64,000 nucleotides of DNA from Candidatus Rokuibacteriota bacterium (GTDB lineage: Bacteria > Methylomirabilota > Methylomirabilia > Rokubacteriales > CSP1-6): NCBI GenBank assembly GCA_003221615.1, contig QHSQ01000115.1, positions 16,305 to 80,304 of the forward strand, in the 5' to 3' direction. Below the pieces are notes generated by a model. The model worked only from the letters and a program-made list of their open reading frames with translations, did no database searches and was not told the DNA's origin. This document shows positions 1 through 64,000 of this stretch, piece by piece (position 1 is the first letter of the stretch; each line of letters opens with the position of its first letter). Made by a program: the position numbers and the translations under genes.

Positions 1-1
1 C

Positions 2-460
2 ATGACCGGCGACGCCCATCACATGACGGCGCCCGATCCTGAGGGCGACGGCGCGATGCGGGCCATGACCTTGGCCCTGCGCGACGCCGGGCTGGACGTC
101 TCCGCGGTCGGCTACATCAACGCCCACGGGACCTCGACGCCCTACAACGACAAGTTCGAGACGCTCGCGATCAAGCGGGTCTTCGGTGAGCACGCGCGGC
201 GCCTGGCCGTGTCCTCGACGAAGTCGATGACGGGGCACCTCCTGGGCGCCGCCGGCGGCGTCGAGGCGATCGCAACCGTGCTGGCCCTCCACCACGGCGT
301 GTTGCCGCCGACGATCAACTACGAGACGCCCGACCCCGAGTGTGATCTCGACTACGTGCCCAACCAGGCGCGCAAGCAGAACGTCGAGGTGGCGCTCTCG
401 AACGCGTTCGGCTTCGGCGGCACGAACGCCACGCTGGCCTTCCGCACCTACCTCGGGTAG
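2..460 (+). CDS. fabF: 3-oxoacyl-ACP synthase II (FabF), C-terminal part, truncated by window start
   Basis: Thiolase-fold C-terminal motifs: [47 protein letters not shown]. Confidence 0.93.
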
Positions 461-904
461 GTGGATCCGCTCCGCGTCGCCGAGCTGGAGCGACGACTCG
501 GCTACCGGTTCCGTGCTCCGTCCCTCCTCGAAGAGGCGCTGACGCACGCCTCGTTCGCCAACGAGCACCCGCCCGCGGCGGACCACGCGCGGCTCGCCTT
601 TCTGGGCGACGCCGCGCTCGGGCTCGTCGTCGCCGATCACGTGATCGCCGCTGACCCCGCCGCCGCGGTCGGCGAGCTCACGGCGCGGCGCGCCGAGCTG
701 GTCACCGGCAGGCACCTGGCGCGCTGGGCCGTGGAGCTCGAGCTGGGAGCGCTGCTGCGCCTGGGCCGCGGTGAGGACCAATCGGGCGGCCGCACGCGTG
801 ACTCGATCCTGGCCTCGGCGCTCGAGGCCGTGCTCGGCGCGATCTATCGCGAAGGCGGCCTCGACGAAGTGCGCCGAGTCCTTGGTCGTCTGGGCGCGTG
901 GTAG
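461..904 (+). CDS. RNase III-domain protein, short, no dsRNA-binding domain, catalytic residues partly lost
   Basis: RLGYRFRAPSLLEEALTHASF...ARLAFLGDAALGLVVADHV...SGGRTRDSILASALEAVLGAIY; 147 aa; sits after fabF as rnc often does. Confidence 0.75.
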   Translation: MDPLRVAELERRLGYRFRAPSLLEEALTHASFANEHPPAADHARLAFLGDAALGLVVADHVIAADPAAAVGELTARRAELVTGRHLARWAVELELGALLRLGRGEDQSGGRTRDSILASALEAVLGAIYREGGLDEVRRVLGRLGAW

Positions 905-913
905 CCTGAGTCC

Positions 914-2113
914 ATGCGCTGGTGGCCGATTCGGAGGCGCCGTCTCCCGCCGCCGCCTCCGCCGGACGAGATGCTCGTCACCGAGGATCGACTGCGGCGG
1001 AACGTCGAGGACGTCCTGGCCGTGCGCGACCGGCAGATCCACGGTGGGATCGTCGTGTTCCGGGGCGAGCTGATGACCGAGCCCGCCCGGGCGCTCGACC
1101 TGCTGATCGCCCGTTTCCGACCGCTCGGCTACACCCCATACCTGAGAGAGGAGGCCGGGCTCGTGGCCCTCCAGGCGCTGCCGGTCACCGACACGGCGCC
1201 GCGCTGGCGGATCGGCGTGAACGTGGCGCTGTTCGTCCTGACGTGCCTGTCGACGCTCGTGGCTGGGCTCTCGTTCGTCGGATCGCCGACGTTCGACGCG
1301 CTACGCACGGATCCGTCCGCGGCCCGGTTCCTGGCCGGTGCGCCGTTCGCGTTCACCTTCCTCGCGATCCTCGGGGTGCACGAGCTCGGCCACTACTTCA
1401 CGGCCCGGCACTATCACGCCTCGGTGAGCCTGCCGTACTTCATCCCCGCGCCGTTTCTGTTCGGCACGCTCGGGGCCATCATCCTCATGCGCTCGCCGGC
1501 GCGCGACCGCAACTCGCTGTTCGACATCGCCGCGGCGGGGCCGCTGGCAGGGCTGGCCGTCGCGCTCCCCGCGGGCTTGCTCGGCTTTGCGTGGTCCTCG
1601 GTCGTGCCGGTGCCGCCGGGGGGCTACATGGCGTTCGGCGATTCGCTCCTCACGTGGGGGCTCTCGTATCTGCGCTTCGGCCACATTCCGCCGGGATACA
1701 TGCTGTTCACGCACCCGATGGCCGACGCGGCCTGGGCCGGCTTCCTCGTCACGGCGCTGAACCTGTTCCCGGTGGGCCAGCTCGACGGCGGCCGGATCGC
1801 CTACGCGCTCTTCGGTCGGCGTCACCGCGCGATCGGAAAGGCGACGGTCGTGGGGCTTCTGCTCTTCGGCGCCGCGTCCTTCTTCTGGACCCTGCGGGCC
1901 CCGGGAGGCGACGTCGTATCGGCGCTCGCGACGTCGCTGAACTGGTTCGTGTGGGCCGGCGTGATCTCGCTGCTGGTGGGCTTCCACCACAGCCCACCGC
2001 TCGACGATCTGTCGCCGATCTCGCCGGGCCGGCGGGTCGTGGGTCTGGTCTGTCTCGTCCTGATGCTCCTGTTGATTCCACCGCCCATCAGCCCGCTGGT
2101 CGCGATCCGCTAG
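914..2113 (+). CDS. Site-2 protease family (M50) membrane metallopeptidase
   Basis: HELGHY zinc motif, NLFPVGQLDGGRI, multiple hydrophobic segments. Confidence 0.88.
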   Translation: MRWWPIRRRRLPPPPPPDEMLVTEDRLRRNVEDVLAVRDRQIHGGIVVFRGELMTEPARALDLLIARFRPLGYTPYLREEAGLVALQALPVTDTAPRWRIGVNVALFVLTCLSTLVAGLSFVGSPTFDALRTDPSAARFLAGAPFAFTFLAILGVHELGHYFTARHYHASVSLPYFIPAPFLFGTLGAIILMRSPARDRNSLFDIAAAGPLAGLAVALPAGLLGFAWSSVVPVPPGGYMAFGDSLLTWGLSYLRFGHIPPGYMLFTHPMADAAWAGFLVTALNLFPVGQLDGGRIAYALFGRRHRAIGKATVVGLLLFGAASFFWTLRAPGGDVVSALATSLNWFVWAGVISLLVGFHHSPPLDDLSPISPGRRVVGLVCLVLMLLLIPPPISPLVAIR

Positions 2114-2158
2114 CAGGCTGCGGAAAAAGGCCCAGCTGGACCTTTTTACGCGGCCTGC
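2113..2158. repeat. 46-bp near-perfect palindrome (REP-like hairpin)
   Basis: GCAGGCTGCGGAAAAAGGCCCAG / CTGGACCTTTTTACGCGGCCTGC, centre 2135/2136; 20 Watson-Crick pairs, 1 G-T, 2 mismatches. Confidence 0.85.
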
Positions 2159-2196
2159 CGGCGTGACACGGGCCGGGCCGGTACGCTACTATCCGC

Positions 2197-3573
2197 GTGA
2201 TGCCGGGACGGCTCGATCGCAAGCGACTCGCGCAGCTCATCGAGAAAGGCGACGTCGACACCGTCCTGACCGTGTTCCCCGACGCGTTCGGCCGCCTCAT
2301 GGGCAAGCGCGTCGTGGGCCGCTACTTCCTCGATCACGTCGTGGACGACGGCGCCCACGCCTGCATCTATCTCTTCACCGTCGACATGGAGATGGAGCCG
2401 CTCCCGGGCTTCAAGCTCACGTCCTGGGAGCGCGGGTACGGGGACATGAAGATGGTCCCCGATCTCACGACCGCGCGGCTCGTCCCGTGGCTGCCGAAGA
2501 CGGCGCTCGTCTTCTGCGACGTCTTCACCGAGGAGGGTGAGCCGATCGAGGAAGCGCCGCGCTGGATCCTGAAGCGTCAGATCGAGCGCGCGGCGGCGCT
2601 CGGCTACGTCGTCAAGACCGCAGCCGAGCTCGAGCTCTACTGCTTCAAGGAATCCTTCGAGGAGGCGCGCCGCAAGCGCCACCACGACCTCACGCCGGTG
2701 TCGGGCTACCTCGAGGATTACCACATTTTACAAACCTCGAAAGAGGAGCCGCTGATCCGGGCGATCCGCAACGGCATGGAGGGCGCGGACGTTCCGGTCG
2801 AGACCTCGAAGGGCGAGTGGGGGCGGGGCCAGGAGGAGATCAACCTCCGCTACGCGGCAGCGCTCGAGATGGCCGACCGCACCGCGCTCTACAAGCACGG
2901 CGCGAAGGAGATCGCGCACCAGCACGGGACGGCGATCACGTTCATGGCCAAGTACGATATGACCGCCGCGGGCTCCTCGTTCCATCTACACTCCTCACTC
3001 TGGGACAAGGCCGGGCGCAAGCCCCTGTTCGCGGCCGCCGGCCGCGGCGCCAAGACGACGAGCACTCCGCTCTTCGGCCAGTGGCTCGCGGGCCAGATGG
3101 CGATGGCACGGGACTTCTCGTACTTCTACGCGCCCGGCGTGAACTCGTACAAGCGCTACCAGTCGGGATCGTTCGCGCCGACCCGGATCGTGGCCGGCTG
3201 GGACAACCGCACCTGCGGCTTCCGCCTCTGCGGGGAGGGCGGCGGCTTCCGCGTCGAGAACCGTATTCCCGGCGCCGACGCCAATCCCTATCTGGCGTTC
3301 GCCGCGACGATCGCCGCGGGGCTTCACGGCATCGCGAGCCATCTGAAGCCGCCGAAGCCCTACGAGGGCAACGCCTACGAGGACGCGACGCTTCCGCAGG
3401 TGCCCAAAACTCTCCGCGAGGCGATCGCCGAGCTCGAGCGCTCGAAGGTCGCGCGCACGGCGTTCGGCGACCGCGTCGTCGATCACTATCTGCACGCCGC
3501 GCGGCTGGAGCAGCAGGCGTTCGACCAGGTCGTCACCGACTGGGAGCTGGCGCGCAACTTCGAGAGGATTTAG
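2197..3573 (+). CDS. Glutamine synthetase family protein (possibly a gamma-glutamyl-amine synthetase)
   Basis: GS fold motifs: AAELELYCFKES, GSSFHLHSSLWD, NSYKRYQSGSFAPTRIVAGWDNR, RVENRIPGADANPYLAFAATIAAGL. Confidence 0.85.
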   Translation: MMPGRLDRKRLAQLIEKGDVDTVLTVFPDAFGRLMGKRVVGRYFLDHVVDDGAHACIYLFTVDMEMEPLPGFKLTSWERGYGDMKMVPDLTTARLVPWLPKTALVFCDVFTEEGEPIEEAPRWILKRQIERAAALGYVVKTAAELELYCFKESFEEARRKRHHDLTPVSGYLEDYHILQTSKEEPLIRAIRNGMEGADVPVETSKGEWGRGQEEINLRYAAALEMADRTALYKHGAKEIAHQHGTAITFMAKYDMTAAGSSFHLHSSLWDKAGRKPLFAAAGRGAKTTSTPLFGQWLAGQMAMARDFSYFYAPGVNSYKRYQSGSFAPTRIVAGWDNRTCGFRLCGEGGGFRVENRIPGADANPYLAFAATIAAGLHGIASHLKPPKPYEGNAYEDATLPQVPKTLREAIAELERSKVARTAFGDRVVDHYLHAARLEQQAFDQVVTDWELARNFERI

Positions 3574-3578
3574 CGAGC

Positions 3579-4691
3579 GTGAGCGACCGCGAGTGGATCC
3601 TGCTCAACCCGGGCCCGGCCAACACGAGCCGAGAGGTTCGCGAGGCCCTCGTGACTCCCGACCTCTGCCATCGCGAGCCGGAGTTCTTCGAGGTGATGCG
3701 CGACTGCCGCGAGCGCCTGGTGCGGCTGGCCGAGGGCGGCCACGGCTTCGCGGCCGTCCTCTTCACCGGCTCGGGCACCGCGGCCGTCGAAGCGGCGGTG
3801 TGCTCCGCCTTGCCGGCCGACGGCGGGCTCCTCGTCGTCGACAACGGCGTCTACGGCGACCGCCTGCTCCGGATCGCGCGCGCCCACGGGATTCCGACCC
3901 GGGCGCTGTCCTACGACGTCACCACGGCGGCGCGTCCCGATGACGTGCGCGCGGCGCTTCGCGCCGAACCCCAGCTGACTCACGTCGCGGTGGTGCACCA
4001 CGAGACCACGACGGGCGTGCTCAATCCCGTCGCCGAGATCGTGCGCGCGGCCGCGGCGGAAGGGCGTCGGGTGCTGGTCGACGCGATGAGCTCGCTCTTC
4101 GGCGAGCCGCTCGACGTCAGGCAGGACGGAATCGACTTCGTGATGGCCAGTGCCAACAAGTGCCTGCAGGGGGTACCCGGCATCTCGTTCGTGCTGGCCC
4201 GCCGGAGCGCGCTCGATGCGCTGCGCGGCCGGCCGCCGCGGAGCGTCTATCTGGATCTCGCGAACCACTACGTGACGCAGGAGCAGGACAACACGCCCTT
4301 CACGCCCGCCGTGCAGGTGCTCCACGCGATGCGCCAGGCGTTGAAGGAGCTCGAGAAAGAGGGCGTGAGGGAACGGATCGCCCGCTACGCGGAGAACGCG
4401 CGGGTGCTGCGCCGGGGCATGACCGCGCTCGGCTTCGAGATCCTGGTGCCCGAGGGCGCGCGCTCGAGCGTCCTCACGACGTTCAAGCTTCAGCCGGGCA
4501 TCGCGTACGACCCGCTCCACGACGCCATGAAGCGGCGGGGCTACATCATCTACGCCGGTCAGGGCGATATCCGGAAGTATGCGTTTCGTGTCTCGAACAT
4601 GGGCACACTGACTCCGGCGGTCATGCACGGTGTCGTGGAGGCGTTCGCGTCGAGCCTCGCCGAGCTGCGCGCGGCCGGAGCCGGCCGATGA
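3579..4691 (+). CDS. Class V aminotransferase resembling 2-aminoethylphosphonate-pyruvate transaminase (PhnW-like)
   Basis: NPGPANTSREVREAL, LFTGSGTAAVEAAV, VHHETTTGVLNP, DAMSSLFG, ASANKCLQGVPGISFV; GTG start. Confidence 0.8.
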   Translation: MSDREWILLNPGPANTSREVREALVTPDLCHREPEFFEVMRDCRERLVRLAEGGHGFAAVLFTGSGTAAVEAAVCSALPADGGLLVVDNGVYGDRLLRIARAHGIPTRALSYDVTTAARPDDVRAALRAEPQLTHVAVVHHETTTGVLNPVAEIVRAAAAEGRRVLVDAMSSLFGEPLDVRQDGIDFVMASANKCLQGVPGISFVLARRSALDALRGRPPRSVYLDLANHYVTQEQDNTPFTPAVQVLHAMRQALKELEKEGVRERIARYAENARVLRRGMTALGFEILVPEGARSSVLTTFKLQPGIAYDPLHDAMKRRGYIIYAGQGDIRKYAFRVSNMGTLTPAVMHGVVEAFASSLAELRAAGAGR

Positions 4692-5452
4692 GCGGCCGGC
4701 TCGACGGCAAGGTCGCGCTCATCACGGGCGCCGGCATGGGCATGGGTCGCGAGACGGCCGCGCTCTTCGCCGAGGAGGGCGCGCGGATCGTCGTCGCCGA
4801 CATCGACGCGGAGGCGGCGAAGGGGACCGTCGCGCGGGTCGAGAAAGCGGGCGGCCAGGCGGTCGCGGTCACCGGCGACGTCGCGGTCGAGGCCGACGTG
4901 CAACGGATGGTCGAGGAAGGCGTGCGCCGCTTCGGCGCGCTCCACGTCCTGCACAACAATGCCGGCGTCCTGTGGAAGGATCGCGACCGCTCCGTGCTCG
5001 AGACCGACGACCGCTGGTGGGACCGTGTCATGGCCATCAATCTCAAGTCGGTCTTCTGGGTGACGAAGCACGGGATCCCGCACCTGCGGCGCGCCGGAGG
5101 CGGCTCAATCATCAACATGGGCTCGGTCTCCGCGCTGGCCGGCTTCACGAGGGCGCAGGACGCGTACACCGCGGCGAAGGGCGGCTTGATCTCGCTGACC
5201 AAGTCGCTGGCGATCCAGTTCGCGCGCGACAAGATCCGCTGCAACGTGATCCACCCCGGGATCGTCGACACGCCGTTGCAGGCGCCGTACCTGACCGACG
5301 CGATCCGCAAGGAGTTCGAGACCGGCATCCCGCTCGGGCGGATCGCGCAGCCGCGCGAGATCGCCTACGTCGCGCTCTTTCTGGCGAGCGACGAATCCTC
5401 GTTCATGACGGGCGCGGAGCTGGTCGTCGACGGCGGCTTCACCGCCGGATAG
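4688..5452 (+). CDS. SDR family oxidoreductase
   Basis: TGAGMGMGRETA, NNAGV, YTAAKGG (YxxxK), C-terminal SSFMTGAELVVDGGFTAG; 4-bp overlap with upstream gene. Confidence 0.92.
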   Translation: MSGRLDGKVALITGAGMGMGRETAALFAEEGARIVVADIDAEAAKGTVARVEKAGGQAVAVTGDVAVEADVQRMVEEGVRRFGALHVLHNNAGVLWKDRDRSVLETDDRWWDRVMAINLKSVFWVTKHGIPHLRRAGGGSIINMGSVSALAGFTRAQDAYTAAKGGLISLTKSLAIQFARDKIRCNVIHPGIVDTPLQAPYLTDAIRKEFETGIPLGRIAQPREIAYVALFLASDESSFMTGAELVVDGGFTAG

Positions 5453-5465
5453 CGGGCTTCCACCC

Positions 5466-7895
5466 ATCGATCCCGCCCGCGTCGTCATCATCGGCGGCGG
5501 CGTCGCCGGCTGCAGCATCGCGTACCACCTGGCGCTCGCGGGGTGCCGCGACGTGCTGGTGCTCGACCGGGGTGAGCTGACGGGCGGATCCACCTTCCAC
5601 TCGGCGGGCCTCGTCGGTCAGCTTCGCTCGACCATCGCGCTCACCCGCATCAACATGGCGAGCGTCGAGCTCTATCGACGACTCCACGATGACACAGGGC
5701 TCGATCCGGGCTGGCGCCAGGTGGGCAGTCTCCGACTGGCCTCGTCGAGGCAGCGGCTGCTCGAGCTTCGGCGTCAGGTCGGTTGGGCGCGCACCTTCGG
5801 TTTGCCGCTCACCCTGATCTCGGCCGGGGACGCGGGCGACTTGTTCCCACTGATGAGCCTCGATGGCGTCGAGGGCGCCGCCTATCTGGCGACCGACGGC
5901 CGGATCGACCCGGCATCGCTCGCCACCGCGCTGGCCGCCGGGGCCCGACAGCGGGGCGTCGCGATCCGGACCGGCGTGAACGTGCGCGGCATCACCGTGG
6001 ACCGTGGCCGGGTCGCGGGTGTCGAGACGGACGAGGGCACCGTGCGGTGCGAGGTCGTCGTCAACGCCGGCGGGATCTGGTCGCACGAGATCGGCCGCCT
6101 GGTCGGTGTCACCGTGCCGGTGATCCCGATGGCTCACCAGTATCTCGTCACCAAGCCCATTGACGGCGTGACCCGCGACATTCCGACCATGCGCGACCCC
6201 GACCGTCTCGTCTACTTTCGCGAAGAGGTCGGCGGGCTCCTCATGGGCGGCTACGAGCGCTCGCCCGCGCCCTGGGGGCTCGAGGGGATCCCGCGGGATT
6301 TCACCCACAAGCTCCTGGCGCCGGACTGGGAGCGGTTCGGCGACATGATGGACCAGGCGACCTCACGCGTGCCGGCCATCGGGCGCGCCGAGGTCATCAC
6401 GTTGATCAACGGCCCGGAGGCGTTCACGCCCGACGGCGAGTTCATCCTGGGCGAGGCACCGGACGTCCGGGGCTTCTTCGTCGCCGCCGGATTCTGCGCT
6501 CACGGAATCGCGGGGGCGGGCGGCGTCGGCCAGGTCATGGCCGAGTGGATTCTCGAGGGGCGCCCGTCGATCGACGTCTGGCGCATGGACCTGCGCCGCT
6601 TCGGCGCCCACTACGGCGATCGCGGCTACGCCCGCGCCCAGGCGGTCGAGACGTACTCCACGTACTACGACATCCATTATCCGGGCGAGGAGCGACGAGC
6701 GGGCCGCGGGCTCAAGCGCTCGCCCGCCCACGCTCGGGTCGAAGCGCTCGGCGCCGCCTTCGGCGAGAAGGCGGGGTGGGAACGGCCGAACTGGCTCGAG
6801 GTGAACGCAAGGCACTCGCCGCGCACCTGGACGCCACGCGGCTGGTCGTCGCGCCACTGGTCGACGGCGATCGAGGCCGAGCATCGCGCCACGCGGGAGG
6901 GCTCCTGCCTCTTCGACGAGACCTCCTTCAGCAAGCTCGAGGTATCGGGCGCGGGGGCGCTGAGCTTACTCCAGCGCCTGGCCGACAACGACGTCGACAA
7001 GCCCGTGGGCTCGGTCACGTACACGCAGCTCCTCAACGACCGCGGCGGCATCGAGTGCGATCTGACTGTCACGCGTCTCGGTCAAGAGCGCTTCATGCTC
7101 GTGACCGGCAGCGCCTTCGGGCTGCACGACCTCGCGTGGGTCCGGTCTCACGTGGCGGACGACGGGGCGGTCAAGGTCGACGACCTGACCGAGCTCTATG
7201 CGTGTTTCGGTCTGTTCGGCCCGAACGCGCGTGAAATCCTCGCGCGCGCAACACGCGACGACGTCTCCGACGCGGCGTTCCCCTACATGAGTGCGCGACG
7301 CCTCACGATCGGCAAGGCGAACGTCCTTGCGCTCCGGGTGACCTACGTCGGTGAGCTCGGCTGGGAGCTCTACACGCCGACGGCCGACGGCCTCACGCTG
7401 TGGGACGCGCTCTGGGCCGCCGGAAGCCCGGTCGGTATGCTCGCCGCCGGATACCGGGCGATCGACTCTCTCCGGCTCGAGAAGGGCTACCGCTACTGGA
7501 GCGCGGACGTAACCCCGGAGCACACGCCGTGGGAGGCGGGACTTGGTTTCTGCGTGAGGCTCGACAAGGGCGACTTCATCGGCCGTGAGGCTCTCGTCAA
7601 GCAGAAGGCCGACGGCGTCGCGACCAAGCTCGTCTGCCTGACCCTGGCCGATCCGGCCTCAGTCGTCATCGGCGGGGAGCCGATCCTGGCCGAGGGCCGC
7701 ACGATCGGGCGCGTGACGAGCGGCGGCTACGGCTACACCCTGGGCGCATCGATCGCCTACGGCTACGTCCCCGTCGGCTCGGCCGCGCCGGAGACGCGCC
7801 TGGCGGTCGAGCTTTTCGGCGACTCGGTCACCGCGACCGTGCGCCGCGAGCCGCTGTACGATCCCAGAGGGCAGAAGGTCAGGGGAGGTGTCTGA
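5466..7895 (+). CDS. FAD-dependent oxidoreductase fused to GcvT-like aminomethyltransferase (dimethylglycine/sarcosine dehydrogenase-like)
   Basis: N-terminal VVIIGGGVAGCSIAYHLAL plus C-terminal GcvT-like YVGELGWELYTPT...FIGREAL. Frame is open from 5409; first canonical start is GTG 5553, inside the Rossmann region, so the 5' end is uncertain. Confidence 0.82.
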   Translation: MDPARVVIIGGGVAGCSIAYHLALAGCRDVLVLDRGELTGGSTFHSAGLVGQLRSTIALTRINMASVELYRRLHDDTGLDPGWRQVGSLRLASSRQRLLELRRQVGWARTFGLPLTLISAGDAGDLFPLMSLDGVEGAAYLATDGRIDPASLATALAAGARQRGVAIRTGVNVRGITVDRGRVAGVETDEGTVRCEVVVNAGGIWSHEIGRLVGVTVPVIPMAHQYLVTKPIDGVTRDIPTMRDPDRLVYFREEVGGLLMGGYERSPAPWGLEGIPRDFTHKLLAPDWERFGDMMDQATSRVPAIGRAEVITLINGPEAFTPDGEFILGEAPDVRGFFVAAGFCAHGIAGAGGVGQVMAEWILEGRPSIDVWRMDLRRFGAHYGDRGYARAQAVETYSTYYDIHYPGEERRAGRGLKRSPAHARVEALGAAFGEKAGWERPNWLEVNARHSPRTWTPRGWSSRHWSTAIEAEHRATREGSCLFDETSFSKLEVSGAGALSLLQRLADNDVDKPVGSVTYTQLLNDRGGIECDLTVTRLGQERFMLVTGSAFGLHDLAWVRSHVADDGAVKVDDLTELYACFGLFGPNAREILARATRDDVSDAAFPYMSARRLTIGKANVLALRVTYVGELGWELYTPTADGLTLWDALWAAGSPVGMLAAGYRAIDSLRLEKGYRYWSADVTPEHTPWEAGLGFCVRLDKGDFIGREALVKQKADGVATKLVCLTLADPASVVIGGEPILAEGRTIGRVTSGGYGYTLGASIAYGYVPVGSAAPETRLAVELFGDSVTATVRREPLYDPRGQKVRGGV

Positions 7896-7896
7896 G

Positions 7897-9015
7897 ATGC
7901 GGATCGAAACCGTCGCGGTCCATGCCGGCACCCACGTCGACCCCGGGACCGGCGCGGTGACGCAGGCCATCCATCCGTCCACGACCTTCGAGCGTGATAC
8001 CGACGGCTCGTATCCTCGGGGCTTTCTCTACTCGCGCAACAACAACCCCAACCGCGAGGCGCTCGAGGAATGTCTCGCCGCGCTCGAGGGCGGCGCGGCG
8101 GCGGCCGCCTTCGCCTCGGCCTCCGCCGCGACCTCGGCGATCCTGCTGTCGCTCGAGCCCGGTGATCACGTCGTCGCGCCGATGGACGCCTACCACGGGA
8201 CCTCGCGGCTCCTGCGCGAGACGTTCGCGCGGTGGAAGCTCGGCACCACCTTCGTGGACATGACCGACGTCGACGCGGTGCGCGCGGCGATGCGAGCGAA
8301 CACGCGGCTCGTCTGGGTGGAGACGCCGTCGAACCCATTGTGGAAGATCACCGACATCACGGCGGTGGGCGAGATCGCGCGGCGGGCGGGCGCGGTTTAC
8401 GTCTGCGACAACACGACTGCGACACCGGTGCTCCAGTCGCCCCTCAAGCTGGGCGCCGACCTCGTGCTGCACGCCACGACGAAATACCTCGGCGGCCATG
8501 GCGACGTGCTCGGCGGCGCCGTCGTGTCGAGGGTCGCCGACGAGCTGTTCGATCGGATTCGCGGTGTGCAGGCCTCCGCGGGCGCGGTGCCGTCGCCGTT
8601 CGACTGCTGGCTCGTGCGGCGCGGCATCCGGACCTTGCCGTATCGCGTGCGCGCCCACTCGCAGAACGCCCTCCAGGTCGCCACCTTCCTGCACGCTCAC
8701 GCGCGCGTCGAGGCGGTCCACTATCCCGGGCTGGCGACTCACGCGGCTCACGACGTAGCGCGCCGGCAAATGACGGCGTTCGGAGGGATGGTGTCGGTGC
8801 AGGTGCGCGGCGACCGGTCGAGGGCGATGGACGTCGCGGCCAAGCTCCGCATCTTCACGCGGGCCACCAGCTTCGGCGGCACCGAGAGCCTCGTCGAGCA
8901 CCGCGCGTCGATCGAGGGTGCCGGCACGCGGACTCCCGAGAACCTGCTGCGCCTGTCGATCGGTCTCGAGCATCCCGACGACCTGATCGACGACCTCGAC
9001 CAGGCATTGTCGTAA
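7897..9015 (+). CDS. Trans-sulfuration family PLP enzyme (cystathionine gamma-synthase / methionine gamma-lyase-like)
   Basis: ETVAVHAG, SRNNNPNREALEECLAALEGG, ATTKYLGGHGDVLGG; AGGGGAGG Shine-Dalgarno upstream of ATG 7897. Confidence 0.9.
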   Translation: MRIETVAVHAGTHVDPGTGAVTQAIHPSTTFERDTDGSYPRGFLYSRNNNPNREALEECLAALEGGAAAAAFASASAATSAILLSLEPGDHVVAPMDAYHGTSRLLRETFARWKLGTTFVDMTDVDAVRAAMRANTRLVWVETPSNPLWKITDITAVGEIARRAGAVYVCDNTTATPVLQSPLKLGADLVLHATTKYLGGHGDVLGGAVVSRVADELFDRIRGVQASAGAVPSPFDCWLVRRGIRTLPYRVRAHSQNALQVATFLHAHARVEAVHYPGLATHAAHDVARRQMTAFGGMVSVQVRGDRSRAMDVAAKLRIFTRATSFGGTESLVEHRASIEGAGTRTPENLLRLSIGLEHPDDLIDDLDQALS

Positions 9016-9025
9016 TCGTAGTAGT

Positions 9026-9075
9026 GCGCGCTGCAGGCCGTCGCGGGGCTGGGGCCCCGCCGGCCGAGGCGCGCC
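9026..9075. repeat. 50-bp hairpin repeat, copy 1
   Basis: GCGCGCTGCAGGCCGTCGCGGGGCTGGGGCCCCGCCGGCCGAGGCGCGCC; nested stems GCGCGC/GCGCGC, GGCCG/CGGCC, GCGGGGC/GCCCCGC. Confidence 0.95.
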
Positions 9076-9091
9076 CTTAAAGAAGAGAGAG

Positions 9092-9141
9092 GCGCGCTGC
9101 AGGCCGTCGCGGGGCTGGGGCCCCGCCGGCCGAGGCGCGCC
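9092..9141. repeat. 50-bp hairpin repeat, copy 2 (identical to copy 1)
   Basis: Perfect direct repeat of 9026..9075 with 66-bp periodicity. Confidence 0.95.
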
Positions 9142-9162
9142 TCGAAAAAAGAGGAGCAGCCG

Positions 9163-9708
9163 ATGAGCCTCGGTGGACGTGTCGCGCTGATAACCGGGGG
9201 CGCCCGCGGAATCGGGCTGGCGATCGCGCGGCGGCTCGTCGCCGACGGCGCCCGCGTCGCGCTCGTCGACCTGGACAAGTCGGCGGTCGAGGCGGCGACC
9301 AGCGAGATCGGCGCCTCGGCGATGGTTCTCGTCGCCGACGTCACGCGCACGGATGACGTGGAGCGCGCGGTCGCAGCGGCTCACGCGCGCTGGGGCCGGC
9401 TCGACATGGTCGTCAACAACGCCGGCATCACCGGAGGCTCGAAGCTCACCTGGGAGCTCACGGACGACGACTGGAACCGGGTCATCGCCTGCGACCTCAC
9501 GAGCGTCTTCCTGGTCGCGCGCGCGGCGGTGCGCCTCATGCTGCCTGCGCGGAGCGGCCGCATCATCAATATCGCGTCGATCGCCGGCAAGGAGGGCAAC
9601 CCGATGCCGGAAGAGGTCGCGGCGCTCGTCGCCTGGCTCGTCTCGGACGAGTGCACCTTCTCGACCGGCGCCGTCTACGACCTCTCGGGCGGCCGCGCGA
9701 CGTACTGA
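9163..9708 (+). pseudogene. SDR family protein with internal in-frame deletion removing the YxxxK active site
   Basis: TGGARGIG, NNAG and INIASIAGKEGNP joined directly to MPEEVAALVAWLVSDECTFSTGAVYDLSGG; 181 aa instead of about 250. Confidence 0.75.
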
Positions 9709-10217
9709 AGCAGGGTCATCTTGGAGACCGACTCGGTGATGTCGCCCCCGATCGCCATGCGGATCGCCTCCTCGAGCGGCACGACGCGCCGCTCGAGAAA
9801 CTCGTCGTGATCGGCGGGCAGGGGATCCTGGGTCAGCCCGTAGGCGGCGTAGCAGTACGCGATCTCGTCCAGATAGGCGTTGGACGGATGAAACCGGGTC
9901 ATGAACTCGAGCCGGTCGGCTCGATAGCCGCCCTCTTCGCGAAGCTCGCGCTGGGCGGCCGCCAGCGGATCCTCGCCGGGCTGCGCGCCGCCGCCCGGAA
10001 GCTCCCACGAAACCTCGCCCAGCAGGTGGCGATACTGGCGGACCAGGAGCACGCGCGCCGGCTCCACGAACGGGAGCACCCCGACGGTCACGCCGACCGC
10101 GAGGACGGGGTAGACGATCTCCTGGCCATCCGGCAGCCGCCACGCATCCTCGCGGAGCGTGAGCTTGCCGCGCGTATAGAGCGCCGCGGACGACAGGCGC
10201 GTCCAGGCTGCGTTCAC
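9675..10217 (-). CDS. NUDIX hydrolase, ADP-ribose pyrophosphatase-like
   Basis: GGGAQPGEDPLAAAQRELREEGGYRA NUDIX box; GTG start at 10217 inferred. Confidence 0.88.
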   Translation of the reverse strand: MNAAWTRLSSAALYTRGKLTLREDAWRLPDGQEIVYPVLAVGVTVGVLPFVEPARVLLVRQYRHLLGEVSWELPGGGAQPGEDPLAAAQRELREEGGYRADRLEFMTRFHPSNAYLDEIAYCYAAYGLTQDPLPADHDEFLERRVVPLEEAIRMAIGGDITESVSKMTLLQYVARPPERS

Positions 10218-10242
10218 CGCCCTATGATATCGTAGTGACGCG

Positions 10243-10473
10243 ATGGCTCGGGACCGCCAGGTCGACGCGCTCCTGAAGAAGCTCTTGCAGACGATCGAGG
10301 CCTCGCTGTCCGCCGCCGACGCGGCCCGCGACGCGGTCCAGGAGATCCTGCGCCGCGGCGCCGACACCGGAATCTTCTTCGCCGGCAGTAAGAAAGGCAT
10401 CACGGTCTCGTCCGAGCTGACCACTCAGGACAAAGAGTTCCTCCGGGCGGTGTCGATCAAGCCCGATCGTTGA
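10243..10473 (+). CDS. Small conserved-looking hypothetical protein
   Basis: 76-aa ORF in operon-like arrangement with downstream gene. Confidence 0.6.
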   Translation: MARDRQVDALLKKLLQTIEASLSAADAARDAVQEILRRGADTGIFFAGSKKGITVSSELTTQDKEFLRAVSIKPDR

Positions 10474-10715
10474 GTCGCATGCGGCTTCTTCCGATTCTCC
10501 TGTTCCTGATCGTCGCCGTCGCGCTGCTGCTGCCGCTCCTGCGCCGGATCCGGCTGCCCGCTCCCACGGCGCGCCGCACCTTCCCCGACGAGCTCGTCAA
10601 GGACCCGGTTTGTCAGACCTACGTCGTGAAGTCGCGGGCGGTCCGCCGCGCGGATGCCGGTCGGGTTCGATACTTCTGCAGCGAGCAGTGCGCCCGCCTC
10701 GACACCGGCGGCTGA
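10470..10715 (+). CDS. Small membrane-anchored YHS/TRASH-like metal-binding protein
   Basis: N-terminal hydrophobic helix, then DELVKDPVCQTYVVKSRAV...YFCSEQC. Confidence 0.65.
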   Translation: MSRMRLLPILLFLIVAVALLLPLLRRIRLPAPTARRTFPDELVKDPVCQTYVVKSRAVRRADAGRVRYFCSEQCARLDTGG

Positions 10716-10725
10716 CGCCCCGCGC

Positions 10726-11601
10726 GTGAGCCCTCGCAGCTCCCAACGGACGGCCGTCGCGGCGCGCCGCGCGCGCGCCTCGCGCCGGCATCCGGACCCG
10801 TGGCGCGATGCCGACGCCCAGACCAACGTCGATGAGATGGCGAGGAGCCTCGAGGCGCGGGGCCGAACGCCCGCTCAGGCACGGCTGCGGCGGCGCTTCC
10901 TGAAGTTCGTTCCCGTGGGTGCAGGCGAGCGGGTGCTCGAGGTCGGCTGCGGCACCGGCGTGGTCGTTCGCGACCTCGCCGCGCTCGTCGGTCCCCGAGG
11001 CGGGGTGGTGGGCATCGACGCGAGCCGGCGCCTGCTCGATCGGGCGCGAGCCTTGTGTCGCGAGACCGCGCGGCGCACCCCCATCGCGCTCCGCGTCGCC
11101 GACGCCGCCGGTCTCCCCTTCGCCGCGAATCGCTTCGACGCCGCGCTGGCGATCACGGTCATCCTCCACGTCGCCGAGCCACTGCGCGTCGTGCGCGAGA
11201 TGGCGCGGGTGACGCGGCCAGGCGGACGCGTCGGAGTGCAGGATCAGGACTTCGGCGTGGTCGCGGTCACGCACCCGGATCGGGCGCTGACCGAAGGGAT
11301 CATGCGCGGCGTGGCGGAGCGGGTGTACGAAGAGCCCCACAGCGGCCGCCGCCTCCCGGGCCTGCTTCGCGCCGCCGGTCTGGTGGACGTGCGCCTGCTG
11401 ACCGACGTCTACCAGGACACGACGCTCGAGCCGTGGACGAAGACGTTCCTCGAGCGCCGCGCCGAGCGGGCCGTGCGCTTCGGCATCGCGGACGTGTCCA
11501 CCGCCAAACGCTGGCTCGATGGTTTCACCGAGGTCGTCGCCGCCGACGCCTTCGTGCTGACCTTGAACTACTACGGCGCCGTCGGGACGAAGCCGGCATG
11601 A
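10726..11601 (+). CDS. Class I SAM-dependent methyltransferase
   Basis: VLEVGCGTGVVVRDLA, GIDASRRLL, FDAALAITVILHV; start codon uncertain. Confidence 0.85.
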   Translation: MSPRSSQRTAVAARRARASRRHPDPWRDADAQTNVDEMARSLEARGRTPAQARLRRRFLKFVPVGAGERVLEVGCGTGVVVRDLAALVGPRGGVVGIDASRRLLDRARALCRETARRTPIALRVADAAGLPFAANRFDAALAITVILHVAEPLRVVREMARVTRPGGRVGVQDQDFGVVAVTHPDRALTEGIMRGVAERVYEEPHSGRRLPGLLRAAGLVDVRLLTDVYQDTTLEPWTKTFLERRAERAVRFGIADVSTAKRWLDGFTEVVAADAFVLTLNYYGAVGTKPA

Positions 11602-12530
11602 ATCGGATGCCGATCGGTCTGACGCTCGTCGCGATCGTCCTGGCTGGGCTCCTGTCGGCGGGCGCTCTGGCGCCGCCGGCCGCGCAGGATCTGCGTCTGC
11701 CGCCGTCGTTCGACGGCGCCGCGGCCCTGCACCACGTCGAGCGGCTCGTCGCGATCGGCCCGCGCCCGGCCGGATCGACCGGCGCGGCGCGTGCTCGCTC
11801 GTATATCGTCGACGAGCTCAAGAGGGCTGGCGTCTCGGCCAAGGTCGAATCGTTCGACGCAGTGACGCCTCACGGTCGCCTGCCGATGGCGAATGTGCTC
11901 GCCGTGATCCCCGGACGCCGGCAAGACGTGATCCTGATCGCCGGACACTACGACACGAAGTGGTTTCGCGACATCTCGTTCGTGGGCGCGAACGACGGCG
12001 GCTCGAGCGCCGCGCTCCTGATCGAGCTGGCGCGCCGTCTGCGCGAGCGCCCGCGCGAGTACACGTACTGGGTCGCGTGGTTCGACGGCGAGGAAGCGCG
12101 TGAGAGCTGGACCGCGACCGACAGCCTCTACGGCTCACGGCGCATGGCGAGCGAGCTTGGGAAATCGCGGCGGCTTCCGAGCGCCGTGATCGTGGCCGAC
12201 ATGATCGGCGACCGTGACCTCGCCATCCGGCGCGAGTCCGGCTCGACGTCGTGGTTGACCGACGTCATCTGGGCGAGCGCCGCGAGGCTCGGCTACTCGA
12301 CGCATTTCCTGCAAGACTCGCTCGCCGTCGAGGACGATCACGCGCCGTTCATACGCCTGGGGATCCCGGCGACCTTGCTGATCGACTTCGATTTTCCGCC
12401 CTGGCACACGGCGGAGGACACGCTCGACAAGGTGTCGGCGAAGAGCCTCGAGATCGTGGGCAAGGTGATCCTCGACGCCCTCCCCGGGATCGAGGACGGC
12501 CTGAATCGCTCACGCGGCGGGCGGCTGTAG
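11598..12530 (+). CDS. M28 family metallopeptidase / glutaminyl-cyclase-like, secreted
   Basis: Signal-like N-terminus, AGHYDTK, GANDGGSSAAL, DGEEA, PWHTAEDTLD. Confidence 0.85.
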   Translation: MNRMPIGLTLVAIVLAGLLSAGALAPPAAQDLRLPPSFDGAAALHHVERLVAIGPRPAGSTGAARARSYIVDELKRAGVSAKVESFDAVTPHGRLPMANVLAVIPGRRQDVILIAGHYDTKWFRDISFVGANDGGSSAALLIELARRLRERPREYTYWVAWFDGEEARESWTATDSLYGSRRMASELGKSRRLPSAVIVADMIGDRDLAIRRESGSTSWLTDVIWASAARLGYSTHFLQDSLAVEDDHAPFIRLGIPATLLIDFDFPPWHTAEDTLDKVSAKSLEIVGKVILDALPGIEDGLNRSRGGRL

Positions 12531-12543
12531 CCGCGCCCGAAGG

Positions 12544-12549
12544 TATAAT
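12544..12549 (+). promoter_or_regulatory. TATAAT -10 hexamer exactly 6 nt upstream of ATG (putative leaderless promoter)
   Basis: TATAAT-CGGGCC-ATG. Confidence 0.55.
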
Positions 12550-12555
12550 CGGGCC

Positions 12556-13098
12556 ATGCCACGCGTGAGCGAGGTCGACGACCCCGGCGACGACCCTCTT
12601 CTCAAGGAAGCCTTCGCGAAGGAAACCGAAGCGTTCGGCTTCGTCCTGAACACGACGAAGATCCAGGCGCACACGCCCGGGATCATGCGGGCCGCCAAGC
12701 AGCTCTCGGCGGCCGTCGAGCGGTCAGGCCTCCTCGCCCCGCAGCTTCTGGCGTTGGTCTACCTGCGCGTCGCCCTGATCAACGGCTGCCCATTCTGAAT
12801 CGACATCAACGCATCCAGGGGGATGCGAGCGGGCGCGTCGGAGGCGAAGATCGCCGAGGTCACCACCGCCCTCACCAGCGATCTCTTCGACGAGAGCGAG
12901 AAGACGGCGCTCGAGTACGCGGAGGCGATCACCTTCACGGATCGCAAGGTCACCGAGGAGCTGTTCGCGCGGGTGCGCGCGCACTTCTCCGAAGCGCAAA
13001 TCGTCGAGCTCACGGCGGCCGTCGCGCTCGAGAACTTCCGCTCCAAGTTCAACGTGGCGCTCGGCATCGAGGCGCAGGGGTTCTGTCTCCTCACGTAG
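12556..13098 (+). CDS. AhpD/carboxymuconolactone decarboxylase-family protein, candidate selenoprotein (CPFU, UGA at 12796..12798)
   Basis: ORFs 12556..12798 and 12823..13098 share one frame; codons AAC GGC TGC CCA TTC TGA ATC GAC ATC AAC put TGA at the second Cys of CxxC; downstream stem-loop; TAG terminator. Confidence 0.82.
12810..12827 (+). promoter_or_regulatory. Putative bacterial SECIS element
   Basis: CGCATCC-AGGG-GGATGCG perfect 7-bp stem, G in loop, loop begins 18 nt after the UGA. Confidence 0.7.
13038..13093. repeat. Copy 1 of duplicated AhpD-like gene 3' end
   Basis: 51/56 nt identical to 15895..15950. Confidence 0.85.
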
Positions 13099-13208
13099 TT
13101 GGCCCCACATTTCCCACCCTCGAAGCGGCGTTCCACGGGCGGGAACCATAATCGGTGGCCCCAACGAGTCGAGAGCCATACTTCGTGGCTCTGGGGTGTC
13201 TCCCGCGT

Positions 13209-13237
13209 TTGACAGGGCCCAGTAGTTCCTGTAATAC
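13209..13237 (+). promoter_or_regulatory. Near-consensus sigma-70 promoter
   Basis: TTGACA-N17-TAATAC. Confidence 0.7.
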
Positions 13238-13307
13238 GCGACCAAGCGCCATTGCGGTGGATGTGTCGTCAGTCGAGCGTTAAAGGAGAGCGGACGGAGG
13301 TGCCACC

Positions 13308-13682
13308 ATGATCTCCGTGAGAACCGATCGAATCATCCGGATAGCCCTCTTGAGTGGACTGCTTACAGCAACTGCGGCATGCGATCTGGTTGCTGATCTG
13401 CGCCGAGCGCCTGCGATGCCGGTGGCACAGGCACCCGCGCGTCAGTCCGTGCCGGCCGCAACGGTGAGTACTCCAGTTAGCGATGCTCGGCCCGCGGTCA
13501 TGGTCACCCCGGACACGCCGGTAGCGACTGCCGCGCCCGTAGCGGTGGACTCGAGAGCCGAACTTCAAGGACCGTCGAGGTCGCCGCAACCCTCCGCGAC
13601 GAACACGGAGCGGGGGTCGACCGACACGGAGGATCCCAGGGCTGTCATCGACTGGCTGCTGAACCGCTCGTCAACTCGCTGA
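13308..13682 (+). CDS. Putative lipoprotein, Pro/Thr/Ala-rich
   Basis: Signal peptide with lipobox-like LTATAAC; low-complexity C-terminal part; GGAG-type SD upstream. Confidence 0.55.
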
Positions 13683-13730
13683 TGTTCGCGCCAAGCCGCT
13701 AGCTCCCAGCGCCCCGAGGCGGCAAGACAC

Positions 13731-13991
13731 ATGATCCTCGTCACCGGCGCGACCGGTACCAATGGCCGTTTGATCGTCAAGGCACTCCTCCAGGCGGGCG
13801 CCCCAGTCCGCGCGATGGTCCAGGATCCAGCCCGGGCGGTGTGGCAGGCAACAGCTCTGGTCGAGCTGAACAGATACGCCAGGCGCGGCCACGCATCGGC
13901 CGTGACCGACACGGTCGAACGTGTCGGCGGGCAGGGGGCGCGGACGCTGGAACAGTGGGCGCAAGACCACGCGGCGCCGTTTTGCTCGTGA
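13731..13991 (+). pseudogene. NmrA-like NAD(P)-binding protein with large internal deletion
   Basis: N-terminal [36 protein letters not shown] joined to typical C-terminal [28 protein letters not shown]. Confidence 0.6.
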
Positions 13992-14231
13992 CGTCACGAG
14001 CATATGGCGCTTCCGTGTCGCAGCTGAGGCGAGGCCTCCATCGAGCTACTCGGGCGAGCGTGTGTGCTGCGCTCCCACGCGATCACCCTGAAGACGCCAC
14101 CAGGTAATCTTCATCGCCCCTTCATCGGCCCGTCATCGCCGAGTAGTTACCCAGGGATAACCCTGGCACTGCGGGGCGTGGGTGTCCCGAACCGCCTGCG
14201 CGTGCAGTACCCTCTCCACGAGGAGCCTTTC

Positions 14232-15730
14232 ATGCGCCACTTGCGCAGGACGTCGCGAGCGGTCGTGGTCGGCACCCTAGTCGCTAGCCTGCTGAACCTG
14301 TCACCCATCGGCGCGCGTGCCGGCGACGATGAGCATCTGCGGCAGGGGACACCGATCAAGCACGTCGTTGTGATCTTCCAGGAGAACGTATCCTTCGATC
14401 ACTACTTCGCAACCTATCCCCACGCAGCCAACCTGCCGGGCGAGTCGGTTTTCACCGCCAGGCATCACGTGCCGCAGATCGATACTCTCCTCAACGCCGG
14501 GTTGCTGGCGCCTCACAACCCGAACAGCGTCCAGCCGTTCCGGCTGAGCCGCGCCCAGAACGACACCTGCGACCAGGACCACGGCTATACGGACGAGCAG
14601 GCGGCGATGAACGGCGGCAAGGTGGATCGCTTCGTCGAGACCGTCGGCGTCGGGGGCCCCGGCTGCGCGGACTACGGCGTCGGTCGCGGTCTCGTCATGG
14701 GCTACTACGACGGCAGCACGGTGACGGCGCTGTGGAACTACGCGCGGCACTTCGCGATGAGCGACCACTTCTTCAACACCACGTTCGGCCCCTCGTCGCC
14801 GGGCGCGCTGAACCTGATCGCCGGCCAGACCGGCGGGGCAATTCCGGCCGATCTCTCGACGCCGTTCGGCGCCGACTCCATCGCCGGTGCCGTCATCAGC
14901 GATCTGCAGCCGTTCTTCGACGATTGCACGACGCGCGACAACGTGATGATGACCGGGCGCAACGTCGGCGATCTGCTCAACGCCAGGAACATCAGCTGGG
15001 GGTTCTTCCAGGGTGGGTTCAAGCCAACCACCCCGGCGACCTTTGCGGCCGACGGGCGCGTCATCACCAAGGCCACGTGCGCAACCTCGCACATCGGTAG
15101 CGACGGCAAGCCCAAGGGCGACTATATCCCGCATCACCAGCCGTTCCAGTACTACGCCTCGACGTCCAACCCGCATCACCTACCGCCGTCGTCGGTGGCG
15201 GCGATCGGCCACACCGACCAGGCGAATCACCAATACGACCTCAGCGACGTACTCCTCGCCCCTGGCAGAGCAAACCTTCATCGTCGAGACGCTGAACCGA
15301 CTGCAGGCGCTGCCGGAGTGGCGCGACACGGCGGTCTTCATCACCTACGACGACTCCGACGGGTGGTACGATCACGTCGCCCCGCCCATCGTGAATCACT
15401 CCACGACCGGGCAGGACGCCTCGATCTGCGCCGGCGGCTCGCCGTCGCTCGGCGATCAGAAGGGCCGCTGCGGCTACGGGCCCCGCCTGCCGCTGCTGGT
15501 CATCTCGCCGTTCGCGCGCAAGAACTTTATCGATCACGGCCTCACCGACCAGAGCTCGATCCTGCGCTTCATTGAAGACAACTGGCACCTCGGTCGCATC
15601 GGCGGCGGCTCCTTCGACGCGATCGCCGGCTCCCTGTTGCCGATGTTCGATTTCGGCGAGCGAGGCGACGATCACCCTCGTCCTCGACCCGTTCTCGGGC
15701 GAGATCGCGGCCTCGGGCGACGGCGACTGA
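14232..15730 (+). pseudogene. Phospholipase C/acid phosphatase-like phosphoesterase (alkaline-phosphatase superfamily), disrupted by two frameshifts
   Basis: IKHVVVIFQENVSFDHYFATYP in frame 0, LAEQTFIVETLNRLQALPEWRDTAVFITYDDSDGWYDHV in frame 1, ATITLVLDPFSGEIAASGDGD* in frame 2. Confidence 0.75.
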
Positions 15731-15894
15731 GAACCCCGGGGCCGGTCGGGACGCCCGGCCGGCCCCGCTCGCTGTTCACACCTGCCCCCGGCGGGTCCAT
15801 CTGGTTGCGTCTGGGTTGCGTCCTGTGCAGCGATCTGCCACGATCTGCACAGGTGCGTGCCCTGAGCTCCGACCACTGTGATGCGCCTCAACGA

Positions 15895-15950
15895 CCGCTC
15901 GAAGCTCAACGGGGCGCTCGGCATCGAGGCGCAGGGGGTCTGTCTCGTCA
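15895..15950. repeat. Copy 2: remnant of the AhpD-like gene 3' end
   Basis: Encodes RSKLNGALGIEAQGVCLV versus RSKFNVALGIEAQGFCLL at 13038..13093. Confidence 0.85.
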
Positions 15951-15988
15951 AGCCGCACAGCTAGGGCACGGCGTCGAGTGATCTCGCG

Positions 15989-17137
15989 TTGAGGCTGACC
16001 GGGCCTCACCTCCTTCCGGTCACGATGTTCTTCGGCTCGTTCGCGTGGTCGTTCGTGTTCGTGAGCCTTCCCTTCCACATCCAGCGCGTCAGCACCCTCG
16101 ATCCGACGGCGACCCTGCGCTGGACGGGCTGGATCATCGGCATCACGTCGCTCGTCACGGTCTTGACCGCGCCGGTCTGGGGCCGCTATGCCGCGCGGGG
16201 CAATCCGAAAGCGTGCTACGTCGCGGTCGAGGGGCTCCAGGGTCTCGGCTTTTTCGTGATGGCGCTCGCCCGTACCTTGCCCGAGCTGTTCTTCGCTCGG
16301 CTCATCCTCGGCGCGATGGGTGCGGCATCGACCTTGGCCTTCATCATGGTCGGGCGCGGCGCCGAGGGTGGGGGAGTGCGGCGCCGGATCGCGACGCTCC
16401 AGTCGGCCATGACGGTCGGGCAGATCATCGGCCCGCTCTTCGGCGCGATCGCCGCCGCCCGACTCGGCATTCGAGGCTCGTTCGTGATGGGCGGCACGAT
16501 CCTGCTCGGCTGCGCCGCGCTCGTACACTGGGCGGTGCCGCTGCCCCCGCTCAGAGAGCAAGGCAGCTCCTCGGGCCGACCGGTCCGGACCGGCGAGGTC
16601 GTGGCCGTCACCCTCGTCGTCCTCGGCGGCTCGATCCAGGTGTTCTACTTCACCTCGATCCTGCCCCACGTCCTGCCCGGGCTCGGCGTCGATGCGGAGC
16701 GCACGCTCGAGGTCGGCGGCGTCCTGATCTTCGTCTCGGGCGTCGCGGCCGCCCTCGGAGCGCTGGCGGTGCCGCGGCTGGGCGAGCTCTTCCCCGAGCG
16801 CAAGCTGATCGGCACGCTCTTGATCGCCTCGTCGGTATCGGTCGCCGCGCTGGCGGCCGTGGGCTCGGTGTGGTCCTACGGTGGGCTGCGTTTCGTCCAG
16901 GTGCTATCGATCGCGCCGGTCTTCCCCCTGATCGTCTCGCGAGTCGTCCAGCACGCCGGCGGCTCGGCGATCGGCGTGATCAACGCCGCGCGCATCGGCG
17001 CCGGCTTCATCGGCCCGGTGGTCGCGACCACCTTGCTCGCGTGGACGTCGCCCGGAGTCGTCTACTGTCTTCTGGCGGTGATCGGCCTGGCCTGCGTCCC
17101 GTTCGTCCGAACGCGCGAGGCCGGAGGACGGACGTGA
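15989..17137 (+). CDS. MFS transporter
   Basis: About 12 hydrophobic segments, VWGRYAARGNPK loop motif; TTG start. Confidence 0.85.
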   Translation: MRLTGPHLLPVTMFFGSFAWSFVFVSLPFHIQRVSTLDPTATLRWTGWIIGITSLVTVLTAPVWGRYAARGNPKACYVAVEGLQGLGFFVMALARTLPELFFARLILGAMGAASTLAFIMVGRGAEGGGVRRRIATLQSAMTVGQIIGPLFGAIAAARLGIRGSFVMGGTILLGCAALVHWAVPLPPLREQGSSSGRPVRTGEVVAVTLVVLGGSIQVFYFTSILPHVLPGLGVDAERTLEVGGVLIFVSGVAAALGALAVPRLGELFPERKLIGTLLIASSVSVAALAAVGSVWSYGGLRFVQVLSIAPVFPLIVSRVVQHAGGSAIGVINAARIGAGFIGPVVATTLLAWTSPGVVYCLLAVIGLACVPFVRTREAGGRT

Positions 17138-18234
17138 GCGTGATCGAGCGGCCGCTCGTCGACATCCGCCTCGACGAGCTCGACACGCGCGGGGGCGTGC
17201 CGCCCGGCGTGTGCGGGGTCACGCAGCACGTCCGCTACGGAGAGTTCTTCACGTTCCTCGGACCGCCGAAGTCGGGCAAATCCGACGTGCTCAGGGCGAT
17301 CGCCGGATTCCTGCCGATCACCCGCGGCCGTGTCCTCGTCGACGGCCGCGATATCTCGGTGGTCCCGCCGCGCCTGCGCGGCGTCGGCTATGTCTTCCAG
17401 GACGGCGCGCTCTGGCCGCACATGCCCGTGCGGGAGCACGTGGCCTTCGGTCTTCGCCAGCAGCGCCTGGCCGCCGACGAGATCGCGCGCCGAGTCGCGA
17501 CCGTGCTCGGCCGCCTCGGGCTCGCGAACGTCGAGACGGTCAAGCCGCCCGAGCTCACGCTCGAGCAGCGCCGTCGTCTCGCCCTGGCGCGCGCGCTCGC
17601 CGTCGAGCCGCAGGTCTTGCTCCTGGATGAGCCCCTCGCCAACCTCGACCCGACCGCACGCAAGGCCCTGCGCCTCGAGCTGACGAAGCTTCATCGCGAC
17701 CTGGCGGTGACGACCGTGCACGCCACCAGGAACGCCGCTGACGCGCTCGCTCTCTCGGACCGCCTTGCGGTCATCGACGGCGGCCGCGTCCTGCAGGTCG
17801 GCGATCCAGCCGAGCTCTACCAGCGGCCGCGGACCCGGGCCGTCGCCGAGGCTCTCGGGCCCGCCAACTTTCTCCCGGTTCGGGTCATCGAGGTTCGTGA
17901 TCTCGGCGTCGTCGTCGAGACCGAGCGCGGCGACCGCGTGCCCGTCGCGGGCATCGGCACCCACCGGCTCGGCGACCGCGGGCTCCTGGTGCTGAGGCCG
18001 GAGACCCTGTCCATGACCGAAGCGGCCATGGCGCGGGGCCCGAGCATTCCCGGCCGGATCTCGCTCCGCGTGTTCGAGGGCGCTCGCCATCTCTACGAGA
18101 TCGAGATCGGCGCCCACGCTCCCGTCCAGGTCGAGCTCCCCGCCGTCGGCGAAACCCGCATGTTCCGCCTCGGCGACCAGGTCCGCGTAGAAATCTCCAC
18201 AGAAACCGTAGTCCTGATCCCCACCGACCCCTGA
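17134..18234 (+). CDS. ABC transporter ATP-binding protein (polyamine/iron-type with TOBE-like C-terminus), degenerate signature motif
   Basis: Walker A GPPKSGKS, Q-loop YVFQDGALWPH, Walker B VLLLDEPLANLD; LSGGQ replaced by LTLEQ; GTG start overlapping MFS gene. Confidence 0.85.
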   Translation: MSVIERPLVDIRLDELDTRGGVPPGVCGVTQHVRYGEFFTFLGPPKSGKSDVLRAIAGFLPITRGRVLVDGRDISVVPPRLRGVGYVFQDGALWPHMPVREHVAFGLRQQRLAADEIARRVATVLGRLGLANVETVKPPELTLEQRRRLALARALAVEPQVLLLDEPLANLDPTARKALRLELTKLHRDLAVTTVHATRNAADALALSDRLAVIDGGRVLQVGDPAELYQRPRTRAVAEALGPANFLPVRVIEVRDLGVVVETERGDRVPVAGIGTHRLGDRGLLVLRPETLSMTEAAMARGPSIPGRISLRVFEGARHLYEIEIGAHAPVQVELPAVGETRMFRLGDQVRVEISTETVVLIPTDP

Positions 18235-18438
18235 CCCCGAATCACGACCCCGGCCCCGAACCTCAGCCGGAGTCTCAATCCCTCCCGCAATCACGATTCC
18301 CGAGTCGTAACCCCAACTCCAAGGCCCTAAGCCCTAAGCCAACGCGAGCGGAGCCGCGCGCCGCACTGCGCCCAGAACCATCTTGGTCGAGGGTTGAGCC
18401 TGGCCCGTCTCGTGTCAGCGTTCACCGAGCGTGCCGGA

Positions 18439-18572
18439 CAGCCGTGAGCGGCCGGGGGCTGCCTCCCGCGACCTGTGTAGTCAGCGTTGACCCGAAGACG
18501 TCGCGTGTGAAATGACCGAGCGGGATGTTTGCAACCAGGTCGCGGGAGGCAGCCCCCGGCCGCTCACGGCTG
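18439..18572. repeat. 134-bp element with perfect 37-bp terminal inverted repeats (MITE-like or bidirectional terminator)
   Basis: 18439..18475 CAGCCGTGAGCGGCCGGGGGCTGCCTCCCGCGACCTG is the exact reverse complement of 18536..18572. Confidence 0.9.
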
Positions 18573-18596
18573 CCCGCCACCCAGTGAAGCGAGAGA

Positions 18597-19361
18597 CTAG
18601 ACGGTGTACGTACGATCCTGCTCGAGGATAGAAATGCGACCGGAGTCGATGCGCGCCAGCTCCTCCCCAACCTCTTCGTGAAACTGCGGCTTCACGTGGA
18701 AGATCCAGACCGGGACGTCCGGCGGCAGCTTGTCGAGCTCGCGGCGAATCAGCGCAGGCGTCATATGCTTGGCGACCTGCGCCAGCGGGCCGAGTCGGTT
18801 CGGGAACGCGCACTCGAGGATGATCGCGCGCAGACCTCGGAGGCCGCGAGCCGTTTGCCAGAGCGCCTCGGTCGGCCCGGTGTCGCCCGAGTAGATCACT
18901 CCGGTCGAGCCGTCGTGGACGATGAAGCCGGCGGCCGGCACGGAGTGACTGACGGCGACCGGCGTGACCCAGAGGTCGGAGACACGCTGCTCGACGTCCT
19001 CGATCAACGTCCGGAACTTCACGACCGGGACGTCCGGGTGCGGGATTTTGCTGAAGTCGGGCCAGATCGCGTTGTTGAAGACGCCGGAGCGGAGCGTGGT
19101 GACGACCGGATCGATGGAGCTGATCGTGACCGCCGCCCCGACCTCGCAGAACGCGAGCGTCTCGGTGAGATAGGCGATTCCCGCGACGTGATCCAGATGC
19201 GCGTGCGACACGATCGCATGCTCGATCGCGAGCTGCTGGGGAACGGTCAGGGCGCCGGGGACCGAGCCGCCGTCGATCAGGATCTTGTCGTTGATGAGAA
19301 AGGCCGACGGGCGATGCCCGAGCCCTTCGCCTCCGAAGGCGCCGAGCACACGAATTTTCAT
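18597..19361 (-). CDS. MBL-fold metallohydrolase, class II cyclic-nucleotide phosphodiesterase-like
   Basis: SHAHLDHVAGIAYL, VIYSGDTGPTEALW, IFHVKPQF. Confidence 0.78.
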   Translation of the reverse strand: MKIRVLGAFGGEGLGHRPSAFLINDKILIDGGSVPGALTVPQQLAIEHAIVSHAHLDHVAGIAYLTETLAFCEVGAAVTISSIDPVVTTLRSGVFNNAIWPDFSKIPHPDVPVVKFRTLIEDVEQRVSDLWVTPVAVSHSVPAAGFIVHDGSTGVIYSGDTGPTEALWQTARGLRGLRAIILECAFPNRLGPLAQVAKHMTPALIRRELDKLPPDVPVWIFHVKPQFHEEVGEELARIDSGRISILEQDRTYTV

Positions 19362-19412
19362 CGCCTCGAAGATACTAACACACCGGAATCGTTGTAAGAT
19401 GACGCGGAGCCC

Positions 19413-20081
19413 ATGAGCGACGAAACGTTCGATTATCCGACGATGGCGCGCGCGTTGATAGTGGGTGACAAGGACACGGTGGCCAGAAAGACGCGCGAGG
19501 GGCTCGATCTCTCGCTCGACCCCAAGGCGCTCATCTTCAAGGGGCTCATCCCCGGGATGGACGTCGTCGGCGAGAAATTCCGCCGCAACGAGTACTACGT
19601 CCCCCAGGTGCTCCTCTCCGCGCGCGCGATGTACGCCGGGCTCGATCTGCTCAAGCCCCTCATCACGGCCTCCGCTCGCGGGGACGACTACCTCGGCATC
19701 GTCGTGATCGGCACCGCGCAGGGCGACCTGCACGACATCGGCAAGAACCTCGTCGCGATGATGCTCGAGGGCGCGGGATTCAAGGTGGTGAACCTCGGCC
19801 GCGACGTCGCGCCGGAAGCGTTCGTGACGGCCGTCGGCGAGCACGGGGCGAACATCGTCGGGATTTCGGCCCTGATGACCACGACCATGCCCGCGATGAA
19901 GCGCACGATCGACGCGCTGACCAAGGCCGGGCTCCGCGAGCGCGTGAAGGTGATGATCGGGGGCGCGCCGGTGAGCCAGGCGTTCGCGGACGAGATCGGT
20001 GCCGACGGGTATGCGAAGGACTCGACATTGGCCGTCGTCAAGGCCAAGGCGCTGGTCGGGGCGGCGGCGGTGACGTCGTGA
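19413..20081 (+). CDS. Methyltransferase cognate corrinoid (B12-binding) protein
   Basis: GDLHDIGKN (DxHxxG) and VGISALMTTTMPAMKRTID, MIGGAPVSQAFADEIGADGYAKD. Confidence 0.92.
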   Translation: MSDETFDYPTMARALIVGDKDTVARKTREGLDLSLDPKALIFKGLIPGMDVVGEKFRRNEYYVPQVLLSARAMYAGLDLLKPLITASARGDDYLGIVVIGTAQGDLHDIGKNLVAMMLEGAGFKVVNLGRDVAPEAFVTAVGEHGANIVGISALMTTTMPAMKRTIDALTKAGLRERVKVMIGGAPVSQAFADEIGADGYAKDSTLAVVKAKALVGAAAVTS

Positions 20082-21169
20082 AGGCGCGGGGCTGGGAGGT
20101 CGTCGAGCGGGTGCGCTCGGGCGAGTCGCTCGTGTTCGACGGCGGCTACGGCACCATGCTGTTCGCGGCCGGGCTCGCGAACGGGGCTTGCCCCGAGCTC
20201 TGGAACGACACCCACGCCCAGGTGGTGCAGGGGATCCACGCCGGATACTTCGGCGCCGGCAGCCACATCGTCGAGACGAACACGTTCGGGGGCACGCGGC
20301 TCAAGCTGAACGAGTACAAGATCGGCGACCGGACGCGCGAGCTGAACGAGAAGGGCGCGCGGCTGGCGCGGGCGGCGGCGTCGGCGTCCGGCTACATCGC
20401 GGGCTCGATCGGGCCCACGAGCCGCCTGCCGGTCGACTACGCGCTCGACGACGGCGTCACCGACGAGCAGTACCTCGAGACGTTTCGCGAGCAAGCCGAG
20501 GCGCTGGCCGAGGGCGGCGTCGATCTCTTCGCGGTCGAGACCATGATGTTTCCCCAGGAGTGCACGGCAGCGATTCGCGCGTGCAAGGCGGCGGCAGACC
20601 TGCCGGTGATGGCCACCATGTTCTTCCAGTACGAAGAGATCCACGACCGCGACCGCACCATGTGGGGCGAGAGCCCGGCCGAGGTCGCCAAGAATCTGCT
20701 CGCCGCGGGCGCCGACGTCATCGGCATGAACTGCGGCCGCGGCCCGGATCGCGCCATCGTGATCATCCGCGAGATGCGGCGGGTCACCGACGCGCCGCTC
20801 GTCGCCTATCCGAACGCGGGGCTGCCCGTGACGACGGGCGACACCGTGACCTACGAGCTCGGCCCCGAGGAGATGGCGCGCGAGTATCCCGCGCTCCTCG
20901 ACGCCGGGTGCAACATCGTCGGGGCCTGCTGCGGGTCGAATCCCGAGCACATCCGTCGTATCGCCGCGGTCGTGCGAGCCGCGGGGCGTCGGCGGGCTGG
21001 GCACCGCCCGCCCGAGACGGGTCCCGCGCGCCGTCGTGCGCTGGCTCGCCGTCACGCGCCTGAGCCCCGACACCGTCGAAGCCGGCGGTGTCGCGCTCAC
21101 GATTCCCGAGGTGCAGCGCCTCTGGGGCCCGATCGAGTGGGTGGCGACGGCCGTGTGCACGATCGGTGA
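20078..21169 (+). CDS. Homocysteine S-methyltransferase domain protein (stand-alone MetH-type Hcy module); 3' end overlaps next gene
   Basis: DGGYGTMLF, ETNTFGG, GMNCGRGP, GACCGSNPEHIR zinc-ligand cysteines. Confidence 0.85.
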   Translation: MKARGWEVVERVRSGESLVFDGGYGTMLFAAGLANGACPELWNDTHAQVVQGIHAGYFGAGSHIVETNTFGGTRLKLNEYKIGDRTRELNEKGARLARAAASASGYIAGSIGPTSRLPVDYALDDGVTDEQYLETFREQAEALAEGGVDLFAVETMMFPQECTAAIRACKAAADLPVMATMFFQYEEIHDRDRTMWGESPAEVAKNLLAAGADVIGMNCGRGPDRAIVIIREMRRVTDAPLVAYPNAGLPVTTGDTVTYELGPEEMAREYPALLDAGCNIVGACCGSNPEHIRRIAAVVRAAGRRRAGHRPPETGPARRRALARRHAPEPRHRRSRRCRAHDSRGAAPLGPDRVGGDGRVHDR

Positions 21170-21578
21170 GGGATTGGAGCGGCGCGTCGCCGAGCTCTGG
21201 GCGGCGCGCGAGCTGCCGCTGGCCTCCATGCTCGACAGCGTCGGCTCGGGGGCGGTCGAGAGCCTGGCCGAGTACGTCAATGATCTGCTGTGTCAGGAAT
21301 CGATCCCACTCGGGTTGCCGGTCACGAACCGGGTGAGCCCTGGGTACGGGTACTGGGACGTGAGCCAGCAGAAAGCACTGTTCGCCCTCTGCCCCGGCGA
21401 CGCGATCGGCGTCAGCCTCAACGAGGCCTGCTTCATGAGCCCGGTGAAGTCCATCTCGCTCATGGCCGCGGCTGGAACCCACGCGCGGGTCGACCACTAC
21501 TTCAGCCAGTGCGCCCGATGCTGGATGCGCGACTGCGCCTACCGCCGCACCCCCGCGAAAAAAACTGTCCACCGCTAA
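21036..21578 (+). CDS. Stand-alone MetH activation-domain-like protein
   Basis: RVSPGYGYWDVSQQKALFALCPGDAIGVSLNEACFMSPVKSISLMAAAG resembles MetH reactivation domain. Confidence 0.75.
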   Translation: MRWLAVTRLSPDTVEAGGVALTIPEVQRLWGPIEWVATAVCTIGEGLERRVAELWAARELPLASMLDSVGSGAVESLAEYVNDLLCQESIPLGLPVTNRVSPGYGYWDVSQQKALFALCPGDAIGVSLNEACFMSPVKSISLMAAAGTHARVDHYFSQCARCWMRDCAYRRTPAKKTVHR

Positions 21579-21647
21579 GCCCACCGAGTCCCGCGCGACC
21601 TCGACGCGCGCAGTGTGTCCCCGGTGGTGAAGTCGTTCCGCGAGCGT

Positions 21648-21690
21648 GCGATGGACGGGTGCGCCCCCGGCGCCAGGCCCCGTCCATCGC
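21648..21690 (+). terminator. Intergenic hairpin, possible terminator
   Basis: GCGATGGACGGG (21648..21659) / CCCGTCCATCGC (21679..21690), 12-bp perfect stem, no U-tract. Confidence 0.4.
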
Positions 21691-21734
21691 GCACTCCCGC
21701 CAACCACCTCACCGCCAAGCCGAGGACGATCTGA

Positions 21735-21740
21735 TACGAT
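21735..21740 (+). promoter_or_regulatory. TACGAT -10-like hexamer exactly 6 nt upstream of aroK ATG
   Basis: TACGAT-GCGGGG-ATG, no separate SD. Confidence 0.45.
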
Positions 21741-21746
21741 GCGGGG

Positions 21747-22271
21747 ATGCGGCGGGATAACATCATTCTCGTGGGGTTCATGGGTGCCGGAAAATCGGTG
21801 TGCGGGCGGGTGCTCGCGCGCCGCCTCGGCCGCTGCTTCGTCGAGACCGACGACATGATCGTCGCCGGCGAGGGCCGCTCGATCCCCGAGATCTTCCGCG
21901 ACGCGGGCGAGCCGCGATTCCGTCAGCTCGAGGCGGACACGCTCGAGGGCCTCAAGCTGAAGTCGGGGGAGGTCATCGCGACCGGCGGTGGTCTGCCGTG
22001 CCGTGAAGGCCGGATGGAGCTCCTGCGCCAGCTCGGGACGGTCGTGTGGCTCGACGGCGACGTGCGCGAGCTGCACGAGCGCGCCAGCCGGATCGGCAAG
22101 CGGCCCATGCTCGAGGGGCGCTCGATGGCCGACGTCGAAGCGCTCTATCGGGCGCGACAGCCCTACTACCGGCGGGCGCACATCACGGTCGACACGACCG
22201 GGATCGGCGCCGACCAGGTCGTTGCGCGCATTCTGACCGCGCTCAGGGAGGCGCATGCCGTACGAGCTTAG
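21747..22271 (+). CDS. aroK: Shikimate kinase
   Basis: ILVGFMGAGKSVCGRVLA, ETDDMI, RFRQLEADTL, IATGGGLP, RPML. Confidence 0.92.
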   Translation: MRRDNIILVGFMGAGKSVCGRVLARRLGRCFVETDDMIVAGEGRSIPEIFRDAGEPRFRQLEADTLEGLKLKSGEVIATGGGLPCREGRMELLRQLGTVVWLDGDVRELHERASRIGKRPMLEGRSMADVEALYRARQPYYRRAHITVDTTGIGADQVVARILTALREAHAVRA

Positions 22272-24105
22272 CCGCCGTCTGGGCGCGGGGCCGCTCCTGT
22301 GCGACGGCGCGATGGGAACCCTGCTCTACGCGCGCGGTGTCTCGCTCGATGCGTGCTTCGACGTCCTCAACCTGAACAACCCGCGCGTGGTCCAGTCGAT
22401 CCACGCCGACTACATCGCCGCCGGCGCCGATTGCATCGAGACCAACACCTTCGGCGCGAATCGATTCAAGCTCGCGGTCCACGGGCTCGAGGGCCGGGTG
22501 CGCGAGGTCAATCGCCGGGGTGTCGTGCTCGCGCGCGACGTGCGCGAGAGCTCGGGCCGGGACGTGTTCGTGCTCGGCTCGATCGGGCCCCTCGGGAAGT
22601 ATCTGGCGCCGCTCGGAACGGTCACCCGCGACGAGGCGCTGGCGGCGTTTCGGGAGCAGGCCGAGGCCCTCCTCGAGGGCGGCGTCGACGGCTTCATCGT
22701 CGAGACGTTTTCCGACCTGGAGGAAGTTGCGCTCGCGGTGGCGGCAATCCGCGCGATCACCGACGTCCCGATCATCGCCCAGATGGCGTTCACCGACGAC
22801 GGCGTCACGTTCACGGGCCGGCCGGCGGCCGAGGTCGCGCGTGCCCTGCGTGGTCTTCCGGTTCAGGGCCTCGGGGCGAACTGCTCGGTCGGCTCGAGCA
22901 CCCTCTACGAGGTCCTGGAGCAGATGCACGCCGAGGCCGGGGGGCTGCCCTTGTGTATCCAGCCCAACGCCGGCCTGCCGAGCCGGATCGGCGAGCGCCT
23001 GATCTATCTCTCGTCCCCTGCCTACATGGCGGAGTACGCCGAGCGGATGGTGAACGCGGGCGCTCGGCTCGTCGGCGGCTGCTGCGGCACCACCCCGCAG
23101 CACATCGCGGCGATGCGAGAAGTCCTCGATCGGAGGCGGCCGCCCCGGCCCGAGACCCGTCAGGCGACGGTCACGATCAGCCCGGTCGCGGTGGGTACGG
23201 CGCCCGACCTGCACATCGCCCGGCCGCCGACCTTGCTCGGGCGCAAGCTCGCCGCCGGCGAGTTCGTCGTCACGGTCGAGCTCGATCCGCCGCGCGGTCA
23301 CACGGTCGAGAAGCTCGTGCAGGGCGCCAAGCTCCTGCGAGAGCGAGGCGTCGACATCGTCGACATCAACGACGGCTCGCTCGGCCGGGTTCGCATGGCG
23401 GTGCTGCCGACGGCGCTCCTCGTGCGCGACGCGACGGGACTCGACATCAACATGCACTTCACCTGTCGCGACCGGAACCTGATGGGTATCCAGGGTGATC
23501 TGCTCGGCGCGCACGCGCTCGACGTGCGCAACATCCTCGCGATGACCGGCGACCCACCGCGGGCGGGCGACTACGCCAACGCGACGGCCGTTTTCGACGT
23601 CGACGGCGTGGGCCTGATGGAGATCCTGCGCCGGATGAACGAGGGACACGACGCGACCGGCAGCAGCATCGGCGCGCCGACGTCCTTCTACGTGGGCGCC
23701 GCGCTGAACCCGGCGGCCGAGGATGTCGCGCGCGAGATCGACCGCTTTCAGCGAAAGGTGCGGGCCGGCGCTCGGTGGGTACAGACCCAGCCCGTGTACG
23801 ACCTCGCGCAGCTCGACCGCTTCCTCGAGCGAGCGGGCGGCTCGCCCGTTCCGATCCTGGTCGGGATCCTGCCGCTCCACAGCGCGCGACACGCCGAGTT
23901 CCTTCACAACGAGGTGCCGGGTATCACGATTCCAGAGGAGGTTCGCCGGCGGCTTCGCGAGGCCGGCGATGGCGCCCTCCGCGTCGGGATCGAGATGGCG
24001 CAAGAGCTCGTCCGCGCCGTGCGGGCTCGTTACGCAGGCGCCTACCTGATGCCCTCGTTCGGTCGCTTCGAGGTGGTCGCGGAGGTGCTCGATGCGATCC
24101 GCTGA
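22255..24105 (+). CDS. Bifunctional homocysteine S-methyltransferase / methylenetetrahydrofolate reductase
   Basis: Hcy domain DGAMGTLLYARG, ETNTFGANR, GGCCGTTPQHI fused to MTHFR domain VTVELDPPRGH...LAMTGDPPRAGDY. Confidence 0.92.
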   Translation: MPYELSRRLGAGPLLCDGAMGTLLYARGVSLDACFDVLNLNNPRVVQSIHADYIAAGADCIETNTFGANRFKLAVHGLEGRVREVNRRGVVLARDVRESSGRDVFVLGSIGPLGKYLAPLGTVTRDEALAAFREQAEALLEGGVDGFIVETFSDLEEVALAVAAIRAITDVPIIAQMAFTDDGVTFTGRPAAEVARALRGLPVQGLGANCSVGSSTLYEVLEQMHAEAGGLPLCIQPNAGLPSRIGERLIYLSSPAYMAEYAERMVNAGARLVGGCCGTTPQHIAAMREVLDRRRPPRPETRQATVTISPVAVGTAPDLHIARPPTLLGRKLAAGEFVVTVELDPPRGHTVEKLVQGAKLLRERGVDIVDINDGSLGRVRMAVLPTALLVRDATGLDINMHFTCRDRNLMGIQGDLLGAHALDVRNILAMTGDPPRAGDYANATAVFDVDGVGLMEILRRMNEGHDATGSSIGAPTSFYVGAALNPAAEDVAREIDRFQRKVRAGARWVQTQPVYDLAQLDRFLERAGGSPVPILVGILPLHSARHAEFLHNEVPGITIPEEVRRRLREAGDGALRVGIEMAQELVRAVRARYAGAYLMPSFGRFEVVAEVLDAIR

Positions 24106-25417
24106 GCCGACCTCGCTCGGCGTTGGGGAGGCAGCGGAGGTGGTCCGCAAGGGGGTCCTGAGCCCCGTCGAGCTGGTAGACGCATGCCTGGCGCGGATCG
24201 GCGCGCTCGATGGAGATCTGCGCGCGTGGGCGCACGTCGACGCCGCCGGCGCCCTCGCCATCGCGCGTGAGCGCGAGTCGGAGGCGCGGGCCGGGCGACT
24301 GCGCGGGCCATTGCACGGCATCCCCGTCGGCGTGAAGGACATCTTCGACGTCGCCGGGATGCCGACCACCGGTGGCGCCAGGTCCTTCGCCCACACGCGG
24401 CCGGTCACGGACTCCGCGGCGGTCGCGCGCATCCGCGCGGCCGGCGCGATCGTGCTCGGCAAGACCGTGACTACGGAGTTCGCCTATCGCGATCCGGCGC
24501 CGACCCGAAACCCTTGGAACCACGGCCATACGCCCGGCGGCTCGTCGGCGGGCTCGGCCGCGGCCGTCGCGGCGCGCATGGTGCCGCTGGCGCTCGGCTC
24601 GCAGACGGTCGGCTCGGTGCTCCGGCCCGCCGCGTATTGCGGTGTCGTGGGCTTCAAGGGCACGCACGGTCTGGTTCCCGTCGCCGGGGTGATTCCGCTC
24701 GCGTGGTCACTCGATCATGTCGGCGTCCTCGCCCGCTCGGTGGCCGACGCCACGCTTGCCATGTCGGTGCTGGCCGACCGAGAGCTCGATGCGTCAGCGG
24801 CGGGGGCCCCGCGGCTCGCGTTCGCCCCCGAGCTCCTCGCTCGCGCCTCGCGGGAGGTCGTCGCCCACATCGAGGGGGTCGCTGATACGTTCGCCCGGGC
24901 GGGTGCCACGGTCTCGAAGATCGAGCTGCCTCCGTCGTTTCGGGAGCTCGCCGCGGCGGGGCTCACCGTGCTCGAAGCCGAGGCCGCGGCCTATCACGAG
25001 CCCTGGTTCGTCAAGCACGCCGACGACTATGGCCCGGAGATGCGGAACCTGGTCGAGGCGGGATTGCGCCTGTCGGCGACGGCGTACGTGAGCGCGAATC
25101 GCGCGCGTCTGGCCTTCCGTGACGACGTGATGTCTCTGCTGGCCGCGCACGACGCGCTCCTGTGTCCCACGGCGCCCGCGCCGGCGCCGGCCGGTCTCGG
25201 CTCGACGGGAGACGGCTCGCTCTGCGCGCCCTGGAGCAACGCCGGCGTGCCCGCGATCACATTGCCGAGCGGTATCGCTTCGTCGGGATTGCCCCACGCC
25301 ATCCAGCTCGTCCAGGCCGCCGGGGCATCGAGCCGCCTCCTCACGGTCGCCGCCTGGTGCGAGCGCCAGCTCGGTTTCACTCAGGCTCCCGCGTCGAGCG
25401 CACCCGCCCGTGCTTGA
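24092..25417 (+). CDS. Amidase signature family amidase
   Basis: GPLHGIPVGVKDIFDV, TPGGSSAGSAAAVAA, GSQTVGSVLRPAAYCGVVGFKGTHG. Confidence 0.9.
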   Translation: MRSAEPTSLGVGEAAEVVRKGVLSPVELVDACLARIGALDGDLRAWAHVDAAGALAIARERESEARAGRLRGPLHGIPVGVKDIFDVAGMPTTGGARSFAHTRPVTDSAAVARIRAAGAIVLGKTVTTEFAYRDPAPTRNPWNHGHTPGGSSAGSAAAVAARMVPLALGSQTVGSVLRPAAYCGVVGFKGTHGLVPVAGVIPLAWSLDHVGVLARSVADATLAMSVLADRELDASAAGAPRLAFAPELLARASREVVAHIEGVADTFARAGATVSKIELPPSFRELAAAGLTVLEAEAAAYHEPWFVKHADDYGPEMRNLVEAGLRLSATAYVSANRARLAFRDDVMSLLAAHDALLCPTAPAPAPAGLGSTGDGSLCAPWSNAGVPAITLPSGIASSGLPHAIQLVQAAGASSRLLTVAAWCERQLGFTQAPASSAPARA

Positions 25418-27005
25418 TCTGAAGATCGAGGGCGCCGAGGTCATCGACGGCACCGGGAGGCCCGGCAACCGCGCCGACGTCGGCATCAAGGACGACCGGA
25501 TCGCGGCGATCGGCGATCTTCACCGTGAGCCCGCCGGCCGCAACCTGCACGCCTCGGGCAAGGTCGTGGCGCCCGGCTTCATCGACATGCACTCGCACTC
25601 CGACTGGCGCCTCTGGGAAAACCGCCGCGCCGAGTCGAAGGTGAGGCAGGGCGTGACCACGGAGGTCGTCGGGAATTGCGGCTTCTCCCCCGCGCCCGTG
25701 TCCTCGGAGTTCCTGGAGGACCTGCGCGGCTTCGCGCTGCACGTGCCCGCGGGTATGGATTTCAGCTGGCGCTCGGTCGGCGACTACCTTCGCGCGTTCG
25801 ACGCCAGCGGCACCGCGCTCAACGTGATCCAGCTGATCGGCCACGGCACCTTGCGTGTAGCGGCGATGGGCTTCGCCCGCCGCGCCCCAACGGCGACCGA
25901 GCTCAGCCGGATGCAGAGGCTTCTGGCCGACGGGATCGAGGACGGCGCCTGGGGGCTCTCGACCGGGCTCATCTACGCGCCGGGCTCCTATGCCACGACC
26001 GACGAGGTGGTCACCTTGGCGGCCACGGCCTCGCGCCACCGAGGTTTCTACGCGAGCCACATCCGGGGCGAGGGCGCGACGCTCCTGGACGCGGTGAGAG
26101 AGGCGATCCACATCGGACGCGAGGGCGATCTGCCCGTCCAGATCAGCCACGTGAAGGCTGCGGGCCGCCCGAACTGGGGCAAGGTCGCCGACGCCCTCGA
26201 GCTCATCGACGAAGCGCGTGCCGAGGGACTCGACGTAATGGCCGACGTCTATCCGTACACCGCGTCCAGCACGAGCCTCCGGACGCTGCTACCGGATTGG
26301 GCGCTCGAGGGTGGAATCGATGCCATGCTCAAGCGCCTCGCCGACCCCGAGGACCTCGCGCGGATCCGCCGGGACATCGAGGCGCCCGAGACCGGTCAGG
26401 GCCTGCTCGATCGCATCGGGTGGGAGAACGTGATGGTGGCCTCCTGCCACCGACGCAAGGACGCCGAGGGCAAGCGCATCTCCGAGATCGCGGCCAGCCG
26501 CGGGATGGATCCGCTCGACGCTTCGATCGAGCTGATTGTCGCCGAGGGCGGGAAAGGATACATGATCCTCTTCCAGCTCGATGAGCGCGATCTCCGCCGG
26601 GCGCTGACTCATCCAGCAGTCATGATCGGCTCGGACGGCTCGGCGCTCGCGCCGTACGGCGAGCTTGCGGTGGGCAAGCCGCACCCCCGGAGCTATGGCA
26701 CGTTCCCGCGGGTTCTGGGCGAGTACGCACGCGAGCAGCGCGTGCTGAGCTTGCCCCAGGCGATCCACAAGATGACCGCGTTGCCGGCGCGGCGGCTCGG
26801 GCTCAAGGACCGGGGCGTCGTCGCGGTGGGCGCCCGCGCGGATCTCGTCGTGTTCGATTCGCGTCGCGTCTCGGACCGTGCCACCTACCAGGATCCGCAC
26901 CAGTACCCGGCCGGCATCGAGCACGTCCTGGTGAACGGGACGTTCGTCATCAAGGACGGCCAGCACACCGGAAGCCTGCCCGGACGCTTGCTGACGCCGC
27001 CGTGA
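25410..27005 (+). CDS. N-acyl-D-amino-acid deacylase / D-aminoacylase family amidohydrolase
   Basis: APGFIDMHSHSDW, QGVTTEVVGNCGFSPAP, SHVKAAGRPNWGK, IGSDGSA. Confidence 0.9.
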   Translation: MLDLKIEGAEVIDGTGRPGNRADVGIKDDRIAAIGDLHREPAGRNLHASGKVVAPGFIDMHSHSDWRLWENRRAESKVRQGVTTEVVGNCGFSPAPVSSEFLEDLRGFALHVPAGMDFSWRSVGDYLRAFDASGTALNVIQLIGHGTLRVAAMGFARRAPTATELSRMQRLLADGIEDGAWGLSTGLIYAPGSYATTDEVVTLAATASRHRGFYASHIRGEGATLLDAVREAIHIGREGDLPVQISHVKAAGRPNWGKVADALELIDEARAEGLDVMADVYPYTASSTSLRTLLPDWALEGGIDAMLKRLADPEDLARIRRDIEAPETGQGLLDRIGWENVMVASCHRRKDAEGKRISEIAASRGMDPLDASIELIVAEGGKGYMILFQLDERDLRRALTHPAVMIGSDGSALAPYGELAVGKPHPRSYGTFPRVLGEYAREQRVLSLPQAIHKMTALPARRLGLKDRGVVAVGARADLVVFDSRRVSDRATYQDPHQYPAGIEHVLVNGTFVIKDGQHTGSLPGRLLTPP

Positions 27006-27009
27006 CGTC

Positions 27010-31403
<4,394 letters not shown>

Positions 31404-31417
31404 CGGTCGAGGCGTGA

Positions 31418-31441
31418 CGCGGGGCGCTAAACCGCCCCGCG
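31418..31441 (+). terminator. Hairpin after the NtrC-type gene
   Basis: CGCGGGGCG-CTAAAC-CGCCCCGCG, weak U-tract. Confidence 0.55.
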
Positions 31442-31573
31442 CAGTTGCGTGTCGCCTCAGCCTGTGTACACTGAGAGCGTCCGCCGCTTTGGGCGGACCT
31501 CGCCTCCGATGAAAGTGACCTTCCGCGTTCGCGGGGCGTGCAAGAGAGCGGAAGACAGTCCGAGGGGGTTCCG

Positions 31574-31957
31574 ATGGCATCTAAACTCTATATAGGCGGT
31601 CTTGCGTACTCCACGACCAGCGAAGGGCTCCGGGAGTTCTTCACACAGTGCGGTAATGTCCTGTCCGCGACCGTGATCACCGATCGTTTTTCCGGGCAGT
31701 CCCGGGGATTCGGGTTCGTGGAGATGAACACGGCGGAGGAGGCCCAGGCCTCGATTTCTCAGCTGAACGGGCGCGAGCTCGATGGCCGGAGAATCACGGT
31801 GGAGATCTCGAATCCGCAGGCCGCCCGTACGGGTGGCGGTGGCGGCGGCCGGCCGGGCGGCGGTGGCCGACCGGGCGGTGGCGGACGCGGTCCTGGTGGC
31901 GGTGGCGGGCGGGACAGCGGCTACGCTCATCGGCCGTCCAAGCCCGTGAAGTGGTGA
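31574..31957 (+). CDS. RRM-domain RNA-binding protein with glycine-rich tail
   Basis: KLYIGGLAYSTTSEGLREFF (RNP2), SRGFGFVEM (RNP1), tail GGGGGGRPGGGGRPGGGGRGPGGGGG. Confidence 0.93.
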   Translation: MASKLYIGGLAYSTTSEGLREFFTQCGNVLSATVITDRFSGQSRGFGFVEMNTAEEAQASISQLNGRELDGRRITVEISNPQAARTGGGGGGRPGGGGRPGGGGRGPGGGGGRDSGYAHRPSKPVKW

Positions 31958-32024
31958 GACCGAAACGATACGCGGGAGCCACTCGGGCACGGTAAGACCG
32001 AGACTGCCGTAATCGTAGGCAGAG

Positions 32025-32054
32025 CGGGGGTCAGCCATACCAGGCTGACCCCCG
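32025..32054. terminator. Bidirectional terminator hairpin between convergent genes
   Basis: CGGGGGTCAGCC-ATACCA-GGCTGACCCCCG, 12-bp perfect stem. Confidence 0.75.
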
Positions 32055-32084
32055 TGTCGTTTCTACCGACCGGCGCGCTTCAGC

Positions 32085-33956
32085 TCAAACGGTAGGCGCC
32101 GCCTCGGCTCCGTCGAAGATCCGATCGTAACGCCCGTACTCCCGCGCGGCGTCCATGAACCACTTCACGATCTCCGCGTCGGAGCGCGGCGGGATCTCGC
32201 ACGACGTCGACAGGATGAAGGCCGAGTGCCGGGCCGCCGCATCGATGCAACGCCGTACGTCGGCGACCATCGCCTCCTTCGTCGACCGCTCGAACTTCGT
32301 CGCGTCCACGTTGCCGATCGCGACGGCCCGCCCCTTCGAGACTTCCATGAACCGGCTGAGCTGGTCCACGTAGAGGGTCGGATCCGCCTGCTGGTCGAGG
32401 TCGAACGAGACCGTCGTGAAGCCGCAGCGGAGCAGGTCCTCGTAGATCGGGTACGTCGTTCCGCAGATGTGCGTGGTCACGCCGACCTTCTTGGCCTTGA
32501 AGTAGTCGACCAGCTCCTTGTGGTAGGGCGCGACGAAGTCCCGGTAGTTGTCGGGCGAGATCAGGCTGATCGAGGCGGTCGGCTCGGAGAACGAAAGCCC
32601 GATCCCCGTCTTGGCGATGGCGTCGCCCCAGATCTTGCAGAAGTCGGTCGCGACCCGCATCAGATCGTGGATGAACTGCGGGTCCTCGAAGGTGTCGAGC
32701 AGCATCGTCTCGGGGTTGCGCAGCAGCATCGCGATCGTCCAGGGACCGACCGCGACCGCGCCGATGGCCGTCGGCGGCTTGGCGCGCACGAGCGCCTCGC
32801 ACTGCTCGAGGAACCCCGGCAGACGCGCCGTCTTGTACGGGTCGGGCATCGCGAGATGCGCCAGCTTCGCCTTGTCCTCGTGCAGCACGTGCTGGTCGAT
32901 CGACGGCACGACGTAGTCCGAGTACTTCACGCGGCACCCGAAGGCCTCCGCCTCCTTGGCCAGGTCGTTGTAGGCCAGGACCACGTCGGGCTGATACCGC
33001 TCGTAGTAGTTCAGCATCGCCGTGATCGCCTTCGGCACGTTCGTGCAGTACTCCTGGATCGACAGGCCGTCGAGGGTGCCGGCGAACGAGGCGACGATCG
33101 GGTAGACGGGCACGCGATCGGCGAAGGACCGGCGATAGGCGGCGACCACCCGATCGCGGTTCGTGAACTGCGAGCGACCGTGCTCGACCTCCCAGATCCG
33201 GCTGGCCTCCATGTATTTCGGCGGCAGCTTGGCCTCGTACTCCATGAACTGGGTGATCGGATAGCGGATCCCGCCGTTGTGGGTGCCCTTGAGGCCCTCG
33301 ATGACCTCTTCCATCTGAGTCCAGGGGATCGTGAAGGCCATCTCGTGGTCCTGCGTCTGGCCGAAGATGCGGTCGCCCGAGCACGGCAGGATCACCTGCG
33401 GCTGGTCCGTCCGCATCGTCGTCACGATGATCTCCGAGCAGTCGATGCGGCCCCCGAACGACGAGGTGATCTTGCCGCCCCGCTTCCAGAGCGCCGCCTG
33501 CGTCAGGCGCATGACCTGGGCGGGGTTGGCGTAGATGCAGACCAGGTGCGGCTCGAAGGTGGTGCGGTCGAGCGGCGCCACCAGGAGCGTGGAATACTCG
33601 CCCGGGGCGAACTTGTCGACCGCGGCCTCGGAACGCTGGCCCGCCGCCTTCGTCTCGGTGTACATGCCCTCGCAGAGCGTGCCAGAGTTGTGCAGGTGGG
33701 TCGGCTTCTCGAAGCCGAGCGCCGCGATGCCGAGCGAGCAGATGTGGTCCTCGCGCGTGAGCGCGATCATCCAGCCGTAGCGCCGGGCCATGTCGATGAC
33801 CTGGCAGTTCATGCTGAGCTTCTTGAAATCGCGGGCCGGCCGCCGGGCTTTCTCGGGGATTTCCTCGCCCGGGCGCAGCATCCGGATGGCCACCGGGAAC
33901 GTTTGCGGGCGGATGTAGAGCTGAAGCTCTCGATCAGCCGTCTTGACGTCGATCAT
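32085..33956 (-). CDS. Fusion protein: N-terminal DUF169-like domain plus C-terminal uroporphyrinogen decarboxylase-like (corrinoid methyltransferase-type) domain
   Basis: 623-aa single ORF; N-terminal part with FAPGEYSTLLVAPLDRTTFEPHLVCIYANPAQVMRL...DCSEII; C-terminal URO-D-like VGPWTIAMLLRNPETML, SLISPDNYRDFVAPYHKELVDYFKAKKVGVTTHICG. Confidence 0.75.
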   Translation of the reverse strand: MIDVKTADRELQLYIRPQTFPVAIRMLRPGEEIPEKARRPARDFKKLSMNCQVIDMARRYGWMIALTREDHICSLGIAALGFEKPTHLHNSGTLCEGMYTETKAAGQRSEAAVDKFAPGEYSTLLVAPLDRTTFEPHLVCIYANPAQVMRLTQAALWKRGGKITSSFGGRIDCSEIIVTTMRTDQPQVILPCSGDRIFGQTQDHEMAFTIPWTQMEEVIEGLKGTHNGGIRYPITQFMEYEAKLPPKYMEASRIWEVEHGRSQFTNRDRVVAAYRRSFADRVPVYPIVASFAGTLDGLSIQEYCTNVPKAITAMLNYYERYQPDVVLAYNDLAKEAEAFGCRVKYSDYVVPSIDQHVLHEDKAKLAHLAMPDPYKTARLPGFLEQCEALVRAKPPTAIGAVAVGPWTIAMLLRNPETMLLDTFEDPQFIHDLMRVATDFCKIWGDAIAKTGIGLSFSEPTASISLISPDNYRDFVAPYHKELVDYFKAKKVGVTTHICGTTYPIYEDLLRCGFTTVSFDLDQQADPTLYVDQLSRFMEVSKGRAVAIGNVDATKFERSTKEAMVADVRRCIDAAARHSAFILSTSCEIPPRSDAEIVKWFMDAAREYGRYDRIFDGAEAAPTV

Positions 33957-33994
33957 GAGCACCGCCTCCCGGTGCAGCGTACTACATTTTTCAC

Positions 33995-34022
33995 GCGCGC
34001 CCCGGCCAGCGGGGCCCCAGCC
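33995..34022. repeat. Diverged third copy (inverted) of the 50-bp hairpin repeat core
   Basis: GCGCGCCCCGGCCAGCGGGGCCCCAGCC matches reverse complement of the 9026..9075 unit at 26/28 nt. Confidence 0.65.
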
Positions 34023-34166
34023 GGCAACGGGCGCGGTCTCGCGAAATCCGCTCCAAGAGAGGTAGAATACGCGCGCTCCAGCGGGGGAGTACCCGCCGCC
34101 GCGGCGTCCCGGGCCGGCTACGCCGGGCGGGGCGCGGCAGCCGACCAATATCAGGGGAGGGTCCAG

Positions 34167-35603
<1,437 letters not shown>

Positions 35604-35661
35604 CCGCGCGACCGCCGGGGCGGACGCCGATTCACTCGCAAACCATCACACGAGGGGAGCT

Positions 35662-37620
35662 ATGGCTCAGTCGAAGGTGATGAAGGCGGATCTTCCGATC
35701 GAAGCGCTCCTCAAGGAAAAGCGAAAGTTTCCCCCGTCCAAGGCGTTCGTGAAGAACGCCGTCATGAATCGCAAGGCGATCTACGCCGAGGCCCAGCGGA
35801 ACCCCGTGAAGTTCTGGGAGCAGCGGGCGCGCGAGCTTCACTGGTTCAAGCCCTGGAAAAAGACGCTCGAATGGAAGCCGCCGTACGCCAAGTGGTTCAT
35901 CGGCGGCAAGCTGAACGTGGCCTACAACTGTCTCGACCGTCACGTGACCGGGCCGCGCAAGACCAAGGCTGCGCTCATCTGGGAAGGCGAGCCGGGAGAT
36001 TCGCGGGTCCTCACGTACTGGGATCTCTACCGCGAGGTCAACCTGTTCGCGTCGGCGCTCAAGCGCCACGGCGTCCGCAAGAGCGATCGCGTGACGATCT
36101 ACATGCCGATGGTGCCCGAGCTGCCGATCGCGATGCTGGCCTGCGCGCGGATCGGCGCCGCCCACAGCGTGATCTTCGGCGGCTTCTCGCCCGAGGCGGT
36201 GCGCGAGCGGATCCACGACGCCGAGTCCACGCTCGTCATCACGGCCGACGGCGGCTGGCGACGGGGCTCGACGGTGCCGCTCAAGAAGAACACGGACGAG
36301 GCGCTGCGCGGGGCCCCGGGCGTGAAGACGGTCGTGGTGCTGAAACGCACGGGCCAGCCGGTCGAGATGCAGAGCGGTCGCGACATCTGGTGGGACGACT
36401 TCGTCAAGGGCGCGCCCGCCCAGTGTCCGGCCGAGCCGATGGACTCCGAAGACCTCCTGTATCTGCTGTATACGTCGGGATCCACGGGCAAGCCGAAGGG
36501 CATCATTCACACGACCGCCGGCTATCTGACCGGCGTCGCGGCGACTCACAAATGGATCTTCGATCTGCACGACGAGGACGTCTACTGGTGCACCGCCGAC
36601 ATCGGCTGGGTGACCGGTCACTCCTACATCGTCTACGGGCCGCTGGCGAACGGCGCCACGACCGTGATGTACGAGGGCACGCCCGACCATCCCGACAAGG
36701 ACCGGTTCTGGCGGATCGTCGAGAAGTACGCGGTCACGATCTGCTACACGGCGCCGACCGCGATCCGGACGTTCATGAAGTGGGGCGAGGAATACCCGAG
36801 GCGCTGCGATCTCTCGAGCCTGCGGCTGCTCGGTTCCGTCGGCGAGCCGATCAACCCGGAAGCGTGGGTCTGGTACTGGAAGGTGATCGGCGGCGGCCGC
36901 TGCCCCGTCGTGGACACGTGGTGGCAGACCGAGACGGGCCACATTCTCATCACGCCGCTGCCGGCCCTCACGGTCCTCAAGCCGGGATCGGCGACTCTAC
37001 CGTTTCCGGGCATCGACGCCGAGGTGCTCGACGAGAAGGGCAACGCCGCGAAGGCGGGCTATCTCGTGCTCAGGAAGCCGTGGCCGGGAATGCTCCGCGG
37101 TATCTGGGGCGATCCCGACCGGTTCGTGAAGCAGTACTGGTCGAAGTACGACAACATCTATTTCACGGGCGACGGCGCCAAGCGCGACGAGGATGGCTAC
37201 TTCTGGCTCCTCGGCCGCGTCGACGACGTCATGAACGTCTCGGGGCACCGGGTCTCCACGATGGAAGTCGAGTCGGCCCTGGTCGATCACAAGTCGGTCG
37301 CCGAAGCGGCCGTGATCGGCAAGATGCACGACATCAAGGGGCAAGCGATCGCGGCGTTCGTCACCGTGAAGAGCGGTGTCGAGGGCTCGCCCCAGCTCAT
37401 GGACGAGCTGAAGGCGCACGTCGCGAAAAAGATCGGAGCTCTGGCGCGCCCCGACGACGTCATTTTCTCGGCCGAGCTGCCGAAGACGCGGAGCGGAAAG
37501 ATCATGCGCCGCCTCCTTCGCGACATCGCCGAGGGCAGGGCGCTCGGCGATACCACGACCCTGGCGGACCCCACGGTCGTGGCGCAGCTCAAGTCGAAGT
37601 ACGAGGAGCAGGAGGGCTAG
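35662..37620 (+). CDS. acs: Acetyl-CoA synthetase
   Basis: [73 protein letters not shown]. Confidence 0.95.
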
Positions 37621-37717
37621 CGGCCCGTGATCGCAGCAAATTGCTTGTGCGACGGGCACTTTCGGTATGATAGGCGCGCCAACGCGCAATTCGAACCCTC
37701 GAACATAAAGGAGACCT

Positions 37718-39061
37718 ATGCGGGCGGCTAAAGTTCCACTCAACGAGCTTCGCCGTGTCGTCGTGGCCGCATCCGTCGGCAACATCATCGAGTGGTACGA
37801 CTTCTACATCTTCGGGAGCCTGGCCTCCATCCTGGCGGTGAAGTTCTTCGAGAAGGGGCACCCGGTCGCCGCCTTCCTCAGCACGGTCGCGATCTTCTCG
37901 GTCGGCTTCCTGATCCGACCCCTGGGGGCGTTCGTGTTCGGCTGGCTCGGTGACAAGGTCGGCCGGAAGTACACCTTCATCGTGACGCTGACCGGTATGG
38001 GCCTGGCGACCGCCCTCATCGGCTTCGTGCCGACTTATCAGTCGATCGGTCTCGCCGCGGCCTTCATTCTCTTCGCGCTGCGCCTGATCCAGGGTCTCTG
38101 CCTGGGCGGGGAGTACGGCGGCGCCATCACCTACGTCGCCGAGCACATCGAGGATGAGCATCGCGGGTACTACACCGGCTGGCTGCAGACCTCGCCCACG
38201 CTCGGCATCGTCGTGTCACTGGCGACGATCATCGGGATCCGGACTTACCTGGGCGTCGAGGCATTCAACGACTGGGGCTGGCGGCTGCCGTTCATCATCT
38301 CGCTCCTCCTGGTCGCGATCGCGATCTGGATCCGGCTCTCGCTCGGGGAGACACCGATCTTCCAGGAGATGAAGGCGCGTGGCCGCACCACCACCAACCC
38401 GTGGCGCGAGGCGTTTCTCAGCAAGAACTTCAAATACGTGGCGATCGCCAGCGTGGTCGTGCTGGGACAGGGCTGCGTCTGGTACAGCGGGCAGTTCTGG
38501 GCGCTCTACTTCTTGCAAACGGTCAAGAAGCTCGACGTGCTGACCTCCAGCTACATCGTCGGCATCGCGCTGCTGATCGCCACGCCCACGCTGATCTTCT
38601 GGGGCTGGCTCTCGGACAAGGTCGGACGTAAGCCGATCATCCTGGGCGGCATGGCCCTGGCGTCGCTCACGTACTATCCGCTCTACAGCGCCCTTGGCAA
38701 CTATGCCGATCCCGCGAACGTCAACTACCCGATGGCGATTCTCATCGTCGTGATCCTCGTCAACTACGTCGGCATGACCTACGGGCCGATCGGGGCGTTC
38801 CTGGCCGAGTTCTTTCCGAGCCGGATCCGTTACACCTCGGTGTCGGTGCCCTACCACATCGGCAACGGCTGGGGTGGCGGTCTGGTCCCGATCGTCACGA
38901 CCTCGATGTTCCTCTCCACCGGTAGCGTGGGGTATGCCCTGATCTATCCGATCGTGGTCCCGGCCGTCATGTTCCTCATCGCCATCTTCGTGATGCCCGA
39001 GACTCGCAAGCACAGCATCTGGGAAGAGGGCGCAATCGAGGCGTCCCGCTCTCGCGCCTGA
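37718..39061 (+). CDS. MFS transporter, metabolite:H+ symporter (MHS) type
   Basis: IIEWYDFYIFGSLA, GWLGDKVGRKYTF, GGEYGGAITYVAEH. Confidence 0.92.
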   Translation: MRAAKVPLNELRRVVVAASVGNIIEWYDFYIFGSLASILAVKFFEKGHPVAAFLSTVAIFSVGFLIRPLGAFVFGWLGDKVGRKYTFIVTLTGMGLATALIGFVPTYQSIGLAAAFILFALRLIQGLCLGGEYGGAITYVAEHIEDEHRGYYTGWLQTSPTLGIVVSLATIIGIRTYLGVEAFNDWGWRLPFIISLLLVAIAIWIRLSLGETPIFQEMKARGRTTTNPWREAFLSKNFKYVAIASVVVLGQGCVWYSGQFWALYFLQTVKKLDVLTSSYIVGIALLIATPTLIFWGWLSDKVGRKPIILGGMALASLTYYPLYSALGNYADPANVNYPMAILIVVILVNYVGMTYGPIGAFLAEFFPSRIRYTSVSVPYHIGNGWGGGLVPIVTTSMFLSTGSVGYALIYPIVVPAVMFLIAIFVMPETRKHSIWEEGAIEASRSRA

Positions 39062-39100
39062 GCGCAACGCGCTAAGTCTCGCTCGCTGATACCGCGCCCC

Positions 39101-39142
39101 TCGGGCCTCGTCCTCGGCTGAACCGCCCAGGGCGAGGCCCGA
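39101..39142 (+). terminator. Inverted repeat downstream of MFS gene
   Basis: TCGGGCCTCG (39101..39110) / CGAGGCCCGA (39133..39142). Confidence 0.4.
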
Positions 39143-39331
39143 TCTGCTTCGCGTCGCATGCAATTTCCGGAAGTCGGCGATCTCGCCCGATGCGGTGGGC
39201 AAAATGTGCCCATTCTGCCGCCAAAAATGACAGGCCAAAAGGGCAAACCGCCCTGACCCTCTCTCGATGTCTCCCTCCAAGGCCAGACGATCATTGGTGA
39301 ATCAATCCCTTTCCCCCGCCGTCTCATCTCA

Positions 39332-39347
39332 GGCATAGGGGTTGCAC
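39332..39347 (+). promoter_or_regulatory. Candidate sigma-54 promoter upstream of dksA-like gene
   Basis: AGGCATAGGGGTTGCA: GG-N10-GC spacing, close to TGGCAC-N5-TTGCA. Confidence 0.55.
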
Positions 39348-39396
39348 TCGTCTTTGGCCCAGTTAGAGGGTCAGGGGTGCCAGGGAGGCCTACACC

Positions 39397-39801
39397 ATGG
39401 AGACGATTCGAGAGCGGTTGGAAGAGGACCTTAGAACGGCTGTCGGCCGGCTCCGCATGATCGGCGGGGCGGTTGCGGTCGAGGAGTTAGCTGGAGCGAT
39501 CGGCGACAACTCGCCGTACGCCGACGAGGTCGACGAGATCCAGGAGAACGAGCGTCGCGAGATCGGATTCGCCACGCGCGAGCTTCTGGTGGGCCGGGTC
39601 AACCGGCTCACGGCGGCGCTCGAGCGGTTGAAGAGCGGCGACTATGGGACCTGTGTCGAATGCGAAGAACTTATCTCGCCCGCGAGGCTCCAGGCGCTGC
39701 CTGAAGTCACGACGTGCGTTCGGTGCCAGGACCGGCTCGAGCGCCTCGGGCGCCAGTTCGTACCGGCCGAAGACGAGCTCGAGACGGCCGACGAAGACTA
39801 A
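39397..39801 (+). CDS. DksA/TraR-type C4 zinc-finger protein
   Basis: YGTCVECEELISPARLQALPEVTTCVRCQDRLE. Confidence 0.92.
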   Translation: METIRERLEEDLRTAVGRLRMIGGAVAVEELAGAIGDNSPYADEVDEIQENERREIGFATRELLVGRVNRLTAALERLKSGDYGTCVECEELISPARLQALPEVTTCVRCQDRLERLGRQFVPAEDELETADED

Positions 39802-39826
39802 CTGACGTCGCAGCCAACCTGTGCCG

Positions 39827-39861
39827 GCGGGGCCGGAGAGAAATCCGGCCCCGCTGTTTTT
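39827..39861 (+). terminator. Rho-independent terminator
   Basis: GCGGGGCCGG-AGAGAAAT-CCGGCCCCGC followed by TGTTTTT. Confidence 0.88.
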
Positions 39862-39877
39862 GTGTAGTCTAAGGGCC

Positions 39878-40507
39878 GTGCGGACGCCGCTGCTCGACCT
39901 CGCGCGCCCCGGATTCAGCCGCCTCTGTCGCGCCTACTTCGGTCTCGAGCTGTCGGGCGTCGCCAATATTCCGCCGAGCGGGCCTCTGATCATCACGCCG
40001 AATCATCAGACCTTCGCCGACCCGGCCCTTGTCACGATCCCGGTGAAGCGACGCGTCTACTACATGGCGTGGAACCGGCTCTTCGAGATCCCGGTGTTCA
40101 GCTGGATGATCCGCCGGCTCAGAGCGTTTCCCGCCCGAATCGATTCGGCCGATCCCTCATCGGTGCGGGAAGCCGTGCGGCTGCTCACGGCGGGCCACGT
40201 CGTGATGATCTTTCCCGAAGGAGGGCGCACGCTCACCGGAAACGTCGAGCGCTTCAAGCTGGGGGCCTTCCGCCTGGCCGCCACGCTCCGCGTTCCGGTC
40301 TTGCCCGTCACGATCGCCGGCGGCCACGAGTCGTGGCCGCCCGGGCGCGTGTTTCCACGGCCGGGACGGATCTCGATCACCTATCATCCGCTACTCGAGC
40401 CCGATCCCGCGCTCGAGCCGCGGCAGGCCGCCAGCGCGCTCGCCCAGCGCGCTCGGTCGGTCATCGCGGGCACGCTCGGCGAGACCTCGGCGGCACCGTG
40501 CGTCTGA
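39878..40507 (+). CDS. 1-acyl-sn-glycerol-3-phosphate acyltransferase (PlsC-like)
   Basis: NHQTFADP (NHx4D), FPEGGRTLTG. Confidence 0.88.
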   Translation: MRTPLLDLARPGFSRLCRAYFGLELSGVANIPPSGPLIITPNHQTFADPALVTIPVKRRVYYMAWNRLFEIPVFSWMIRRLRAFPARIDSADPSSVREAVRLLTAGHVVMIFPEGGRTLTGNVERFKLGAFRLAATLRVPVLPVTIAGGHESWPPGRVFPRPGRISITYHPLLEPDPALEPRQAASALAQRARSVIAGTLGETSAAPCV

Positions 40508-40534
40508 GTCAGCGCCGAGCTCTTCGACCGGTCC

Positions 40535-41407
40535 TCAGAACGGCACCCGCGGCTCGTCGAGCGCGGGGGACATCATCGCGACCGGCATCAGGCGCGTCGA
40601 CGTCGCAAATCCAACTCGGCCGCGCCAGTCGATCAGGATGAGACCACCCTGTCCGCCGCCTTCGTCGACGAGCAGGTCGACGGCCACCTTCGCCGCATAG
40701 TCCGGGTCGTCGGCATCCTTCAGATATCGGAGCGCGCGGTGGCCGAGGACGACGCGCATGATCGCCTCGCCGTCGCCGGTGCACGACACGCCGCCGATCG
40801 AGCTGTCGGCGTAGGTGCCGCAGCCGATGAGGGCGCTGTCCCCGACGCGCCCGGGGAGCTTGCCCGGAGTTCCGCCCGTCGACGTCGCCGCTGCGATGGT
40901 GCCGTTGCGGTCGAGGGCGACCGCGCCCACCGTGCCGCCGCCTCGTGTGGCGGGCTGACGCGCGAGCTCGGCGTGACGTTTTCGCTGCCGGTCGGTGACG
41001 AGCGAGGCGGGGTCGCACTCCGGGATTCCGACGGAGCGGGCGAACGCGAGGGCGCCCTCGCCGACCAGCAGAACCTGGCGGCGCGACTCGAGGACGCGCC
41101 GCGCGACGGTGATCGGATTCGCGATGCGCGAGAGGGCCGCGACGGCTCCGCACTGGAGCCGGTCGCCTTCCATGATCGAGGCGTCCACCTCGACGGCCCC
41201 GTCGCGGTTGAGAACCGACCCGCGGCCGGCATTGAAGCGCGGATCGTCCTCGAGCGCGCGCACCGCGCGTTCGAGCGCGTCGAGCGCCGCGCCACCATCC
41301 GCCAGCACACGCCAGCCGGCCAGCGCGGCGTCCCGCACGCCTTGACGGTAGTCGCCCGCTTCGGCTGGATTGGCGCCGGCCCCGCCTTGAACGATGATGG
41401 TGGGCAC
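40535..41407 (-). CDS. Isoaspartyl peptidase / L-asparaginase (Ntn hydrolase)
   Basis: IIVQGGAGANP, RFNAGRGSVLN, GGTVGAVALDRNGTIAAATSTGG; start uncertain (GTG 41407 or ATG 41452). Confidence 0.88.
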   Translation of the reverse strand: MPTIIVQGGAGANPAEAGDYRQGVRDAALAGWRVLADGGAALDALERAVRALEDDPRFNAGRGSVLNRDGAVEVDASIMEGDRLQCGAVAALSRIANPITVARRVLESRRQVLLVGEGALAFARSVGIPECDPASLVTDRQRKRHAELARQPATRGGGTVGAVALDRNGTIAAATSTGGTPGKLPGRVGDSALIGCGTYADSSIGGVSCTGDGEAIMRVVLGHRALRYLKDADDPDYAAKVAVDLLVDEGGGQGGLILIDWRGRVGFATSTRLMPVAMMSPALDEPRVPF

Positions 41408-41433
41408 GCGGGTCGTCGGGGCGCGGTCGGCGG

Positions 41434-42192
41434 ATGACGGCATCGCCTTCACCGTGTCACAATCCCGCCGGATTGCAAAATCCTCGCTCGATCAGCAGCC
41501 TGAATGCTCGCATCGTCGCCTGTCGGCGGTGTCCCAGGCTCGTGAAGCATCGCGAGGCCGTCGCGGCATCCCCGCCGCGGCGCCACCTCGGCGAGAGCTA
41601 CTGGGCCAGGCCGCTGCCGGGTTTCGGCGACCCGCGCGCGCGGCTCCTCCTGGTGGGGCTGGCGCCCGCCGCGAACGGCGGCAATCGCACGGGGCGGATG
41701 TTCACCGGGGATCGCAGCGGCGACTGGCTCTTCGACGCGCTCCATCACGCGGGCTTCGCCAGCCAGCCGACGTCCGAGCGCCGGGGCGATGGTCTCAGTC
41801 TCCTCGACGCCTACGTGACCGCGGCCGTGCGGTGCGCGCCGCCCGATAACAAACCGACGCTCGACGAGTTCGCGCGCTGTGCGCCGTACCTGGTCACCGA
41901 GCTGCGGCTCCTCACCCGTGTGCGTGTGGTCGTTGGGCTCGGTCGGATCGGCTGGCAGGCCTACCTCAGAGGGCGGCTGGCGCTCGGGGCGCCCCGTCCG
42001 CGGCCGGTCCCGAAGTTCGGCCACGGCGCGGTAACCCGGTTCGACGACGGCGTGACCTTGATCGCCACGTATCATCCCAGCCAGCAGAACACGTTCACCG
42101 GCAAGCTGACGCGGCCGATGCTTCGGGGAATCTTCGAGACGGCGCGCCGTCTCCTGGAGCACGACGCGATCGCGCCGGGCGGCGAGGCCTAG
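41434..42192 (+). CDS. Family 5 uracil-DNA glycosylase (UdgB-like)
   Basis: CRRCPRLVKHRE, GLAPAANGGNRTGRMFTGD, YHPSQQNTFTGKLT. Confidence 0.88.
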   Translation: MTASPSPCHNPAGLQNPRSISSLNARIVACRRCPRLVKHREAVAASPPRRHLGESYWARPLPGFGDPRARLLLVGLAPAANGGNRTGRMFTGDRSGDWLFDALHHAGFASQPTSERRGDGLSLLDAYVTAAVRCAPPDNKPTLDEFARCAPYLVTELRLLTRVRVVVGLGRIGWQAYLRGRLALGAPRPRPVPKFGHGAVTRFDDGVTLIATYHPSQQNTFTGKLTRPMLRGIFETARRLLEHDAIAPGGEA

Positions 42193-43235
42193 TCGGTCAG
42201 ATCAGCGGGGAGGCGAGGCCGCTCGCCGACGGTCAGCGACAGCTCGCGACGCTGGCCGTCACGAAGGATCGTGATGCGCGTCCGCTGGCCGGGCTTGAGG
42301 GCCTTTACCTTCGCCAGATAATCCTGGTGCGTCCGGATCGGCGTGCCCTCGATCGCGGTCAGGATGTCGCCGCCGACCAGATACTCTTCGCCCTGGACGA
42401 CCACCGAAAGGCTGCCGCCGCGGACGCCGGCGCGCTCCGCCGGGCTACCGTCGAAGACGATCTCGATCAGGTAGCCGGGCGACAGCGGCAGGCGAAGGAT
42501 CGAGGTGACCTGCGAGTCGATCTCACGGCCCTGAAGCCCGAGCCAGGGGCGGATCACGCGGCCGGTCTCGCGCAGGTCACGGAGGATCGCCTTGCCGGCG
42601 TTGATCGGCAGGGCGAAGCCGATCGAATTCGCCTCTTCCGAGATGAAGGTGTTGATGCCGACGACGGAGCCGCACCGATCGACGAGGGGACCACCCGAGT
42701 TCCCGGGGTTGATCGGCGCGTCGGTCTGGATCATCGGCTGCTCGGCAAGGCCGGGCAGGATGCGGTTGAGGCCGCTCACGATGCCGCGGGTCATCGTCTG
42801 CTCGAGGCCCATCGGGTTGCCGATCGCGACGACCTCGTCGCCGACGTGCAAGGCCGACGAGTCCCCGAGCCGGGCGGCGGGCAGCGGCGACGGCGTCTCG
42901 ATCCGCAGCAGCGCGAGGTCGGTCACCGTGTCCATGCCGAGCACCCGCGCCGGCGTGCGTGTGCCCGAGTCGAGCGTGATCGAGAGCGAGGCGGCGCCGT
43001 CGACGACGTGCGCGTTGGTCAGCACGTGCCCGTCACGCTCGATGACGACGCCGGAGCCGACCACGGTCTCGAACCGCCGCTGCGGCTTGGCCTTGTTGAT
43101 CTTGGTGACCTGGATCGACACGACGCTCGGCGAGACCCGCTCGTACAGCGACGCCAGCGACTCGGTGCACGCCTGCTGCGCGAAGGCCGGCTGCGGGATC
43201 GCGAGCAGCAAGAGGAACACCGGAACGCGCATCAC
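42189..43235 (-). CDS. HtrA/DegP-like trypsin-fold serine protease with PDZ domain
   Basis: Signal peptide, TNAHVVDG, TDLALLRI, NPGNSGGPLV, C-terminal PDZ. Confidence 0.92.
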   Translation of the reverse strand: MMRVPVFLLLLAIPQPAFAQQACTESLASLYERVSPSVVSIQVTKINKAKPQRRFETVVGSGVVIERDGHVLTNAHVVDGAASLSITLDSGTRTPARVLGMDTVTDLALLRIETPSPLPAARLGDSSALHVGDEVVAIGNPMGLEQTMTRGIVSGLNRILPGLAEQPMIQTDAPINPGNSGGPLVDRCGSVVGINTFISEEANSIGFALPINAGKAILRDLRETGRVIRPWLGLQGREIDSQVTSILRLPLSPGYLIEIVFDGSPAERAGVRGGSLSVVVQGEEYLVGGDILTAIEGTPIRTHQDYLAKVKALKPGQRTRITILRDGQRRELSLTVGERPRLPADLTD

Positions 43236-43271
43236 GCAGGATGATACACCGGCCCGCTTGAGCGTGGGCGG

Positions 43272-43277
43272 TATAAT
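43272..43277 (+). promoter_or_regulatory. TATAAT -10 hexamer exactly 6 nt upstream of ATG
   Basis: TATAAT-CGAGCG-ATG. Confidence 0.55.
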
Positions 43278-43283
43278 CGAGCG

Positions 43284-44594
43284 ATGCGCATCGCGATTCC
43301 CCTCCTATTGATCGTCGCGCTGCTCGTTCCGTCCGGCGCGCGCGGCGAGAACCGTGTCGTGACCGCGACGCTCGACAACGGGCTGCGCGTGCTGCTGCTC
43401 GAGGATCCGCGCAGCCCGATCGTGTCCTTCCAGGTGTGGTACCGCGTCGGCTCGCGCAACGAGCTTCGAGGCGCGACCGGCATCGCCCATTTCCTGGAGC
43501 ACCTGATGTTCAAGGGCACGCCGAGCCACGGTGCCAAGCAGTTCGCGCAGCTCATCGAGGAGAATGGCGGCCAGGACAACGCGTTCACATCCCAGGACGT
43601 CACCTCCTATTACGTCACGATCGCGGCGGAGAAGCTCGACCTGGTGATCGATCTCGAGGCTGACCGCATGCAGAACCTGCTCCTGGATCCCAAGGAGATC
43701 GCCTCCGAGCGCGAGGTCGTCATCGAGGAGCGGCGCACGCGCACCGAGGACGATCCGGGTGGATTCCTCGGCGAAGAGGTGAGCTCGCTCGCCTTCAAGG
43801 CGCACCCATACGGGGCGCCGATCATCGGGTGGATGGAGGACATCAAGCGGATCACGCCCGACGAGATCCGCGCCTTCTACAAGACGTACTACGCCCCGAA
43901 CAACGCAATCGTCGTGGCGGTCGGGGCGTTCCGGGCGGCTGACGCGCTGGAGAGGATCAAGCGTCGCTTCGGCCGCATCCCTCGCGGCAAGGTCCCGCCG
44001 CCGGTGCTGGCGCTCGAGCCGCCGCAAAACGGCGAGCGGCGGGTGACCGTCAAGAGGCAGGCCGAGCTCCCCATCGTGTACCTGGCCTGGCACGTGCCGA
44101 ACCATCAGAAGTCCGACGACGCTCCGGCCCTCGAGGTGCTGTCGACCATTCTCTCCGGCGGGCGCGCGTCGCGGCTCTACCGCGATCTCGTCTATCAGCG
44201 TCAGCTGGCGCTCGAGGCCGGCGGCGACTACTCGTACTTCTCGATCGACCCGAACCTGTTCTGGTTCTGGGCGACGCCGATGCCGGGCCAGACGCCGGAG
44301 AAGCTCGAGACCGAGCTCGTCGCCCACATGGAGCGGCTGAAGACCGAGCCGGTGACGGACGAGGAGCTCGCGCGCGCCAAGAATCAGATCGAGGCTGCCT
44401 TCGTCTACCAGGACGATTCGATCCACCAGCGCGCCTCGCTGCTGGCTCGCTTCGAGCTGATCGGCGGGTTCGCGCTCAAGGAGTCCTTCATGGCGAAGAT
44501 CCGCGCGGTCACCGCCGCCGACCTGACGCGGGTCGCGCGCGCCTGGTTCACGCCGGACACGAAGAGCGTCGGCGTGCTGTTGCCGAAGCCATGA
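43284..44594 (+). CDS. M16 family zinc peptidase (catalytic subunit)
   Basis: HFLEH (HxxEH), signal peptide. Confidence 0.92.
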   Translation: MRIAIPLLLIVALLVPSGARGENRVVTATLDNGLRVLLLEDPRSPIVSFQVWYRVGSRNELRGATGIAHFLEHLMFKGTPSHGAKQFAQLIEENGGQDNAFTSQDVTSYYVTIAAEKLDLVIDLEADRMQNLLLDPKEIASEREVVIEERRTRTEDDPGGFLGEEVSSLAFKAHPYGAPIIGWMEDIKRITPDEIRAFYKTYYAPNNAIVVAVGAFRAADALERIKRRFGRIPRGKVPPPVLALEPPQNGERRVTVKRQAELPIVYLAWHVPNHQKSDDAPALEVLSTILSGGRASRLYRDLVYQRQLALEAGGDYSYFSIDPNLFWFWATPMPGQTPEKLETELVAHMERLKTEPVTDEELARAKNQIEAAFVYQDDSIHQRASLLARFELIGGFALKESFMAKIRAVTAADLTRVARAWFTPDTKSVGVLLPKP

Positions 44595-45904
44595 TGACGA
44601 CCCGCTCGTCTCTGACCCTGCTCGCTGCTCTGGCGAGCCTGCTCCTGTCCGAGCCCGCCGGCGCGGCGCCGCTCGCGCACCGGGAGGTGCTGCCCAACGG
44701 GATCGTCCTGCTGGTCGCCGAGCGGCCCGCGGTGCCGATCGTGGCCGTGCGTGTGCTGATGCGGGCCGGCGCGGTCTACGACCCCGCGGATCGGGCCGGG
44801 CTCGCCAATCTGACCGGCGCGGTGCTCACGCGGGGAACCGCGAAGCGCACGGGGCCCGAGCTCGATTCGGCGATCGAGTTCGTGGGCGGCAGCCTCCAGG
44901 CCGGGGCGGGCCGCGATAACCTCACCGTCTCGCTGACGGCCCAGAAGAAGGATCTCACGCTCGGACTCGATCTCGTGTCCGAGGTCGTCCTGTCGCCGGC
45001 GCTTCCCGATGGCGAGGTGACGCGCAAGGTGTCCGAGATCCAGGCGGCGATCAAGCGCTCTGATGAAGACCCGGGCACCGTCGCAGCCCGCGCGCTCGGG
45101 CGGCTGGTCTTCCAGGGGCACCCATACGGTTCTCCGGTCGAGGGCACGCGTGAATCGGTGGCGCGCCTCACTCGCGACGACGTCGTGAAGTTCTATCGCG
45201 AGCACGCCCGGCCCGATACGACGGTCATCGCCGTGGTCGGCGCGGTCACGGTCGACGAGGCGCGCCGCGAGATCATGGCCCGATTCGGATCGTGGACGCG
45301 GCCCACCGATGCGCTGGCGTCGGTCGTGCCGGCTACCGCATCGGCCTCGAAGCGCGAGGAGACCGTCAAGCGCGAGCTGACGCAGACCACGATCATGTTC
45401 GGTCGCCAGGCGGTCTTGCAGACGGATCCCGACTATTTCCCGCTGAGCGTCGCCTCCTACGTGCTCGGAGGCGGATCCGCCTCCCGCCTGTACACGCGCG
45501 TGCGGGAGGAATCGGGGCTCGCGTACTCGGTGTATAGCTGGGTCTCGCCCTGGCGCTACGGTTCGTCCTTCGCCGTGTCCGCGCAGACCCGGACCGCCGA
45601 GGCGCCCAAGGTGGTGGCCATGATGCGCGAAGAGCTCGCGCGCATGGGCCGCGAGCCCGTCAGCGATCGAGAGCTCGCGCTCGCCAAGCAATACCTCATT
45701 GGAAGCTTCCCGATGCGCCTGGACACGTCCGGCAAGGTCGCCGATTTCCTCGTCGCGGTCGAGGACCGTGGGCTCGGGCTCGACTACGGGGATCGCTACA
45801 AGGAGCGGATCGGCAAGGTCACCGCCGCCGACGTCCAGCGGGTGGCCGTGAAGTACTTCCCGCCGACGTCCTTCGACCTGGTCATCGTCGGCGACACCAA
45901 GTGA
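44591..45904 (+). CDS. M16 family peptidase-like protein lacking HxxEH (partner subunit)
   Basis: M16 fold motifs but NLTGAVLTRG at the HxxEH position; 4-bp overlap. Confidence 0.88.
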   Translation: MMTTRSSLTLLAALASLLLSEPAGAAPLAHREVLPNGIVLLVAERPAVPIVAVRVLMRAGAVYDPADRAGLANLTGAVLTRGTAKRTGPELDSAIEFVGGSLQAGAGRDNLTVSLTAQKKDLTLGLDLVSEVVLSPALPDGEVTRKVSEIQAAIKRSDEDPGTVAARALGRLVFQGHPYGSPVEGTRESVARLTRDDVVKFYREHARPDTTVIAVVGAVTVDEARREIMARFGSWTRPTDALASVVPATASASKREETVKRELTQTTIMFGRQAVLQTDPDYFPLSVASYVLGGGSASRLYTRVREESGLAYSVYSWVSPWRYGSSFAVSAQTRTAEAPKVVAMMREELARMGREPVSDRELALAKQYLIGSFPMRLDTSGKVADFLVAVEDRGLGLDYGDRYKERIGKVTAADVQRVAVKYFPPTSFDLVIVGDTK

Positions 45905-46473
45905 CCGCCCTCACGCTCGCGGCGCGGCTCGTCCTGCTCCTGGCCGGGCCATCGGTCGCCGGGGCGGCGTCGTTCACGCTCGAGCCTCAGCAGCAGAACG
46001 ACGCGCTGCGCGTGGGCGCCCAGTCGATCACGCGCGACTCGTTCGACACCGAATGGCGCGTGGCCAACCCGGCCGGGGACAGCGTCGCGGTGATGACTCC
46101 ATTCCACCGGCTGGTCCTCGCCGCTCGGAACGCGGCGTTCAAGAACGAGCGCATGAAGGACAGCGAGCCGGAGAAGCTGCTGCGCGAGCAGCAGGACCGG
46201 CTGGTGATCTGGGCGAATCTGCACGGGCCGCGAGAGGACTTCGCCCGGTTCTACGCGCCGCGGATCCTCCTGGGCGATCGGGAGATCGAGCCGTCCTTCG
46301 TCCAGAACGAGCGCACCGCGATTCGCACGGACGGCGGCGGATACCTCGCGCGGTGCGTCTATGGATTTCCCGTCAAGGAGATCGCGCCGAAGTCGCGACT
46401 GATCCTGGTCGTGCGAGACCCGGATGGACGCGACGTCAGCCGCTTCACGATCGACCTCGCATCGATGCGGTGA
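45901..46473 (+). CDS. Hypothetical secreted protein
   Basis: 4-bp overlap with upstream gene, signal-like N-terminus. Confidence 0.7.
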   Translation: MTALTLAARLVLLLAGPSVAGAASFTLEPQQQNDALRVGAQSITRDSFDTEWRVANPAGDSVAVMTPFHRLVLAARNAAFKNERMKDSEPEKLLREQQDRLVIWANLHGPREDFARFYAPRILLGDREIEPSFVQNERTAIRTDGGGYLARCVYGFPVKEIAPKSRLILVVRDPDGRDVSRFTIDLASMR

Positions 46474-46547
46474 GCGCCGCGGCGCCGCCCCGACTCGCGC
46501 TCGCTCCCGCGCCCCGCCGGGCCACCAGGTAGTCAGGCGCCGTTCAC

Positions 46548-47399
46548 ATGAAGGCCCACGGGTGGGTCGGCCTCGCGATCATCGGCGCCGCCGAAGTGCT
46601 CCTCTTCGCGGGTGAGCCGACGGTGGCCGGCTGGTTCACGCCGATCGTCTGGACAGGCTACGTGCTGTTCATCGACGGCCTGGCGGCGCGCCTCACCGGC
46701 CGGTCCTATCTCACCACCGACCGGGTCGAAGGCGTGCTGGTCGCGCTTGCGTCCGTCGGCGGCTGGTGGCTCTACGAGCTCTACAACGCCCCGCGCTTCT
46801 GGCGGGGAGGCGAGGACGCGCTAGGGCTCTGGTGGCGCTATCACGGCCTCGAGCCGAATCCCTTCCTGCGTCGAGTGGGCTACGACTGGTCCTTCGCGAC
46901 GATCTTTCCCGCGCTGTTCCTGACCGCGGTCGTGCTGAAGACGACGGTCTTCCGGCGCGCCCGCGTTCGCGCCTGGCGCCCATCACCGGGCGTCCTTCGC
47001 TTCGCGGTCGCCGCGGGGGCGATCAGCGTCGTGCTGCCGCTCGTCGTGGTTTCAACCTGGCTTGTTCCTCTCGTCTGGGTCGGCTGGGTGCTCGTGCTCG
47101 AGCCGCTCAACTATCGCCGTGGTCTGCCGTCCTGGCTTGGCGATCTCGCCAAGGGCGACGCGTCCCGGCTTCTCGGGCTCGTGGCGAGCGGCGCAGTCTG
47201 CGGCGTGCTGTGGGAGCTCTGGAACTACTGGGCCGCGACGCGGTGGAGCTACTCCGTTCCGTATCTCGGCGGGGTGAAGATTTTCGAAATGCCGGTGCTC
47301 GGTTATCTCGGCTTTCTTCCGTTCGCCCTCGAGGCGTACGCGATGTACCACTGGCTCCGCGGCCTCCTCGACGGGCGCCCGCAGAGCCCGGTGCTATAA
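46548..47399 (+). CDS. Hypothetical integral membrane protein
   Basis: Multiple hydrophobic segments; codon-consistent ORF. Confidence 0.75.
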   Translation: MKAHGWVGLAIIGAAEVLLFAGEPTVAGWFTPIVWTGYVLFIDGLAARLTGRSYLTTDRVEGVLVALASVGGWWLYELYNAPRFWRGGEDALGLWWRYHGLEPNPFLRRVGYDWSFATIFPALFLTAVVLKTTVFRRARVRAWRPSPGVLRFAVAAGAISVVLPLVVVSTWLVPLVWVGWVLVLEPLNYRRGLPSWLGDLAKGDASRLLGLVASGAVCGVLWELWNYWAATRWSYSVPYLGGVKIFEMPVLGYLGFLPFALEAYAMYHWLRGLLDGRPQSPVL

Positions 47400-47441
47400 T
47401 CCCGCCCGCATCGAGCCGATAATCCCGTGGAGGGTCCCTTC

Positions 47442-48410
47442 ATGAAAGCGATTCGAGTCAACGCGCCTGGCGGTCCCGAGGTCCTGCGCTACGAGGATAC
47501 CCCGGAGCCCACACCGAAGGCCGGCGAGGCCACGGTGAAGGTGGACGCCGCCGGCATCAACTACATCGACGTCTATCAGCGCTCCGGCCACTACAAGCTG
47601 GCCTTGCCGATGACCCTCGGCCTGGAAGCCGGTGGCACCGTCACCGCGATCGGCCCGAACGTGACCGAAGTGAAGGTGGGCGACAAGGTCGCCTACTCCG
47701 GCGTCCCCGGCGCCTACGCGCAATACGCCGCGGTCCCGGCCTCGCGCCTGGTCGTCTTGCCGACCGGGCTCAGCACCCGCCAGGGAGCCGCTGCGATGCT
47801 GCAAGGCCTGACAGCTCACTACTTGGCCTGCTCGACGTATCCCCTGAAAAGCGGCGACACCTGCCTCGTCCACGCCGCGGCCGGCGGCGTCGGATTGCTG
47901 CTGTGCCAGATCGCGAGGATGCGCGGCGCGCGCGTCATCGGCACGGTTTCGACCGAGGAAAAAGCGAAGCTTGCACGCGAGGCTGGGGCGTCGGACGTCA
48001 TTCTCTACACGAAGCAGGATTTCGAGGCTGAGGTGAAGCGGCTCACCGACGGCAAGGGGCTCCAGGTCGTCTACGACTCGGTCGGCCAGACGACGTTCGA
48101 CAAGGGATTCAATTGTCTGGCGCCGCGCGGCATGATGGCGCTCTACGGGCAGTCGAGCGGGCCGGTGGCGGCGTTCGATCTCCAGACACTGGGCGCCAAG
48201 GGCTCACTCTTCGTGACGCGGCCGAGCCTCAACCATCACATCATCACGCGCGCCGAGCTCCTGCAGCGCTCCGATGAGCTCCTTGGCTGGATCCGCGACG
48301 GCAAGCTCAAGCTCCGCACCGAGTACGAGTTCCCGCTGAAAGATGCGGCGGACGCGCACCGGGCGCTCGAGGGACGGAAGACGACCGGCAAAGTCCTGCT
48401 CATTCCGTGA
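47442..48410 (+). CDS. NADPH:quinone oxidoreductase (zeta-crystallin-like MDR)
   Basis: MKAIRVNAPGGPEVL, VHAAAGGVGLLLCQIAR, GTVSTEEKAKLAREAGASDVILY. Confidence 0.92.
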   Translation: MKAIRVNAPGGPEVLRYEDTPEPTPKAGEATVKVDAAGINYIDVYQRSGHYKLALPMTLGLEAGGTVTAIGPNVTEVKVGDKVAYSGVPGAYAQYAAVPASRLVVLPTGLSTRQGAAAMLQGLTAHYLACSTYPLKSGDTCLVHAAAGGVGLLLCQIARMRGARVIGTVSTEEKAKLAREAGASDVILYTKQDFEAEVKRLTDGKGLQVVYDSVGQTTFDKGFNCLAPRGMMALYGQSSGPVAAFDLQTLGAKGSLFVTRPSLNHHIITRAELLQRSDELLGWIRDGKLKLRTEYEFPLKDAADAHRALEGRKTTGKVLLIP

Positions 48411-48456
48411 ACATCCCGCAGCACGAGGCCGCGCTAGAATAGTCGAGGAGGCAACT

Positions 48457-49404
48457 ATGCGATCAAGAGCGTTTCTGCTCATGTTCGGATTATCACTGGT
48501 CTCGCTCCTGCTGCTCGATACGGCATCCGTCTGGGCGCGCGCGACGAGCGGCGGCAGCCGAGGCTCGCGCTCGTCCTCGTCACCGATGTCCCCGTCAACG
48601 ACTCCGTCGAGCCCCTCGCGGGTCACGACACCTCCCCCCGCCACGTCCCAGCCGCAGCAGCCCGTGCAGCGGCCCGGTATGTTCGGCGGCTTCATGGGAG
48701 GTCTCGCCGGCTTCGCTCTGGGCGGACTCCTGGGCTCCATGCTGTTCGGCGGAATGGGCGGTGGGTTCGGCGGCGGCATCGGGCTGCTCGAGCTCGTCCT
48801 GATCGGCGGCGCGATCTTCCTGGTGTTCCGGATGCTCCGCGGCCGCGGGGAGAGTCGTCCGGAGCCCGCGTATGCCGGTGCGAGCTCGTACGGATCAGCC
48901 GGTCAAGGCTGGTCGACCGGCGGTGGGGGCGCGGTCATGGAGACCCCGTCGAGCCCGTCGGATCTCGATCGCGGGATCGGCCACATCCGCGGAATGGACG
49001 CGAGCTTCGATCCGGACGCTTTCGCCGAATGGGCGAAGGCGGCGTTCATCGACGTCCAGGCCGGCATCGTCAAGCGTGACCTCACCGGCGTGCAGGACCG
49101 GCTCACGCCCCAGGAGTTCGGCCGGCTCCAGGCCCAGTGTGACCAGCTTCGCGGGGCGAGGCGAACGAACCGGATCGAGCGCGCTCAGTTCGGGCGAGCC
49201 GAGGTGAGCGAGGCCTGGCAGGAGAGCGGTCAGGACTGGGTGACCGTGTATTTCGCCGTGTCGCTCGTCGACTACACGGTAGATGACGCGACCGGTGCGG
49301 TGGTGGAGGGGGCGACTACGCCCGTGGATGTCCAGGAATACTGGACCTTCACGCGCCCGGTCGGCCCGAACCCCTGGCGGCTGTCAGCAATCCAGACCGC
49401 GTAG
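48457..49404 (+). CDS. Tim44-like domain membrane protein
   Basis: Signal/TM, Ser/Pro/Thr-rich linker, Gly-rich TM region, C-terminal Tim44-like domain; GAGGAGG SD. Confidence 0.8.
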   Translation: MRSRAFLLMFGLSLVSLLLLDTASVWARATSGGSRGSRSSSSPMSPSTTPSSPSRVTTPPPATSQPQQPVQRPGMFGGFMGGLAGFALGGLLGSMLFGGMGGGFGGGIGLLELVLIGGAIFLVFRMLRGRGESRPEPAYAGASSYGSAGQGWSTGGGGAVMETPSSPSDLDRGIGHIRGMDASFDPDAFAEWAKAAFIDVQAGIVKRDLTGVQDRLTPQEFGRLQAQCDQLRGARRTNRIERAQFGRAEVSEAWQESGQDWVTVYFAVSLVDYTVDDATGAVVEGATTPVDVQEYWTFTRPVGPNPWRLSAIQTA

Positions 49405-49423
49405 CCACGGCTAGGGGCGCGCG

Positions 49424-51055
49424 GTGAAGCGCGCCTTGAAGTGGCTCGGCATCCTCGTCGCGGTGATCGTCGTGCTGACGATCATCGCGGCGATCGCATT
49501 GCCGCGTCTCATCGACACCCCGCGTGTCCAGGCGATGATCGCCGGGAGCGCGGCGCAGGCTGTCGGGCGACCCGTCAAGTTCGAGTCGCTCTCGGTCGCG
49601 TTGTTCCCGCTGCCGTCGATCGAGCTGCACAAGCTCGAGGTCGCCGAAGACCCGCAGTTCGGCACCACGCCGTTCCTCACGCTCGAAACCGGACGGATCT
49701 ACCTCAAGCTCCGTCCGCTCTTGACTGGCCGCGTGGAGTTCGGCGACATCACGCTCGAGCGGCCGCGGATCGCCCTCATCCAGAACGCCGAGGGACGCCT
49801 GAACGTGGCGAGCCTCGCGCCCCCGTCCGAATCGAAGACGGCATCGCGGCCCGGTCGTTCGAGCGGCGGCGCGACCGGCGGCGCCGCGGCGGCGATCGTC
49901 TCGCGGGTGAAGGTCGACAAGGGCCTCATCACCTACGTGGCGCACGGGAAGGGACCCGCCCAGACGCCCTATCGCGTCGAGGACCTGGACGTCACGGTGA
50001 CCGGCCAGGGGACCCAGCTCGGCTTCAAAGGGGCTTTCGTCGTGAGACCGGGCGATCTCACGGTCAAGCTGGCGGACGGGATCGTCGCGCTGAACGGTGC
50101 CAAGACGTTGCTCGAGGCGCCCGTGCGAGCCAAGGTGGGCATCGAGGGCAAGGACGTCGAGACGCTCGTTGCGGCCGCGGCGGGTCCGAAACCTGCGATC
50201 GCGGGCCCGATCAAGGGTGACTTCGCCCTCGGCGGCACCCTGGGAGTGCCGCGGATCTCGGGCAACGTCGAGTTCGCGACCCTCCGGGTGACCCAGTCGA
50301 ACCAGGCCTGTCCAGAGCCCAAACAGCGCACCCTCGCGCTCGGCCTCCTGAAAGTAGGCGGCGTTTCCTACGAGGGGGGACGCGCTCAGAGTCGGCCGGT
50401 GACGACCTCGATCGGCTCGGGCACGATCAGCACGAATTTGACCGCGACACTCGATCACGGGGCCAGGGTCCAGCTGAGCGATCTTGCGATCAAGTCGGTG
50501 CCGGTCGAGAAGGTGCTGGTGGATTTCCTTTGCGAGGGCTACGCGGTGACGGGCCCGCTCGACCTCACAGGCTCGCTGTCGACGTACACCTCGGACCTCT
50601 TGAACACGCTCGGGGGCTCCGGACAACTCCGGATCGGCCCGGGCAAAGTCGTCGGCCCGCAGGCGCTCGCCCTCATCGGCGTCGTCACGCGGGTGGCCGG
50701 AGTCGCGTCGTCGGTGCTCACGGCGGACGTGCCGAGCTCGCTCACGTCGTCGCCGGTCGACTTCGACTCGATCACCGGCACCTACCAGATCACGAACGGA
50801 GTGCTGAGCACGAAGGACCTGCTCTACACGACCAAGGCGGTCAAGGTCGGTGTCGCGGGCGACTACGGCCTCGTGACCGGGCGGATGAACCTCGACATGC
50901 GCGTCGATCACGGCCGGGGCGAGGTGCGGGCCAAGGTCACCGGAAATGCGGCGTCGCCCTCGATCCGCATCGACCCGTCGTCGGTCGCCGGGCAGATCGA
51001 TCGGGAAAAGGTGGAGGGCGGGCTCCAGGATCTCCTGAAGCGCTTCCGTCGCTGA
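49424..51055 (+). CDS. AsmA family protein
   Basis: N-terminal TM then PRLIDTPRVQAMIAGSAAQAVGRPVKFESLSVALFPLPSIELHKLEV. Confidence 0.85.
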   Translation: MKRALKWLGILVAVIVVLTIIAAIALPRLIDTPRVQAMIAGSAAQAVGRPVKFESLSVALFPLPSIELHKLEVAEDPQFGTTPFLTLETGRIYLKLRPLLTGRVEFGDITLERPRIALIQNAEGRLNVASLAPPSESKTASRPGRSSGGATGGAAAAIVSRVKVDKGLITYVAHGKGPAQTPYRVEDLDVTVTGQGTQLGFKGAFVVRPGDLTVKLADGIVALNGAKTLLEAPVRAKVGIEGKDVETLVAAAAGPKPAIAGPIKGDFALGGTLGVPRISGNVEFATLRVTQSNQACPEPKQRTLALGLLKVGGVSYEGGRAQSRPVTTSIGSGTISTNLTATLDHGARVQLSDLAIKSVPVEKVLVDFLCEGYAVTGPLDLTGSLSTYTSDLLNTLGGSGQLRIGPGKVVGPQALALIGVVTRVAGVASSVLTADVPSSLTSSPVDFDSITGTYQITNGVLSTKDLLYTTKAVKVGVAGDYGLVTGRMNLDMRVDHGRGEVRAKVTGNAASPSIRIDPSSVAGQIDREKVEGGLQDLLKRFRR

Positions 51056-51085
51056 GGCGGTCGAAGCGCGTGGACGCGCTGGCCT

Positions 51086-51916
51086 TCAGCGAGTCGCGGT
51101 GAAGCGGCCGCCGCCGAGCTTCCCGGCTTCGATGAGGCGCACGAAATAGGCGTGGAGCTGGTCGCACTCCTCGTAGCTCCGCTGACCCAGCCGAGCCTCG
51201 CGTTGCGGACGAAGCGCCCGATGCAGCTCGAGCCTCTTTCTCACGATCGACCGCCACTCGCCGGACAGATCCTCCGCCTCGACCGCCGTGAAGCTCGCGC
51301 GCCCTAGCAGCGCGCGATAGCCGTCGAGCGTCTGGAGGGTCGTGGCCGCCATCCACTCCCAGAGGCGCTCGCGCTCACGATCGCCCAGGCTCGGAAATGC
51401 GATCCAGTCGGTGAAGGCGAGCCGGCCGCCCGGGACGAGCACACGGTGGCATTCAGCGAGCACGGCCGGCTTGTCGGCGATGTGCAGGAGGGCCTCCTGG
51501 CTCAGGCAGGCGTCGAAGGCGCCGTTGGCGAAGGGAAGCGTCGCCGCGTCGGCCCGGACGACGGCCACTCTCGTTTGCTTCACCAGGCGGTTGAGGCGGG
51601 CGGCCCCGGCCGCGCGGCCGGGATGGAGCTCGAGCGCGACGACCGCCGAGCCGCGTCGGCTCGCCAGGAACCGGGCGGGACCGCCGAGCCCGGCGCAGAG
51701 ATCGAGGACTCGGCTCGAGGCGCCGACGCCGGCCCGACCCGCCAGGGCGTCCACGGCGGCCAGCCCACCGTAATGGTCCTGGTCGAATTCGAAGAGGGCC
51801 TCGGCGGTCAGCGGACCGCCGAACCCTTGAGCGGCAAGGGCTTCGAGCACGCGGGCCTCGCTGATCGGATGCTCGTCGTAGTACTCCCGAACGCGTCCCG
51901 GCGTGCCTTGAAGCAT
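51086..51916 (-). CDS. Class I SAM-dependent methyltransferase
   Basis: VLDLCAGLGGPARFLA, LHIADKPAVLAECHRVLVPGGRLAFTDW. Confidence 0.87.
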   Translation of the reverse strand: MLQGTPGRVREYYDEHPISEARVLEALAAQGFGGPLTAEALFEFDQDHYGGLAAVDALAGRAGVGASSRVLDLCAGLGGPARFLASRRGSAVVALELHPGRAAGAARLNRLVKQTRVAVVRADAATLPFANGAFDACLSQEALLHIADKPAVLAECHRVLVPGGRLAFTDWIAFPSLGDRERERLWEWMAATTLQTLDGYRALLGRASFTAVEAEDLSGEWRSIVRKRLELHRALRPQREARLGQRSYEECDQLHAYFVRLIEAGKLGGGRFTATR

Positions 51917-51974
51917 TGCCGGGGGTATGGTAAAAGCAAACCGGTTTCATCACACCTTTCGGCGAGGGAAGACC

Positions 51975-53105
51975 ATGGGTACCGGAAGCCGCGGCGGCCT
52001 CGAAGACATCGTCGTATCGACGTCGGACATCTGTTTCATCGACGGGCGTGAGGGCCGCCTCGTCTATCGCGGCTATGATGTGAACGACCTCGTCGAGCAC
52101 TCGTCATTCGAGGAAGTCATCTTCCTGCTCTGGCACGGCGGGCTCCCGAGCAAGAAGGAGCTGGACGCGCACATTAAGGCGCTCAACGCCACCGCGAACC
52201 GGAAGCTGCCGCCAGGGATCGTCTCGCTCCTCAAGGCGTTGCCGAAGAAGACCACGCCGATGGAGGTCCTGCGTACGGGCATCTCGGCGCTGTCTGCGTA
52301 CGACCCGGACGCCGCCGACAATTCCAAGGACGCCACGGCCCGTAAGGCGCTTCGGCTGACCGCCCAGATGCCGACCCTCGTCGCCGCGTGGGAGCGGATC
52401 CGCCGCGGCAAGGCGCCGGTGGCGCCGAACCCCAAGCTCAACCTCGCCGCGAACTTCCTCTGCATGCTGACCGGCAAGAAGGCGAGCCCGCTCGCGGTGA
52501 AGACGTTCGACGTCGCGCTGATCCTGCACGCCGACCACGAGTTCAACGCCTCGACCTTCGCGGCCCGCGTGACCGCCGCAACCATGTCGGATCTGCACTC
52601 GGCGATCGTCTCGGCGATCGGCGCGCTCAAGGGGCCGCTCCACGGCGGCGCCAACGAGCAGGTGATGCTGATGGTCCAGAAGATCAAGACGCCGGCGAAT
52701 GCCGACGCCTGGATCCGGAAGACCCTGGCCGACCACGGGCGCGTCATGGGCTTCGGTCACCGGGTCTATCGCGTCGAGGATCCGCGGGCCAAGCACCTGC
52801 ACCGGCTGGCCCAGGAGCTCGGCAAGCAGGCCGGCGACACCAGCGCCGTGCAGATCCTCGACACGGTGGTCCGCGTGGTGGGCGAGCAGAAGAAGATCTT
52901 CCCGAACGTCGACCTCTACTCCGGCGCCGCGTACTCGTCGATGGGGATCGCGACCGACCAGTTCACCCCGATCTTCGCGATGAGCCGGATTGTCGGCTGG
53001 GCGGCTCACGTCATGGAGCAGCACGCCAACAACCGGCTGATCCGGCCGCGCGCCGAGTACACCGGCCCGACGCACGCCACGTACATCCCGATCGACAAGC
53101 GCTAA
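51975..53105 (+). CDS. gltA: Citrate synthase
   Basis: GPLHGGANEQV, VMGFGHRVYRVEDPRAKHL, YSGAAYSSMGI. Confidence 0.93.
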   Translation: MGTGSRGGLEDIVVSTSDICFIDGREGRLVYRGYDVNDLVEHSSFEEVIFLLWHGGLPSKKELDAHIKALNATANRKLPPGIVSLLKALPKKTTPMEVLRTGISALSAYDPDAADNSKDATARKALRLTAQMPTLVAAWERIRRGKAPVAPNPKLNLAANFLCMLTGKKASPLAVKTFDVALILHADHEFNASTFAARVTAATMSDLHSAIVSAIGALKGPLHGGANEQVMLMVQKIKTPANADAWIRKTLADHGRVMGFGHRVYRVEDPRAKHLHRLAQELGKQAGDTSAVQILDTVVRVVGEQKKIFPNVDLYSGAAYSSMGIATDQFTPIFAMSRIVGWAAHVMEQHANNRLIRPRAEYTGPTHATYIPIDKR

Positions 53106-53112
53106 CGAGGCT

Positions 53113-53916
53113 GTGCGCGCAGCCCCGCGCGTCAGCCTCGTGATGGCTGTCTTCAACGGGCTCGCGCACACGCGGGCCTGCCTCGACAGTCTGAGAACCA
53201 CGACCGAGCCCTTTCGTCTGGTCGTCACGGACAACGGCTCGAGCGACGGCACGCGAGAGTTCCTGGAGCGCTTTCCGTACCCGTATCCGCTGACCTCCGC
53301 ACGCAGCGAGACCAACGGCAACGTGATCGCGGCCCTCAATCGCGCCTGGCGGCTGACCGACACCGAGTTCGTCTGCCTGCTCCACAACGACACCGAGATG
53401 GTCGAGCCGGCGTGGCTCTCACGACTGCTCGCCGCGCTGGAGGAGCCGGACGCCGGTCTCGCCGGTCTGTATGGCGCCAAGCGGCTACGCGCCAGCGGTC
53501 GGCTCGTGGGGCGCACGGTCGTCCACAGCCTGTTGCCGGAGCCGACCGTCAGGGCGCCCTGGGAGGACGTGGCCTTCGTCGATGCGGTCTGCCTGTGCAT
53601 CTCGCGCAAGCTCCTGGACTCGATCGGCGGCCTGGACGAGGGCTACGGCTTCTACCACGGCATCGACCGTGATCTGTCGCTGGCGGTCGTGGACCGCGGC
53701 CTGAGGTGCCTGATCGTCCACGCCCCGTTCTGGCACCACGGCGGCAAGACGCGCACACGCGGCTTCGACGCGGATCCGAGCCTCGAACGGGCCGACCGGG
53801 CGCGGCGCGACTCGGCGCTCATCCGCTTCGCCGGAAAATATCGCCATCGTCTTCCCTGCGACGTCCGCCCGCCGCGCGAGCGCGTCCGCGATTGGTTCAA
53901 GGCGCGGATGCCGTGA
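53113..53916 (+). CDS. Family 2 glycosyltransferase
   Basis: VSLVMAVFNGLAHTRACLDSLR, VTDNGSSDGTREFLE, FVCLLHNDTEM. Confidence 0.9.
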   Translation: MRAAPRVSLVMAVFNGLAHTRACLDSLRTTTEPFRLVVTDNGSSDGTREFLERFPYPYPLTSARSETNGNVIAALNRAWRLTDTEFVCLLHNDTEMVEPAWLSRLLAALEEPDAGLAGLYGAKRLRASGRLVGRTVVHSLLPEPTVRAPWEDVAFVDAVCLCISRKLLDSIGGLDEGYGFYHGIDRDLSLAVVDRGLRCLIVHAPFWHHGGKTRTRGFDADPSLERADRARRDSALIRFAGKYRHRLPCDVRPPRERVRDWFKARMP

Positions 53917-55076
53917 GCGCCCTCCGGATCGGTATCGTCGGCGCCCGGTTCGCCGCGGAGCTGCACGCGACGAACTACCGGCCGCTCCGGGGAACACGGG
54001 CCGAGCTGGCCGCGGTGTGTTCCCGTACGCGCGAGCAGGCGGCAGCCTTCGCCAGGCGCCACGCGATCCCGCGCGTGTTCACCGACTACCGGGCGCTGGT
54101 CGAGTCGCCCGACGTGGATGTCGTCGACATCTGCGCGACGACGGACAGTCACCACGAGATCGCGATCGCCGCGGCGCGAGCCGGCAAGCATGTGATCGTC
54201 GAGAAGCCGCTGACCGGCGCCTTCTGCGAGGCCAGCGAGCCGAGGGAGTCGATGCTCGCCGCCGCGCTGGCGAACGCCGACGCCGTGCTGGAGGCGGTTG
54301 CCAAGGCCGGCGTGATTCTCTGCTACGCGGAGGACTTCGTCTACGCCCCGCCCGTGGCGAAGCTTCGGCGCCTGCTCGAGGCGAGCGGCGGGGCGATTCT
54401 CGAGCTGCGGGCCGAAGAGAGCCATTCGGGCTCCCACGCCGCGTACGCGCGCCGCTGGCGGAGCGCCGGGGGCGGCTCCCTCTTGAGGATGGGCTCGCAC
54501 CCGATCGGCGCCGTCCTGCAGCTCAAGCACTGGGAGGGCATGCGGCGTCGCGGTCGGCCCATCAGGACGCGCGCGGTCTTCGCCGAGGTCGCCAGCCTCG
54601 CCCGGCTCCCGGCGGTCGCTGGCCTCGCGCGACACATGTCGACCCTCGCCGAGGACGTCGAGGACTGGTCGGTCGCGGTCCTCACCTTCGAGGACGGGAC
54701 GATGGCGACGATTCACTCGAACGACATCACGCTGGGCGGCGTCCGCAACGTGGTGACCGCGTACCTGACGAACGCGGTGATCCAGGCGAACATCAATCCG
54801 AACAACACGCTGACCGTGTACGCACCCGACGCCGCCGTGTGGGGCGACGAGTATCTCACCGAGAAGGTCGAGACCAAGGCCGGCTGGCAGTTCCCGAGCC
54901 CGGAAGAGGACTGGATGCGCGGATATCCTCAAGAGCTGGAAGACTTCGTCGGTGCCATCAGCGAGCGGCGCGAGCCGCTCTCGGGCGGGCTCCTGGCCCG
55001 CGAGGTGGTCGAGGTGATCTACGCGGGGTACGTGTCGGCGGCCGCCGGTCGCCGCGTCGAGCTGTCGCGGCCGTGA
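53913..55076 (+). CDS. Gfo/Idh/MocA family oxidoreductase
   Basis: RIGIVGARFAAELH, DVVDICATTDSHHEIAIAAARAGKHVIVEKPLTG; GTG start overlapping. Confidence 0.9.
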   Translation: MSALRIGIVGARFAAELHATNYRPLRGTRAELAAVCSRTREQAAAFARRHAIPRVFTDYRALVESPDVDVVDICATTDSHHEIAIAAARAGKHVIVEKPLTGAFCEASEPRESMLAAALANADAVLEAVAKAGVILCYAEDFVYAPPVAKLRRLLEASGGAILELRAEESHSGSHAAYARRWRSAGGGSLLRMGSHPIGAVLQLKHWEGMRRRGRPIRTRAVFAEVASLARLPAVAGLARHMSTLAEDVEDWSVAVLTFEDGTMATIHSNDITLGGVRNVVTAYLTNAVIQANINPNNTLTVYAPDAAVWGDEYLTEKVETKAGWQFPSPEEDWMRGYPQELEDFVGAISERREPLSGGLLAREVVEVIYAGYVSAAAGRRVELSRP

Positions 55077-55930
55077 TTCCCTTCGCCAAGGGCCACGGGC
55101 TCGGCAACGACTACATCGTGATCGAGGAGAAAGACCTGCGCGCTCCGCTCTCCGAGAAGGCGATCGGGCGGATCTGCGATCGGAACTGGGGCGTGGGGTC
55201 GGACGGCATCCTGCTGCTCGTCCCCTCGCAGCGCGCCGATTTCGGCCTGCGCATCTTCAACCCCGACGGCAGTGAGGCCGAGAAGTCGGGCAACGGGCTC
55301 CGGATCTTCGCGAAGTATCTCTGGGACCACGGCCGCACGAAGAAGACGACCTTCACGGTCGATACCAAGGGCGGCGTCGTCGAGTGTCAGTGCCGCGTCG
55401 AGGGCGGGCGGATGGGCTTCGTTACGGTCGAGATGGGCCGCGCCACCTTCCGGGCGCCGGAGATCCCCATGAACGGCCCGGACCGCGAGGTCGTCAGCGT
55501 GCCGCTCCAGCTCGGCGACGGGACCAGCTTGTCGGTGACGGCCGTCTCGGTCGGCAACCCCCATTGCGTCACCTTCGTCGAGCGGCTCGACGAAGGTGAG
55601 TGCCGGCGGCTCGGCCCCCTCATCGAGCGCCATCCGGCATTCCCCAATCGGACGAACGTGCAGTTCGCTCGCGTCTTCGCGCGGGACGCCCTGGACATTC
55701 TCATCTGGGAACGCGGCGCCGGATACACGCTCGCCTCCGGCTCGTCGTCGTGCGGTGCGGCCTCGGCGGCCGTGAGGAACGGCCTCTGCGCTCATGGCCG
55801 GGTCAAGGTCGGCATGCCGGGCGGCCAGCTGACGATCGAGGTGCGGCCGGACTGGTCGCTCCGCCTGGAGGGCCCGGTGGAGGAGGTCTATTCCGGGACG
55901 CTCACGGCGGAGTTCGCCGGCTCGCTATGA
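55073..55930 (+). CDS. dapF: Diaminopimelate epimerase
   Basis: KGHGLGNDYIVIE, NPDGSEAEKSGNGLRIFAKY, GNPHCVTFV, SGSSSCGAASAA. Confidence 0.93.
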   Translation: MIPFAKGHGLGNDYIVIEEKDLRAPLSEKAIGRICDRNWGVGSDGILLLVPSQRADFGLRIFNPDGSEAEKSGNGLRIFAKYLWDHGRTKKTTFTVDTKGGVVECQCRVEGGRMGFVTVEMGRATFRAPEIPMNGPDREVVSVPLQLGDGTSLSVTAVSVGNPHCVTFVERLDEGECRRLGPLIERHPAFPNRTNVQFARVFARDALDILIWERGAGYTLASGSSSCGAASAAVRNGLCAHGRVKVGMPGGQLTIEVRPDWSLRLEGPVEEVYSGTLTAEFAGSL

Positions 55931-56490
55931 AGCGAATCTGCGTCTTCTGCGGTGCCTCGGAGGGCGCGCGCCCGGCCTACGCGGAAGCGGCGCGCCAGCT
56001 CGGGGCCGAGCTGGTTGCGCGGGGCCTCGGACTGGTCTATGGCGGGTGCGCGGTCGGGATGATGGGCGTCCTCGCCAACGCGGTGCTGAGCCGCGGCGGC
56101 GAGGTGATCGGTGTCATCCCCCAGGCACTCGCCTCGCGCGAGCTGGCTCATCCGGGTCTCACCGAGCTCCGCGTCGTCAGCTCGATGCACGAGCGCAAGG
56201 CGACGATGGCGTCGCTCGTCGACGGCTTCGCCGTTCTGCCGGGTGGTCTGGGCACGCTCGACGAGACGTTCGAGGCCCTGACCTGGGCCCAGCTCGGCAT
56301 TCACGCCAAGCCGATCGGTGCCCTCAACGTCGAGGGCTACTGGAACGGGCTCCGTGCCGTGATCGAGCACGCGGTGCGCGAGCGCTTCGTCAGCCCGGCC
56401 TACGCCGGGCTCCTGCTCTTCGCCGACACGCCGACTGATCTGCTCGAGCGCCTGGCGGCCTGGCGAGCGCCGGAGGTTCTGCGGGCCTGA
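55927..56490 (+). CDS. LOG family (TIGR00730) phosphoribohydrolase
   Basis: VFCGASEGARPAY, YGGCAVGMMG, PGGLGTLDETFE. Confidence 0.92.
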   Translation: MKRICVFCGASEGARPAYAEAARQLGAELVARGLGLVYGGCAVGMMGVLANAVLSRGGEVIGVIPQALASRELAHPGLTELRVVSSMHERKATMASLVDGFAVLPGGLGTLDETFEALTWAQLGIHAKPIGALNVEGYWNGLRAVIEHAVRERFVSPAYAGLLLFADTPTDLLERLAAWRAPEVLRA

Positions 56491-56493
56491 GAG

Positions 56494-56886
56494 TCACGCG
56501 CGACGGCGAGGCGGACGCGCGCGAGTCCGGGCGAGCTTTGCGAGCGCCGGCATCTCGGCGAGCTGCTCGTCGGAGAGCGCCTCCCAGAAGATGCCGGCCG
56601 GCTTCCTCCGCCGGCGATGAGTCCGGATCACGCGGTCCGGCGTCACCACGACGTCGAGCGGAACGTCGTGAGCCGTCATCGGAATCGTATCGTCGACGAC
56701 CTGGAGCTCGTGGACCGTCGTGACGATGGGCGTCGTCTCGTCGACGACGCCCACCGCGCGGGCCAGCGCGAACTCGAGGTCGCTGTAGCCTCCACCCTTA
56801 CCGAGTCGCGCGCCGCCGGAGTCGACGGCGACGCTGCCGGCTACGATCAGATCGATCCGCCCGATCTCTCCCGGCGACACCGACAC
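56494..56886 (-). pseudogene. 5-formyltetrahydrofolate cyclo-ligase-like protein, N-terminally truncated (homologous frame extends to 56982)
   Basis: IDLIVAGSVAVDSGGARLGKGGGYSDLEFAL, IVTTVHELQVVDDTIP; frame LRGKPEIRERIRELQGKL...STLGVSVSPGE continues upstream to a TAG without ATG/GTG/TTG. Confidence 0.65.
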
Positions 56887-56982
56887 GCCGAGCGTGGACG
56901 CGCCCTTGATCGTCGCGGCCTGAGACAGCTTTCCCTGGAGCTCTCGGATGCGCTCGCGGATCTCGGGCTTGCCGCGCAGGCG

Positions 56983-58134
56983 CTAGCCCTTCGCCGCGAC
57001 GGGCTCGAGACCGACGGCGACGGTGAGGCGTGGCGTCGCGCGTGCGAGCAGGCTCGCGGTCTTCACCGCGCACCATCCCGAGCCGACCGCGCACGCGAGC
57101 GCGACGACGAGGGCGAGCGAGGCGTCCGCCGCCGAGGGAAGCGCGTGGCTCAGCGCCGGCAAGCGCCCGAGCACCGCCGCCGAGACGACGACCAGGGCCA
57201 GGCCGAAGGCTCCGGACGCGAGCCGCCAGCGTCGCAAAGGATTCGCGAGCGTCATGAGCGCGGCCGGGGCCAGCGGGATCAGGCGGAGGATCAGCGATCG
57301 CCCGGGTACCCATCCGTTGCGGCGAGCCATCTCGTGTGCGATGGCGATCGGGGATGTCGGATCAGCCGCAATCGCCGCCTCGATGGCCGAGACCGGCTCG
57401 AGGATCGCGAAGCCGAGGTCTCCAACCAGGAGGATCGAGATCTGCACGAGGAGCGCGCCGACGGCCAGCGCGAGTGGAGCGCTCCGGTTGTCCGCGATGC
57501 GTCCGACCAGGACGAGCGCGAACGTGAAGGCGAGCGACCCTAGCACCGGGAAGGTGAAGAAAAAGATCGAGCCACGACGAAACGCGGTCTGGACCGACTG
57601 GTCGACGAGGATATAGAACGTGCCGAGCAGGAAGATCCCGCTCGCGAGGAGCGCCGACCACCGCTTCCACCCGGCCTCGTACACCTCGAGCGCGATGAGC
57701 AGGCCGCCGAGGTTCGAGACCTGGGAGCCCGCGAGACCCAGCAGGTGGGGAGGACTCCAGAGCGTCACGTCGAGCCCGAAGAGCCGGTGCCAGAGGTCGT
57801 CGATCGGCGCCGCCAGGATGACGATCGCCATGCCCCACCACGCCAGGTGAAAGCCCCGCGTGCCGCTGAGCCACGCGATCGTGACGGTGCCCGGCGGTTG
57901 CGTACCGCCCCGCGGGCGCCACGTCTCGAAGAGGAGCACGCCGAGCGAGATCAGGGAAGCGACGACGACCGACGCGTACGTCATGACGTGAGGCGCGATC
58001 CAGAAGGAATCGCGCCCGATGACGAGGTGCCAGCGGATGTCCCAGCCGACGCCCCAGCCCCCGATGAGCTTCGCGACGAGCAACGCCCAGAGCGCGCGGC
58101 GCCGGAAGGTCATCCGCACGACGTCATGATACAC
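56983..58134 (-). CDS. Hypothetical polytopic membrane protein
   Basis: Many hydrophobic segments; start perhaps at internal ATG 58113. Confidence 0.75.
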   Translation of the reverse strand: MYHDVVRMTFRRRALWALLVAKLIGGWGVGWDIRWHLVIGRDSFWIAPHVMTYASVVVASLISLGVLLFETWRPRGGTQPPGTVTIAWLSGTRGFHLAWWGMAIVILAAPIDDLWHRLFGLDVTLWSPPHLLGLAGSQVSNLGGLLIALEVYEAGWKRWSALLASGIFLLGTFYILVDQSVQTAFRRGSIFFFTFPVLGSLAFTFALVLVGRIADNRSAPLALAVGALLVQISILLVGDLGFAILEPVSAIEAAIAADPTSPIAIAHEMARRNGWVPGRSLILRLIPLAPAALMTLANPLRRWRLASGAFGLALVVVSAAVLGRLPALSHALPSAADASLALVVALACAVGSGWCAVKTASLLARATPRLTVAVGLEPVAAKG

Positions 58135-58145
58135 TGCGCGCCGCA

Positions 58146-58517
58146 GTGATTGCTTCGTGGTGCTGGGATCTCATCGAGCCGTATCTCAAGCGCAATCTGG
58201 TCAACAAGGGCATCGAGCGCCCGAGCCGCCGGGAGATCCTCGAGGAGTTCGCGCGCGTCTGGCCCGACTTCACGGCGACCATCGGCGTCCAGGAGCCGTG
58301 GGCCGGGACGATCCGGTTCAAGTGGCTGGTCCGCCTGCCCTCGGGCGAGATGGAGTCGTTCCTCGAGGATCCCACGCACTGGATCGGCGGTCGGTACGGC
58401 GGTGGCAAGTTCAAGATGAACCTCCATCACGGCCTGCACTTCGTGAACACGCGAAACTTCAAGCCCGAGGGCGAGTCCCGGTGGAAGGACTCGCCGGCGC
58501 TGGATCTGGACGCGTAG
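58146..58517 (+). CDS. Hypothetical protein
   Basis: 123-aa ORF WCWDLIEPYLKRNLVNKGIERPSRREILEEF; divergent from neighbour. Confidence 0.65.
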   Translation: MIASWCWDLIEPYLKRNLVNKGIERPSRREILEEFARVWPDFTATIGVQEPWAGTIRFKWLVRLPSGEMESFLEDPTHWIGGRYGGGKFKMNLHHGLHFVNTRNFKPEGESRWKDSPALDLDA

Positions 58518-58529
58518 GCCGGGCGCCTG

Positions 58530-59357
58530 ATGGTCGCGCGAGTCGACTCGTCCGGAGTGGCCGTCGAGCTCGCGACCCCGCCTCGGCGGATCGTCTCGCT
58601 CGTGCCGAGTATCACCGAGACCCTCTGCGCGCTCGGGCTGGCCGAGGCGCTGGTGGGCATCACGGTGTACTGCGTCGAGCCGCGCGAGGTGGTCGGCGGC
58701 AAGACGCGTATCGGCGGCGAAAAGAATCCCGACCTCGAGAAGATCCGGAGACTCGAGCCCGACCTGGTCATCGCGAACATCGAGGAAAACCTTCGTGACC
58801 ACGTCGAGATGCTCCGGGCCTGGTCGATTCCGGTGTGGGTCACGTACCCGCGTACGGTGGCCGAGGGAATTCAGCTGATCGCCGAGCTGGGCGCGGTGAC
58901 GGGGACCGAGGCGCGCGCGGCCGCTATCCTGAGTGAGATCGAGCCCCTCTACGAGCGCGTCCGGATCGCCGCCGCGCGGCGGCCGGCGGTGGCCGCCTTC
59001 TATCCGATCTGGCGCGGACCGTACATGACCATCAACCGCGACACGTACATCCACGACATGCTTCGGGTCTGCGGCGCGCGCAACGTCTTCGCCGAGCGGC
59101 CGGAGCGCTACCCGACGGTGACGTTGGACGAGATTGCCGCCGAGCGTCCGGCGGTGATTCTGCTGCCGGACGAGCCGTTCCGATTCCGGCGCGCGCACCT
59201 GGCCGACTTCGGCGGATACGTCGAGGTGCCCGCGGTGCGCGACGGGCGCATCCACCTCGTGGACGGTAAGCCCTTCTCGTGGCACGGGCCGCGGATCGCG
59301 GAAGCCCTGAGAACGCTGCCGCGCTTGATCGATCCGGCTGCTACGACTTTTTCTTGA
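58530..59357 (+). CDS. BtuF-like cobalamin/metal-binding periplasmic-binding-fold protein without obvious signal peptide
   Basis: RIVSLVPSITETLCALGLAEALVGIT, KIRRLEPDLVIANIEEN. Confidence 0.85.
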   Translation: MVARVDSSGVAVELATPPRRIVSLVPSITETLCALGLAEALVGITVYCVEPREVVGGKTRIGGEKNPDLEKIRRLEPDLVIANIEENLRDHVEMLRAWSIPVWVTYPRTVAEGIQLIAELGAVTGTEARAAAILSEIEPLYERVRIAAARRPAVAAFYPIWRGPYMTINRDTYIHDMLRVCGARNVFAERPERYPTVTLDEIAAERPAVILLPDEPFRFRRAHLADFGGYVEVPAVRDGRIHLVDGKPFSWHGPRIAEALRTLPRLIDPAATTFS

Positions 59358-59493
59358 GCGGCAGGATCCAGTCGAGCCACGGTGCGGCCGCGGCCATGAA
59401 CAGTCCGGGGATTGCCACGCCGGCGACGAGGCCGACGATCGAGAGGAAGACCAGCGAGATCAGCATCATGCAGAGATCGAGCAAGAGCGCCAT
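59341..59493 (-). CDS. 50-aa small membrane protein (not in supplied ORF track)
   Basis: MALLLDLCMMLISLVFLSIVGLVAGVAIPGLFMAAAAPWLDWILPLKKKS, starts 4 nt after the RidA gene stop. Confidence 0.55.
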   Translation of the reverse strand: MALLLDLCMMLISLVFLSIVGLVAGVAIPGLFMAAAAPWLDWILPLKKKS

Positions 59494-59497
59494 GTGC

Positions 59498-59959
59498 TCA
59501 CTCTACCTCGAGGACCATCTCGATCTCGACCGGAATGTTGACCGGCAGCCCCCCCATGCCCACCGCCGAGCGCGCGTGCTTGCCGATGACCTCGCCGAAC
59601 ACCTCGACCATCAGGTCGGAGAAGCCGTTGATCACCTTGGGCTGGTCGCCGAAACCGTCCGCGGAGTTCACCATGCCCAGTACCTTGACGACCCGACGGA
59701 CCTTGTCGAGGCTGCCGAGGTTCGCGCGGACCGTCGCGAGTAGCGAGAGGCCGACCTCGCGCGCGACCTGATAGCCCTGCTCCACCGTGAGATCCTTGCC
59801 GACCTTGCCCTGAGACGTTGCTTTGCCGTCACGAACCGGGCCGTGGCCGGACACGAAGAGCAGATTGCCGGTTCGCACGGCGCCCACGTAGTTCGCCATC
59901 GGGCTGGTCGGCTTCGGCAGCGTGATGTTCTTTTCCTTGAGTCGAGCTTCCGCGCTCAT
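59498..59959 (-). CDS. RidA family protein
   Basis: LPKPTSPMANYVGAVRTGNLLFVSGHGP, VNSADGFGDQPKVINGFSDLMVEVFGE. Confidence 0.88.
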   Translation of the reverse strand: MSAEARLKEKNITLPKPTSPMANYVGAVRTGNLLFVSGHGPVRDGKATSQGKVGKDLTVEQGYQVAREVGLSLLATVRANLGSLDKVRRVVKVLGMVNSADGFGDQPKVINGFSDLMVEVFGEVIGKHARSAVGMGGLPVNIPVEIEMVLEVE

Positions 59960-60018
59960 CGCGATCCGTCCTCCATGAAGTGAATGACAGCGGCCGCGTC
60001 ATCGTGGCACACTAGATC

Positions 60019-60867
60019 GTGCCCGTCAAACCTGCGCCGGTGACGCCGGTCCCGGCCGCGACCCTTGTTCTCCTCCGCAGTCGCTCCGCCGGCGCGTTCG
60101 AGGTCTTGCTGATCCGCCGTCACAGCGCGAGCAAGTTCGCCGCGGGCGACTTCGTGTTTCCAGGCGGCAAGATCGAGCCGAGTGATGGCGCCGACGACTC
60201 GGCGGCCTGGTGCCGGAGCCTCGACGCCGCTCAGGCCGCGCGCCGACTCAATCTCGCCTCGCCACCGTCTGCGGCAGTCGGCCACTGGGTGGGCGTCATT
60301 CGCGAGACGTTCGAGGAGGTAGGGATTCTCCTGGCCTACGCGCCCGATGGCCGGCCCGTGCGCGTCGACGGTGGCCGCTATGCCGACTACCGGCGCGCGT
60401 GCCAGGCCGATCACCGCGCGTTCTGGGCGATGCTGCGTGCCGAGCGCCTCACCCTGGCAACCGACACGCTGGTGTACTTCGCCCACTGGATCACGCCGGA
60501 GATCCAGCCCCTCCGGTTCGACACGCGCTTCTTCGCCGCGCCGATGCCCGAGGGGCAGGAGGCCGTCGCCGACGAGCGCGAGATCACCGAGGTGCGCTGG
60601 CTCGCCCCGCGCGAGGCGATCGACGCGAACGCGCGCGGGCAGCTCTCGCTGCGCAAGCCGCGCCGCAGCGCGAGCGGATCCTCTGGCTGCAGGGTCGGCG
60701 TCCATTTGAGCCCGATCCGGGACAGATCGGGCGCGAGCACGTCCTCGCCCACTGGTCGCACGCCGCGCTCGATCCATGCGAGGAGATCGTCGAACGCCTG
60801 CTCGCGTGTCTCGCCGTCGAAACCACAGTGGCTGGAAGCGCGCATCACGCGCTGCACGAGCAAGTGA
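60019..60867 (+). CDS. NUDIX hydrolase with aberrant C-terminus
   Basis: FVFPGGKIEPSDGADD...GVIRETFEEVGILLAY; normal-looking to GQLSLRKP, then RRSASGSSGCRVGVH... read antisense to the convergent gene. Confidence 0.75.
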   Translation: MPVKPAPVTPVPAATLVLLRSRSAGAFEVLLIRRHSASKFAAGDFVFPGGKIEPSDGADDSAAWCRSLDAAQAARRLNLASPPSAAVGHWVGVIRETFEEVGILLAYAPDGRPVRVDGGRYADYRRACQADHRAFWAMLRAERLTLATDTLVYFAHWITPEIQPLRFDTRFFAAPMPEGQEAVADEREITEVRWLAPREAIDANARGQLSLRKPRRSASGSSGCRVGVHLSPIRDRSGASTSSPTGRTPRSIHARRSSNACSRVSPSKPQWLEARITRCTSK

Positions 60868-61916
60868 TCGGTCCCGGCGGCGATCGTACGGCGCCGGTAC
60901 GACTGCTCGAGGCTCAGCGGTACCCACGCATCGCCGGTCTCGTGCAGCGTGATGAGCGGGGCCTTCAGTCGGCCCGTCCGTTCCGCGTACACGGGGTTCG
61001 CGGCGGGGGAGCGGGAGTCCTTTGCTGGTTGCAGTCGCCGGACGCGCGCGTTGAGCTCCTCTTCGGTGAGACCGAGCCCGGGATCGATCCGGTACCGGAT
61101 GTGAACCGTGCTCGCCGCACGCAGGCCGGGACTCGGCTCGTTGTCCAGGTCGCGCGGGCGGTGCATCATGTTCAGCAGATAGCGACGCTTGAGGCCTTGA
61201 AGCCGCAAGGGTAGATCGTTGCCGACCTGATCGGCGCCCATCAGGTACTTCACGACGCTGTCGAATTGCCGTCCGCGTGCGGTATACGCGCCGGGCATGC
61301 CGAGAGCCGGCACGACGCGCTCGTTGAGCACTCGGGCGAAGGTCTCCTTGTCGGGCGCATCGAGCATCGGGACGCCGGAGATCAGCTCGGCCGCGGCGGT
61401 GTAGGCCATCAGGTAGTCGGCGATGCTGATGCCATCGACCAGGCCGCATTCCGCCAGACCGCCCTGGTAGAGAGCCGGGTGCAGCTCCAGCGACGCCACG
61501 ACGATGTGACCGCCCATCGACTGGCCGTAGATGATCGTCCAGCGCGGCCGGCCGACCTCCTTCAGGAAGAGCTCACGGAGTGCGATGAGGTCGTCGATGA
61601 ACAGGTGCGGCTGGTACTCACGCGCCCGATAGCCGGACGCGATCCACGCGTGGCCGCCGGCGAGAATGTGGCTTGCGATCGGAGGCGCGGCGACCGCGCC
61701 CGGCCCGGGACCCCGCTGGATCCCGTGCGCGAACACGACGAGACCGCCTTGCCAGTTGGCGGGCACCTCGATCAGATAGCTCGCGCCGCCGAGCCGGCCG
61801 CTCCGGCTGATCGCCGCGGTGGTCGTTTCGGCGCGCGGCTCGCTGAGCCAGGGTGCGCGGAGCACGACGACCGCGAGGCCGAAGGCGAGGAGAGCGACCA
61901 ATTTCGACCTGCTCAT
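60411..61916 (-). CDS. Secreted alpha/beta-hydrolase with aberrant C-terminus overlapping NUDIX gene
   Basis: Signal-like MSRSKLVALLAFGLAVVVLRAP, IIYGQSMGGHIV nucleophile elbow; C-terminus after about GLKWTPTLQPEDPLA is antisense to NUDIX. Confidence 0.72.
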   Translation of the reverse strand: MSRSKLVALLAFGLAVVVLRAPWLSEPRAETTTAAISRSGRLGGASYLIEVPANWQGGLVVFAHGIQRGPGPGAVAAPPIASHILAGGHAWIASGYRAREYQPHLFIDDLIALRELFLKEVGRPRWTIIYGQSMGGHIVVASLELHPALYQGGLAECGLVDGISIADYLMAYTAAAELISGVPMLDAPDKETFARVLNERVVPALGMPGAYTARGRQFDSVVKYLMGADQVGNDLPLRLQGLKRRYLLNMMHRPRDLDNEPSPGLRAASTVHIRYRIDPGLGLTEEELNARVRRLQPAKDSRSPAANPVYAERTGRLKAPLITLHETGDAWVPLSLEQSYRRRTIAAGTDHLLVQRVMRASSHCGFDGETREQAFDDLLAWIERGVRPVGEDVLAPDLSRIGLKWTPTLQPEDPLALRRGLRSESCPRAFASIASRGASQRTSVISRSSATASCPSGIGAAKKRVSNRRGWISGVIQWAKYTSVSVARVRRSARSIAQNAR

Positions 61917-61921
61917 CGGTC

Positions 61922-62413
61922 CTAGAAGTACGCGAGCAGTCGCCCGCAGGCGATGACACCCGTCCACAGCGCCAGCGACAGGCACGCGGCCAGCCGCGCC
62001 TGCAGCGGGGCGGGGGCGCCGCGATCCCACCCGGCGACCTGGCGGAACGGGCGAAGATGAAAGACCGCGGCGTTGAGTCCAGCCAGCACGAGGAACAGGA
62101 GCTTCAGCCTGAACGCGGGATTACCAGCGAACTCGGTCGCGTGGGCGACGAACATGAGCCCGCCGGTCGGCACGATCAAGAGCACGCTGGCCCGCGCCCA
62201 GGTCAGCAGATGACGCTCCATCCCGGTCACCGGAAGCTCTCGCGACAGCCCGAGCAGTCTCAGATCGAACATCGCAGCGCTTCCGACGAGAATCACGAAT
62301 CCGATGATGTGGAGGATCTCGACGATCGGATAGAGCCAGAGCGACTGTCGCATCGCCGTCGCCGCGGCGGTGGCCTCGAGCCACCCGGTGAAGCCAGCGC
62401 CGGTCGGCGTCAA
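61922..62413 (-). CDS. Small polytopic membrane protein (DUF6644-like)
   Basis: LWLYPIVEILHIIGFVILVGSAAMFDLRLLG. Confidence 0.72.
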   Translation of the reverse strand: MTPTGAGFTGWLEATAAATAMRQSLWLYPIVEILHIIGFVILVGSAAMFDLRLLGLSRELPVTGMERHLLTWARASVLLIVPTGGLMFVAHATEFAGNPAFRLKLLFLVLAGLNAAVFHLRPFRQVAGWDRGAPAPLQARLAACLSLALWTGVIACGRLLAYF

Positions 62414-62766
62414 CGGAGCTCCACGGTCGCTCCCTCGATCGTGATGCGCTCGGCCCGCATCTCGTCCTCGTTGCTGCGGTGGGGATAGCCGACCACGGTG
62501 GCCTTACCGCCGACGCGAAGCTTCGCGGCCGGCAGCCCGCGGCTCTCCATGCGTGTCGGCGGCGCGAGCACCACGAGCCAGACCTTTCCCGGCACTTCGA
62601 GCCGGACGTGACCGTGGGGATGCTCGTAGCCGGCCTCCTTGATGGTGCCGGTGAGCGTCATCTCCTTGGTCGCGTCGTACCCGCTCCAGCCGTGATGCGC
62701 TCCGACCGGAACGACGCCGGCGACGAGAAACACGAGCGCGATGGCCGCGGCTCTTCGCGTCAACAT
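62410..62766 (-). CDS. DUF6152-like secreted protein
   Basis: Signal peptide, AHHGWSGYDATKEMTLTGTIKEAGYEHPHGHVRLE. Confidence 0.75.
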   Translation of the reverse strand: MLTRRAAAIALVFLVAGVVPVGAHHGWSGYDATKEMTLTGTIKEAGYEHPHGHVRLEVPGKVWLVVLAPPTRMESRGLPAAKLRVGGKATVVGYPHRSNEDEMRAERITIEGATVELR

Positions 62767-62776
62767 GTGCCGCCGC

Positions 62777-64000
62777 CTACCGCGCCGCCCCGTGGCCGGG
62801 CTGACGCGCGTTGACCAGCACCGCCATGTTGCCGTAGGGGTGTTTGTTCTCGAGCATCAGCTGGTGACACTCGGGAATGTCGTCGTACGCATAGGTGTGG
62901 CTGAGGCACGGGTCCACCTTGCCCTCCGCGACGAGCCTGGTGACGTCCGCGGCCTGCGGGTCGTTGGAGAGGTGGCTGCCCTGGAAGCGCTTCTGGCGCA
63001 TCCAGTGATAGCGCAGATCCATCGTCGCGGTGTAGCCGGTCGTGCCGGCGCAGATGACGACCATGCCGCCCGTCGAGCACACGAAGACCGACGTGGGCAG
63101 AGTCGTCTCGCCCGGGTGCTCGAAGACGATCCGGGGGCTCACGCGCTCGCCCAGGCCGTCCCAGATCGCCTTGCCGAACGCCCGGGCGCCCTTCGCCCAT
63201 TCGCCGTAGGCCTTGGTCTCGGCGGTGTTGGGCATGACGCCCCAGTGCGTGAACTGGCTGCGGTTGATCACCGCGGCGGCGCCGTGCTCCTGGCAGAATT
63301 TCTTCTTTGCGTCGTCGGAGACGACCGCGACCGCGCGTCCGCCGAGGGCGCGCGTGATCTCGAGCGCCATGCTGCCGAGCCCGCCCGCCGCGCCCCATAC
63401 GAGGACGACGTCCCCCGGCTCGATGACGTGAGGTGGCCAGCCCATGAGCATCCGGTACGCGGTCGAGGCGCAGAGCAGGAAGCACCCGGCTTCTTCCCAG
63501 GTGAGGCACCTGGGCTTGGGAACGCACTGATGGGCCTGGCAGCGCGCGAACTGGCAGAAGCTTCCGTAGTTGGTCTGGTAGCCCCAGATGCGTGTGCTCT
63601 CGGCGAGCATCGGGTCCTTGCCCGAGCGGACCCATGGATCGTCGGGGCGCCACCATCCGCTGTGCACGATGACCTCGTCGCCGACCTTGACGTTCTTCAC
63701 GTCGCGTCCGACGGACCAGACGATTCCCGAGCAGTCGCTGCCCCCGGCGTGGAAGTCCTCCGGCTCGCCCGCGCGCTGGCGCTCGCCGATCACGTCGAGC
63801 GGGGTGCCGAGCGCGGCCCAGACGTTGTTGTAGTTGATGCCCGAGGCCATCACGTAGATCAGCACCTCGTCCGGGCCGGGCGTCGGGGTGGGGATGACCT
63901 CGCGACGCCAGGCGTCGCGGGGCTGGCCGAAGCGGTTCTGGCGGACGAGATACGCGTGCATCCGCTTGGGGACTTCGCCGAGAGGCGGCCGCTCACCGAG
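62777..64000 (-). CDS. ccr: Crotonyl-CoA carboxylase/reductase, 5' end beyond window
   Basis: MDR fold with [37 protein letters not shown]-type [31 protein letters not shown]; frame open to window end. Confidence 0.88.

Follow-up and report, generated by a model that had tools for sequence, protein, structure and literature searches.

The TGA triplet at codon 81 of a gene for a CMD/AhpD-like redox protein is, judging from sequence comparisons, very probably read as selenocysteine (Sec), with a probability of about 0.96. The gene lies within the 64,000-nucleotide stretch of Candidatus Rokuibacteriota DNA that was analysed (the window). The protein belongs to the AhpD-like (COG2128/YciW-type, CxxU) selenoproteins, a kind published since 2008 and known from many bacteria; it adds a new member to this known kind and falls into a distinct sub-group. 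The gene, its upstream neighbours and its internal features are as follows.

10654..11601, + strand: SAM methyltransferase gene (PF08241, E 4e-21; synteny), overlapping the start of the M28 gene, likewise a conserved neighbour, and ending in an ordinary TGA stop
11598..12530, + strand: M28-family peptidase gene, directly upstream (PF04389, E 7e-31; synteny), a conserved neighbour in Rokubacteria
12556..13098, + strand: predicted CMD/AhpD-like selenoprotein gene, 180 aa, one TGA read through, stop TAG at 13096-13098 (translation; PF02627, E 5e-13; layout shared by 86 distinct orthologues; purifying selection on both sides of the TGA)
12787..12789, + strand: codon of Cys78, which pairs with Sec81 in the CxxU motif (NGCPFU); invariant across the 38 aligned orthologues (38 of 38) and shared by the Cys homologues
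12796..12798, + strand: in-frame TGA, codon 81, putative Sec (TGA in 86 of 86 distinct orthologues; Cys in distant homologues)
12810..12827, + strand: SECIS-like hairpin, 7-bp stem of 12810-12816 with 12821-12827, loop 12817-12820 (covariation and synonymous-codon constraint in orthologues)

Translation of the window showed the frame from 12556 to 13098 to be interrupted by the TGA at 12796-12798 alone. The first-pass annotation had joined open reading frames 12556..12798 and 12823..13098 into one frame with a lone TGA, ending at TAG, and its read-through translation was recovered exactly as quoted. It had also placed the TGA at the second Cys of an NGCxFC motif, and in the Cys homologues codon 81 does correspond to the second Cys of the redox CxxC. 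A scan of the window for in-frame TGAs flanked by 25 or more open codons in each direction yielded 449 triplets, three of which were protein-like in codon-position composition on both sides. Only the TGA at 12796-12798 combined such two-sided composition with a stem of more than 5 bp, and no second convincing selenoprotein gene was found in this whole-window scan of in-frame TGAs. The combination of frame, TGA and hairpin is not due to chance, and the observation on the window gene can be regarded as settled because it is conserved across orthologues.

TGA occupied codon 81 in 110 of 110 orthologue loci, equivalent to 86 of 86 distinct genes, and Cys in none, with a locating pattern that would have taken Cys as well. 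The orthologues span Rokubacteria to Alpha- and Betaproteobacteria at ~55-90% identity and derive mostly from separate assemblies. A search of the order recovered the gene in most of 60 genomes and, among the matches listed, one TGA in each full-length close match. Furthermore, a query carrying Cys instead of Sec/TGA at codon 81 retrieved 80 loci from GTDB representatives, comprising Rokubacteria, Reyranella and other Alphaproteobacteria, and Betaproteobacteria. Cys was present at this position in six homologues of 30-37% identity (E. coli YnjA, Ilyobacter, Cupriavidus, Halocatena, Streptomyces and Plesiomonas) and, by alignment, in P. aeruginosa PA0269. The alignment of homologues at codon 81 that had been proposed as a check therefore returned TGA in close homologues and Cys in distant ones.

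Among curated families the nearest was NF053654 (GroundWater_YciW, YciW-related (seleno)protein), with a near full-length match of 146.5 bits; all 38 aligned orthologues matched this model. Since the window copy falls below the NF053654 equivalog cut-off of 310 bits, the protein represents a related sub-group and not a member of NF053654. A paralogue on contig C583 of the source genome is nearer to the family (226.7 bits) but is still below the 310-bit cut-off. The peroxidase-related subfamily TIGR01926 was matched by 38 of 38 orthologues, with the window copy at 47.9 bits, under the cut-off of 81.8. AhpD-like CxxU selenoproteins of COG2128 have been described from marine metagenomes ('AhpD-like 1', PMC2398784), and an 'AhpD-like protein' selenoprotein is listed in reviews (PMC9312934, PMC13188914). 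The COG2128/TIGR01926 selenoproteins likewise have the CMD fold and CxxU with Sec at the second Cys position; the published COG2128 examples are mainly marine-metagenomic and were compared by description, their sequences being left unaligned. E. coli YnjA shares 33.9% identity, a CxxC in the same place and a C-terminal Cys with the window protein and also lacks the relay His, but has Cys in place of Sec. The debrominase Bmp8 (6OHI, 6OHJ) is similar in length and overall fold, whereas its identity is ~20%, it contains Cys only and its known substrate is different. A literature search returned nothing on YnjA with alkylhydroperoxidase, nor on Bmp8 with AhpD.

The CMD assignment is supported by a PF02627 match of 49.2 bits, against a gathering score of 23, and by a fold model (pLDDT 83.5) whose best matches were PA0269 and Bmp8. 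PA0269 (2IJC, 2O4D, 7XW1), an AhpD-like peroxidase, was the better geometric match, with 133-134 residues at 1.6-1.9 Å; it shares the fold, and its CxxC aligns with the CxxU, but it has Cys for Sec, a shorter N-terminus and its own Glu/Tyr/His relay, missing in the window protein. Weak thiol-dependent H2O2 reduction has been reported for PA0269, with a relay of Glu36, Cys48, Tyr50, Cys51 and His55 (PMC3141380). In the alignment these residues correspond to Ala66, Cys78, Phe80, Sec81 and Asn85, respectively. The redox pair of the AhpD type is present as CxxU (Cys78 and Sec81), whereas the AhpD proton relay (Glu, His/Tyr, His) is not, three of the five residues being replaced by A, F and N. The AhpD/CMD label originally given to the gene thus holds for the fold but not for the relay, and 'AhpD' is to be taken here as CMD/AhpD-like fold because the AhpD relay residues are largely missing. 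With the relay Glu, Tyr and His replaced, AhpD-type peroxidase chemistry is not established. The relay His is missing from YnjA-type Cys homologues as well, so its loss characterises the broader sub-group and does not result from Sec.

The window protein is most likely a selenol/thiol oxidoreductase. It would be an all-helical CMD/AhpD-like thiol oxidoreductase of 180 residues with the active site Cys78-Pro-Phe-Sec81, in which the codon-81 UGA is decoded by SelB and tRNA-Sec under the guidance of the hairpin beginning 11 nt downstream. Attack by a Sec81 selenolate and resolution by Cys78 seem somewhat better than an even bet; Sec81 would attack the substrate, probably a peroxide or other oxidant or electrophile, Cys78 would act as the resolving thiol through a selenenylsulfide intermediate, and a thiol donor would reduce the selenenylsulfide. 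A reading that departs from this one in function alone, with identical decoding, is that Sec is inserted into a specialised YnjA/YciW-type oxidoreductase acting on another substrate (e.g. dehalogenating or disulfide-reducing) and not into an AhpD-type peroxidase. This is a serious contender, falling a little short of even odds: Ala66, Phe80 and an invariant Asn85 stand in for Glu36, Tyr50 and His55 of PA0269, there is a third invariant Cys (Cys177), the debrominase Bmp8 is among the top fold matches, and by reading of the translation one Reyranella copy adjoins an alcohol dehydrogenase-like open reading frame. The better geometric match is, however, PA0269, with its weak thiol-dependent peroxidase activity, and it is established chemistry that a selenolate may not require a proton relay. 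Across the 38 aligned orthologues Asn85, His39, Glu159, Asn160 and Cys177 were invariant. More tentatively, and with the balance tilting against it, the orthologues may constitute a Sec-only clade of YnjA/YciW-type CMD proteins that is common to Rokubacteria, Reyranella-like and betaproteobacterial lineages, has no AhpD proton relay, carries out a reaction different from the classical peroxide reduction of AhpD, and has had its SECIS element relocated and rebuilt in two Rokubacteria loci (L046 and L047).

Returning to decoding of codon 81 as Sec, the TGA could in principle be a true stop, or an error of sequencing or assembly, so that what remains is a pseudogene or a pair of short proteins, the second starting at ATG 12823. 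The data do come from a metagenome-assembled genome (MAG), and this ATG is in frame 3' of the TGA. The reading is nevertheless very improbable, as the identical TGA is shared by 86 distinct orthologues, the majority of them from different assemblies, and most proteobacterial orthologues have Leu, Thr or others in place of Met90, the alternative start. Furthermore, dN/dS indicated purifying selection both upstream and downstream of the TGA, with values of 0.14-0.42 on the 3' side against eight orthologues. A pseudogene was rejected on the shared TGA and the selection on both halves.

The hairpin described in the first-pass annotation is present in full: CGCATCC (12810-12816), the loop AGGG (12817-12820) and GGATGCG (12821-12827), the stem starting 11 nt and the loop 18 nt past the TGA. 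In a scan of 1521 TGA triplets of the window, 0.8% were followed at the same offset by a perfect 7-bp Watson-Crick stem, rising to 6.8% with G-U pairs permitted. The folding energy of the window hairpin was unremarkable (z -1.31; 27 of 200 shuffles equally good), and the hairpin of the window copy is weak evidence when taken by itself. The distance from UGA to the loop G is, we presume, that of the essential loop G in the E. coli fdhF element; the U that we take to follow the fdhF-type loop G is a G in the window copy.

Comparison across orthologues was more informative. Rokubacteria carry the stem GCATCC/GGATGC with loop CGUG, CGGG or AGGG, and Proteobacteria carry UUCCGUC/GACGGAA, UUCCAGC/GCUGGAA and variants with loop CGUGU or CGUGC. 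Pairing amounted to 97.6% in Proteobacteria, with two-sided changes in 5 of 7 pairs, and to 93.5% in Rokubacteria and allies, with two-sided changes in 2 of 7; the covariation score was reached by 0 of 500 shuffles in either case. In both groups the pairing percentage and covariation score exceeded those of all shuffles and of slid registers, a positive outcome for the covariation check suggested earlier. Synonymous-codon constraint was concentrated in the stem and loop. In Rokubacteria the hairpin used GCA for Ala in 34 of 34 (5.2 bits), TCC in 34 of 34 and GGG in 34 of 34, and CGC was never used for Arg (0 times); in Proteobacteria TCC made up 43 of 44 Ser codons and CGT was used in 45 of 45. 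The aligned sequences indicate that the hairpin is conserved with compensatory changes and synonymous constraint, which are not visible from energy alone. An Rfam search found no family above thresholds at the hairpin, and this is not counted against it because bacterial SECIS elements are highly variable. The displaced hairpins of L046 and L047 lie further downstream and form a 9-bp or 6-bp stem with loop GGUCU; hairpins of this rebuilt type were also present in L071 and L073.

A profile search of the source genome, a MAG of 7.24 Mb in 596 contigs (96.5% complete, 8.6% contamination) whose relatives are Rokubacteria MAGs, located selA, selB, selC and selD, the machinery that the annotation had proposed searching for. 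Contig C263 encodes selA (586.7 bits), selB (377.4 bits) and tRNA-Sec (selC; 69.8 bits, 94 nt, anticodon read as TCA), all within 5 kb. The selD gene (333.7 bits, contig C106) has its own in-frame TGA (SCAGUASK) followed by its own hairpin. This SelD, recorded as locus L019, is therefore a predicted selenoprotein in its own right. Given the 8.6% contamination, assignment of the sel genes to this MAG depends on their composition and on relatedness. Tetranucleotide correlations of the sel stretches with the window were 0.955 and 0.966, compared with 0.958-0.974 for quarter-window chunks and 0.857-0.891 for proteobacterial controls. Of the 59 genomes in the relatives search, source genome included, 58 had SelA, as did 42 of 42 of good quality, and SelA identity dropped with decreasing kinship. 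The sel genes most likely belong to the source organism, since their composition matches the window and SelA is widespread in relatives. In addition, tRNA-Sec scored above the Rfam cut-off in 14 of 14 tested proteobacterial genomes holding the gene. The earlier proposal that the UGA is decoded as Sec is accordingly supported by orthologue TGAs, Cys homologues, covariation and sel genes. All the computational checks suggested with it gave positive results, and neither a lack of Sec machinery nor a lack of homologues with Cys or Sec at codon 81, two of the findings named as refuting it, was encountered.

Genome-wide reassignment of TGA to a sense residue without Sec (a table 4 or 25-like code) has nothing in its favour beyond the in-frame TGA itself and is excluded, because TGA ends window genes (methyltransferase, sarcosine dehydrogenase-like, SDR, MFS, ABC and B12-binding) and is the own terminator of 40 of 110 orthologue loci, and just five CMD genes of the source genome have an in-frame TGA. 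Four of these lie outside the window, on contigs C583, C102, C225 and C47 (L141, L142, L143); the C102 copy reads SAYU, its first Cys being replaced by Ser.

In dozens of genomes of Rokubacteria and Reyranella, ordinary gene calling would split or truncate this gene, and a conserved redox enzyme would escape notice. The orthologues together offer clean SECIS covariation data and a Sec-only clade in which to ask why Sec is retained. The window gene is also consistent with a Methylomirabilota MAG for which 63 predicted selenoprotein genes are reported (PMC13188914).

The methyltransferase and M28 peptidase genes usually precede the gene in Rokubacteria, and the peptidase gene is possibly co-transcribed with it; this context says little on function because it is lost in more distant holders. 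Elsewhere in the window, an SDR-family gene (9163-9708) apparently misses ~65 internal residues, its relatives matching in two pieces, and a GC-rich 66-bp unit is repeated 1.9 times at 93% identity between two genes (9026-9153).
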